NCBI GenBank assembly: GCA_029964075.1
Contig: CM057135.1
Location: 30,307,366 to 30,371,365 of the forward strand
Length of the DNA: 64,000 nucleotides
Origin: Patiria pectinifera
Taxonomy: Eukaryota > Echinodermata > Asteroidea > Valvatida > Asterinidae
Direction of reading: 5' to 3'
The position numbers and the translations under genes are program-made. Positions 1 to 64,000 of this stretch are shown piece by piece. Positions within the stretch are counted from its first letter, which is position 1; each line of letters opens with the position of its first letter. The notes under the pieces were generated by a model. That model was given only the letters and a program-made list of their open reading frames with translations, did not search any database and was not told the DNA's origin.

Positions 1-490
1 ACCACCTGCACGGACTCAATACTCAATATTTTTGAATACATACATACAAATTCCGACTTGATATAAATTAACAAAGTAATTACTCTATACAAGACATGTC
101 TCAAAACTATATACAGGGTTTGTTATGAATTTTATGTACACCAAACATTGAATGAAAGAAAAGAACATACCCAAACATAAGCGTAGTTCAGAGGACCAGT
201 TTGGTCCATGGCAGCTTGGTCGCTTTTATAAGCACTGTTCCCCTTCGAAATTGTTTTACACTTCGGTCTATGAAACTACTCCAAATCCCTCCCCCCTAAA
301 AAACATCTTTCACTCAATTTATTTGTGTTTGGTGGGTGTTTTAACACATATATTAAGTACACTTTTACAATGCTACATTGACAGTTTCTGCCTACATCTG
401 TGCGAGACTAGCCGTACTATCTGGTCTACCACGAAGTAATTCGGCAGCTATAAAATGACTTTTGCTGGATGGAATTTCAGAAGTTGTTGA
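1..490 (-). other. centrin 3' UTR and flank
   Basis: This stretch lies downstream of the centrin stop codon on the minus strand and holds no coding exon that I can support. An AATAAA hexamer on the minus strand (plus-strand positions 318-323), about 170 nt past the stop, is a plausible polyadenylation signal. The short open frame across 152-439 has no recognisable features and sits in this 3' UTR position, so I treat it as noise. Confidence 0.5.
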
Positions 491-3313
<2,823 letters not shown>

Positions 3314-4077
3314 GGTAGCAGGTGGAAATCGTTACTTCAGAAGTTCTGTTTTGCTTCGAAACGGCGGTACAACTTGTCCTACGTGCTCAATAACAAAGAA
3401 TTTGATTGGCTAAATAATAAACATGGCAACCCAACACCCCAAAACCGATGACCAATAAGAAAAGATTTTATATGTTACACCTAAATACACCTCGTTCACA
3501 CCCTTTAAATTGCAATTATATGTTTTATTTCTTTTATTTCAATAATTGTAAATGAAAGAAAGGCCATTTTTATATTTCACATGTATAATATTTATTTTAT
3601 ACAATTGTTGTCATTCACTTGTATCATTTTTATTTTATTTGAGTCATCATCGTTTAATATTTTAATCACTAAATTGGATGAGATACGGGTAGGTGAGGGT
3701 GGTAGCTCCCTCTCTTTATGAAACTGCAGGAAAACAAGGTTTCGAAGACTCGGCTGATAGAGCTCTTGTACACTAAATCTAGAGATACTGCAGGTATAAA
3801 TCCCGCTTCTGTCGATTTTATTCAATTTACCGAACATTGAGACAAGATTAAAACCAAGTCCGACCCCGCCCCCTCTTCTTTTAGTCCATATATTCTGAAT
3901 GGTGAGGTCTGGTTCACCGTAATGTTTACACGTAAAACAGATTGTCATTAAGAGAGGCCAGACTATATTGTTTATTTTTAGTGGAGTCGTCGACTGCTCC
4001 ACATATCTCTGCGGTCGCAACTCACAAATCTGCAGGTTATCAACGAGAACTTGGTCCATCTAGCAGCAGATATTACC
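3314..4077. promoter_or_regulatory. divergent promoter between centrin and NSDHL
   Basis: This 764-bp gap separates the two start codons of a head-to-head pair and should hold both promoters. On the centrin side an inverted CCAAT box (GATTGG, 3404-3409) lies about 95 bp from the ATG, and a second CCAAT occurs at about 3450. Next to the first is CATGGCAACCC (about 3422), which on the minus strand reads GTTGCCATG, a good half of the RFX X-box found in ciliary gene promoters. That suits a basal-body gene, but only one half-site matches well. No TATA box is evident. Long minus-strand open frames here have no family features and are rejected. Confidence 0.45.
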
Positions 4078-7000
4078 ATGGTAGGTACTGTTGTTTACTG
4101 TGGCAAAAGAAGGCTTTAGTGCTGTTCGTTTTGGTTTGTGTTGTTCTATTAAATAGTAGTTTTTGGCACCTGCCAAATGCGCAACTGACTGTGCTGTGAC
4201 TCGACCGAGAAAGGACAGGTGTTTGTTGCGGGCGTGGGCTAGGGGGATCAGGGGAGGGTGATATATGATGATTGTTTTCTATTTAGCCTGTACATGATTG
4301 ATAAAATGTTATAAAAATTATGGTAAGAACACATCACCCTGCTACAGTATTCTTGAAGTTAACATGGGTCATACACAGCCTTGTTTTAAACTTGAATTCA
4401 CAGGCACAGTGTTCAGACATGAAGAATTGTCAATATTTACACTTGATTCCAAAGATCAAAAAGCTAAAGAGCACTGTCTAAATCGGCCCAAAATAGTTAA
4501 CAAGCAAACACAAAGTATTTGCTGATTCCAAAGATGACTGATTGGAAGTTAAAAATATATTTATAAAATTATAAATACATTTTTAACTTTACCTTTTTTT
4601 TGTAAGTAAAGCATTCAGGTTTAAAAATAATGCTGGTATGTGTCAACAAAAGAACACAAATCACTGTGTGTTCTAAATGCTGGTATTTAGTTTCGACACA
4701 AATTGTACCAGTGACTTTTTATACAATCTAATCTGTAGTTTGTAGTCAGGAAGGTTTATATGTGGACTTCAAAAATTTCTGTATCAGACCAATCAGTAAC
4801 CGAAATACACTCTGAACAATATGGTGATGCCTTAGACTTTGTTTGTTTTTTAAATTAGATGTATATTATTTAACTTATTTGTATGATCTCTTGCATCGTT
4901 TGGATTCAGAATCTTAAATTTTCTCAAATCTCTGATTATTGTGAAGGTCCATCTCAACTTGCAAGAATCTTTTACCTTTTTTCTTTCATAAATACAATTT
5001 ATGATGCAATTGTAGATCCTTACTCTTTCTTTTTTTCCACCAATAGGGGAAGCAGTGCACCGTGATTGGTGGATGCGGTTTCCTTGGCCGCCATCTTGTC
5101 GAGGGCCTGCAGGAGCGCGGCTACACCGTCAACGTGTTTGACATCAAAAGCACGTTTGAAGATGAGCAAGTCAGATTCTTTATAGGGGATCTGTGCTCCA
5201 AGGAGGTGAGTGCGCAACCAGTAGAGGCCGCTCTTCAATTACATTTTGGGAATGGAGTTTCTGACCAGTGGTCCTATGAAAAATATTAACAGATTTAATA
5301 AATTTGACAGAATATGTATTTATGGACGAATTGATTTTTTGTTCTGTTTTATGTGTTTTATCATATTTGTTTTATCCTTTGATGGCCCTCTGCTCATGCT
5401 CAGAATAACTTTGCGCTTGTACCATTTTTCTTGAATAGGAATTGCTGCCTGCTGTCCAAGGGTCAGAGGTCGTCTTCAACTGTGCGTCACCACCACCATC
5501 CAGTAATAACAAGTAGGATTAAGATTCCAGTCTTTTGTTATGTTGTGCAATAAACTCAAACTATATGTTATTTTATAAATATCGAGTTCAATTTTAATAA
5601 ATGAATTTGGGAACATGATATACTTGTACACATTGATGTTCTTAATTGTACACACTCAGTGGGCATACAACTGATTTTCCCTTTGATCGTGACAAATATT
5701 GGAATCGACACAAAAAAATAAAGTTACTCATGTTGTAATTGGGTTCCTCAACTAATGACAAAATGTTATGTGAAAAAATTTTTAAAAACCAAAAACAAAT
5801 AATTCCTATTTACTTTTTTCGTCTTTATTCCAAACAGAGAGCTCTTTTACAAGGTGAACTTTGATGGCACAAAAAACATCATAGACACATGCAAGGCTGC
5901 TGGCGTAAAGGTAATAATGTGAATACTAATTTATTTCAAACCTTTCTTGTGTGATCATGTTAAAGTACATTCTTAACTATGCACTTCATGGGGTTTTTTT
6001 CCAACAGAAATTAGTCCTGACAAGTAGTGCCAGTGTAATATACGAAGGCAAGGACATTGAAGATGGTAACGAAGATCTACCTTATGCCAGTCAGCCCATC
6101 AATTACTACACAGAAACAAAGATATTACAAGAACAAGTAAGTACCAGTACATTTTTCAACACTTTCCTTTCCCAACCTATCTGAAATTTTATGCTGGTAC
6201 AATTTTTTGTTCAACTCAGTTTTCAAGGAGGTGCTAAATTTCTACTTAACTACTTTAACCCAGTTAGCAAAAAGTAGCTCATAACCAGTAACAAGAGATA
6301 TACAACATATAACACTTTGGCGGTTATTGACCTGAACTTCAGCTAAGCAAATTTGTGTGCAATTTTTTTGTAAGCTCTACAAAGTTTGCCAGAAAATATA
6401 AAATTTAATATACCAGCATTTTTCTATCATTTGTATGGTGTAGTTGGCAAAATGACTTAAAAAGCAAATGTCTCGATAAAAACTACAATTTTATCTCTGT
6501 TTTTGCTGTTTATTATAGGTTGTTCTTGAAGCAAACAGTCCTGATTTCCACACCGTGGCCATCAGGCCACACGGAATCTTCGGCCCAAGAGATCCCCAAC
6601 TTGTTCCTACTCTGGTGGAGACGGCTCGAGCTGGCAAGACCAAATTTATGATTGGGTGAGAATTTCAAATGAATTTCACTGGTACATATTAGATTTGTTG
6701 GAAATCTTTGGTACTTCTGGTTGCTGTTTTGTTGTTGTTGTTGTTGTTGCCAAACCAGGACTTGAACCTCTTAACTTATATCCTCACTGCCAAAAATTTA
6801 AATATACTTTGGGATATTGAGTGAAAAATCAGTGTCTCTAAAAGCAGTGAAGTATAATATCCAAAGTTATTATCGAGTTATTAAAAAAAATCCTTCTGTG
6901 ATTTTCATTCCCATTCAATCTAGGGATGGCAAGAACCTTGTTGATTTCACCTATGTCAAGAATGTCGCACACGGGCATATCCTAGCAGCTGAGAAACTCG

Positions 7001-7800
7001 GCAAAGACTCCCCGGTTTGTGGAAAGGTAGGGAAAGGTTTTCCTGTTTCTCAAGAAATATTGAGACCTTCTGTCTCAAAGTCCAACCAAGGATCTAACAC
7101 ACAGAAACAAAGTATGAATGACATTCAAATTTAGGCTGCTGTGTTGGTATTATGCTACTTCAGTATATTTTAAGGAAGCAAGAATTTTTCCATGTTTATA
7201 ATTGGCGTTTTAAGAGAGTTTGATTATACAGGCTTGGATCCAACTCAATAAACACAACCTCTTTTGTTTGTATTATGAAGTATGGATTATCACATGTTTT
7301 TCATCAACTGAACTATTAGAAATATCACATGAATTCATGTTTAATTTGGAGCCACTAGATTTTTCAAAGTCAGTGTTGGAAGAGTTGTTATAATTAAGTC
7401 ACAAACTATGAGTTATTTGACCCCTGTTTTTCATATTTCTGTTGTTTTTTTTCCTCCGCAGCCGTACCACATCACCAACGACGACCCAATCCCCTTCTGG
7501 TCCTTCATGACCCGCCTCCTAGTTGGTCTCCAGTACCCGCCCCCGAAATACCACCTCCCCTACGCCCTCATCTACTACCTGGCCCTCTTCCTGCAGCTCG
7601 TCTGTTGGCTCCTGTCTCCGTTTGTCGCCCTCAAGGTGACCTTCACGCCCATGACGGTCGCGCTGGCCGGCACGTTCCATTACTACAGTTGTGAGCGAGC
7701 CAAGAGAGACATGGGATACAAGCCCTTAGTCGGCCTGGACGAGGCTATACAGAAGACTGTCGAGAGCTATCCGCACTTGAGAAATCCCAAGGCACAATAG
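4078..7800 (+). CDS. NSDHL: sterol-4-alpha-carboxylate 3-dehydrogenase, decarboxylating (NSDHL)
   Basis: This is an NAD(P)-dependent short-chain/3-beta-HSD family enzyme that removes the C4 carboxyl group from sterol intermediates at the ER or lipid-droplet membrane, downstream of SC4MOL. Exons: 4078-4080 (ATG only, inferred), 5047-5205, 5439-5512, 5838-5910, 6008-6136, 6519-6655, 6924-7026 and 7462-7800; all phases fit, giving 338 residues. The Rossmann motif VIGGCGFLG is at residues 7-15, the Ser-rich strand TSSASV at 108-113 and the catalytic YxxxK at Tyr137/Lys141. [15 protein letters not shown] is the family signature. A hydrophobic span at about 261-285 is the membrane anchor. Human NSDHL is 373 residues; the difference is nearly all in its N-terminal extension, which is absent here. 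The start is the weak point: ATG-GTAGGT at 4078 gives the right phase, but a missed upstream exon is possible. Confidence 0.93.
6731..6749. repeat. (GTT)n microsatellite in NSDHL intron 6
   Basis: Six GTT units in a row. Just downstream, GGACTTGAACC (about 6758) reads on the minus strand as GGTTCAAGTCC, a B-box-like sequence. This could be the remnant of a minus-oriented tRNA-derived SINE whose A box is gone. Confidence 0.45.
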
Positions 7801-9151
7801 CAAACAATCGTCTTCGTTTTAGAAATGCCCCTTTTACTAATCGACCGATCTATTAAAACACTTGCATCTCTGTAATGCTAGACTGAGGGTTCCAGCCGCC
7901 TGCGTCATACGCACATGCACGCATGTCGGACTTTCAAGCACACATGTTGAACATTAATCACCGCTGTGATTGGGCAAACACTTTATCAGGCGGGGCTTAA
8001 CGGATCGACCTATTAGTCATGCATCTTGTGGTAAGCCGGTTGATAAATGACCTAGAGCAGCAGTCAATATGTACGCAATTTAAAAAAAAAATGAGAAAAT
8101 AATGTCTTAAAAGTTGATGGTTTAATATGCCTCATTATAAACATGAAATTAATCTCGTTGTGTAACAGCTTATAAATATGTATTTAATACTAATCAGTTA
8201 TTTGTAATACCAAATATCAGTGTGCTGTTTTTCATTTGCCAAGAAATGAAGATTCGTCAAGTATAAAGGGCTTTTGATGGATTTTTAAAAATTGATATTT
8301 TTTTTTTTTAAATGGCAACTTCTATTTGTGTCTGATAGAAATGAACAAACTAATAAATTTGCATACTTCAGACTTGAGAGAAGTTTAAGCCCAAAGTCTT
8401 AACTTTGCATGTGTTAAGAATATTGGTCAGTTTGAGAATTTTTCACTTAACAGCACAGCACAGCACAGCACATTGCCGACAAGTGGACTTGCACTACATA
8501 GTCTGGTTAATTTATTATTTTTAAAGACGGCAACACAACATAAACGATGTAGAAAAAAACAAGCAATGCTGACACTACACATCAATCTGAATTCCTTGAA
8601 TATTACACAAGTCAATTGAAATGGGATAATAAAACGATGTCCCGTGACGTAGGAAATAGCTCAAGACAGAGATAAACCCAACCGTGACTGTGAAGATAGT
8701 ACACAATTATCGACATATGGTAATTGGACAACGTGCACTGTAGATTAAGACATCTGGAGGCTGTGCCATCGTACTTCAAGGTCGTTATCGTCGGCATAAT
8801 CCTGTCGGATCTGTTTCTAATACAGGCCATGCATCAAGTGTGTCTTGCTTCAGGTCTCGGTTTTAAAAAAAGAAATTCCTTGGCCGCGAAGGAAAGGTCA
8901 AATTTCAGATCTATTTTGTTGCGGAGTGATTAGAGAGAGAAGTATCCAGGAGACATTACCGTGTTGAAGTTCACTTTACTACTGAAGTGACGCTGAGAAT
9001 GAAAGGATGTTTTGTGCAGTACTAGCACACTAAGCACAGGCCAGTGTTACAAATTGAACTTAATATCGATGGTCAGTTGTGCTTCAGTAAGAATAAAGGA
9101 GTTGTGTGCATCACAGGCTGTTAAATTTGGAGATTGCTTCGAGAGTGCATC
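7801..9151. other. NSDHL 3' flank and FGF upstream region
   Basis: No gene is recognised in this 1.35-kb interval. Candidate NSDHL polyadenylation signals are ATTAAA at 7852 and AATAAA at 8352. A (CAGCA)4 microsatellite occupies 8451-8470. The FGF 5' UTR and promoter should lie in the last few hundred bases. An in-frame TAA at 9122-9124 closes the FGF frame just above its ATG. Confidence 0.4.
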
Positions 9152-11018
9152 ATGTCGACGTTTTCCGTGTTTCCGTTGAGAGAGTATTACTGCAAGTCGG
9201 GATATTATCTCAAGATTGACGGAGATGGGGAAGTGGGCGGGGCCAATCAGTCTGGAGACAAAAACGGTAAGAAACTGTAGCTACATCGTCAGTGACTGTA
9301 ACTCACAATTATCATCTACATCTTCTCTATCGATGAATAAAAAATACCCTTATTGTCCAATTGTCTTATTGTAGCACGCCATTTTTTTGGGGGGGGGGGG
9401 TTGTAGCAATTTGCAGTGCTCACTAGCTCTGTAAAATTGAGGGAAATTTTATTGTGCTAGACTTGAAGACTTGCTTATGGGAGAAAAGGGATATTGCAGT
9501 ATTTTTTTTTTACGAGATGTGGATATTTTAAGAACAACTGGTTTACTTCATTTGCTCTATTGGTATTCAAGACCATGTCACTTTGTTCATACCAGTTTTG
9601 TTTTCAAACATTTTGTTTTTATATTTCAGCTGTGTTTGAAGTTAATACAGTGACGTGCGGTGTAGTCACTCTGAAGGCAATCAAGTCGGGAATGTATCTT
9701 GCAGTCGACGAAAAGGGAAAAACACATGGACAGGTATTTGAAACATGATCATCACAAAACACCTTGAATCCTAAATGCTGATTGGTCAATCCATGACATG
9801 ATATTTTTAAATACTACATCATCCAAATTGTAGAGTGCAAATACATGTAGTGCTATAGCATATATTTCACTGCTTTACTCACTTTGAACCATCTATTCAA
9901 AAAACATGAAGCATTCAGTGAGGATCACCATGCGAGTCTTTAAAATATAATCACTTTTCCTTGAATCTCAAGACAACCAATCTTGAAGTTTTTTTTAAAT
10001 TGTTCAAAACTTTTGTGAAAGAAGTTTCTTTTGTGAAAGAAGTGGGCCTTTTTTGGTTCAAAAACCGCCTGTGGGCACTGGGCAAATGCAGCTTAAAAAA
10101 ACATTAACAAAATTTTGGCTGAAGAAAAATGCTTAAAATATATACATGTACCACAGCAGGACTTATGTGTGTGTGTGTGGGGGGGGGGGGGGGGAAAAAA
10201 CTAAAATAGCACAGAGTTTTTGATATGTTTACCAGTCATTAATGCTCTTGTAATCAAATCTGTAAGGAATGTAAAGAATGATATAATTGCGAGTCCAGCT
10301 GCAGCTTGTCGTGTTTTATCATCTGATTTCACACTCAATCTGCCAATGGGTGAAATATGACAAACTACATGTATACGCTCCTATCAACACTGGAATATGA
10401 GCTTGGTGACGACAAAATGGTTCATAGACAACAAAGAAAACTAACCACATTCTAATAAATGTCTCAAAGCTGTTTTAATTGGTAAACATTAAAACCTGGC
10501 CAAGTTCATTTTATAGCTTTGTCATAAATTATTATTTTATTTGGGAAATTGGGCACAAATTATATGGCACTTAAGCGTCTCGATAAGCGTCTGATATTAA
10601 AATATCAGAACTTTCTTGAAATATTGTTTCAGTGGAGAAATTAGGGGGATGATAAACCAACTTTTGGTTGATAAAATTGTATAAATTTATTGATACAGAC
10701 TCAATGATCATCTGTTTTTCCAACTCGCAGGCCCACCTGGACGAATCCTGCGAGTTTATTGAGAAGTTTGACCCGTCCGGCCGCTACACCGTCTTCCAGC
10801 CCCGTCGTTTTGCTGCCCAGGGATGGCATGTCGGTCTGGGAAAACACGGCCAGGCCAGACCAGCTCACAAGATTGAGGAGGACCAGAAGTGTGCTCATTT
10901 CATTCCCCGGGCCGTGGGTGGGGTCAGCAGCGGTGGGGGACCGGGGGCTGGTGGGGGATTTGACTTGGACCTTCTGGAGGAATTGGGATTCACACCTGGC
11001 ACTGGCCTTGGGTCCTGA
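9152..11018 (+). CDS. fibroblast growth factor family protein, FGF1-like, no signal peptide
   Basis: Three exons (9152-9266, 9630-9733, 10731-11018) encode 168 residues forming an FGF-type beta-trefoil. Anchors are REYYCKSGYYLKIDGDGEV (residues 10-28), SGMYLAVDEKGKTHGQ in the middle, and the segment with CEFIEKFDPSGRYTVF then GWHVGLGKHGQ and FIPRA, the order seen in FGF1/FGF2. The two intron positions also divide the core as in vertebrate FGFs. The PROSITE-type FGF signature is only partly kept: Ser precedes the conserved Cys. There is no signal peptide, and an in-frame TAA 27 nt above the ATG rules out a longer N-terminus within this exon. FGF1 and FGF2 also lack a signal and leave cells by a non-classical route; the same is inferred here. 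A Gly/Ser-rich stretch and an acidic-hydrophobic tail (about 138-168) follow the core and extend beyond FGF1 (155 residues). Orthology within the FGF family is not resolved. Confidence 0.85.
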
Positions 11019-11084
11019 ATAGAGCTATTTCATGAATTTAAATAGGACCACGGTAACCTGCCAAAGCTATAGTCTATTCAATAA

Positions 11085-11285
11085 CAAGTCATGCCACAAG
11101 TCAATCACAAGTCAGTCACAAGTCAATCACAAGTCAATCACAAGTCAATCACAAGTCAGTCACAAGTCATAAGTCGGTCACGTACAGTTCGTGTGAATAG
11201 CTTGTGACTTGACTTGAGACCAACTGATTGACTTGAGATGACTTGTGAGGAGTGCGACTGACTTGTTACTTGTAACAGCATATTT
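11085..11285. repeat. CAAGTCA/TGACTTG foldback repeat
   Basis: The left arm is a run of about seven CACAAGTCAATCA-like words with a period near 10-11 bp. After the junction GTGTGAATAGCTTGTGACTT the right arm continues with the inverted words TGACTTG and ACTTGTG. The two arms can pair as a hairpin. Related blocks occur elsewhere in the window (930-1170, 20095-20400, 25310-25560, 46685-46905, 62770-62910). Confidence 0.6.
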
Positions 11286-13364
11286 AGAGAATGTTTTCAC
11301 CCAAAACTAGAATATTTGTTTTAAAGTGAATACTTATCTGTGATACTAATTTTTCCCCAAAGAAACATAGAGTTCCGGTACTGGTTGGAGTTCAAATGAC
11401 CAACATAGCAAGCCAATTTAGAATTTCTTTTGACGACATGAAATAAAAACACTTGATTGGAAGCACATTTTTCACTTTCCAAAAAAGGAATCTTTATTAA
11501 AATATCTGCAAATCTTTACAGTGTTCAGGTGAAGGAAATATACAGGCCCATCAGTAACACTGATGACGTCACATTATTATACAAAAAAAAACCACCTTTA
11601 CAGGAGCACATTTTGAGTCTTCCCTTGTTACTGGATCATTGCAAAGAATTCAGATTAATTTAAAAAACTTTTTTACATAATTAATAAACTTTTTAACCAT
11701 ATGTAATTTGTGAGACTTTAGTAAATACTTCTGCAAATTCAAAAATTGGAGGAAAAAAATCATGTGTAAGAACATTGGAATTTTAAGGCAAAAGATTTCA
11801 ACAGCTATGGGATTTTTTTTCTTGCGTAAACACTGCAGCCATGTTTGTTCAGTTCCCTGAATGCATACAGCACATCACCACAGAGTTGGACCCCACAATT
11901 CAGGCACCAGCCTACTTTTGAGGCACAAGGTTCGTATTTTATGCGTAGCAAAAAACAAAGATGGCTGAAGTACGATTCTGTACAAAAAACATTCTGATCA
12001 ATTATTCCAAGCATTATTGATAAAGTAGAAGAATAAAAATCTTCCAATAAAAACCTCACAAAAAAGCAGAAATCCCCCAAATTCTGCATCCCTTTCTGTA
12101 ATAAAGTTTCACATTTCAGCATGGCAGGGCATGGATAATGGAAGAAAATACCAGGTTTCTTTTCATTGAAACAAACCCCTCCAATCGACTTCTCTCTGTA
12201 AAGCCGGTTTATACATCGGACCAATGCAAATGCAAAGCCTAAGTTGAAATGTGTTCAACTTCTGCAAATTTGCAGTCCGAAAACTTGTGATGACGTCACA
12301 AATTCATGTTTGTGGTCACTTTCGCTCTGAGTATGCACCGGCTGTTACACTAATTACGCACAAACCTACTCGCTAATTACAAAAGATTTGTGAGACATCA
12401 TACGGAAGCTATCGTGAAATTTCCCTTCACTTAAAACATGTCTACGTGATGAAGAAATATGCCAATACAAGTCTTCTCTTTAGTTGTGTCTTCTTTGGAT
12501 GTTTCATCAATCAAAATTGAGGCCAGCTCTGTTACTATGAGTAATGATTTCTTTTTGTGTCAGCCAATTATAAACATAAGCGTTTACAAAAAAAATTATT
12601 TTGCTGCAAAATGAAACTTAACAAGATATCATTTACATGAAAATTATTAAGTGAAAAAAAATCAGCAATGCGTGGTTTCGGGCTGTCATATTACATAAGA
12701 CTCATAATTTACAGAGCAACAACTACTGGTTGAAAAGTTATTAGCTTTCCGTGTTTCGCTGTATATGGCCATATCCTTCTTGATCCCCTTTTCTTATATT
12801 AGCTCCGCCCCTAGTGGAGTTGTAAATTGATTTATCATATACTAGAAAAGGGCACTATCTACTACCTTTAGTGCAGCATTGGCATTAATATTGAACTTAA
12901 TAAAACAGTATGAATATGGACCGTGATTAATTACTCTCGGGGTTCGGTGTAAGTAACAAAAATACTGATGCACAACAATCTACAATAAAACAAACTTTCA
13001 ATTTCAGAAACATATCTAGCGGTGTTTAATAACAAGCTTTGTGATTGCTGATGTGGACAAGATATGTTTTAATGTAAACACACAAAATATTTTGTAAACG
13101 AGAAAACACCGAATACAAAACTTGATCTACTATTCAAACGTATGATACTTCAACAATTTTTTTCCACAACAAAGCACTGACATAATTGATTACAAAAAAC
13201 TGCGTGGGATGAGTGGAAGTTGAACAGGATTGTGAGGTCATGTTTTTGTGTACTGCAGGACCATTATGGAAGTTTGTGACGCATTTTCAAGAAGCTGGTA
13301 AAAATACAATCTTACTAAGCGGAAAAGAGTTCTACTTGGCAAAAATAGCAACAATCACTCATAC

Positions 13365-13652
13365 CATGGCCCACTTTCGCAGTGTTACTTAACAGTAAGC
13401 AGCAAAGTTTTGCTAACCAGAGCAGAAAATAGTGCTTAACTTGAAAACTATTTCACGGCATGGATGTACTAAAGGTTGCAAGGGTATGGAGATTTCTATT
13501 GTTACGTCACTGATCTAAGCAACTTTTTCCTCTTGAGGTAAGCATGCTTTTTTTCTGTGCTTACTGCTTATGGTCTCCATGGTATAGACAGAGGCTCTGT
13601 TAGCAGAATATCATGTGCTTAGCAGCGCTATGAAAATAAAATTGGGTTCAAA
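13365..13652. mobile_element. CCAATTT/GCTTA-type MITE, copy 1
   Basis: The interior matches the 24272-24534 element: both contain a TTCACGGC(A/G)TGGATGT segment, then TGGAGATTTCTATT, a GAGGTAAG segment and a ...GGTCTCCATG segment in the same order. The right end reads CTTAGCAGCGCTATGAAA, as in the other copies. It is non-coding and about 290 bp, in the FGF-PAN3 spacer. Confidence 0.6.
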
Positions 13653-16600
13653 ATTGGTAAGTGATTTAATTGCATGTGACTATGTTTGTGATTATCACTT
13701 CGCATGTGCAATCGCAAATATTTTTTTTCCGCTTCACAGATCATGATTTGGGCCCTAATATATTTTTTTTAAAAAGGTCAATTTTGATCATGTGTGCAAA
13801 AAAAATGAAACGGGACTGAATAATGGATAATACTGATTACCACTCGCACTTTGGAATAACAGCGTGATATTAGTTTATACATTGTATTAAATTTGACAAT
13901 CCTGGACCTAAAAAGCAGACATTTTAATTGTCTAAACCAATTTCAAATTTCTGCAATCGAGTTTTACTGAGATATGGTTTATAAGACAAATAAACTGGGT
14001 TTTTTGGTTGGGTCTTCGATGAATTTTGCTTAGAAAAACATTTCTGCTTTGCAAGATTCTCTGCTGTATATCATAGCTCATGATAGCCGCGCTAAATGTG
14101 ATCAACAATACTGTTTAAGATTTTTAAAGGCCAAAATGACATGGGATATGTAAAGCTTGCGACTGGTTTGTTACCCTTTTTTCGGTGAGCAAACAAATTT
14201 AATAATAATATTTGTTAAAACAAGATTTTATGCTTAAAATGTCCATCACATTGTGCCCTGGAGTTAAACGTAAGATGAACTTGTAGGTCTTAGCTGTAAA
14301 ACTCCTTATGTACATGCGTAACAAAGCAAAAACCTATTTCACTGCAGGACATGTTTTCAAGTTGGGCATAATTTGTAAAAAGTGTGTTCAGTTAGCACTT
14401 GTAGATCACTGAAGTTTTTTTTTGCAAAAGCACAGATACGGAATTGCACCATATTCAAATGATATGCTTGCTTTCAAAATCTCCCAATTCTAGAAGATTT
14501 TACAACCACAAAATATGTTAGGCTAGGCCTTCACTATATATTTCCACACTGGGCAAAAAACAAACAAAAACAAAACCAGTCGCTTCAATTTAAGAAAATT
14601 CTCATTTACACAAAAGGCTCCTTGTTTAAAAATATTACTTTTTAAAAACCAAAACTATCGTTTTTTCCCCTTTATTTTACAAGTTCAGTACTATCAATTC
14701 CTCGGTACTGCGGCACTTTCAACGTCTGTGGATTTTTATTTTCCATTGTTTTTTTTTTAATATTTAAAAGCATTTCACAAATGCGCAGTCAGTACTTCAA
14801 TAGTACGGCACTTTATTCTTTAAAAAGTTCTTGTATTTACATGTACACTACTCTCCGAGTCTTTTTCCAATGATTTTTAGTTTGTTCAGACATCGGGTGG
14901 CTTTTTTTGGAATCAAACCTTTCTCATTTGGTGCACTGGATATGTGGACAATTTCTCAGATGTTTTGGTCGAAATCTAATCAAGATATTTTTTTTCTCGT
15001 CTTGTCGCATGGTCCTCACAGTATCACCATTTAACAGTTATCGCTTTTAAGGAGATCTTTTTCCCTCCAAAACTGAGTCGCTTCAAGCCATGGCCGTCCA
15101 CTTCCGAAAAAGAGGCAAGCGATGAAATTGTCCAGTTCTCCATCAGGTGGTATCTGTTGATGTCTCTGAACGTATTCCCTCAGTAAAATGCGTTGGCAGC
15201 ACGTGCACTCCGAAATCTCCAAACTATCTGCTCACAATTCCTTGTGGTGACTGATATTTTGAAGCACCGGCAAATCAAGAGTACAGGTTCATTTCCGCAA
15301 AGCTCACTTTTCTTACAGTTTGAGAACTCGAAGTCCAAACAAGCAGGCAGGAAGAACATTACCACGTGGTCCACAGAGGAACATTTGTACAAGTTATCTA
15401 ATCTTTGTTTATGAACTACTACACTCTTCTCGGGAACCTCTGCAGTTTGGGAATTCCTTGATAACCTTTATCCCTTCCTAAAGCACTCCGTTGTTTTTTA
15501 TATGTCAAAATCTCTTGTAGATCAGAGCTTTCCACGGAGAAGTTTCCGCATGGGATAATGTACTCCCTCATGCCTTCGTTCTCCGATCAAGACACTCGCA
15601 AGATTTTGAAGTTGGAGAGCATTTCACCCAGCCTTCAAACTGAAGAAATCAAGGCGTACGCGTTTGTTCCACTTCAAACTTTATTTTATGGTTGCTACTA
15701 GTTACCAAGTTTTTCCTTGACAATGCCCATATTTGAGGCAGTGAATTGACGCTCACATGAGAAGAAATTTTCCAATTGCGGACTGCAGTCTATTTGTGGA
15801 AGCTCCTTCCTGTACAAGTTTCCAAAGTCAGTTGGCAGTAGGCACTTTTCAAAACCACTACTTCTCATCCCTCGCTCCTTTGTCCAACATTGAGAACATA
15901 CCTTCCGTTCCATTCATGCTTAAATCTTGTCTAAGATTCTCTTCCAAAATTCTGTCCAGATTACTCCACTCGGCATGATATGTGTCAAACAAGGCTTTTT
16001 TTGTGGGCGTGTCCTACCCCTCTGAACGTTTTAAGCAAATCTGTTCTTGGAAAAGTCCAAGCTGGCAAAAGGTTCACTTAACCGTTGTAAAACACAACTA
16101 GGGAGGATTTCAATATGTCCTCAGTTTAGGCTTAATTACAAATGACGAAAATTCTTACTTTTTAATTTTTACATCGTGTTGCCTCTGTGGCAAACAGAGA
16201 ATTACTGTGGGCCTAGGCCATTAAAAACCAATTAATAATACACATAAAAACGCATGGAAGGTAGCGGCAATACAAAGCTGACTTGAATTTCAGTCATTTT
16301 CAATTTTTTTTTTCATTTGGTGTAAGTGAGGTTCTACTTAGCTTTGAGTGGTGTGACATATACAATTTGGTGAGTTACCATTTAAGTCTGCGGTTTCCAT
16401 AGTGATGAAAGTTAAAGCTGTGTTGATGAGTCAAAACTCTGGGCAGGATTTCCATGCGCAAGAAACACTGCATGGGCTTTGCACAAAAAATGTAATTGGC
16501 AGTAAAGTGTCGACAACTCGCGGGGCGTTTGTTCCTGCGAAGAAAACTTCAGTGTGTGGGTGAAAACACGTGATCCTAAAAAGCCATCTTGGATTCCGTG

Positions 16601-16726
16601 ACGAATATATCAAGTATTCCCTCCAGTATGTGGCGTGCCATATAAAATCAAATTTTCCATACGTTAAAAGATCTCTCGCAAGGATCCATGTTCAACGTGA
16701 GAGCACTGCAACAGCTCAACAGGAAA

Positions 16727-16945
16727 ACCACAAGTTTTCCATGCACTGTCCCCTGGCAATTTCCGTAGGAAACATGGAAAGTTGTAGAAGTACTTCCAAC
16801 ATGGAGATTTGTCCTATAGGGAATCATGTAAATAAGCTGTACAGCCAACTTTTCCATAAATTTGTCCGTGCACTGCTCCCTTGCGATTTCCATAGGAATC
16901 ATGGAATAAAGCAGATGTGCTTCCAATTTGGAGATTTCCATCCTA
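16727..16945. repeat. two-copy imperfect tandem repeat beyond the PAN3 stop
   Basis: Two segments of roughly 90 bp (starting near 16727 and 16847) share TTTTCCAT, TGCACTG, CAATTTCC or GATTTCC, TAGGAA, CATGGAA and CTTCCAA...GGAGATTT in order. They lie just past the PAN3 stop on the minus strand, so they could belong to its 3' UTR. No function is assigned. Confidence 0.5.
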
Positions 16946-17030
16946 GTGAGGAAGCAAATACACAGCCTACCTGACGTTGTCATCAAACTTCACTGATAAC
17001 TGACAACTGATGCCACAGAAGGATTGCCGA

Positions 17031-20000
17031 TTATTGCGGCACTTCCTCGACCGGGGCGTTCTGGCTTTGTTGGATCTCCTCGAAGGTCGTCTCAAAGCAG
17101 CGCTTCAGGTCCGCGTAAGACACGACCAGGATGTTCTGCTCGTCGCGAGACATCAAGGTGACTTTCTCTGGCACCCCAGCGTCCAACTTTTAAAAAACAA
17201 TTATAACGCAAGGCTCTTAATCATAAGTTAACAAAATTTGCAAGAGATTTTTCTTTTCACCAGAGGTGATACACAGAAAGTGCAGATATTGCAATTATCA
17301 TTTTTTTCGACAATGGTGATTTTGATCAATGTGGATAAGTGTTGCCAGCGTGTAGTTGTCTGGTACCTTGGCTCCACTCTAACTAACTTGCATAAACTAA
17401 TCCAGTAATCACAACTAGGAACCATTTCTGAGATGGAACCATGCTTGTGCAAATGTCACATGTTTAAAAGTCCAGGGGCCAATTTCACGGCGCTGCTTAA
17501 CACAAACATTTGCTTAGCACAAAAAAGTCTGGCTTATTAAAAGCAGGTTACCAGCCAAACTCCACGTGATGTATATTGCTCGTGATTAGTATTCAGCTGT
17601 TGTTTGCTTAGCATGAAAATCACGTGGAGTTTTGGCTGATAACCTGCTTTTGTAAGCCAGACTTTTTTTGTGCTAAGCAAATTGTTGTGCTTAGAAGCGC
17701 CATGAAATTGGTTGTAGAAGCATGCAGTGGGTACGTAGAACCTGCAGGCAAGCACGATTGCACCTCACTACAAAATGGCTTTAATCTAAGTTTGTTGATA
17801 GTCTACAAGCTCTGTGCACAAGTACCCCCTCAATGGTTAGAAAGGGAGAGTACAATAAGTCATGCATTCTTCACGCCATACGTGCGCCAACCAGTACGCG
17901 CATGCAGTGTGTCCCGCCCACCAGGGGTCTCGAAAGCGGTCAAAAGCGCCCCCTACAGGTCATGCACGGAGTCAATAGCCACTGTCAACTCCAACAGTTT
18001 CATGGTGAACATTCTCACCTTGTTCAATGACTGTACGATATGAGCCATGTCAATCCAGGGGGTGCTATCAGACGAGACCTGGTGGAACAGATAGTCCCTG
18101 TACAGCTTCAGCAGGTAACGATCGCCGGTCTCGGCCCAAGTCGGATCGCCATTAAACCTAAATAAATAAGACAAATAATCATTGAGAGATATTTGTTTAT
18201 TATTAACAATATACCTCAATCAAAGCGTTTCCCAAAATTATAGACAATGTAATATGAAGGAATTCAAATAATGTAATACCAGAACCAGTTTCAAGACAAG
18301 AACTTTTCTGAGGTAACAAAATTTACAAACAAAAGGCTAGTAGCATAGTTCGACTTCTGTCTATGTCTCACTGCAAATTGGAAATATTGCTCAGAAAATT
18401 AAATATGCGAAGCAAAAATTAACGGAAACCGAGTGAAACGCAAAACACATCATATGGCGTTTTAGCGAATGATCTAATTTTTTTTTACGTGAAACATTGC
18501 TTAGCAAACTGCTGTGCTAAATAAATATCTCCAGAGGACCAACTCAAAAGCAATATGTATCATATGGCATTTTGGCTGGTAGCCATTTCTTGTTAAGCAA
18601 AACTGTCTTTGGCTAGCAAAATTGTATACATTGAAGCTCCATAAAATTAAACACTGGTTACTCACTCATTAATTAGCTAAGCATAAAAAAGAGGGAACCA
18701 GTTAAAAGCATCATACTTCAAATGAGATTTTGGCTGGTGCCTTTTGTTTGCTAAGCAATATTGGTTATCATTACTTACTCGGGTCGCTCGTTCATGACTC
18801 CCAGCTTACACAGCAGGCGGAACTGTCTTCCGTTGCCGACCTCCTTGGCTACTTCCTCTTCCAGTACGTCCCCTCTCATCTGGGCAGCGTCCAGCTGGGT
18901 GTAGAACCTGGCACCGATCATGGGCATGATGTCATTGACGGACCGAGGCCTGGGCTGGGTGGTCAGGAGATACCTACAAAGAAAACCCAATTGCATCACT
19001 CAAGACATTAATTACCTTGAGACAATTAACAACCTTTTGGTCTGCGCTTGTATTGATATTTAAGCCTTTAACCCTAACCCTGACAGACGTAACACAGTGC
19101 ATCAGGTGGAAAAGTCTGGCGCACTTTGATGCATTCAGCTACCAATACCAGTGCATGAATTGCAAGCTCTGAAACAGTGAGAGCTAGTCCCATGGAACAA
19201 TGCCACAGTTGTATCTTGCTGCATTCAGTGACTACAGACTCTGAGGCAGTGTGGCCTTGAAACGTTTGACTTGGTACACCATGCAGCCTTGCCATTTTGA
19301 CAAGTGTTGCATGTTGCTGCGTTTGGCAGGGTTTCTAGCCAAAACAACCTGGAGGGTTAGGGTTAATGAGTTTGGAAGAAAACCAGGAAAAAAGTCTCTA
19401 AAAACTTTGATACTAAAAAGCAAAATTTGACTCTGAAAACAAGGAGCTGTTTTCAACGGTATGCAATTTCCAAAAATTTTGTTATTGGACTACAGTTCGT
19501 AAAGCTTTTGTAAAAAATACTTTACCTTTAATTTTCATTTAAAAAACGTTCTTTCCTAGGAATTTTAGGATGAGTAGGTTTGGGGTTTGGTGGGAGGGTC
19601 AGGGAGATATTACCTATACTGGTTATAATGTTGTGGATAACAAGTCCTCGTCATACTTACAAGATGAGATTCTTGAGATCGCTGGAGAAGTTATGAGCCA
19701 CCAGCTCCAGGGAGCCTTGTATGTGCTGCCTCTGGATGCTCTGCACTGAGTTACAGGCTAAGACCAAGACCACCTTGCCAAGAGACACAAGGTCCTCTTG
19801 CTGAAAATGTCAAAAAAAAACCAACGTTTGATCAATCATTTGACAGGAAATACTTGCCAGCTTGCCAGCTCATTTGATTAAAAATGTGTAAGTGCTTAAG
19901 TTAGGAGCGCCTTCAATCCTGAGAAAGTGTTTGTTATTACAAAATTTAAACTGTTTATTGACGATATGATCAAGTTTTAGGTTGCGCCATGTTACAAATC

Positions 20001-23000
20001 TCTTTCTGTGAGTTTGTGAGGTTATGAAAAGAACTGGGGGAAACTCAACGTTTCGGAGTAAGCTCTGCCCGTTATCAGGAAACTCATCAGTCTCCCGACG
20101 AGTCAATCACGAGAGCTGACACAAGTCAATAACAAGTCCTTTCAAAAGTCCTGTCACGAGTAACAGGGACTTAGACAAGATAAGTTTGCGGTAGCACCAT
20201 GTGAATAAATCTCTTTTGTGAGTATGTGTGGTTAGTATCTTTCCACCATGCAACCTTCAAATCTCATCTAACAGGGACTTAACAATATCAAAGGAATGCC
20301 ATTGTCACAGTTTATTTGAATAGCTCTGACTTGACCAGGGACTGGATGACTCGCGATAGACTTACGAGGACTAGTGATGGGCTCGACTTCAACACCGTAT
20401 AACTCAAACAATTTTTAAGGAAAGGAAGATTCAAATTACCTGATAGTGTGATATCATGGCCAACGGGTTGTTCCCTCCGTCGAATGTCAACACGTCAAAG
20501 ATCCCAACGCAGTTGACGCGTAATCTGGACTTGCCGGTCACCAGGATCTTAGTCGGGTCCATGACGCGGCAAGCCAGGCCCGCGGCGTGGATGGTGCGCA
20601 GGGCCGAGGAGAGCTGGACCACGTAGGTCCAGATGAGACTCTCCGGCAGGAGACCGGTGCGCTGCTGGGGACCGTTCACACCTGGTGAAGGGTCAAAGTT
20701 CAAGAACTCAAGACTATTTAGTACTGTTTTGATTTATGTAGGAAATGAGTGGAAAATATGGTTGACACGTTTAAGGAAAGTTATTTCCCGGTTTAACAAT
20801 TTTTTTTTTAGTGAATCCCTCCATCAAACAAGCTCTACCCAGCTAATAATGTTGTTGGTGTCAAGGCTCATTTGACATTATCTTTGTTCTGGAGACAGAA
20901 ACTTGAGAAATAAAGAGCTCCCCACCAAACTTTTGATAGAAGAACTAACTGCTTGCCCATGAAGACAGACAGAAGGTCACCTTGTAAAATCATTTATTCA
21001 TTATGAATCACACACCAAATTCACTTAAAAAAATACCATGTCCATGTTGGCGGTCAAAAGAGAGGAAATTGTAAAATAGCATGTGCATTGTATTGTTCAG
21101 TTTCTAAAACCACAAGTAGGAAGTACAAACACCAAGTAAGTAGAACAAACGGGGAAAAACGAAAAGAAAAGTTCCATGACATCATAAAGCTTCCTTTATG
21201 TTTAAAGTTGTATTGTAGTTAACCAAAACATAAATTCACTTCCAAACCAAGAGGTTCCTAACATTGAAACAATTTCCCTCTATCAGAAAAATATGTGACA
21301 TGAACATTTCTTAACATTTCAGGAGCCAATTTCGTGGTCCAAACGAACCTGTGTGGTGTGGTCCCTGGGGGCCCATGAATCCCCCCTTGTGGTGCTGCCC
21401 CTTGTTGAAGCTGTTACTGCCCCCGCTGAATCCATTACTGGCCTGGGCTCCTGGGCCTGTGAAGTGCCTGTGCATCATGGTCAGGGCAGTAGGGTGGTAG
21501 TCATGGACAAACACCGTGGCTGAGGGGAAAAAGAGGGACCATTCTTGGCAAATTCACTGAGAAAAATAACACGATTTAGTCAAGCAGCTCTTCACTAAAT
21601 ATCATTTATATGAACATTTAATTGTGATGCGATCAAGCTACATGAGTTGTTTGTCGGGAATTTTCATTTGGAGATACAGGCCAAAATAGGGCCACTTCAT
21701 CACATCACTTCATCACATCTCTTGGTGTTCCGACTTCCATAATTTTTTAACTAAAGATGGTATCAGCATGCGGTTTTCACAGCAGTAATGCTGAGATTGT
21801 GCTCTTTTCAAATCTGTAATAAAAATTTTTTGACCAGGGTCGACAAACGACTCATTTAGCTTGATCGCATCACAATTGTTGATGATTGCATCTGAACTAA
21901 TTCCTTGAGATAAGCCGGTTGTTTAATTTTTGTCACAACAATGTACAAATTCTTTCAAACATTTCCTATGGTACTTTCTTGGAATGAAACTGTACATGAA
22001 AAATAGCCCAACTCTTGAACTAGACTGGTACTTTAGACATTAAAGTCAGACTAGCAGTCCAGACAGTGATTTGAAATATTTAATAATTTGTAATATATAA
22101 TTAGTTGTAATATTCCATATTTGAAGTCAGGTATAATTTTTTATTGATCTCCTTCAATCAGCTAATGCTCAGGTTGTTATCTTACAATGTTCTCCAAAGG
22201 CTTTAGTGCTGAAGACTTCACGCAGAGTGACTATGTTGGAATGCTGCAGTTTCTTCCACTTGTCGACAAGGACCATCCACTGGGTGTTGGTCATTCGGAA
22301 ACCTGGGCACAACAGATGAAATCAAATACCGTCAAAACCACGCCAAAATTTGTTGAAATTTACAGACTAATTTCTACTAAAAGTTATTTTTTTGTATAGA
22401 GACTTAAGAACTGGAGACAAACAACTGAATGTAAGCCAGCACCCTAAATTGGATTTCTGAAGTGTACTTTTTCCAATAAGTTTAAAGTTTATGAGTTTAA
22501 AGTTCTGCTAAAACTTCTTTAAAGACGTTTTTAAGCGAAGAAGGTGCTACATATCTGGAAGCCATATTACTGTCAAGACACAAATAAAACACTTCAAAAA
22601 GAGATTAGTTTAACGCATTCTCCTGCTCTCATGTGAAGACTAGGGGTTTGGAGGTCTGGGCTGTGACTCACCATGTATTCTGCGCAGGCAGTACAGCTTA
22701 TTGTCCTTCTTGTTGATGGCCTTGTAGCAGGTGGTGGTGTAGCCAAAAGTACTGGATTTCTCCATGGGGCTCTTAGGGGGAGGCTCCAGGGGGAACAGGG
22801 TGTGGTACTTGTCTACCTCACGTGGAATGTCTGTAAGGAAAGAAGAGGCGATAATGCAAATGAGAAGTTTTGATTTTAGAGACGAGGAGGTTCTAGCATC
22901 CAGCGGATGGTTTCTCGGGAACCATCGGGTTCAAAATTCCTCGGCTCTGAACAAAGTTGTTGAAATTTTAAAATTTGAAAAATCTGAAGAAAAAATGTTT

Positions 23001-26000
23001 CAACGAGATGGTTCTACATAACACCACAGCTATTTGATTGCATAACTTGGTTCTTAGTTGGGTCCTACCATGTCAGAGATGCTGCCTAATGATAAGGAAA
23101 CCCATCCTAGATTGGGCTCACCCGACCAAAGTTCTCAATTGGGTAAATCTGTGCCACAAATTGAGCACATTCCATCCTACTAACATTGTGCAGTTGATAC
23201 ATGTTTGCCACAGATTGGGTGCACCGATTGCAGATTGGGCTCACCCTCACTTAGGTTCTCAATTGGGTACAACTGTGCCCTAGATATGGCACACTAAGCC
23301 TAGATTCGGCATATCCCATCCTACCCAGGTTCTCAACTCATATCCCATCCTACCCAGCCTAATTGGGCTCACACCCTACCTAGACACCTAGCTTAACAGT
23401 TGGGTATATCTGTGCCCTAGTTTGGTTACAACCAGCCTGGACTGGGCATACTATTCTACCCTACCTGGGTGCTCAGCTGGGTACATTGGTGCCTTAGATT
23501 GGGTACAACCAGCCTGGACTGGGCATACTATTCTACCCTACCTGGGTGCTCAGCTGGGTACATTGGTGCCTTAGATTGGGTACAACCAGCCTGGACTGGG
23601 CATACTATTCTACCCTACCTGGGTGCTCAGCTGGGTACATTGGTGCCTTAGATTGGGTACAACCAGCCTGGACTGGGCATACTATTCTACCCTACCTGGG
23701 TGCTCAGCTGGGTACATTGGTGCCCTAGATTGGGTACAACCAGGCTGGACTGGGCATACTATTCTACCCTACCTGGGTGCTCAGCTGGGTACATTGGTGC
23801 CTTAGATTGGGTACAACCAGCCTGGACTGGGCATACTATTCTACCCTACCTGGGTGCTCAGCTGGGTACAATGGTGCCTTAGATTGGGTACAACCAGCCT
23901 GGACTGGGCATACTATTCTACCCTACCTGGGTGCTCAGCTGGGTCCACCTGTGCCATCGACACCGATCGTTTGTTGTATATCTCCACCTTCAGTTCCTCA
24001 CCCACAAAGAATGACGGAGCGTTTGGCTTGGGCTTCATGTAGGCAACATGGGCCGGCATGGATTGGTACATGTGGAAGTTGGGATACACCTAAAGTAATA
24101 AATAATAAAATTTGCTTCAAAAGTTCGATATTTCCAATTTAGAAGCGCAAGTTTCATACACATAATAGATGGAATAGTTTTTAAAAACTGGAAGGGAATG
24201 CAAGAACATTTTAAACAAAAAAGCACATTGACAAAACATTTTTGAAAAAAAACAAACAACTTTTTGGAATCTGGGTCCAATTGCATAGCGCTGCTTAACA
24301 GTAAGCAGAAAACTTGTGCTTACTATGGCAGACAGTTGTGCTAACCTTAAAGCACTACTTCACGGCGTGGATGTGCTAATGGTTGTGCGTGCATGGAGAT
24401 TTCTATTAAGTCACTTATTTAAGGAACTGTTTCCTCTGAGGTAAGTGTGCCTTTTGTCTGCTTTCTGCTTACGGTCTCCATGCAGGCTCTGTTAGAAGGA
24501 AATTGTGTGCTTAGCAGCGGCAGGAAATTGGGCCGAGTTTTTCAAGAACATTGCATTTGAAGAAATAGGGTAGTGGTGAGTTGTAATGCACTCCAAAATG
24601 TGCAAAGACAACATAAGCTATTTTATAAGCCCCCCAGCTATCATCATGCAACGTTCAAACCCACTCAATTTAAAGTCTGTGCTGATGAACACTTGCATCC
24701 TCAACTGTACTGCATATGAAAGGGGAGTCAGGTTGGCGTAGCGGTACTTTCCTCGCCTTCCACCGCTGTGACCCGGGTTCGAACCCCGCCCAGGCCAACA
24801 TGTGGATTGGGTTTTCAGTCCCTACCTGATTCCGTGGGTTTTCCTCAGAATATTCCTCTGGGCTTTTCCCTCCCACCTCTAAAACTGTAATTTCTTCTCA
24901 TTGTCTCTGCAGGTTTCTTCAGGCTTTTAAGCTACAGTGCCTAAGGCACTTTTGAAGTATCCTTGGTTTCATTACCAGAAAGAAATAAAATAAATAAAAA
25001 AATAAAATAAGGGTACTCACTGCCGACAGGCGAAAAAAATAAACACGGATTTAAGGAAGATGTACTTACAGTTCTTGGCATTGTCGGTTGGACCTGGTCT
25101 TCTGTGAAGAAGTACGTGGTGCCTCCGATGTTCTCCTGTACCAGGGCACCAGGGAAGTTGGCCTGGGCGGAGCTAATGTCCAGGGGAGGGGGCTGGCCTT
25201 TCCTTCTCATGGAGGGAGAGTTGCCTGGGGACTGGAGGGGGGAGGCACCGGCCGACAGGGAACCTGGAAGGGTCATAATACGTCAGACGCAGAGTTTAAG
25301 TTAAGGGACTTTTGACTGAACATAAGTACATCGCAAGTCTGTTCACAAGTTCATTTTTGACACTTTTAATTTCAATAGCTTGTGAGTTGAGTTGGGAATG
25401 GATGAATTGAGATGGACTTGTGATCCCTTGTGATGGACTTGTGATCCTTGTGATGAACTTGTGATCCCTTATGATCACTTGCGATCTATTGAAAGTACCT
25501 CAACTACTTGTCACAAGTGAACTTGGCATCATCTGCATTGTGGTGCATAGTCAAGTCAAAAATATTGGTCTAAAAAAAAAAAAATACATGAAAATTTTGA
25601 TTTGATACACGTATATTTTCATTTACCAGAATTGTAATGGTCGTTCATGCCGCCGGAGTTGTGCGGGGCCAGTGCTGCCGAGTTGTTATTCGTCCCTCTC
25701 ATCCCGCCGGAATCATTCATCATGCCGTTACCTGGTGGGACCATGGACCGCGGCACAAACTCAGGGATCTTGGAGATCAGATCGTTGGCCTGGGGGCCGC
25801 CTTGCTTGAAGTCCGCGACGTTCCGCACGTTGGGCAGGAACTCGGCCGAGTTGGGGCCCGTGTTGGCGTTGTGGTTGCGCGGCGTGAACTCCTTGATGGT
25901 ACCCGTGTTGCGGGCGCCGGGGTAAAACTGCATGCCCTGTATGTTAGAGTTCTGATGTTAGAAACAGCAAACAAGAGCCAATCAGAGACGGCAAAACATC

Positions 26001-29000
26001 TCAGTTTGATGTTTTCTTTTTTAATAGTTTTACTTGCCAGATATGAAAACTGCTTTTTAGTATTTTGTTTTCCTCAGAACACAGCGCTTTCATTTGGGCT
26101 TCCCTTGCAAAAAGACAAGAAAAAGATTGAAAAATTGCCGAGAAGACTTCCGAAAACACTGTTATTTATACAATTCTGTGATTTTTTGTAGGAAAACCCC
26201 AACGAACTCACCACGTCATTTGGAGGGGAGATTTTCATCCCACCAAAATTGGCTGACATTCTGGACTCTGCATTGGCACCTGAAGTGAAGACACAAATTT
26301 CACATGAAAATAACATGAAAAGAAATTTTTTTTAATGCAAAAAAATCCACTTTAAAAGTCATTTTCTGGATGGCGTGCCCTCGATACGTTTTAAAAAAAT
26401 CTACTTCGTTTTCTCTTAATCCCAAGGAGGGGTGCAAGGAGAGGCACAGGCATCCCGCAGGGGGAGATTAAAGGGATTAAAAGGGATTAAAAGGGATTAC
26501 CTTGCGGAGACATTTGTCCAAACATGGGCCGTCTTCCGTCTTCCTCCTGATGATGCCTAAGTTCATCAGAGTAGTGGGACAGACCAGTGCCCACTGATTG
26601 AGACCTCTGCAACAAGAAAAAAAAATACCCCAAAATAGTGGCCAATGATTGACACCTCTGCAACAAGGTAAAAAAAATACCCCAAAATAGTGTCCATTGA
26701 TTGAGACCTCTTCAACAAGATAAAAAAATACTCCAAAATAGTGGCCAATGATTGACACCTCTGCAACAAGGTAAAAAAATACCCCAAAATAGTGTCCATT
26801 GATTGAGACCTCTTCAACAAGATAAAAAAATACCCCAAAATAGTGGCCACTGATTGAGACCTCTGCAACAAGCAAAAAATACCCCAAAATAGTGGCCACT
26901 GATTGAGACCTCTGCAACAAGATAAAAAAATACCCCAAAATAGTGGCCACTGATTGAGACCTCTGCAACAAGATAAAAAAATACCCCAAAATAGTGGCCA
27001 CTGATTGAGACCTCTGCAACAAGGTAAAAAAATACCCCAAAATAGTGGCCAATGATTGACACCTCTGCAACAAGGTAAAAAATACCCCAAAATAGTGTCC
27101 ACTGATTGAGACCTCTTCAACAAGATAAAAAAATACCCCAACATAGTGCCCACTGATTGAGACCTCTGCAACAAGCAAAAAATACCCCAACATAGTGCCC
27201 ACTGATTGAGACCTCTGCAACAAGCAAAAAATACCCCAAAATAGTGGCCACTGATTGAGACCTCTTCAACAAGATAAAAAAATACTCCAAAATAGTGGCC
27301 ACTGATTGAGACCTCTGCAACAAGCAAAAAATACCCCAAAATAGTGGCCACTGATTGAGACCTCTGCAACAAGATAAAAAAATACCCCAAAATAGTGCCC
27401 ACTGATTGAGACCTCTGCAACAAGCAAAAACAATACTCCAAAATAGTGGCCACTGATTGAGACCTCTGCAACAAGCAAAAAATACCCCAAAATAGTGGCC
27501 ACTGATTGAGACCTCTGCAACAAGACAAAAAAAATACTCCAAAATAGTGCCCACTGATTGAGACCTCTGCAACAAGAAAAGAAATACCCCAAAATAGTGG
27601 CCAATGATTGACACCTCTGCAACAAGGTAAAAAAATACCACAAAATAGTGTCCATTGATTGAGACCTCTTCAACAAGATAAAAAAATACTCCAAAATAGT
27701 GCCCACTGATTGAGACCTCTGCAACAAGCAAAAAATACCCCAAAATAGTGGCCACTGATTGAGACCTCTGCAACAAGATAAAAAAATACTCCAAAATAGT
27801 GGCCACTGATTGAGACCTCTGCAACAAGCAAAAAATACCCCAAAATAGTGGCCACTGATTGAGACCTCTGCAACAAGCAAAAAATACCCCAAAATAGTGG
27901 CCACTGATTGAGACCTCTGCAACAAGATAAAAAAATACCCCAAAATAGTGGCCACTGATTGAGACCTCTGCAACAAGCAAAAAATACCCCAAAATAGTGG
28001 CCACTGATTGAGACCTCTGCAACAAGCAAAAAATACCCCAAAATAGTGGCCACTGATTGAGACCTCTGCAACAAGCAAAAAATACCCCAAAATAGTGGCC
28101 ACTGATTGAGACCTCTGCAACAAGATAAAAAAATACCCCAAAATAGTGGCCACTGATTGAGACCTCTGCAACAAGAAAAGAAATACCCCAAATACATGAT
28201 TGAGACCTTCGCAACAAGAAAAAAATACCCCAGAGTACATGATTGAGACCTCTGAAACAAAAAAAACAAAAAAATACCCCCAAAGACATGAGGATATCCA
28301 GTGATGTGAACAGCGCCCTCTGTTGTAACATGACCTGATAATGTAAGCTAAATAAAGGGTTTTTTTTTTAAGTTACATTTCCCCAAACTTCTTAGGCATT
28401 TTGTGAAGAGCCTTTCAATCCTCTAAAAACCACCAATTTACAGGATCCTAGTTGCACTTGTTTTATCATATTAAAACATTTACAGGGCATCAAGTTCTAT
28501 TCAGAGCAATAGTGGCTGGTCTCTACGTACAAATCTTAATCCTGCTAAAGTGTACTTAACCCTTCTTGTGGATTTTGAGGGATTTTTGAAAAGGTTAGAA
28601 ATGAAGTAATACTTGACAGGCAAGCTTCAGTTGTGCCGTCTTGTTTAACACTTTTCAGGTGATGTTTACTAGTAATGCGTACCTGCATGAAATGTTGGAA
28701 CTTGCTGGTAGATCCTCCAAAGTTGTCATTGTCGATGTCAAAGGGAGCCGTGAAGAAATGGTCGGGCGCCATGTGCGGATCGGCAACTGTAAAAGTGCAG
28801 AAAGGATACAGGATACAATACTTTTACATGAATCAGTAGCTTCATTTGGCTAAGTGAAGCAACCATAGAATTATTGAGTCTAGACTAAGTGGTCTCATTG
28901 ATGCTTCTACACACTTCTCCTACAATTCCACTACAAACTCCTGAAACACTTATACAAAAAGTACAGCCCATCAAAACTATCACATGACTATTGTGACATT

Positions 29001-32000
29001 GGCAATGGTTGAAATTAACTTAAAGGGAATATACATCATTTGCTTTTGCTGTAATTTTCAGAAATGGATGGAATTGGGGGGTTGGAAATATATAGCAAAT
29101 ATAGTGACACTGACTTTTTTGAGGTTTTGGGTTCGAAAATGCTAAAACCAAGAAAAATAATCATTTTCCTGTAGTCTGGTTCCCTGACTCCATATAAGAG
29201 AAACAGAGCAGTTTACATACATTAGGGAATTATAAGGTCAGGGAACCAGTCTAGCTGGCTTGTACCTGTTCATACATGTAGGTGTGTAATCGATTGCAAA
29301 CAAGTGCGATGGTCAATTGGGGCCAGTACTTGAAAAAAAAACCAGTTTTTTTCCAACGCTGGTCGGCCGACCAGCGTTGGAAATTGATACAAAAATACCA
29401 CTTTTCTTGAAAATGACAGTATACCAGGTGCCATGATTTTACAGGATGCTTTACACTGTCATTCACTAACAGTCCAGCAAGGTATTTCAAAATGATTTGG
29501 TAGTTTTATTTTTTGATGTTTGCAAATGTTGTATTTTCCCTTTAAGTTTAGAATCTGAGAAGGCTCCTTTTGGTAAATTAAATTCCCTAATTTGAATCAT
29601 GAGTAGCTAATTTTACAGACATGTTTTATTTGTTACAACAGGTATTCTGACATATTTTTTAACATTTCAACTGCTCATATTTTGATGCATCAAAAACTCA
29701 GTTTGATACATGTACAAGTACATAATCCTCCAGGGAAAAAATAAGACCAAAATAGCCGAAAGGCAATTTCATGTAAATGGATGTTTTTAATGTAAATACA
29801 CGGTACATTATGTGCATGAGACTAGACAGTCCCTAGATTTATGGCCATACGGCCCAACATGGGCACGAAGGCCAATTAAGCGAAATTGATAATCTAGCTA
29901 GCCGATCCGGCTAGTCAGGTTCAATTGTTGCTAATTGCACAGGTGATATCTCCCTCCGGGCAACATGCAACGTGAAATAATTTAATAAGGAAAAACACTT
30001 AGGGGAGGACTAAGCAACAGAAAATGTATCCAGACAGCTACTGGTGAAAAACAGTTGAGTAAAACGAAGCAAAAATACATAAGGCGAAGTAAAAAAAACA
30101 AAAAACAGTTTCTCATCCCTGCCGCTTTCTTTTTTTTCCGACTGCCTCCTTTTTCTTTCCTTTTAATTCATTCATTCATTACACTTGCGCATTTTTATAT
30201 TGACTTTTTATTTTGTTTCCAACAACACTGTAGCTATGCAGAAGGGTTCTGGCCCTTTTGTAGCACAATTTTGTATCACCAAAAGATTTGAGAAAATGGA
30301 AGAATCCATCCGCCATCTTGGAAAAGCCGCCATCTTGTGGGGGAAAAAAAAAAGAAAAAAAGAAAAAGTGCCCCTCCTTCATTTTTGAAAAAGCCTGGAC
30401 AAGAATCTATTTAATTTTTTACACGGCCTAAGGTACCGGGTAAAGTTAATTATGCACTGTACATTATGAAGGTACCGTACATGTGCATGAAAATGTACAC
30501 GTTCGGATGTAAAATGTCAGAATAATTCTGCTCCTTTAGGGGTCTCGACTTCGAACATTTGGAAGAAAATAACTCAATTTTTGTTTATGATTTCTCTTTT
30601 TCAGGTACACTACATGTATTAAAAATATGACACAAAAATGGCTCTATACTGTTTATTACATTTGCAAGGCACAGAACATAATTTGAATAACTGTCAATTT
30701 GCACTGAATTCCACATGATAATCAAATTCAGATCGGCAAGATTATGAATTAAAGTAACGTTTGGTTGAAGTGTTCATGTTTAATGAGAGTTCAATGTAAT
30801 TAAGTGACTATAGATCAGATTGCCACATACATGTACTGCTCACCGGTCATGCACTACGTGACCGCCTACTCTAAAAGGTCAACGATATCTCAGCGCTTTC
30901 TTCTACATCTTTCTGTTTCTATCCCCACTTGGTGTTCCACAGAGATAGGCGATGTAAAGGGTAAAAAATCGCTGTGCAAGAGGAATTAGCCCAAGGCGCT
31001 GTTAATATCATGTTGTTGCAGTATGGTCAGGCAGACATGGAGATAGTTCAGGACTGTGTGCTGGGGATACTGCCCTCTGACTCTATGCGTGTAATGCATA
31101 CTGCATGAGACTATCACAGTACTATGTCAATACAGTCGAGTCTGTTCCGTTTCTTCACTGTCAAATCTTTAGCAGTCGCAGTAATGAAACACTAGATGTA
31201 CGTATAGATATCTAAGCAGATGCTGAGGACAGGCAGAAGATGTTGAAAGGTTGTACTGAGCTGAAGATGCCATTTTGAAAGTCCTTGAAGATGAAATGAA
31301 TTACTGAATTGAAAAAATAATATCTGTGCCGGTTCAGAAACAAGAAATATATGAATTCAAAGGTATTTTCTGGCTCATATGGGTGAATGCAACTAATCAA
31401 ATGTAATTTCTGGTTCATATAGGTGAATGCAATTGATTTTTATTAAAAACTTTAAAGAACAGACGAACAAAAGAGTCAGTTCTGAGAACCGTGTGAATTT
31501 CCCTCATTGACATGACCTTAGAAATCAAACATTTTGTCTGACATTCCACTGAACTGGGGCTGTGCAGTTTCAATTAATTTACTTTCAATCATTCTAATTT
31601 GGGCTTGATTGAATATCCGGATTTTCAGTGTATTCGGCATAGCCTTACACCGAACTCCACAGAACCTAACACATTGCAGTATCCAGCAGCTTTAACAAAA
31701 TCCATCAATTGCCACACAACAAACTGCAAGATCACCAGCTTGTTCCTAAAATCAAACTATTCGCAAAATGGAAGGGTGATGTAAATTCAATATTGGGTTT
31801 TGCCCTTCTTGGGTTTTGCCCTTCACCGTCGTATCTTTATTAACCCTAACCTTACAAATCCTCCAAAATGCTCTTTGCAAAATGGAGGATTTGGCAGGAT
31901 GAGGCTATGGCAAACATGTGTGGCTGATTTTGGAAGATGCACTGTGGCACGGTCGTAGGCTTAGATTATGTGTACTTGAAATCCTCTGCACTGCTCCAGC

Positions 32001-35000
32001 ATGTCACTGGCTCTGCCTCAACATTTTGACAGTGATTGCTGGAGGATTTTGCAGGATTGAGGCAGTGGTCACCCCTCCAAGGACCACATTCAAGAAATAA
32101 CGGAGGATTTTGCAGGATTGAGGCTGCATGCAATTTTTACATGGAGGCAGTTGGAGGATTTTGCAGGATTGAGGTTGCATCCTAGCAATTCCTTCCTCCA
32201 TGGTTAGGGTTAAATCTGTATACTCAGTGTTGTCCCTAGTGATTGTGAGAAAAACAAAATCAACTGGAATCAACTAAAATCAACCACATCCAACCCAAAA
32301 AAAATTGACCATGTATTGGATTCTTGCGGTTTTTTTTACACAGTGAGTTCCATACGTACTGTAGACACTTTGCTTTGTGCATTTGCATACAGATGTGGCA
32401 TTGCAAGTGACTGCTTCGAGCAGACCGCCCAATGTTCTACTATCTGGTCAATTTGAAAAATTTCGAGAGCAGTGTCCACATGAGGAATATACGGAGAGAT
32501 AGAAAGATAAATAACTACGGTATTCACACCTCAAGAGACACGCGGAATATGCGCATTTAAGAAGTCTTGGGAGACTTGAATTTATAATACTTGCAAAAAC
32601 ATGAAATGAGCAAATTGAGCATACAATGTAGCAATATATGAAGTTGACAGACACAAAAAGTAATAGTGGAAAAAAACCTCTGAATTCGTACGGAAAAACA
32701 ACTGAAGACTAGAGATTGATTAACATAATAGTTTACACTTGGCAAAAGAAAACACATATTTGACATAATGACATTTTTTTATATAAAAGCACATGGATTG
32801 CTCAACAGAATTTTGAAGCTTTGATGAAGTTTTAGCTCAGTGAATGCTGTATATTCTAAGAAAACAATATATAGGATCTCAATTTCAATTCAAAAGTTGG
32901 CAAGTCATGTTTTAAATTGAGCCCGAAATCAGCGTCCGGAACACGTTCTCATTCAGCCGATTGCAGCTACGCAATGTCAGCACTGAACCGACAAATTATA
33001 GCAACTGCACATGTGTGCATCATGTCAATGTTTGCGCGCACCCATTCATGGAATGAAAAACGAAGTAATAGGGAAATTTACAAAAATGCGTCTTTAGATG
33101 CATCTTTGGAAATGACCTTCTTTTATTGTATTCTTCAAAATGACGGCATTCCAGAAAGAATCATTTCACAGAGAGTTTAGTGCCATTACTATCTTTAAAC
33201 CAAGTATGCTTTACATTAATAATTTTGTTAGTTACTTTTTGGATAGCTGCAAATGATATTCTCTACTTTTAAAAACTTATTATAATTTTTACAATGTAAC
33301 ACATTGCCTGAATATTGAACATGGCCAAAAAATAAATATACATGTAAAGACTTTATACACACAAGATCTTTATTGATGGATGAATGCAATCATAGGGTTT
33401 TCCCCAAGTTACAATTGTATGGAACGGGAACTACATTTCTAGTGAAGCAGACATAATGCAATTATGGGGTTTCCCCCAAGTTATGAAACAGGAATTAGAA
33501 CGTATTCAGCAGGCGTAATTGTATTTAATTCAAGAAATACTGTTCATACATAAAGTTGGTCTTTATAATTTTCATGTACAAATCTTCACACAACAATACA
33601 ATGGCCAACCAGCAGGCATTTATAACACTACCAACAGAACTGCACTTTATCTTTTCAACAAGTTGACCCATATTTTTGCCTGAACTCCAACTTTGGACTT
33701 AACAACTTTCAAATGTACATGTACTGTGCATGTTTGGGATGGGGACAATAATTCCTGATCATAATATTTTTCTAGGTTATCATGAAGAGGCATGTATCTA
33801 GTTCACGGGTGTAAACAATTTATCAGACAAAGTCATAAACAGGTACATGAACTGAGCGCATATATTACTTTCAATTTTGCAGGTAATGAATGTACATTTC
33901 CACACAGATTTGCCCTCAAACCCTCAATCTCGGGCCAAGAAAGACAATGTCTGCGCACATATTTTTGAAACTGAAAGGGCGCGTAGAATGTCGTGGATTA
34001 ATGTAGGGTTAACCTCTTAAACCTGTTGGTATGTATTTTCTGTACCAGTAAATGTTCATTCCCTTAGAAAAACTGTGAATATGGTGTTGATAAGGCCCCC
34101 CAAAAAAGTCTCCGGTTTCTGGTATGGAGCTTGCCCAAAAATTGGTGCGGCGGCGCGGCTTTTTTTTTTTTTTACCTGATTTTTTTGCTTCAAATGTTGG
34201 CTGATGACTTCAAATGGTGCCCGACTAAACTTAGTGCAAATATAAGGGAGTCAAGAGAGGCCACATAAAGCTTATTCTCGACCATAACCCAATCTAAAAA
34301 CATGTTAATATTGTGCAGCAGCAGGATTCCAGTCAAACCGGTGAGTTTGGCGGTTTTGAGACATCATCTTTCATTGAAAAAAAAACTTTTTCATTTTGCC
34401 GACGCGCATGGCTACGGCGACGCGCGCGCATACCAGAAACCGGAGACTTTTTTTTTTGGCCTAATACATACATGTATAAAAAAAAATACGATTTGTACCT
34501 ACATGTATATGTAAATTCTGTCAACAGGTGTGGCCACATTTTTTTCCAGAATGCTACATACAACCTATCGACATTCATGCACACTATACAATGTTTGCAG
34601 ATGCTGTCGGGTCAGGTTCAAGCCTGTACGTGTATATTCAATTATGAACTACTCCAGGTTAACATGTTATAGTATTTAACTTGATCAAAATCATCATATA
34701 GAACGTTGTCAACATGACAATGACAACTTTCCACATCCTTTACTGTGCACATTGTGCAGATCTGTACATCCATGTACATGTACATGTATGTACCCTACAT
34801 TACAAGATAGGAACATTGTGAACTCGTTGTCCACCATGTATACATTGTAATACAGTTACGTGAATCATGGAAGAATAAGGACTCTATGCATGAATGTTAC
34901 TTACCCACATACTGTTGTAGCACATGCAGATCCATTGTTGTAAATAGGCCAAAATGTTTGCGTACAACCTACAATGTATGGTACGATCGACTCAACATTT

Positions 35001-38000
35001 ATGATGCATTCAACAGCCACACATACATGTAGACAGGCCTACACAGGCTACAACAGTTCCGGATGGATGCTGAGGTGGCTGATAGTACTGTACATGAGTG
35101 CACCAGTACACAACTGATGTTCATTGTGCTGGACTTGAGTAATTGGCCATAGACTTATTATCAGCAATCCTTCAGCCTGTGTCAAGAAGTCTGTTCTTCA
35201 ATGAGTCACTCAGTGAGTAAGAACATGTGTGCATTGACACTGGACGTGTAGGCAGCACCTTCATGTACATGTACATGTATACTGTACATACATCGTACAT
35301 GTACAAATACAGAGTGGTCCGTACATGTACATGTCCAGCATGCATCCTGCATGGTGCTATTGATAACATGGACTTGATACTGGGTTCACACATGCAAGGT
35401 CAAAGGTCAAGTTTACATATTGCACCTTGGAATTGAACACTTTCTACACAAATTTAACGTTACTTTCCAGCATAACAAAATTAAGGGATTTCTGTGAAGC
35501 TTATTACACTTTTCAAAATTGAAGTACACATCAAATACATTCAATGCCACAAAGGACAAAACGTACAAATCAGAAAAAAAAATTACAATTTTTTTTACAG
35601 AGCTCTGCCTCATTCACAGAGTAACAAAGCATTTATTTAAACACGTAAATATCTACTTGGGTACAACCACTCACAAACATACATTATTTTTATACTTGTT
35701 GCAGTCAAGAATATGTGACCTTGACAATTTCAGCGCATTGAAGTCGCCCCTGCTTTTGATGGGTACCAAAACAACTTTTGTGGGGGGAGTCACAGTTCAA
35801 TGGTTTCAAAAAAGCCCCCTACTGCACAGGCAGTTGATGGTCCAAACATCAACAAAAATCTCATTCATTTGCACAGTAGCGTGGTGAGAGTGGGGGTGGA
35901 ATTGGGGTGGGGGAGGGCGGTTAAGCGAAAGGGTGTGAATTTATGGATAGTATGTGAACTGGGTACCCTATTGAAGTAAAGCATGGGTACCCAGGAACCC
36001 ATAAAAGAAACCCCACCCCAAAATTGAAATCCCGGAAGTTGTCTGAAGGGCTCATTACGGTGTAAACTGCAACTCTCACAAGTTAAAATGCACATAAACA
36101 TGACATCTGTTTTGTTTTCCATGTAGCCTGGTTTTCATTTTGAAAATTCCCCACAAATGGCATTCAAAACCTTTCTTCTTCATTGTCTGAGAAGTTACTA
36201 AACTTGGTAACGGGTTTCCGATCCCATAATCTGGAATGGGTTCCTGACATCAGCGGTCGGGTACTCAAGTGTACCCGGTTTTGATGCACACCCCTTGTTA
36301 AGCATCTATAGTCTATAGAGATTAAATGCACCTGTAACTAAAAGGCTGTAGTACAACTGACTGTTTAGCCCGTCCTCCCCTACCAGCATCCCCCTCACTT
36401 TGCCTCCAGCCATTCCTGATCTTTTAAAACACAGACAAATTGTCATTTCAGAACTTAACATTTTTCACACGTACATAATGTTCTCAACAATACGTTAACA
36501 TGTATATACACATGATGACGCTGTTGAAATTTATGTACTTGTACAATGATAAGGAGTTACTTTTGTATCTCATTTATCAGTTTTTGTAAATATATGTAGC
36601 ATGTGCAAAAAATGTGAGTTTAGAAATTATCAAAATTTGAATTATGATGTTCAAAAATAAAATGTGGGATTATGCAAATGAAATGTGGCTCATATTCTCT
36701 TTAGGCTTACATTTTATAATAATAACAGGTACTTATATAGCACTTTTAACTACATGTACATGTAAGATCAAAGCACTTTACATTACTCTTATTATTTGGA
36801 CAGCCTTTAAGAAGTCATTGCCTCCGAGCTCTGCTCTGAGTAACCTTCAATCTAGGCCTACGTCTGGCAAGCAATCTATATTTCTGGTGACACATGCCCT
36901 ACACATAATACCTGAATTATGACACACGATGACTTTCCCCCCAGTAACAACAATACCGGTCTAATTACAAGACTCCATACGGCCAACGGGATTCTGTAGA
37001 TTGTAGATTGGGCAGAGGACAGGTATGCTCATTACTGTCTTGGTTTGCAGAGCTGTTTATTTATAGCATCAATTTGTAATATATGGCCATATTTATTGCA
37101 CAAGTAGTAATGAGACAGGAGGGGAAATGTATAATAAGGTACTTCTGATCAGATACACTTCATAAATTACATTTCTGATTGTAAAAACTTAAAAAAAAAA
37201 AATTATATGCTCCATACCATGTCAAATGGAGTATGGACACGGTAGGGGGGTATGTTATTTACGTGTACATGTGTATTTATACCTGTGAATGTGGGAAAGG
37301 GACTACGTGTATTACCTGGGTTGTAAACAATTTTTTAAAGGTTATAGCATTCCACAAGGAATATATACGTGCGCGTGTAGATACATCCTTGGCCAATGAC
37401 ATTTTGAAACCTATTTTTTTCACCTGAAGTGAGTAAGCACAGTCTTTGCAATTGAATTGGTGTTTACTACAGTACAATGCACACATGTAAAAACAAAACA
37501 CAAAAACAAAAACAGACGAATATTTTTTTTCTCAACATGTTAATCTAAAGTGTATTTAAATGAAAATACATGGGTAATATTGAAAATGAAAAAAACACAC
37601 CCAATGTTTTATTTATAAATTTGACACATGTGTTTGGAAGTTTGACCTTTCAGAAATTAATAAACTTGATATTTGGGGCTGGAAATTGAGAAACCCCACG
37701 AGACACCTCAGGCATTTGGGCTTATCCACACATGTACATTCACTCACTGTACACCAACTACAGTACATGCATGTATGTACGCCAGCTACACTGAACATAT
37801 AAGCATATCATGTTTGAATCGCTTTTTGTTATGGAAAACAGGATAATCCATACTCCTTTTTGTGTTTTTTTGATTATGAGAATTAATAACTTGACACTTC
37901 CTAATACCATTCAATAGTAATGTCAAAGGTGATGAATAAATACGCATGAACCTTTCTGTGCGGGATATCCCTGCACAGTATTTTACAGATAAATGCAGAT

Positions 38001-41000
38001 GTTGCATGGGATTTCCAGTGTGGAAATTTTCAAAACTATTGACTACATATCTTAAAGGGAATATACAACATTTGCAAACATCGAAAAATAAAACTACCAA
38101 GTTTTTACGAAATATCTTACTAGGATGTTGGCAAATGACAGTCTAAAGCATCCTGTAAAATTATGGCACCTGGGGTGAAGTCATTTTCAAGAAAATTGTA
38201 TTTTTGTATACATTTCCAACGGTGGTCGGCCGACCACCGTTGGAAAAACCTAACTATTTTTCAACTACTGCTCCAACTTTACACTGTTTTTAGTCCAAAT
38301 TTTGTTTGCTATTGGTTACATGTTCATGAACGGGTGCAGGCCAGCTAGACTGGTTCCCTTACCTTACAATTTTCCGGCATCTATAAATTGATCCATCTTA
38401 TCTTTAGTGGAGTCAAGGAACCAGACTACTTGAACATTTTTGTTTTTCTTGGTTTTTCCAGCATTTTCGAACACAAAACTTCAAACATGTCATTGTAACA
38501 ATATTTGATTTAGGCCTATTATACTAACCCCTAAAATAGTTCATTTCTGAAAATTACAGCAAAAGCCAATGATGTACATTCCCTTTAAAGATTTGTCGTA
38601 TTGATAAAGATTATGATTGGCGATTTTTGTTGTTGTTGTTACTTTAACCCTCCTGCTATCTGAACAGTCACAGACAGTCAAAAGTCAATCCTCTTCCCCT
38701 GCCATGCCTTTTACACAGGCTAGACACCAACAGTCAGATCATATTTAAAGCAAGCACTGTGACTAGTCAAATTCAGTCAACAGACAAAAGCAGACAAGTG
38801 GTAGGCACAGCTGGCTTATCAATCATCTACAGTCAAAGCATAGCTCTATTAAGTTACATAAACAGTCACAACCAGTCAATCCTGCTTTATGTAAACAGTC
38901 ACTTGTAAGTTGTACTGATTGATTTTGACTGAAAGGACAACTTGACAGTGACACAGGATGTATGTTTGCATAGGAGGGAGTATACTTGTGCCTGTAGTGT
39001 ATGCAGCTTATATTAGGACAATAAAGATATGGCTAATTGGTTCTGAGTAAGGCCAAAAAAAAAAAATATTCGGTCTCTGGTCAGAACAAAGTTCCGGAAT
39101 TGACGCGGCCACGCGGCTTTTTTTTTCCTTTGCTTTTTTTCTTCTTTTCTTCAAGCTTGGATTGTACAGACAAGGTGGGTACTATTTTGCTTTTTTGGTG
39201 TCCTCATGTACATTGGTGTCCTCCATAATTTGCCATGATGCTTTCGATCATTTGCCTTGGTGTAATTTCCCATTCCTTGGTGCTCTTTGGTAAAAAAAAT
39301 TGAGGAGGTGCGGAAATAGAGGGCTCTGTTGGAGCTACCGCGGAACATTTTGGAAAAAAAAAAAGATCGACGCGCATGATTAAAATCGACGCGCGCACTG
39401 ACCAGAGACCGACTTATTTTTTTTTTTGGCCTAACCTTTTTAAAATTCCAGCAGTTTGTTGGGAAAGTTTTTAGGAACATGTATACTGTACAGTGTAGTT
39501 AGCTCATATTCCATTCAAAAACAAATCCCAAAGCATTATTTTGAAAATATCAGAGCATTAATTTGGAGGACACCTTCCAAAGTTTTGTTCAATCTAATCC
39601 AACAAATCTAAATTCCAAATATGTCATGACTTTTATAACAAAAGCCTTCATTGTAAAATATGAGTTTTAATGGATCATGGTTTAAAAAGGTAATTCACAT
39701 TAATTAAGGATTACGCTACACTTTTTTTTCCTTCAAATTCAGCTTTAACCCTGCTCAATCCAACATGTTCCAACTATTACATTTCTGTTGGGTCCTGTTG
39801 GATTGAGCAGTAAACCCCTTGTATCTATTCCTGTTGAAATTTGTTGGATTCAGTGGGCAACTGAAAACATTCAAAGTCAGATGATGTTGGGTACTGGTAA
39901 ATAACGCCAAGTTGGACTCTGTTGGAATCAGCAGGAAACAGAAAAATATGTTGGATTCTGTTGGATTGAGCATGCCAATCACATTATATTTTCCTGCATT
40001 TAACACTTTCGCATGTTGGATTGTGTTGGACTGTGTTGGATTGAGCAGGAAACTCATATGAGTACCGCTGGACTCTGTTGGATTTAGCAGGGAAGTCCTG
40101 GGGAACTCAAATTCAAGATGCCATATGTGAAATAGTCACGACCTACAATGTGAAAAAACATGTCATCTTGAAAAGAAAATGTTTCCATATCTTTGACAGA
40201 TGAGGTTACATTAAAAAGCACGAACAAACATTTTGAAACTAACATTTGATTTACACAACAAAAATTACTATCTCGATTCAAACATATTTCTGAACTGAAA
40301 TAAACCTTTATTCTTTGTAAAAAGCAAAAGCTTGTTTCACTTAAAATGCCCCTTAAATAAGAAAAAACGAGAAAAAAAATGCATGAGTGACAGTGGTAAT
40401 CAAAGTAATGCAGTGCATATATACAAATTACAAAAGAGATTTTACATGTTTTATTCACTTTTCTGGTTACAATTTACAAACAAGGCTAGGGCCTAATAAC
40501 AATCATGACGTGCACAAATAACACTTTTGAAACTGAATGTAAAATATAAACAGACAAATTCATTTTGTATCCTCAAGTGCAACTGCCAATCGACCACAAA
40601 TGTTCAACATTAAATGGGAGAAAATAATGAAAAACTTCAATTATGTAGCCGAGTCTGGAGACCTGACCCCTTTAATCAATGGACAATGCCTTTTGTTTAC
40701 CAACCTTCAATCACATACAATTTTTTCTGTCAGTTTCAGTTTCAGATTCATGAGACCTATTTGATTTCTTCTCTTTTTTTGTAAGATGAAGCGGGACTGT
40801 AAACCATCTTCTTCCCAAATCTTCCAACATCTAACTTATCATAAAATCTAAGAAAGCGAGTCAAGACTTACGGTCCATGGCAGCAAGGTCTTGACTGATG
40901 TGTCCCCCGCCGAAAGAGTTGTCCGCAGTGGGCGATCGACCGTAGGGCGAATTGGGGTCGGCGTGCATAAACTGACACTCATTCCCGTAAAAACACGTCT

Positions 41001-41061
41001 TTTTCGCCGCCCAGTAACGACACAAAGCAGGCTTTTTGGTCCCCGCGGAGCCACTATGCAT
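17031..41061 (-). CDS. PAN3: PAN3, regulatory subunit of the PAN2-PAN3 poly(A) deadenylase
   Basis: PAN3 dimerises as a pseudokinase, recruits the PAN2 nuclease and binds PABP to begin mRNA poly(A) shortening in the cytoplasm. Fifteen minus-strand exons fit in phase: 41061-40872, 28786-28683, 26606-26501, 26279-26212, 25936-25627, 25263-25070, 24089-23927, 22830-22672, 22302-22186, 21519-21349, 20681-20440, 19800-19661, 18973-18779, 18157-18019 and 17186-17031; 817 residues (human 887). A CCCH zinc finger uses C14, C23, C29 and H33. PAM2-like PABP motifs are at about 181-191 (GPNSAEFLP) and 212-218. The pseudokinase begins near LFPLE in exon 8 and includes LRRIHG, HSNIVTLREVF and IHAAGLACRVMDPTKIL. 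The C-terminal knob includes RSVNDIMPMIGARFYTQLD, DRYLLKLYRDYLFHQV and LMSRDEQNILVVSYADLKRC. Exon 10 carries a Gly/His-rich insertion. Intron 1 is 12 kb. Introns 2 and 7 contain minisatellites built from the neighbouring splice sites. The exon 10 donor (GTTCGT) is the least certain junction. Confidence 0.95.
17477..17713. mobile_element. CCAATTT/GCTTA-type MITE with strong hairpin, copy 2
   Basis: The ends are CCAATTTCACGGCGCTGCTT and, inverted, GCGCCATGAAATTGG. Inside, GCAGGTTACCAGCCAAACTC plus CACGTG pairs with the inverted CACGTGGAG...GGCTGATAACCTGC segment, so the whole element can fold on itself. It lies in PAN3 intron 14 and has no coding capacity. A more decayed relative lies near 18470-18655 (GCTTAGC, ATCATATGGC and GGCTGGTAGCC words). 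Confidence 0.65.
23040..23943. repeat. 77-bp minisatellite carrying the PAN3 exon 7 donor
   Basis: Between 23465 and 23927 six consecutive 77-bp periods are almost identical. Degenerate units extend left to about 23040. Read on the minus strand, each clean unit contains ACCCAGCTGAGCACCCAG followed by GTAGGG. This is exactly the last 18 nt of PAN3 exon 7 and its 5' splice site. The genuine donor boundary is at 23927/23926, and copies of it lie at 23850, 23773, 23696, 23619, 23542 and 23465. Looser alignment to exon 7 continues for about 30 nt (GGCAC...ACCCAG). The array makes up most of the 1.1-kb intron 7. Open frames of 60 residues on the plus strand are by-products of the repeat. Confidence 0.95.
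24272..24534. mobile_element. CCAATTT/GCTTA-type MITE, copy 3
   Basis: It starts TCCAATTGCATAGCGCTGCT and ends GCTTAGCAGCGGCAGGAAAT, an imperfect terminal inverted repeat. The interior is collinear with the copy at 13365-13652. It sits in PAN3 intron 6 and has no coding capacity. Confidence 0.65.
24722..25011 (+). mobile_element. tRNA-derived SINE
   Basis: The head contains an RNA polymerase III A box (TGGCGTAGCGG, 24734-24744) and a B box (GGTTCGAACCC, 24777-24787) about 33 bp apart, as in a tRNA. A tRNA-unrelated body follows, ending in an A/T-rich tail of ATAAA units (24985-25011). It lies antisense in PAN3 intron 6. A functional tRNA is unlikely because the tRNA-like part runs straight into the body and has no terminator. 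Confidence 0.75.
25310..25560. repeat. CAAGTCA/ACTTGTGA foldback repeat
   Basis: The left arm has GCAAGTCTG and CACAAGTTCA words. The right arm, after TTTCAATAGCTTGTGAGTTG, has repeated GGACTTGTGATCC words. It shares the junction AATAGCTTGTGA with the block at 11085-11285. It is in PAN3 intron 5. Confidence 0.5.
26590..28262. repeat. 49-52-bp minisatellite carrying the PAN3 exon 3 acceptor
   Basis: About 32 near-identical units run from 26596 to about 28190, with two decayed units beyond. Length varies (49 or 51-52 bp) mainly in an A-run. On the minus strand each unit holds a T-rich tract, TTGTTGCAG (or TTGTTGAAG) and then AGGTCTCAATCAGTGG. This is the 3' splice site and first 16 nt of PAN3 exon 3, whose genuine start is at 26606. 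Many units match for 21 nt. Units with AGGTGTCAATC and units with the GAAG acceptor sometimes alternate, giving a dimeric higher-order pattern (26647-26850). All three minus-strand frames are open for hundreds of codons; these are by-products of the repeat. Confidence 0.96.
29024..29541 (+). mobile_element. TTAA-flanked foldback transposon, copy 1
   Basis: TTAA is present at both ends (29020-29023, 29542-29545). The element begins AGGGAATATACATCATTTGC and ends with the inverted GCAAATGTTGTATTTTCCCT. Inside are a second inverted pair (GTCTGGTTCCCTGA near 29175, TCAGGGAACCAGTCT near 29236) and a perfect 34-bp palindrome at 29350-29383 centred on GGTCGGCCGACC. It is non-autonomous: no transposase frame is seen. 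A TTAA target suggests piggyBac-type mobilisation, but the end bases do not fit the usual piggyBac pattern. Confidence 0.8.
31782..32260. repeat. SINE-tail fragments and GGAGGATTTTGCAGGATTGA repeats
   Basis: GGTTTTGCCCTTC occurs twice in tandem at 31794-31825, matching the tail of the SINE at 44815-45112. Downstream, GGAGGATTTTGCAGGATTGA occurs three times (about 32041, 32102, 32153) with spacing near 50-60 bp, and a related word occurs near 31882. TATACTCAGTGTTGT at about 32219 again matches the SINE body. No gene is seen. Confidence 0.5.
34094..34461. mobile_element. GGCC/poly-A terminal-inverted-repeat element, copy 1
   Basis: It begins GGCCCCCCAAAAAAGTCTCC followed by GGTTTCTGGTAT. It ends with the inverted ATACCAGAAACCGGAGAC, a T-run and GGCC. 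TAA flanks both sides (34091-34093 and 34462-34464), a 3-bp target duplication. The inside has GGCGGCGCGGC and GACGCGCATGGC words but no open transposase frame. A TAA target of 3 bp is typical of PIF/Harbinger elements; that assignment is inferred. Confidence 0.75.
38056..38584 (-). mobile_element. TTAA-flanked foldback transposon, copy 2
   Basis: This is the reverse-oriented relative of the 29024-29541 element. It has TTAA at 38052-38055 and 38585-38588, starts AGGGAATATACAACATTTGC and ends TGATGTACATTCCCT. It shares the GGATGC...CTGTAAAAT and CATTTTCAAGAAAA segments with copy 1. The 34-bp palindrome at 38213-38246 is again perfect, although its stem differs from that of copy 1. Confidence 0.8.
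39051..39431. mobile_element. GGCC/poly-A terminal-inverted-repeat element, copy 2
   Basis: The left end is GGCC, an A-run, and CGGTCTCTGGTCAG; the right end is its inverse with GGCC at 39428-39431. TAA flanks both sides (39048-39050, 39432-39434). The interior keeps GCGGCCACGCGGC and GACGCGCATGA words in the same order as the copy at 34094. It has no coding capacity. Confidence 0.75.
39755..40095. repeat. degenerate TGTTGGATTGAGCAG repeat
   Basis: The words TTGGATTGAGCAG, TTGGATTCAG and TTGGAATCAGCAG recur at irregular spacing of about 50-60 bp across some 330 bp. The 100-codon minus-strand frame here is a by-product. It sits in PAN3 intron 1. Confidence 0.5.
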
Positions 41062-41562
41062 GGTTACTGATATCTAGTCCACTGGTGCCTGCTGAAAGAA
41101 TGGTACAAATCCAAATAAACTCGGTGAATTTTCGCCCAAGAGGACTCCATATGCGAGTCCGAGAACTGCTACCTTTCGGGATCCATGTTTTTATTTGGAT
41201 CCGATCGATAAATCTGTCAATCATCGATGCTAATTTTTTTCTTAAAAATAACTTTAGTCAAACATACAAATAATAAATTAAATAAACATAGGCTATATTC
41301 ATTATTTTATATATACTTTATTTTTTTAAATATTCGTTTTACCAAATTAGATTTATTTTATTAACATTTACTGATTTTCACTATTTATAAATGGAAAATG
41401 ACTACCAATAAAAAAGAATGCGTGTGAACAAAAACTCCCATCATGCATTGCGACGCGGGTCATTAAAAATGGTGTCAAAGCAGCGACAGCAACATGAGTT
41501 GAAATTTTGACTTTGATTCTGCATCAGAAAAAAAGCAAAAAAATCACAAAGTGAATCTAAAA
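41062..41562. promoter_or_regulatory. divergent PAN3/GCNA promoter region
   Basis: The PAN3 and GCNA start codons are only 501 bp apart and point away from each other, so both promoters and 5' UTRs must lie here unless upstream exons exist. No TATA box is convincing. AAAAATGGTGTC (about 41466) and AAAAATGGCGTC (overlapping the GCNA start) resemble YY1 motifs. The middle (41220-41410) is very AT-rich. Confidence 0.5.
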
Positions 41563-44500
41563 ATGGCGTCAGATGAAGAAAATAATCTAGAAGAATTGCT
41601 TGGCCGTGTTTCTGATAAGCTAGGCTGGGGACACATTCAACAAAAAGATGTGAAAACAGCGTTCCGTAAGGTGAACACGTCGCATGAATATTGAACACAA
41701 CAATCCATGTTGAATTTAAAATGGCAAAAAATGTAATGTCCATATATCCTGTACACTGGTACAAGGCTGTGCCTGTGAATCACTTGGATAAAATGCAATA
41801 TCCAAAAGTCACTTTAATTCAGCATAATATGCCTTCAATTATGGTCAGTCATTGCAGTAAAGTTTAAGTTTAAAAGAAAAAAAAATGGGTACTGACAATG
41901 ACAGAACTTTTTATAATTTTGTTTAAAAATTTGGCGTCTTCTTAAAAAAAAAAAGATTTCTGCTCATTGAGTTTGTTCACAACCCTGAAAAAAAAGCATA
42001 AGGAAACTAGTACAAGCGGAAAGAATGTTGCATCCTTCCTGATCATGCTGATGCCTCTTCAGCGGTCTATGGACAATGATGGAGAGTCGGGAAAGTATTT
42101 CCTAACAAAATTGGAAATGTTTCTAGAACTCCCAGATTCATGTCTTATTGTCGAGCGCAATTTGAGTCCCCCACGCAAGTTTAAACTTGCGCGCGCAAGT
42201 TTAAACTTGCGCGAGGGACTCCTGAAGCACGCAAATTACACCGCGCCATTTTAATTTGCGTGCGCAAGTTTAAACTTGCGCAAAGGCGATCGCAACCTTC
42301 TTTTGCGGGCGGGATTTTCATTGATGAAGATTTTTTTTTTCAAAACACGAGTACATGGAGAAATAATGGAATAAATGAATGAATAAAGAAATAAATAAAA
42401 AGGGGAATTCAATTAGCATCAATGAAAAGAAACATTGAGATTAAGCAGTGCTTATCAGAGAAGCTGTTTAAGGGTACATGGGGGCGGGGCCAGGGAGGGG
42501 ACCGGGCAAGCAATCAACTTCAGCACACTAGCGGCGATTGCTTGGAAAGTGTACTGAAGTTGTTCAAAAATGGAGACCAGCTTCAAGTTTTTTGCTTTGT
42601 AAACCTAATTAGCATTTTATTTATATTCTTGAATGTAAATAAATCATAATTTCCTAGGTGTAACCCGCTGTTAACGTAAAAAGAATGATCATGATCCCTT
42701 CAATTGTTCAAGTTTTGACATTAAACTAATCATTTACATTATTTTTAAAATGCTTATGTATTCTACAATTAAAAAGTACTTACTCTTAAAAAATACTACT
42801 TGATTCAACAATTAATAAATTGTACGGTACAATAATTCATATTGTTTTTAGAAATACTTGCATAACATTTTGAGCGCTGTGTACACTTCAAAAATACATA
42901 ATTTGAAAAAAATTAATGAATGCATTACTAATTTAATTAATTAATTAAATGTATTACTTTAACAAATATTTTTTATTGCAGGCTCAATAATTCATATTAA
43001 AAAATGTTTACAACTTAAAAACGCTATGCATATAAAATGGTAATCATTATAAAAAGTAAATAAATTTGCAAATGATTTAATTAATGAATTTAATCAAATG
43101 TTTAAAAAAGGCATTTAAGGCATTGTCTCCCCAAAACTCAGTGATGCTATTAAATCGGAGAAAAAATCTGCTTTAAAAATAATGTTACATATCTGCATGA
43201 GTATACCCAGGGGCAAAATATTACAAGCGGAAAGAATGTTGCATCCTCCCTGATCTGTGGCCATGATGGCAGGGAAAGTATTTCCTAACAAAATTAAAAA
43301 TGTTTTTAAAAATCCCAGATTCATGTCTTATCAACATTTTTGCAATGACTGACCCTTATTGAGATGATATATGAAGCAAAAAGTGGCGTCGGGTTGCAAC
43401 ATTCTTTCCCTACAATCTTTCCATTAGTCATTCACCAATTATTTTGCATTTTGAAAGAATATTAATATTCACCTGATATTGCTCCTGCTAATTGAACCAT
43501 TGCATTAGAGTTATTTTAGGCCTAGGGCCCCTATATTTATTATTGGTTTTATATATTAGGCTTCAAATTCAATTTCAAATTCTGAATGCTATATTTTAGT
43601 TTATCTATGATGTCAATTTTATTACAAGCTACAATCACTTTTTTTAACAGCCATCAGGAAATGGAAATCACAAGAAGAAAAAGTCTGTCCGGAGCAGCTC
43701 TAAGAAAGTTCCAAGAAAATCAAGGAAGGATACCAGCTCCTCATCAGACAAGGAAAACAGCATCAAGGATAGGCGCCATCACAACGCCGTTTCTGAGAGT
43801 AATTCAAAAGCTGAAATCAACTGCAGAGGTCGTCTGGAATTATCAACCAGTTCTTGCAATGTACTGACTGAAAATAATGACTATGACGGAAACGATGAGG
43901 CGAATTCTTCAAAGAGCAGTTTAGAAAGCTCTGATGCCTCAAAGAAAGCAGGAAGAGATCGCAAAAAGGACTTTGATTTGACCAGCAGTGTGTCTGAAGC
44001 TTACACAGCTGCTGATGAATCAAGTAAAGGTGAATGTTTGAAGGCAGCAAATGAAAAAGTGTCCACAGCGGATGAGAATGGGGCAGACTGCTTGAATTCT
44101 GAATCACTCCTGTCAAGTGATGGAGATGACTTGGCCCGCAAGACCTTTGATGAAGATCGTCCTTCAGTTCCAAAACGTGACGTTGATGAACTGGAAGAAC
44201 CATTCTCACCGCTTCAGCGTTACTCAGAAACCGCCCAACCGATGACATGGCTCCTGACTCCGCCCCCAAAAGAGAACCTTGTCAAGGCCTCGTCAAACTC
44301 GGCAGAGAAGATCAGTATGGTAGTGATCAGCGATTCTGAATCAGATTCTCCTTTTGATTCATATGATCTACATGTAGATCACAAAAACCATGAGGTCTCA
44401 TCTTCCACTACAAAGACAGACTTGGAAACGCAGTTCTCACCTGGGCATGTATGTCGTGACTCAGAAACTCCAGATTTTAGCAAAGATCCATTCAAAGTCA

Positions 44501-47500
44501 CACAATCTGCAGAGAAGATTACCACCGTGACCACATTTAGCAGCAGTGACTCCGACTCGGAAGATGATTCTGCGTGTAGTAGACAGGTGCTGAGCCTGAC
44601 TGAAAGATTGTCCAAGAATTTCAAGCTGCAGAAGAGCAAACCGGTATCAAAGGATGAGGATGGCCATTCAGGGAAAGATATCAGCTGGACCAAGGGTGAC
44701 AAATCCAGAGATGATAACCAGAGGTACATTTACAAAGGAATCCAGTCAAAACAATTTTTAAAAAGGACAAAAAGTTAAGTCTTTGGGAAAGAAATCATAA
44801 GTTTATCATTCAGTATAAGATGGAATTTTGCGTTGGGGTGATATAAATCAAATTAGGTTTTGCCCTTCACTGACGTTTAAACACTGTATGCTCAGTGTGA
44901 GTGAAAGTTGGAAAAAATCACTCAGGTGGGACTCGAACCCACAACCTCCTGCTTTCTAGTGCAGATGTCTTACCACTCGACCACCGAGCTAACAGGATCG
45001 GTTGGCCTGTTCGAATCTGATGTACATAGCAGCGGGTACCACATAAACTATTGTAAGATGGAAGTTTGCGTCGGGGTGATATAAATCAAATTAGGTTTTG
45101 CCCTTCACCGACGTTTATCATTCAGTGGTCTTTACTTTTTGAATCAAGATTTTGCTTTTTAGATACGATTTGAAGGTTTGCTTGGTGAAGATAGCAGTGA
45201 GATAACGGTTAACAGTAGCACCATGTGACAGATCTCTTTTGTGAGTTTGTGAGGTTCCAAAAAAAAAAAGAAACGGGGAAAATTTGCTTTGAAGCTGTTG
45301 TATAAAGAAGAAAACTTTAAAACATTTACTGATATCAATTGATTTTTATTTTCAACCTTACCCTTGTATTTTTCACAAAAAATTTTTTAAGCAACTAAAT
45401 TGTCTCGGTTATTAATTCAGTCCAATTACTCTGTTATTTGTTTCTTTGTTTGAAATCAGTCGTAAAAAAAATATCCAAACTTGGTCTTCGAATGATTTGC
45501 TTTATTTTCAGAATCTTACAGACTCCTAGAGCCCCGCTGTATGCTAGCAGTGATGATGATGATGATGACTTTGAACAATGTAAGACACCTTTCACCACAA
45601 AATATCTTGTATATCATACTTTATTAATTTAAAGAAAGTTTCAGAATTTGCAAATTTTGTTTTATTTTTTCTTCTTGTCATTCAGTTCTACAAGCTATCA
45701 AAACTCCACACTGTGCACCTCCTTCAAGCCAGACACCCAAACCGACTGTGGATGAAGATCAGTATGAGAAATCCTTCATCGATGACACGCCTATTGTCGA
45801 TGAAGACGATGACGATGATGTTTATTACTACAGACACATCAATTCAGACCAGAAGATTTTCACTGACAAAAAGGTAAGTTGACTTTTAACCATCTATCTA
45901 CAAAAGGAGATGTAAATTGGTTTTTGCCCTTCACCCAAGCAATTCCTAAAAACTATATGCTCAGTACTATCTAAGAGCGTGCATTTGTGAAAGGCAAAAG
46001 CCAAAATTCACTGTCAAACTATTTTGCAAATTTATATTCCGGTCTAAACAAGTAATTTATGACTGGCTGAAGCCAAGTACAAATAGATAATTAAGGCTTT
46101 GAAGAAAAAAGTTTCTGCAAAATTCCATTTTTCATACGCCGCAAAAAAATCCTAGGTATAGATTCATATGTGAAAATGGTTTGACAACTGGACAATTAAA
46201 TCAGTGAAACATGTATTGCTTAAGAAACCCTGTTTGCCTTTTTATTGCTAAAAACCACTCCTAAAATTAACACTTATGATATTTATTTTGTGTATTTTGA
46301 TTGAAACTGGTCATTTACACCTAATATTTGTAACTGTGGTAAAGTCTGATTGATTGATATTTTAAACTTTCAACATTACAGAAGGAGCAGGAAACGAAGA
46401 CGCTATCAACTCCCTGGAAGTACCATCTCCCGCAGTTCAGTGACAGTGATGACGCTGATGACAGTGTGTTTGCTACTCCAAAACCACCGGCAGCGAAAAA
46501 AATCACACCTAGTGGTGAGTTCATGTGCTCTAAATTCAATATTTAGTATTTTTAACAAAATTGTCAGGAAATATAACAACTTAACTGTAGCAATACTGAA
46601 GGCTGGTTTAATATTCCCAATTCTGCTTATGCAACTCTTGTCAATTACTCAATAATCTCCCAATGTAAGAGTTGATATTTTCAATGATAACATTTACTTG
46701 ACTTGTAGTTGAGTTCATCAAAAGTCTTCACGAGCCAAGTCAAGTCACAAGCTACTCATAATTTTCGGCAAAAGCGTTCCTATGTTATTGTTCATCCCTT
46801 GTTACTTGTGCCTGGACTTGTGATTTAACTTGTAACTTACTTGTGACTGGACTTGAGATGTGTGGTGAACTTGTGATGTCTTGTGACAGACTCAACTGCA
46901 ACATACATTGGGCAATAAAAAAAATTCTGCTTCCGGTTTCCCTACCTACCCTATTCTGACAGCCTCTACCCTAATTTTTTTTATGGGAAAAATGTGGAAA
47001 AAATGCCCAAAACCATGAATTTCTACCTTTTACCCATGACTACACACAGACGCCTCCATATGATCGTACACAAAAAAAATTGGTCAAAAAAAACTAATTC
47101 CCTACCTGCCTACCCTATTTTTGAATGCCATGTAAGCAGAAGCAGAACTTTTTTTTTGGCCTTGTATTTACAACTTAACGAACATGATCAGTTTGGTTGC
47201 TTGTTGGGCAACCAGTGTTGGTTCACAAGCTGCGCTGATAAATTTGTGGGTCACCACAGGTGTTGTTTATTGCCCTGAAATACATGTAACCGTTTGTTGT
47301 TATGATAACAGCCTTCCTCATCCTACTTAAAAAGAACACTTTATATTTTTAATTTGCTGGTATTTCAGTTTTGTCATCATCAAAGAAGTTTAGACCCCCT
47401 ATCAGTCAGAAGAGGGACACTCCCACCACGGACAGTCCGACAGACTTCATGTCTTCCTTGACCACACCTAAACATGGCTGTAGTTCCTCCTCACCGTACG

Positions 47501-50473
47501 TCAATGACTTCAAGAAACACCGAGAGGCTCTAACTCGAAAGCTGTTTGGAATTTATAACAAAACTGTGTTTGACAACAAGGTAAATGGATTTTCTATCAA
47601 GTTATCCATGCTGTGCCAAAAGTTCAAGTGTCAGTTCAGAAAGAAAATATATATCTGATGGGGTAAAAACACAAACGAAATTCCAAAGAGTTTTGAATAT
47701 CAGATACATTTTTCCACTGCAACCTGAACTTTTTGCCAGTTTTTAGTGTTAACTTGCCATTCTTTTATAATTTTAATGGTGAACAAGCTTACTTCAAAAA
47801 CAGTATTTGTGAGGCGCTGGGAAAATGAGACAGAACTGGGCAGAGGTCGAAATGAGGGTTTGCTGGTATAAAATTCTCCTTTCAATAGTCTTTGTCGCCC
47901 TTCAATCGGACATTCCATTGACAAGTTATGCCTGTTTAAAGTTTTCATTTTTCGGCATGTCAAAAAAAAAAATCCTGAGAAAAAGGCCTTTAAAGTTTTC
48001 AGGTTTTTGTAGTCGTGAAATTGAAATATGCCCTTTGTTTTTCCTTAGGAACATTTTGTCAATAAATCTGAAAATTGAAACAAAAATCACCCATATTCAT
48101 TTTTTTGCATTTTTCTCCGTTGTGGCCTGTGCCCAGTTCCATCTCATTTTACCAGAGCACCTCACATTTAATCATTTTACGGCTTATAAAAAAAACCCAC
48201 ATTTTTGCTTCCAATATTCAGAAGAAACCCTATCTTATTTAACTTTTCATTTTTTACCGGTTTCTTTGATTCTAGCAAATTCTCAACATGCACCTGTTAT
48301 GATTATCAATTTTATGTTCCCCTATCAGCTTCCATCGGATTTCAGCATCAAGTGGAACAATCGCATGCGCAAGACCGCAGGCTACTGTTACTATACCAAG
48401 ACCAAGCTGACTGGGCAGTGCAGTGCAAGGATAGAACTCTCTGAGAAAGTCTGTGACACGGCGGGTAAGCACAGGCATCCGCAGTCGTATTCATTCATCA
48501 CACTGTCGCAACATCTTGCCAGCAGAATATCCTGCAATATGTAGCAAGCAGAATTGAAGCCTTGAGTGACATATGTGCAGGCATGCAACTTTTCCTCGGA
48601 TCAGCTGATTTCCTCTTTTTTATTCTCATTTCTGCCATTCAAAATTGGAAAATCACTGTACAACGTCTTCTGAATTTAGGAATTTCCTCTCTTTTTTGGT
48701 GAATTTACAGTTGCATGCCTGTATGTGACCTGTCGTCACAAAATGAGCTTAAAGGCACACTTTTCAAGAATCAAGATTTTTAAATTCTGAATTCTGCAGA
48801 GCAAGAGTTTTTCAATGGTGTATTAAATGTAAGGGTACTGAGTTAAGTAACAGAAATATAGACTGCCAACTTCAAGTTGTAAAACTAATTTTTGAAAAAA
48901 AATGGCATTTAAAATTTGGCTGTTGTGTTACAGTGAATGAACAGTAAAATAATAAAACGGGATGAGGTTTTGAAGATATATGATAGAACCAAAAAAAATT
49001 GGAGAAAGGTGGAACATGACTCACACATTAAAAGTTCACCTGAAAACCAAAAATCGTTCGTTCCTTTGAATTTTGGCTTTGCCCCACTGTACTGCAAAAT
49101 GGCCATTTCTGATTTCAAGCTCATTTCATGGTGACAAGTCACATGTACTAAGTGCGATGAGTTTTCAACCGAGAAGGAGTGCTGACCATAATATGTCTGC
49201 GAAGCAGCACACACTGTGAACTACTTTTGAGAGCTGGCTTGATTGATGAGAAAATAAGAGGAATTAAAACCACAATTTTGAAGAAATTAGAAAACAAAAT
49301 GTTGTACAATGTATATAGTTTCACAAACTTAGCATATTCACGCTATTTTTTTTGGCAGAGAGACTGAGAGATACATTAGTCCATGAGCTCTGCCATGCCG
49401 CCTGCTGGTTGATAAACGGAGTCAATGACGGACACGGACGCTTCTGGAAATACTGGTAATTACTTGAGAAGAAAAATAAAAATTCCAGCACTCATCCTGA
49501 AATTTGTTTTTGTAGAACATGTACAGAAGGTGTAGGATGAAGGGCTTGTGTTTATCACTTTAAACATGTATTAAGAATTAATAGGTTCATTTTGTTACTA
49601 CATGTATTTGTGGGGATGTCTGTCTCAGTAGCGGATGTCTCAGATAACTAGAATTGTATTTCAGAGGTCTTGAGTTTAAGTTCTGTTGTTATCAAATTAA
49701 AGTCAGAAGAATTTTTGTTTTGTTTGGTATGTCAGTGTGGTGCAGTATTTATACACTACTCCAGCTTTCTCATTTTGCCCTCTTCTGTATTGTACAGGGC
49801 AGCAAAAGCCAACCATGCCCATCCGTGTATTCCAATCATCAAACGCTGTCACAGTTATGAGATCACCACCAAGTACAAGTACCAGTGCGTCACCTGTAAA
49901 ACAACGTAAGTTGCGTTATAACCCCATCTGTGGTCCTCGCTATGAATATGAGGCAAACCCAAGTAAATATTCTGTTTTATATCGGTCGAGAACTCTTGAA
50001 ATGGGAATGTTGGAACTAAGTTTCCCTTCAAATGATGATATTGGAAATTTCTAGAAAATTTTACAAACTTGTCTGCCAAACATAATCCAAACAGTTTTTT
50101 GACCGTGTGAAAAAAATACCTGCAGTACTCTCAGAAAAAAAAGGGGAAATGTTTCTAATTTAGCCAGTCACTGACCAAACAACTTTTGTGTTCTCAACCT
50201 TTTGGTTGATTTCATCCCAGCAGCATCGGACGTCATTCCAAATCCATCAACACCTCCAAATTCTGCTGCGCATACTGCAAAGGAAACCTTGTGCTGCTGC
50301 CCTCTATCAACAAAGATGGGAAAGTGTCCAAGGTGCGGACGCCCAACAAGTTCGCGATATTTGTGAAGGAGAATTACGGCTCAGTGAAAAAGGAGAACGT
50401 GTCGATGAAACACGCGGACATCATGCGACTTCTGAGTCAGGATTTCTCCAAGAAAGCAACAATCTCTGTTTGA
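41563..50473 (+). CDS. GCNA: GCNA/ACRC, germ-cell nuclear acidic SprT-like protein
   Basis: GCNA proteins protect germline and early-embryo genomes and are implicated in DNA-protein crosslink repair. Ten exons fit in phase: 41563-41670, 43651-44723, 45512-45579, 45686-45873, 46382-46514, 47369-47580, 48329-48464, 49359-49455, 49798-49905 and 50224-50473; 790 residues. The N-terminal half (to about 490) is acidic, Ser-rich and disordered. It includes SMVVISDSESDS near residue 258, which fits a SUMO-interacting motif, and runs such as SSDDDDDDFE. The SprT-like domain spans exons 6-9, with the zinc metalloprotease motif HELCH followed by NDGHGRFW. A zinc ribbon follows (CVTC, then CAYC), then an HMG-box-like end (RTPNKFAIFVKENYGSV...). 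All catalytic ligands are present, so it should be active if expressed. Exon 10 has a CAGCAG tandem acceptor. Intron 1 carries repeats and palindromes. The join of exon 1 to exon 2 is by phase only; an extra small exon is possible. Confidence 0.94.
42012..43331. repeat. duplicated block and GTTTAAAC palindromes in GCNA intron 1
   Basis: The segment 42012-42150 (ACAAGCGGAAAGAATGTTGC ... CAGATTCATGTCTTAT) recurs with deletions and changes at 43223-43331. Just after the first copy come three GTTTAAAC-centred palindromes: 42174-42191 (18 bp), 42193-42212 (20 bp) and 42261-42282 (22 bp). GAGTCCC at 42164 and GGGACTC at 42215 bracket the first two. GGAAAGAATGTTGCA at 43229 also recurs inverted at about 43391. 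No coding exon is supported. Confidence 0.6.
44815..45112 (-). mobile_element. tRNA-derived SINE with 14-bp target duplication
   Basis: On the minus strand an A box (TGGTCGAGTGG, 44983-44973) and B box (GGTTCGAGTCC, 44939-44929) enclose CACTAGAAAGC, resembling a tRNA-Ser(AGA) anticodon arm. A body and tail follow down to 44815. GTTTATCATTCAGT occurs at 44801-44814 and again at 45113-45126, a clean target-site duplication. The tail (about 62 bp, with CCTAATTTGATTTATATCAC) is present at both ends of the insert (44815-44876 and 45053-45112). It is in GCNA intron 2. A related tail fragment lies at about 45908-45965 in intron 4. Confidence 0.8.
46685..46905. repeat. CAAGTCA/ACTTGTGA foldback repeat
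   Basis: AGCCAAGTCAAGTCACAAGC on the left is answered by inverted words GGACTTGTGAT, ACTTGTGACTGG and TCTTGTGACAGA on the right, as in the blocks at 11085 and 25310. It lies in GCNA intron 5, directly before a GGCC/poly-A element. Confidence 0.5.
46911..47161. mobile_element. GGCC/poly-A terminal-inverted-repeat element, copy 3
   Basis: The left end is GGCAATAAAAAAAATTCTGC; the right end is its inverse GCAGAACTTTTTTTTTGGCC. TTG flanks both sides (46908-46910, 47162-47164). It is about 250 bp, shorter than the copies at 34094 and 39051, and shares their end plan but not their interior. It is in GCNA intron 5. Confidence 0.6.
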
Positions 50474-52390
50474 CTTAAGCTGATGAAAACAGCAGAGAGA
50501 TCCGACAGAAGGAGATAAAATAAAAGTTTAATTTTTACTTTTTGGGTTCTGAGGAGAGGAGTGCTGTTAATGAAAGAAAATGCAAAAGTGTCGGGCGAAG
50601 CATCTTCAAGACATAGCTTTTCTGTTCAGAAATCGAGTTTGAAAAGAATGACATTTTGTTTACTTGGCCTTCCATATTTTCAATTTAAATTGTCAATACA
50701 TGTAGATGTACCAGTTTTCAATCACAGTAATAATGTTGCTGCTAATATTAGATCATGGATATTATGCAATTGAATAAATTATAAAATGTTATCTACTGTG
50801 ATTAAAATCAGGAGCAGTAAAATTTATTATAAGTGTTATAAATAGAAACCAGTTAACTGAATTTTTCACAGACAATTCAGTAGACTTTGAGGTCGAAAGT
50901 GGGGAATTTTTGCATACATGAATTTCTATTTTTCCAAGACGTTTGACGTTATTTCTCAGTTAAATTTTTATATTGATGGGTTAATTCAATGTAAAAAATA
51001 TGTTTTGATTAAGAATTATAAGGGAAAATTTCATAATCTCAGCTAATGTCATTAAAATTGTGTTTTGAAATTTTTGGTTTATTTAATGTTTATCTCTATT
51101 ACATGTATACGGTTTGTCATGCCATTTGTGATTTCATTATTGGAATAATAACATTATTCTTGCACACAAAAGTAAGATCTTCAACATTTAAACAGGATTC
51201 TTTTCCCTGGTTCCCAACTGATGTTTGACTTTTATAGTTTATCTAACTGTGTCATTATTTACATGATTGATACCCATGATGGATTTGTTCAAAAATATTA
51301 GTACAAGCGTCTTTAGTTAATAAAAAATTCAAGAACATCTTGGTAAAGATATTGTTGGTGATCTCGTTTTTTTTAAATTCATTTTTCCCCTTTTGTGTGG
51401 CATTTACAAACTCTAGCCCCACCTTCGCCATCCATCCACCACACTACATGCTCTTGTTACTATTTCAGATTTTTAAAAGCATTTTTGCCAAGAGATTTAT
51501 TAATCTGTGAATCTCTCCCTGCGCACAGTCTTAACACACAAACAAATGTTTCAAATCGTTTTCTTGGAACTCCCCCTTTCTAAGATTTTGACACAAAAAA
51601 AATTAACTAATTAGCACCTCTTTTTTGGGCAAGGGAGATTTTTATCAGTTTTTCCTGTTTTCAGTAATTTAAAAAAATCCCTTTTGAAATATGGAATTCC
51701 TGAGGCCTTACCGTAAGTTATTTTGACCTATAAAAAATTATATGGAACGAAAGAAATGGGTATTTCATGGGTTGCCTTTTGGGCAAATACTTCCAGCACA
51801 TACCACAGACCCTTTACATGGCTCTTGGGCCCTTGACCCTTAATCCGCTGCCAATTTTTTCGTGGATTTCTTTATTCCCCTCAATCTCGCCCTGGTTTAT
51901 AGTTTCCCCGCTTGGAAAAAAATGTTCTTTTTCTGAAAAAGATACTTTTATTTTTACTTGGTCTACCGGCTATGTATAAGGTACCCATTGACTCCAGCCC
52001 CTCCCCTGAATGAAGTCATCTTGGATAATACATGTAATTGTTTTTAACTGAAATGGTTGTTATTTTTACCCCAGAAGTGATATGGTAAGGAAGTGGAATG
52101 TCTGGGCCGCAGTAGGTCTCATGTTGGGGGAAAAAATCGGACAACCTGCTTGATACTCATTTTGGCTCTTGTACTTTAATTAATTTCTGTCGAACGTAAG
52201 AGGGAGAACCTTTGTGAAATTAATGTTTGTTATTATAATTTCTCATTTTGAACCATTTAAAAAAAAGTAATTATGTGAATTTTCTTGTGTTTCCCTTTGG
52301 GAGTTTTACGAAAAGATGCGCCCGTTAAACATCTGCACCAAAACAAGTTGCATTGGCAATCAAGTTTCCCGCGTCACCGTTTTAGCCTTC
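50474..52390. other. GCNA 3' flank and spacer before ubinuclein
   Basis: No gene is recognised in this 1.9-kb stretch. AATAAA hexamers at 50519-50524 and 50773-50778 are candidate GCNA polyadenylation signals. The rest is AT-rich with no evident repeats. Confidence 0.45.
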
Positions 52391-52513
52391 AGCGCATGCG
52401 CGTGCTGCAGTCGACATGGTCAAAATGGCGACGGCCGTCGGAGGATAGGACGCAGATTTTGGCAGTTTTTGCCCAGAAAAGACGCATTTCGTCTTCGTCT
52501 GTGATGCTAAACG
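52391..52513 (+). promoter_or_regulatory. ubinuclein core promoter and 5' UTR with NRF1, YY1 and uORFs
   Basis: GCGCATGCGC (52392-52401) is an NRF1 palindrome. CAAAATGGCGAC (52421-52432) fits a YY1 site of the kind found at the start of CpG-type transcripts, so transcription probably begins near here. The ATG in the YY1 site opens a 7-codon uORF (52425-52448). A second ATG at 52504 opens a frame that overlaps the main start and ends at 52632. The main ATG at 52514 has A at -3 and G at +4, a stronger context than the ATG at 52504. Confidence 0.55.
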
Positions 52514-55500
52514 ATGGCAGAACGAAGGAGGATTATACCGTCGTCGGTGGGACCACTTTTCCCGGTGAAGAAAGAGAAGGAAACGGCGCCGTCTATGCGG
52601 TTCAATTTGAACCTCAAAGAACCCAGCGATAAAACCTGCTCCGTGTTTTCGTATTGCCAGCTCGTTAAAAATGCCGTGGTAAGTAATCCTATGGTTTCCA
52701 TTCCCCGTCCAAAATGGTGCATATCGACAGAACAACATCTGTTCTATGTTTCTACAAACTTTCCCCACTTTTCCACCCATTTTACCGCTTTTCCAGGCCG
52801 ATTTAAACTACGAGGTACATCGTCTTGACCCCTGCCTCTATTGCACTTGATGTTAATGCAATTGGAATGCACGCTCTTTTGGTGTTTGAACGGGAATGGG
52901 TAGCTGTAGTTTTAAGCATTTTTGTTGGTGATAGATATGTGCAAGAACTGCATAAACATCATAGGAAGACAATTAGATTTCAGTCCCGTCGCCATCTTTG
53001 CTTTTCCAGCCCTTTTCGACTGCCGTTTCTTTTAACGCGGGCGTTGCCTGTGCAAGAAAATAGTCGGAAAATGCCCATGTGGTTGAGGTTCACGATTTGC
53101 ATAACAGGGACCGTCTTGCTTGAGCTTTGTAAGCTTCCGCGCCCATACCACACATCAGAAAAATTACTGGACAGAAGGTGGTGGTTGTAAGATTAGAGGA
53201 AAAGAGACCATTTGATGATTGTGTAGGGAAAATACAGCATTTTATCATTCAGGTCAATTGGGTTACATTTTGCAGACATGTTTGATGGTACAATTTGCGA
53301 ACGTGAATAATTATGTTGACGGCTTTGCGGTTTGTGACGTGCCACACTGAGCCGAAGGGACGAGTAGAAAAATGTAGAAAGCCCGCGAACTCGAAGACTA
53401 CTGAACAACGATTTCCGTCGGGTTGTGTTTTTGAAGTAGAGCTGGCTACTTTTGAATTTTTGCGTGGATTAGAACCGTTTTTGAGATGAAGAAATTTGGC
53501 GGTTTATCTTTTGGGAAAAATGAAGGTCATGGCCAGAGTTTTGGGGGATTTTCTCCGGAGCTTTTTTGTGAATGGAACTGTGATCGTTTCATGCGAACAG
53601 ACATGAGTGAATTGCGTGGGAAGTTTGGAACAAGCCGACTTGTGATTACCAATGATGAAAAATGAACATCGAGGAAACAGCTGCTTATGCATATTTAACC
53701 GTATTTCATGAAAGAATTTGTTATTTATTTGAAAATGTGAAAATTAGCATATTTGTTCAAAAAATGATGGAAACGAAATTATGTTTGATTGATATTTTGT
53801 CAGTTGCTTGGTCTGTAGTGTCTGTAATAAGTGAATTACCGATGGCACGATGTAGCCGATCATTTCAAAACGTGAGAATGAATTATGGCATGTATCTTGT
53901 AATGTTTAGGCCCAGGGTTTTATGTTGTTACGTAATGTTTTAATTACCTGCGTGCAGTGAGGTGTGACCTTGGGAGGTCAGTTGAGTGCCACGGGGCGTG
54001 AATTTGTGTGGTGTGGGATTGAATGGGATCGATTGTGTGGGATGTGCACATAGAATGGGTGTTACGTGCGTTGTGTGCGTGTGTACGTGAATGTTGCGCG
54101 TGTGGGATTTAGGTGCATGTGGGGATTAGGGTTTGGGGTGAAATTCCATTGTTTTGTGAGTGCGGCGTCATTAACCGTTGACCTTGTAATTGGGTTAAAT
54201 GGGGTGCAGTGGCCACGCGCGCAGAAAGTCTTGTTACCGGGTCGGCGGGTGGGGACTTTCTGGGTTGTGGAGGGTTTGGGGTTATAGTGGGTTGGTTTGT
54301 GGGTGGAAAGTGATGATTATGGAGTGTACATGTACATGTATGATCAATGATTGCTTATGCATAAGGGCAGTTTCTTTGTTGATTTTTTTGGGTGTAAAAT
54401 CGAGGGGCTTCACTTTTCTTAAGACATGCATGTTTTGCAGAAGACAAAATTTACATCATTTTATAATTTGTATGGTCTGTTTTCAACTAAGATTTTTTTT
54501 GTTTAACTTGTGAAGTTGTCTATGGTGCATGAACCAAATGTTCAGTCTTACTCTTAGATTTGTTTGTGACGTGATCGATTGTCACTTTTTTACATATGTT
54601 TCATGTTTATAGTAATTTTTTACTCTTTTGATTATTTTTGTAAGCAGGTTATCAATATAATTGGTGTTTTTAGGTATTTTATGCTTCTTCAGGAATTTGG
54701 TTTTGGAACAATTGAAGATGCATGTAATTGAGTTTCCAGAATTATATAACAACACACTATAGAATAGTAATTATTGTAGCTGGTTCATGTCAATTATGTT
54801 CTCTATCATAGTTTTTCATACTGTGATGTTTTACACATTTCACGTTTTTGCTCCGTATTTTACTTGAATTTGAAACTCCATCGTGTTCCTGATTTATATT
54901 CTTTGGTTTTTTTTCTATGCAGCAGGGAGAGAAGAGTGGAAATGGCCCTCAGAAATCATTTAACGAACTGGATGAGGAGGACATGGATGGATTGGAGTCA
55001 ATCGCCAAGAAATTTGAGGAGAAATACGTGAGAAATTTAACACATGTTCAAAATTATTTTTTTTCTCCGTGTAATTTTTGGTATTTATTTTGTCTGTTGG
55101 AATTAAGTTTGGTGGAATGCATTTTTCCTTTTTCTAATTTGGTTGTGAAGGAATTCAGCATAGTTTGTCAGAATTATATGGGATACATGCTTTATTGAAT
55201 CAATTTTCCGTATTAATAAGTATTGTTTGTTTTACCCCTTATATGTTTTATTTGGTTGTGAAGGAATTCAGCATATAGTTTGTCAGAATTCATCATAGTG
55301 CAATATTATTGAATCAATTTTCTCTATAAAAAAAAAAATTTCCGTTTTTACTCCCTATTTTTATAAGGTTGTGAAAGAATTTAGCTTAGTTTGTTGGAAC
55401 TCAGCGTATAGTGGGATATGCTTTATTAAATTAATTTTCCATATTAATAAGTATTATCTGTTTATTACTCTCTTTTTTTTGGGGGGGGGGGTCGGTTATG

Positions 55501-58500
55501 AAGGTTGCAATTTTCTTCATTAATATTATTTATTTAATTATTTTCCAGGCACCCAAGACAGGGAAGAAGAAGAGGAATGCATTTATTGATGATCTGATAG
55601 ATGTGGGCATGGGATATGATGAAACGGACCCATTCGTGGACAACTCCGAATGTGTACGTACTTGTCATCGTTGTTGATGACCTGTCTTTTTTGGTCAGTT
55701 GTTGTGACCAGTTGCAGTGAACATAAAAGACTATATCGTGAATACTGCCATCTTTGTGATCACGTGATAATTTTTGGGTGTGTTTTTTTTAAAATACGGC
55801 CCATCGTGCATTGTATCCTAAGCATGATGGGATATATTTTTAATGAAATGCCCCAGAAGATAACCACGTGATCCCGAAGATGACGGTGGGTGCGGAGGTC
55901 TAGTACTCATAGTTTACATTGCTAGGACCATTATTTTACAATAAAAGGAAAAGTGACTCGTCTCGTGAGTCATTAATTAATTAAAGAGGTACTGATGGTG
56001 TGTGTACAAAACAGGGGGGAAATTGGGGCACTTTACTGGATTGCAAAATTTGGAGTGCCGATTTTTTCATTGTAAGTAACTTTTGAAAGCATGTTTTTCA
56101 TTAACTTTTGAGAGGTTACTCTGGAGATGGGAAAATCTCAGCTCTGCCTCCGATCCACGGCATTGATCATTGTAGGAGTATACTTTTGTGTGAGGGATGG
56201 AACAACCTTGACTCTTCAAAATAAACTTGGAGATGATAATTTTTATTTTCTAGTATGATGAGCTCGTCCCAGATGTCCTGACGACCCAGTTTGGAGGGTT
56301 CTACATCAACCAGGGACAACTTCACTTCAGAGAGAAGTCCGACTCTGATAACAGCGCAGACTTCAAAGATATGACACGCAGGAAGAAAACACCAAAGATA
56401 CATGTAAGTACAAAGTTTGTTCAAAGGGTTTGGTTGACGCAGTAGTGTAACGTCCTATTTTCTTCTTGTCCTGACTGGGCCCATCCAATTAAGGGCAATA
56501 AATGGGTATTTCGAAAGAAAAGAAAACATTACAATATACAATATCATGTATATTGAACCAATGCAGCGTGTAGATTTTTAAATATTGGAAATTGATGACA
56601 ATATAAAAAAAATTAAAATTGTTGATCTCAATGTCCATTAAATCGATCACGCAGATATAACAAGTGGGTAAATTCAAACACGGGAGTCTGTGACAAGACT
56701 AGTCAGTGTTTGGTACAAAGATTTTCACATAAAAAGTGACCGTGAACTGGCGAGACTTACACGCTCCATAAATTTGAAATAACTGTCTTGAGCAAAGCCT
56801 AGGTAAGGTTTGTACTTTGTGCTTCAGAATTGTAAAAAAAAAATCTTGCTATTTTTGCACCCACATCGCAGAAGAAGCATCGGAGGACATCAGATGGCGA
56901 TAGAAAGGAAGGCAAGAGGAAAAGGAACCTATCCTCCTCATCTGATAAGGCTGCCAAAAAGATGAGGAAACAGCTACAAAGACAGTTTGGGTAATGCAGC
57001 TTGTAGTTTTGTTTATGCCTGATGTTCTCAAGAAAACTTGGCAGACTGTCTTGCTGCCATATCTGGACTTGGCAATCGTCAGAATTAGTTTGAAGGCTTC
57101 ATCTTGAAAATTAAAAAAAAACAACTTAGTTCTGAACTTAAAAATGTAGCCGCACAAGTCAAATTTTTAAGCCGCCGACTATCTGACTTTTTGAGAAATT
57201 TTAGTAGGGTAGCTTTGCCCCATGGTAAAAAGTGTATCAGATATTGTCCTCTTTCAAACATGTGAGGTACATGAAAGTAAAACATTATTCTTATAGGAAG
57301 ATTGAATTATTTGATCTGGGGATATTACAGAAAACCAGGCAGAAAGAAGAAGAGTTTATCCAGCCGCATTCCAACCGTCGCTGAGCTGCTCAAACAGCGT
57401 GAGGAAGCCAAACAGCATGAAATCATCTCAGGGCCATCTCCCAGTAAATCCAATGCAACGAGCGCTACCAGCAATGCAGCTCCTCGAGTCCCTGCAACCA
57501 ACACCCAAACTCCCAAACCGAACGGCCTACCGGCGGCTGTGGAGGTTACGGACCTCAACGCCTCCCTAGGTGACATCGATCCTTCTCTGGACCTGGGTCT
57601 GATCATGTCAGACCTAAAGATGGACAGTGACATGGCGGCGGCCATGGAAGAAGCACTGAAGGGACCCATGGGTGGGGCTGATATGCCCCAGGACCCTACG
57701 GTTGGAAACAAGGGTGGGGCCTCGCTTGGACCTCAGGGGGATGATGGAACAGACGGAGATGAGGAAGTTCCCTTACCGAGTGGACTGCCATCAACACTCG
57801 TTTACAATGTGGACAAAATCAGAGAGGTGAATATTAATGCTCCTTAAAAATAAATACGAGTTAGTCAGGTTTCCCATAGTCAATGAAAAATCCTGAAAAA
57901 TCCTGAAAAATCCTGAAATTTAAAGCTATCACAGAAAGTCCCAGAAAAATAATGGAATTGTGTTATTTTACACGGAGCCATGAAAAGTACATGTATTCCA
58001 AGGAAAAAAGTCACGGAAATGGTATGGATTTTCATTTTTAAGATTTTGTTGGAACTCTGGTTAGGGAACACAACCCTTGCATGATGTAACAGTTGAGAGC
58101 TATGCTAAGATTCATCAAAATCTATAAGAATTAAGCAGGAAACAGCCGAGAAATTCTCCAATTCGCACAGAGAAAATCAAGTCTGAGTGCATTTTCCAAG
58201 ATTGTTTAGAATCATCACAACAACTTGCATGAAGGAGTAAATGAAAGTCATATGTCAGGTTAAAACATTTCTCAAATTCTCTCTTTTTCTTCCAGGCTGC
58301 AAGAAAATCTGTAGAAGGCAAATGCAAGTTCTTCACAGCATCTGTAAATGGTTTACTTTTGAAGTAAGTTTTCAATTTATTTCCACTGTGGGTCGTAGAT
58401 ATTCTTAGTGATTTGTTTTTTTTCTTTTCGATAGCTGTATTTAATCAGATTTCTCTTCAATTACCTCGTCAAAAACAGTGTCACCTAGACAAATGAATAT

Positions 58501-61500
58501 GTATTAATGCTTGTATAAATAAATGAATAAATTCATGTATGTAAACAGTAATGAATAAATTAGAATAGATGAATGAATTACAGATTGTTTTGTTTTGGAA
58601 TACTTCTTCCCTCATCTCAGAATAGAGAACCAATCCAGGGAGCTGTCTTGTGGGGCGCGTTCCGTTCTCTACAGCCATCTTGCCAACAACCTGCCATGCA
58701 CCAAGGAAACACTCTTGAAGAGAGCCAAGAAGTTACGCTTGAATGCCCACGACAGTCACCTGAAGGAACCCCTGCAGAAACTAAAGGAAGGTAAAGCAGA
58801 CGAAATTATAAATCAGGTTTTGATGCCATGTTCATTGGAGTAATATTAACATTTCTGTACGCAGAACGTTTTTGTTAAAAGCTATATACGAAACACTTCA
58901 TAGTGTTAGATGGGAATCGAACCCACTACCCACAATATGAATGATGTATAGAAGGTATTTATGCCAAGTAAGTTAATCTTAGATTAATCTCTTCAGAAGA
59001 GTTATCCAAGTTTTTAATCACATTTTTCAAATATGATGTTTTTCTATTGATTCCTGTTTTTTTACTTGTAGCAATTGCCTTGGCAATGCCAGCCCAGTTA
59101 GAGAGATACCAGCAAGAATGCCAAACTGCAGCACAGGACAAATACAATGCGTAAGGGAACCTTTCGAGTCGGCTTTACGTTTGCCATATTGCTTTTTCTT
59201 TGCATTTCAAAATAGGACTTGGGCATTTATTTTTCAGCACATTTACAAAATTGTATTTAACAAGATATAATTGGTAAAAAAAAAATTAAATAAAAAGTGT
59301 AAATTTGTCTACTTTATATTTCCTCTTCTGTTTAGAATGATGAACAAAAGTCAAACGCCAGAGGATGACGCCAAGTCCAAGGGAACAAGAGGACTTGTGC
59401 CGTCCAAGAAGTTCAAGTGGAATGATGGAATGAGGTAATGGCAATTGTCATCGGGAGGGTTTTGAACAGAATTTGGTAAAATGAAGCCTACCCAATTGTG
59501 GCAACTCATAAAATCTTGGCTCAAAACTCATATTATTGTTTTTTATAGGGAACTATTGTGTGCCATTGTGAGTGTTAAACTTCAGACCTACAAGCTCTCC
59601 AAAATCCGCACTCTATCAGCCGAAGACTACCTCAAAGCTTACCTGGAGGATGAAATCAAACCGCTGTGGCCTGCTGGCTGGATGCAGACAAGGTGAGATC
59701 ACACTTCAATTTGGGCTCTGTGAGCAGGTACACCCTCAGGTGGTGAAATTACAAACAGCGCTATGTACACGGTCAGTGTTTCTCTCTTACAATCATATTT
59801 TTTGATTTGCATCTTTCAGAACGCTGTTCAAGGAGTCACGATCGGCCCATGGGTCCATCACCTCAATGGATCCAAAGCAGAGAAGGATGCCTAACCCTGT
59901 TGCCAAGAAGCCCTCGTCTGCCAAGACATCACCTCAGGAAACCCTGAATCCTTCCCAGGTCAACCAGACAGACTTCAGCCACAAACAAGACAAGCCTGAC
60001 GCTCCTGGCATCTCAACGGACAGCAGTCAGGATTCCTATGTGCGTACTCTCCTGGACTTTGCAAGTGACAGCTCTAAACCAGATTCTGACATAGCTGCAA
60101 CTGACCCTCAGCAAGCCCCAGCAAAGGTGGAGTCCAAATCTGTCAGTCGACCCAAAGCTACCAGTTCCTCAGAGACTGTATTGCATCGAGTCAGAGACCC
60201 AAGGGATCTTGTGGACTTGCTTATCGCAGAGCAGCTAGCAATGCATGATAAGGCAGACAGCAGCTCAGGTGTCGCTTCTAAGAAAGCTGCTGCAGATCCT
60301 CGAGCAAAAGCAGCAGGCGCTCCAAGTAAGAGAGACCCGCCGTCAGAGGAACCCTCTGCAATGGCACTTCAACTTGAAATTCTGCGGCAGGCAGCGATGA
60401 TGACGCAGTCCAAGGATTCCTGGGTAGGTGAAGGTAGCTCTTCCAGGAAAGAACAGCCATCTTACAGTGATGACATCAAGGCTTTGTCACAAGCAACTGC
60501 TGCTGCAAGTAGCAGCCACATCTCAGGCAGAACCACACATGGACCAACACCACAGCCAAAGGCACCATCTAAGACAGCCAAAACAAGCTTCCAGTTGGAA
60601 TTTGAGAAAATGTACTCAATGACTGAAAAGACCAATCCTACGACAGTACCTGAGGTGATCAAAGTAACGCCCACTTCCAGCCACAAGTACAAAACGTCTG
60701 CGCCTCAGCCAGAGCAAGTGAGTCTGTCTGCGAGTTCCAAATTGGCACAGCAGAAGTCTGCATTTGAGAAGTTGAGACTAGCCGGACAGGTACCACCAGG
60801 TTTTGACTCGTCAGCTCAGGCCTCGCAACCAGTTGTAAAACTTACTCGCCATCCAAACCTCTCAGCAGCTGCTGGCATCAAATCAAGCACTGATTTGAAA
60901 GCGCAAACTCGCAAGTTGGTGTCACTTTCAAACACCCACTCATCAAAACGGGAGCCCCTTGCTGCATCACATCGTGTGTCTCAGCATGGAAACACACCGA
61001 TAGTGACTTGCACATCGCCAACCATGCCTGTCAAGACACCGACAACCACTTTGAGTAGTACCAGTAGTGGCTACCCAGCGAGGGCCGACACTCACTTCCA
61101 ATTGATTTCTCAGGCAGGAGATCGCTCCTCATCTAGCAAACACACAGGGAAAGTAACCCCTACCACACCAGCTTACACCTCCCCCTCCCCTCCCAAAGGG
61201 TCACCTCACTCTCTCCGTACTTCTCCTTACTCTACATCTCCTGGTCAAGTAGTGCCAGCTTCCACGTCGCCACGCCGCACCTCCCCGCTCGGACAGAAGG
61301 CAGGTTTCTCTCAATACCAACGTACCTCAACATCGACCAGTCCCGGTCACAGTTCCTCATACAGTGCCAGTAATTACGCTGCAGGGATACCGACACTACC
61401 AGGATACCAGCAGTTAACCCTTGCCGACCTCACACGGAAACAGCGGCCGACCTCACCAGGCTTCGCCTCGCCGACCTTCCCCATTGGGTCAGGTCATGTG

Positions 61501-62652
61501 TCACCAGGTCATCAGGGGTCACCGGGTCAGAGTACATCTCGTGGAGATGCAATAATTACAGGCCCAGCACCTGGGACGTTTTACCACACTCAGAATGCAG
61601 GTAAATAGTGTTTTCTTTTCAGAGTTTTCTTTTCAGTTGTGTTGACTGAGTGAAATGTGGAGGGAAAAGCATACAAATGTTAACCTAATTTTGACCCAAA
61701 TTTTGACCACAAGATTTGGTCTTATACGGAGTGTAAGATACAGGTTATTGCTCATCCATTGCTTGCTATGGCCCAGATTTTAGACCCATTATTGCCAACG
61801 TTCTTTCAGTTCATTTTTAGAGCTCTAAAAGTTTAGCTAAAACATATTAATTAGTTTATCTTGATGAGCATGGTATTGCAGAAAGCAATTTAAAAATAAA
61901 AAGCATGAATAATCCTAAGATAATCAGAAGAGACGGGACCATGCACACATTTCAACACTCCTCTTTCTTCAACAACTATGCAAATTCTAGTTGGTAATCA
62001 ATTGGATAACTTTGTGGCAATATCTCCAATTATGACCTTCTTATGCAGCTTTGACTTTTTGGTAGTTTCATTAACTTCTAGGGGAAAATCCTTCTGCTTT
62101 TCCATCATCTTGCCACTAATTTTAATCTGTTGAGTGAGGTATTTAGATTCATGGCTGTACTATCCTTAACTGCCCGGCCTGTTATTGTACTGCTTAAATT
62201 CTGAATGACAAACTCTCAAGTTTGCCTAAACTGCCCGGCCTGTTATTGTACTGCTTAAATTCTGAATGACCAACTCTCAAATTTGCCGAAAGAGTTAAGG
62301 CACTACAATGACAGAAGGGTAGATGATTGACACACATGTATATAAACGGGTTCATGAGTTCTACTTTCTTACAAGCATTCCTGACAGCTTCTAACCACTA
62401 CAATTCTGCTGTATATTCCCCCTTCCTTTCACACCACTGCACCGTCGACATTTGACAGGCAATATCGCAGCTGCGGCCGCTGCTGCCGCAGCTTCTTCCT
62501 CCACAAACTCCCAACGTTTGCTGCACCAGCAGATCACTCTAGATTCAATGCTGTATGCTCACCAGGCTTTCCCAGGTAACTTGTTGCATGGACTGGACCG
62601 AAGCAGCCTTGATCGCACCTCTGCACCCTTGCATGCTCACCACCAAAAATAA
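52514..62652 (+). CDS. UBN1: ubinuclein (UBN1/UBN2), HIRA-complex H3.3 chaperone subunit
   Basis: Ubinuclein is the metazoan Hpc2 homologue and binds histone H3.3 for HIRA-dependent, replication-independent deposition. Exons: 52514-52678, 54923-55027, 55549-55653, 56254-56403, 56872-56990, 57331-57826, 58296-58363, 58621-58790, 59072-59150, 59336-59434, 59549-59692, 59820-61600 and 62459-62575 or to 62652; all phases fit. The Hpc2-related domain lies in exons 2-4, with [20 protein letters not shown] then DPFVDN and [20 protein letters not shown] basic tract follows. The ubinuclein middle domain (residues about 381-570) carries [30 protein letters not shown] and [20 protein letters not shown]. 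Exon 12 is a long Ser/Pro/Thr-rich disordered region with repeated TSPG and SPGH words. Exon 13 starts with nine alanines. At 62575 a GTAACT donor in phase may lead to exons beyond the window; reading through instead meets TAA at 62650-62652 (1224 residues). The 3' end is therefore open. UBN1 versus UBN2 is not resolved. Confidence 0.92.
52679..54922. other. ubinuclein intron 1
   Basis: This 2.2-kb intron has no recognised exon or element. A G/T-rich stretch at 53950-54320 (GTGTG and TGGGTT words) is compositionally unlike its flanks. The intron ends in a TGCAGCAG tandem acceptor. Confidence 0.5.
55141..55480. repeat. 113-bp tandem repeat, three copies, ubinuclein intron 2
   Basis: GGTTGTGAAGGAATTCAGCA begins at 55141 and 55254, and a variant (GGTTGTGAAAGAATTTAGC) at 55367, a period of 113 bp. 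Each unit continues with AGTTTGT, a TTATTGAATCAATTTTC or TTATTAAATTAATTTTCC segment and a pyrimidine-rich stretch. A fragment follows at 55493. It contains no exon sequence that I can see. Confidence 0.75.
58895..58945 (-). repeat. possible SINE fragment (B-box only)
   Basis: GGGAATCGAACCC at about 58912 reads on the minus strand as GGGTTCGATTCCC, a perfect B box next to GTGGGTAGT. No A box lies at the right distance, so this is at best the remnant of a tRNA-derived SINE. It is in ubinuclein intron 8. Confidence 0.3.
62166..62290. repeat. 61-bp tandem duplication, ubinuclein intron 12
   Basis: ACTGCCCGGCCTGTTATTGT and the next 40 bases occur at 62169 and again at 62230 with only a few differences. 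It is a recent two-copy duplication with no known role. Confidence 0.85.
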
Positions 62653-64000
62653 TTGCACTTTGTAGATCTAGAGATGTGCTTGTTGTACCGTAGACAAGTC
62701 CTTTATCATCATCATTATCAGTCGGCTGCTGAGAAGTCGACTTCCAGTTTTTGCCATGCAGGTCCTTTATATTTAAGTCTGTTTGGTTTGAGTCTGACGC
62801 CAAGTCTGAGTAAAAGTCATAAGACTTACGATTCAAGTCTTAGTTTGACTCGCTGAATGTTGTGACTCAAGTTGGACATAAGTCTGAATCCAAGACTTGA
62901 TACTTATTACAACACAATGCCATTTTAATGAGTTGATGATTTTGACATTTGTCTTTAGTTTGTAGATTGTAGACTGCAGTTTGCTGATTGTCTAGATCTG
63001 TAATGCCGCTATGTGTGTTGGTAGTATTTTAGACATATATTTATTCATTCATTACATGTTTGTTATCATTTAATTTGTGGAGGATATGACATTCCCATGA
63101 CATGTTGGGGACGTCATTATTATAAGCAACACATACTTTGAACAGATGTGCATTTTGTAATTACCCAGAGATGCCAACCATTACTCTTTTGGAGTATTTA
63201 TTAGGATTTTGAGGCATGTTACTACTCTTGAAAATTCCAGCTGTCCCATACGCCAACATTGTGGTTACTCTGAAAAGTACTGTGGTTACTCTTCAACTTG
63301 ACTCTTGTCCTATGTATTTACATCAGCATTACTCTTTGCAGGAGGATAGGAAGAATCATTACTATTTTGTAGTCTGTAAAGTTGGCATCTCTGAATTACC
63401 TCTCTCAGTGGATTGACGAAGCCGCCTCTCGTTCACTCTTGAAATTTCCTAGTTCATATTTCAATCTGATTCTTTACTTTTCTGTTTTTCTTCCTGCGAA
63501 CTTGTAAAATTTATGGTGGCCTTTGTTTAAAGTCACTTTTCTTTAGCCTGTAAGCTATGTAGACATTTTTGAAACTGTCAAGAACAATGTGTTGTCTGTT
63601 GCATCATGACCAGTGGTGTATTTGGGGGGCGGGGCGGTCCAATGGGCAGACGATGTCAAACAATGGCAGGTGGGGGAGGGGGGGGGGGGCTGGCTAGCTT
63701 AAAGCATGTAGAGTCTGCTTGGCCCCCCCCCCCCCACATATGCCGCTGATCATGACTAATCATCTGACAGCATTGATGGCTGCACTGTTTGTATGGAACA
63801 CTGCACATTATAGCTCTAACACTCATTCACATTCATGAATAATTAAATGCATGTCGTTTTAGATGAGAATGTATGCAGAGTTTGCACAATGCATCACCAT
63901 TAACTGAAAAAAATCACAAATGTTACCCTACAATTTTTCCAGAAGGATTTTTTTATTTTTACACTTGAAATCTTGTTTTGTTGCCTTCTCACAAGAGTCA
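62653..64000. other. region after the last seen ubinuclein exon
   Basis: No further exon is recognised. It is either the 3' UTR, if exon 13 reads through to 62652, or an intron. It contains a CAAGTC/GACTTA foldback block (62770-62910) and a small foldback element at 63602-63757. No firm polyadenylation signal was chosen. Confidence 0.4.
63602..63757. mobile_element. small foldback element with poly-G/poly-C arms
   Basis: CATGACCAGTGGTGTATTTG and a G-run at 63605 are matched, inverted, by a C-run and CACATATGCCGCTGATCATG ending near 63754. The total is about 155 bp. The G-rich and C-rich arms could pair or form G-quadruplex-like structures. It has no coding capacity. Confidence 0.5.

Follow-up and report, generated by a model that had tools for sequence, protein, structure and literature searches.

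The 64,000-nucleotide stretch of the Patiria pectinifera genome analyzed here (the window) harbors the genes for PAN3, ubinuclein, and a GCNA-like protein. The PAN3 model comprises 15 exons on the minus strand, from 41061 to 17031, with 817 codons. The best match of the modeled protein in the PDB is a PAN3 chain (9qtu_A), and the model differs at 3 of 817 residues from the NCBI entry for Patiria miniata "PAN2-PAN3 deadenylation complex subunit pan3-like isoform X2," which bears out the original prediction that the gene is PAN3 and that its third exon is real. In the spliced model, exon 2 lies at 28683..28786 and exon 7 at 23927..24089, both on the minus strand. Exon 3 (26501..26606, minus strand), placed by comparison of the spliced model with P. 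miniata, is 106 nt long (35 codons plus 1 nt). The junction of exons 2 and 3, MQ|RSQSVGTG, is the same in the model and in P. miniata PAN3. Judged by protein similarity, exon 3 is real. Because the protein alignment at this junction reads identically in the sea cucumber Apostichopus (MQRSQSVGTGL) and MQRSHSVG in three sea urchins, the coding stretch would be older than the repeat described below, and it is the repeat that would have copied coding sequence, not the reverse. In the PAN3 alignment, neither the one crinoid nor any of the three hemichordates has the RS(Q/H)SVG start.

An acceptor array in PAN3 intron 2

Directly upstream of exon 3 lies a minisatellite of 33 tandem units (26607..28251, minus strand), each of which carries a copy of the exon's 3' splice site. 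From 28250 to 26605, the minus strand contains 34 copies of the motif GGT(C/G)TCAATCA, 33 of which head a unit and one of which is the true start of exon 3, and Tandem Repeats Finder reports the array at 26586-28232 with a period of 51 bp and 32.9 copies. The array occupies 79% of the 2,076-nt intron 2, and 1,645 nt separate its first acceptor from the true one. Thus, the tandem array of 3' splice sites that had been predicted stands, with the count corrected from about 32 to 33 upstream units; the true acceptor (26606) is indeed the last of the series, being the 34th copy of the motif, and the array does fill most of the intron.

A unit consists of 12 to 21 nt from the start of exon 3 followed by about 30 nt of the T-rich end of intron 2, the consensus being AGGTCTCAATCAGTGGCCACT (exon derived) and then ATTTTGGGGTATTTTTTTATCTTGTTGCAG (intron derived). 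Over its first 21 nt, exon 3 agrees with this consensus at 20 positions. Unit lengths range from 43 to 52 nt (51 nt in 16 units, 49 nt in 11, and 43, 50, and 52 nt in 2 each), and 21 of the 33 units have distinct sequences. The exonic half-unit GGTCTCAATCAGTGG has 32 matches with up to 3 mismatches, none of which lies outside the array and the true boundary, compared with a highest count of 5 in 100 dinucleotide shuffles. The three bases preceding the upstream boundaries are CAG in 27 of 33 cases, AAG in 5, and CGA in 1; in this last case, before 28208, the AG has been lost at this place. Units 1 and 2 (28166..28251, minus strand, 43 nt each), the most distal from the exon, are also the most diverged, differing from the consensus in 14 and 15 columns compared with 0 to 5 columns for units 3 to 33. 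The expected composition of a T-rich tract and 16 to 21 nt of exon 3 therefore holds for the array in general and fails in units 1 and 2, where the exon-derived part is only 12 nt, at the distal-most acceptor (before 28251), which has a different tract, TTTGTTTCAG, and at the CGA before 28208.

We considered whether the units derive from a mobile element and rejected this origin. The exonic half-unit has no other match in the window, and the exonic part is conserved protein-coding sequence; the intronic half-unit has a single further match (63183-63202, 3 mismatches), and one 31-nt pattern has no exact match in viral contigs.

On the other side of exon 3, a 10-bp repeat, AATCCCTTTT, with 3.5 copies (26466-26499, minus strand) starts inside the exon 3 donor, so that repeats flank this exon on either side; the GT of the donor is not copied by its units.

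A donor array in intron 7 and a survey of boundaries

Repeat finding and the survey of boundaries described below revealed a second array in PAN3, missing from the original prediction, at the 3' end of exon 7, in which it is the 5' splice site that is copied (23397..23944, minus strand; 77-bp units, 7.1 copies). Exon 7 ends in ...ACCCAGCTGAGCACCCAG|GTAGGG at 23927, and the 77-bp unit that follows repeats the donor. There are seven CCCAG|GTAGGG sites, the true donor being the first, and hence at least six surplus donors; an eighth site reads TCTAG|GTAGGG. Deeper in the intron, local alignment detects decayed and older copies of the unit (23046..23420, minus strand): three further stretches down to 23046 align with it, scoring 49.5, 36.0, and 22.5, whereas the best of 200 base shuffles scores 20.5. 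Since the units of the acceptor and donor arrays are unrelated, both kinds of boundary array occur within one gene.

The survey covered 33 introns (14 of PAN3, 10 of ubinuclein, and 9 of GCNA) and their 66 boundaries, which were placed by protein alignment, except for one manually chosen acceptor, that of GCNA intron 7, which is one base off. It was confined to these three genes, less the ubinuclein boundary near 61600; the shuffles moved 2-base blocks, and introns longer than 4 kb were trimmed to the 4 kb adjacent to the boundary. Copies of the boundary were found within the intron at 2 of the 66 boundaries, the PAN3 intron 7 donor (z of 20.2) and the PAN3 intron 2 acceptor (z of 16.5), and none of the remaining 64 exceeds all 100 shuffles. 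If placed at random, an array as long as either of these would fall on a surveyed boundary in this way with a P of about 0.03 each; the acceptor array was chosen because it touches a boundary, and the donor array was not so chosen. That both arrays fall in PAN3, with the other 64 boundaries free of them, would be compatible with a cause particular to this gene. Two other tandem repeats near exons (57884-57918 and 55137-55394) are intronic and touch no boundary. Both neighboring gene products have their best match in P. miniata, ubinuclein at 95% over 78% of the query and 97% over its largest exon (75% for Acanthaster) and the GCNA-like protein at 90%, where the query was out of frame at its end and 77% of it was covered. 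With PAN3 also matching P. miniata best, the three genes point to a sea star and rule out amphioxus as the source of the window.

Which sites can be told apart

The presence of dozens of similar acceptors raises the question of what distinguishes the true one. We scored acceptors with a matrix built from 31 acceptors of the window, from which the two mirage sites were kept out; the scores of the real sites were not left-one-out. The true exon 3 acceptor scores 10.3, second among the 34 boundary acceptors and second among the 121 AGs scored in intron 2, behind the distal-most acceptor, which has the top score of 11.1. Altogether, 27 of the 33 upstream acceptors score between 6.3 and 11.1, within the range of the 31 real acceptors (4.9 to 16.4). 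The true acceptor is again second of 34 with a second matrix, built from 13 PAN3 acceptors; with that matrix, left-one-out scores of real PAN3 acceptors go down to -7.4, and the motif scores are therefore rough. The true acceptor also has the longest T-run (9) of the 34. Motif strength does not help with the donors of intron 7: all the copies have the same sequence, and among the 14 PAN3 donors that of exon 7 is the weakest (score of 3.8), so that only position can distinguish them.

Use of an upstream acceptor would lead to a premature stop for 32 of the 33. The exception is the acceptor of unit 33, the 51-nt exon-proximal unit (26607..26657, minus strand), which lies before 26657, 51 nt upstream of the true site; it alone keeps the frame and would add 17 residues, yielding a protein of 834 residues. 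If exon 7 were extended to a later donor, the sequence would place a TAG as the fourth codon after the split codon. Use of the exon-proximal sites fits NCBI's predicted P. miniata protein and the conservation observed.

Predicted RNA folding may also set the true acceptor apart. Its last three bases have an unpaired probability of 0.51 with 60 nt of context (rank 2 of 34) and 0.54 with 120 nt (rank 1, the least paired), compared with less than 0.05 at 19 and 17, respectively, of the 33 other acceptors, the distal-most included. Among the 13 other PAN3 acceptors, values below 0.05 occur in 1 (60 nt) and 0 (120 nt). In unpairedness, the tract of the true site comes first among the 34 with 60 nt of context and ninth with 120 nt. 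In many units, the U tract pairs with CAGAGG to form a hairpin. The sites compared here are not independent of one another, and because the folding z-scores of single decoy units are only -1.6 and -1.9, with -0.75 for the true site, we take the folding argument as a hint. A 741-nt stretch lying mostly in the array has a folding z-score of -5.7 (20 shuffles), a figure inflated by its repetition.

Directly upstream of the distal-most acceptor, a strong hairpin is predicted at 28230-28300 on the minus strand (z of -4.5; 0 of 200 shuffles equal it), and it could limit use of that acceptor. We also looked for flanking inverted repeats by which the array might be looped out and rejected this possibility, as the search yielded one weak pair of 18 nt, 78% complementary, in which a T-run faces an A-run.

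Mirage minisatellites and competing explanations

Minisatellites whose unit is an exon-intron boundary have been described before, contrary to the original prediction. Two reports on amphioxus describe "mirage" minisatellites in the globin genes BflGb6 and BflGb9, Adh3, PGBD5, and the troponin C gene (PMC3087553, PMC3902484). Their tandem units span the exon-intron boundary at 3' and at 5' sites, with AG or GT in many units but not all; regular splicing is reported to be undisturbed; the arrays undergo concerted evolution from which the edge units are excluded; their length varies among haplotypes and cells; and the host group given is the cephalochordates (PMC3087553, PMC3902484). In lancelet PGBD5, a 60-bp unit is present in 2 or 7 copies and a 108-bp unit in 3 or 6, depending on the assembly, with Adh and troponin C cited as further cases (PMC3902484).

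The PAN3 arrays resemble these mirages, as far as they are described there, in several respects. Tandem duplication spans a boundary, at both the acceptor of intron 2 and the donor of intron 7; many of the copied sites are intact, with CAG at 27 of the 33 upstream acceptor boundaries and seven CCCAG|GTAGGG donors followed by decayed copies; and the edge units (units 1 and 2 and the far end of the donor array) have escaped homogenization. The predicted P. miniata protein fits the exon-proximal junctions of PAN3, whose splicing may be regular, as is reported in amphioxus. The differences from the mirages in these accounts are the number of units, 33 against 2 to 7 (a comparison to which Adh3 and troponin C do not contribute); the phylum; and the combination of acceptor and donor arrays with unrelated units in one gene. 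Since the window comes from a sea star, the host range of mirages gains a new phylum, and our search of the literature, in which coverage of subscription papers was mostly missing, found no echinoderm boundary minisatellite. The PAN3 arrays are a large pair of mirages, known from lancelets and now present in echinoderms, and are thus not without precedent; they extend boundary minisatellites beyond the lancelets with more units than in the cases that could be compared.

Two other systems show partial likeness. Internal tandem repeats at exon-intron boundaries of human segmental-duplication genes are, like the PAN3 arrays, of minisatellite type; they differ from one paralogue to another and reportedly give rise to new introns or to alternatively spliced products, whereas PAN3 shows no new intron (PMC2812944). 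Intron gain by tandem genomic duplication of AGGT segments likewise involves a splice-like AGGT in a tandem duplication (PMC3443670, PMC4974935). In that model, exon sequence is duplicated to yield a new intron; in PAN3, by contrast, the copies lie within an existing intron and the AG|GT is a very poor donor.

Collectively, these observations and comparisons favor a reading to which we assign a probability of nearly 0.8: both arrays are mirage minisatellites, boundary-spanning tandem duplications that would arise by ordinary repeat instability and be neutral, expansions being tolerated because the exon-proximal site is used. That site would be favored because exon definition prefers a short exon and, on the acceptor side, also because its T-run is the longest and its AG is more open than that of almost every other unit. 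Correct splicing would then be maintained both by this preference and because mis-spliced RNA nearly always carries a premature stop.

The diverged units 1 and 2 suggest how the acceptor array may have started. Unit 1 reads AGGTCTCAATCA|TGTACTCTGGGG and unit 2 reads AGGTCTCAATCA|TGTATTTGGGG, and the intron sequence adjoining unit 1 on its upstream side is CCTCA|TGTCTTTGGGGG, so that TCA is common to exon and intron at the break. The first duplication may have joined the exon at ...AATCA to the intron just past ...CCTCA through this common TCA. Sharing of this kind at a break resembles that of duplications joined by microhomology. The form that then multiplied would be a later one of 51 nt, which extends 9 nt further into the exon. 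In both arrays, the most diverged copies are those farthest from the exon, as would be expected if new units arise within an array and those at its far margin decay. Lying in an intron, the array is free to expand, whereas coding constraint holds the exon-proximal copy in place. The two arrays show how boundary arrays may start, grow, and decay inside introns.

Could the surplus splice sites instead be a working control, in which unproductive PAN3 RNA is made in an amount set by array length? The scores of 27 of the 33 upstream acceptors inside the real-acceptor range, the stop that follows from 32 of the 33, the early TAG met when exon 7 is extended to a later donor, and the location of both arrays in PAN3 among the 66 boundaries would all suit such a role. 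The amphioxus mirages, however, are reported to leave regular splicing undisturbed (PMC3087553, PMC3902484); we consider a working control unlikely. Still less likely is the broader proposal that boundary minisatellites occur throughout deuterostomes from a cause tied to splice boundaries, the two independent PAN3 arrays being copy-number-tunable sinks for unproductive splicing of an mRNA-decay gene.

Another possibility is that upstream units are used productively, giving PAN3 variants with extra 17-residue repeats. The in-frame acceptor 51 nt upstream and its 834-residue product would permit this, but at 1 of 33 upstream boundaries only, and the insert is absent from the P. miniata protein, which represents a cluster of eight members. 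We regard such variants as highly improbable, and lengthening of the exon through upstream units, as originally suggested, is largely excluded as a route to protein, with that single acceptor as the surviving case. It is just as improbable that the array, or its length, is an artifact of assembly. Tandem arrays are frequently misassembled; here, however, the distinct units come in several lengths with the types interspersed, and another boundary carries a second array, built of an unrelated unit and flanked by decayed copies. Finally, the recurrence of AG|GT every 49 to 51 nt or so, in units that contain ...CAGAGGTCT..., might suggest that the units act as minute introns or as steps in recursive splicing, a reading that is scarcely credible given that AG|GTCTCA has a donor score of -6.6 against a minimum of 4.4 among 31 real donors. 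A recursive splicing (ratchet) site is an acceptor directly followed by a good donor. By motif only, that donor score led us to reject both a ratchet site and a donor of the AGGT-duplication type.

PAN3 offers a natural experiment on spliceosomal choice between dozens of near-identical sites in a row, because distance to the exon, tract length, and structure differ between units.

Several smaller repeats lie elsewhere in the window. Two copies of GTTTTCTTTTCAGA lie at 61610-61636 (plus strand), about 10 nt past the probable donor of the large ubinuclein exon, placing acceptor-like motifs at the start of the intron. Short arrays in a PAN3 intron (25407-25486) and a GCNA intron (46804-46886) have the motif ACTTGTGA(T/C) in common and possibly belong to a common genome repeat. 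A 20-bp unit, CGCAAGTTTAAACTTGCGCG, itself largely palindromic, occurs in two perfect copies at 42174-42213, and TCAATCACAAG forms an 11-bp array of 8.3 copies (11078-11169) immediately downstream of an open frame (10656-11018) that encodes an FGF domain.
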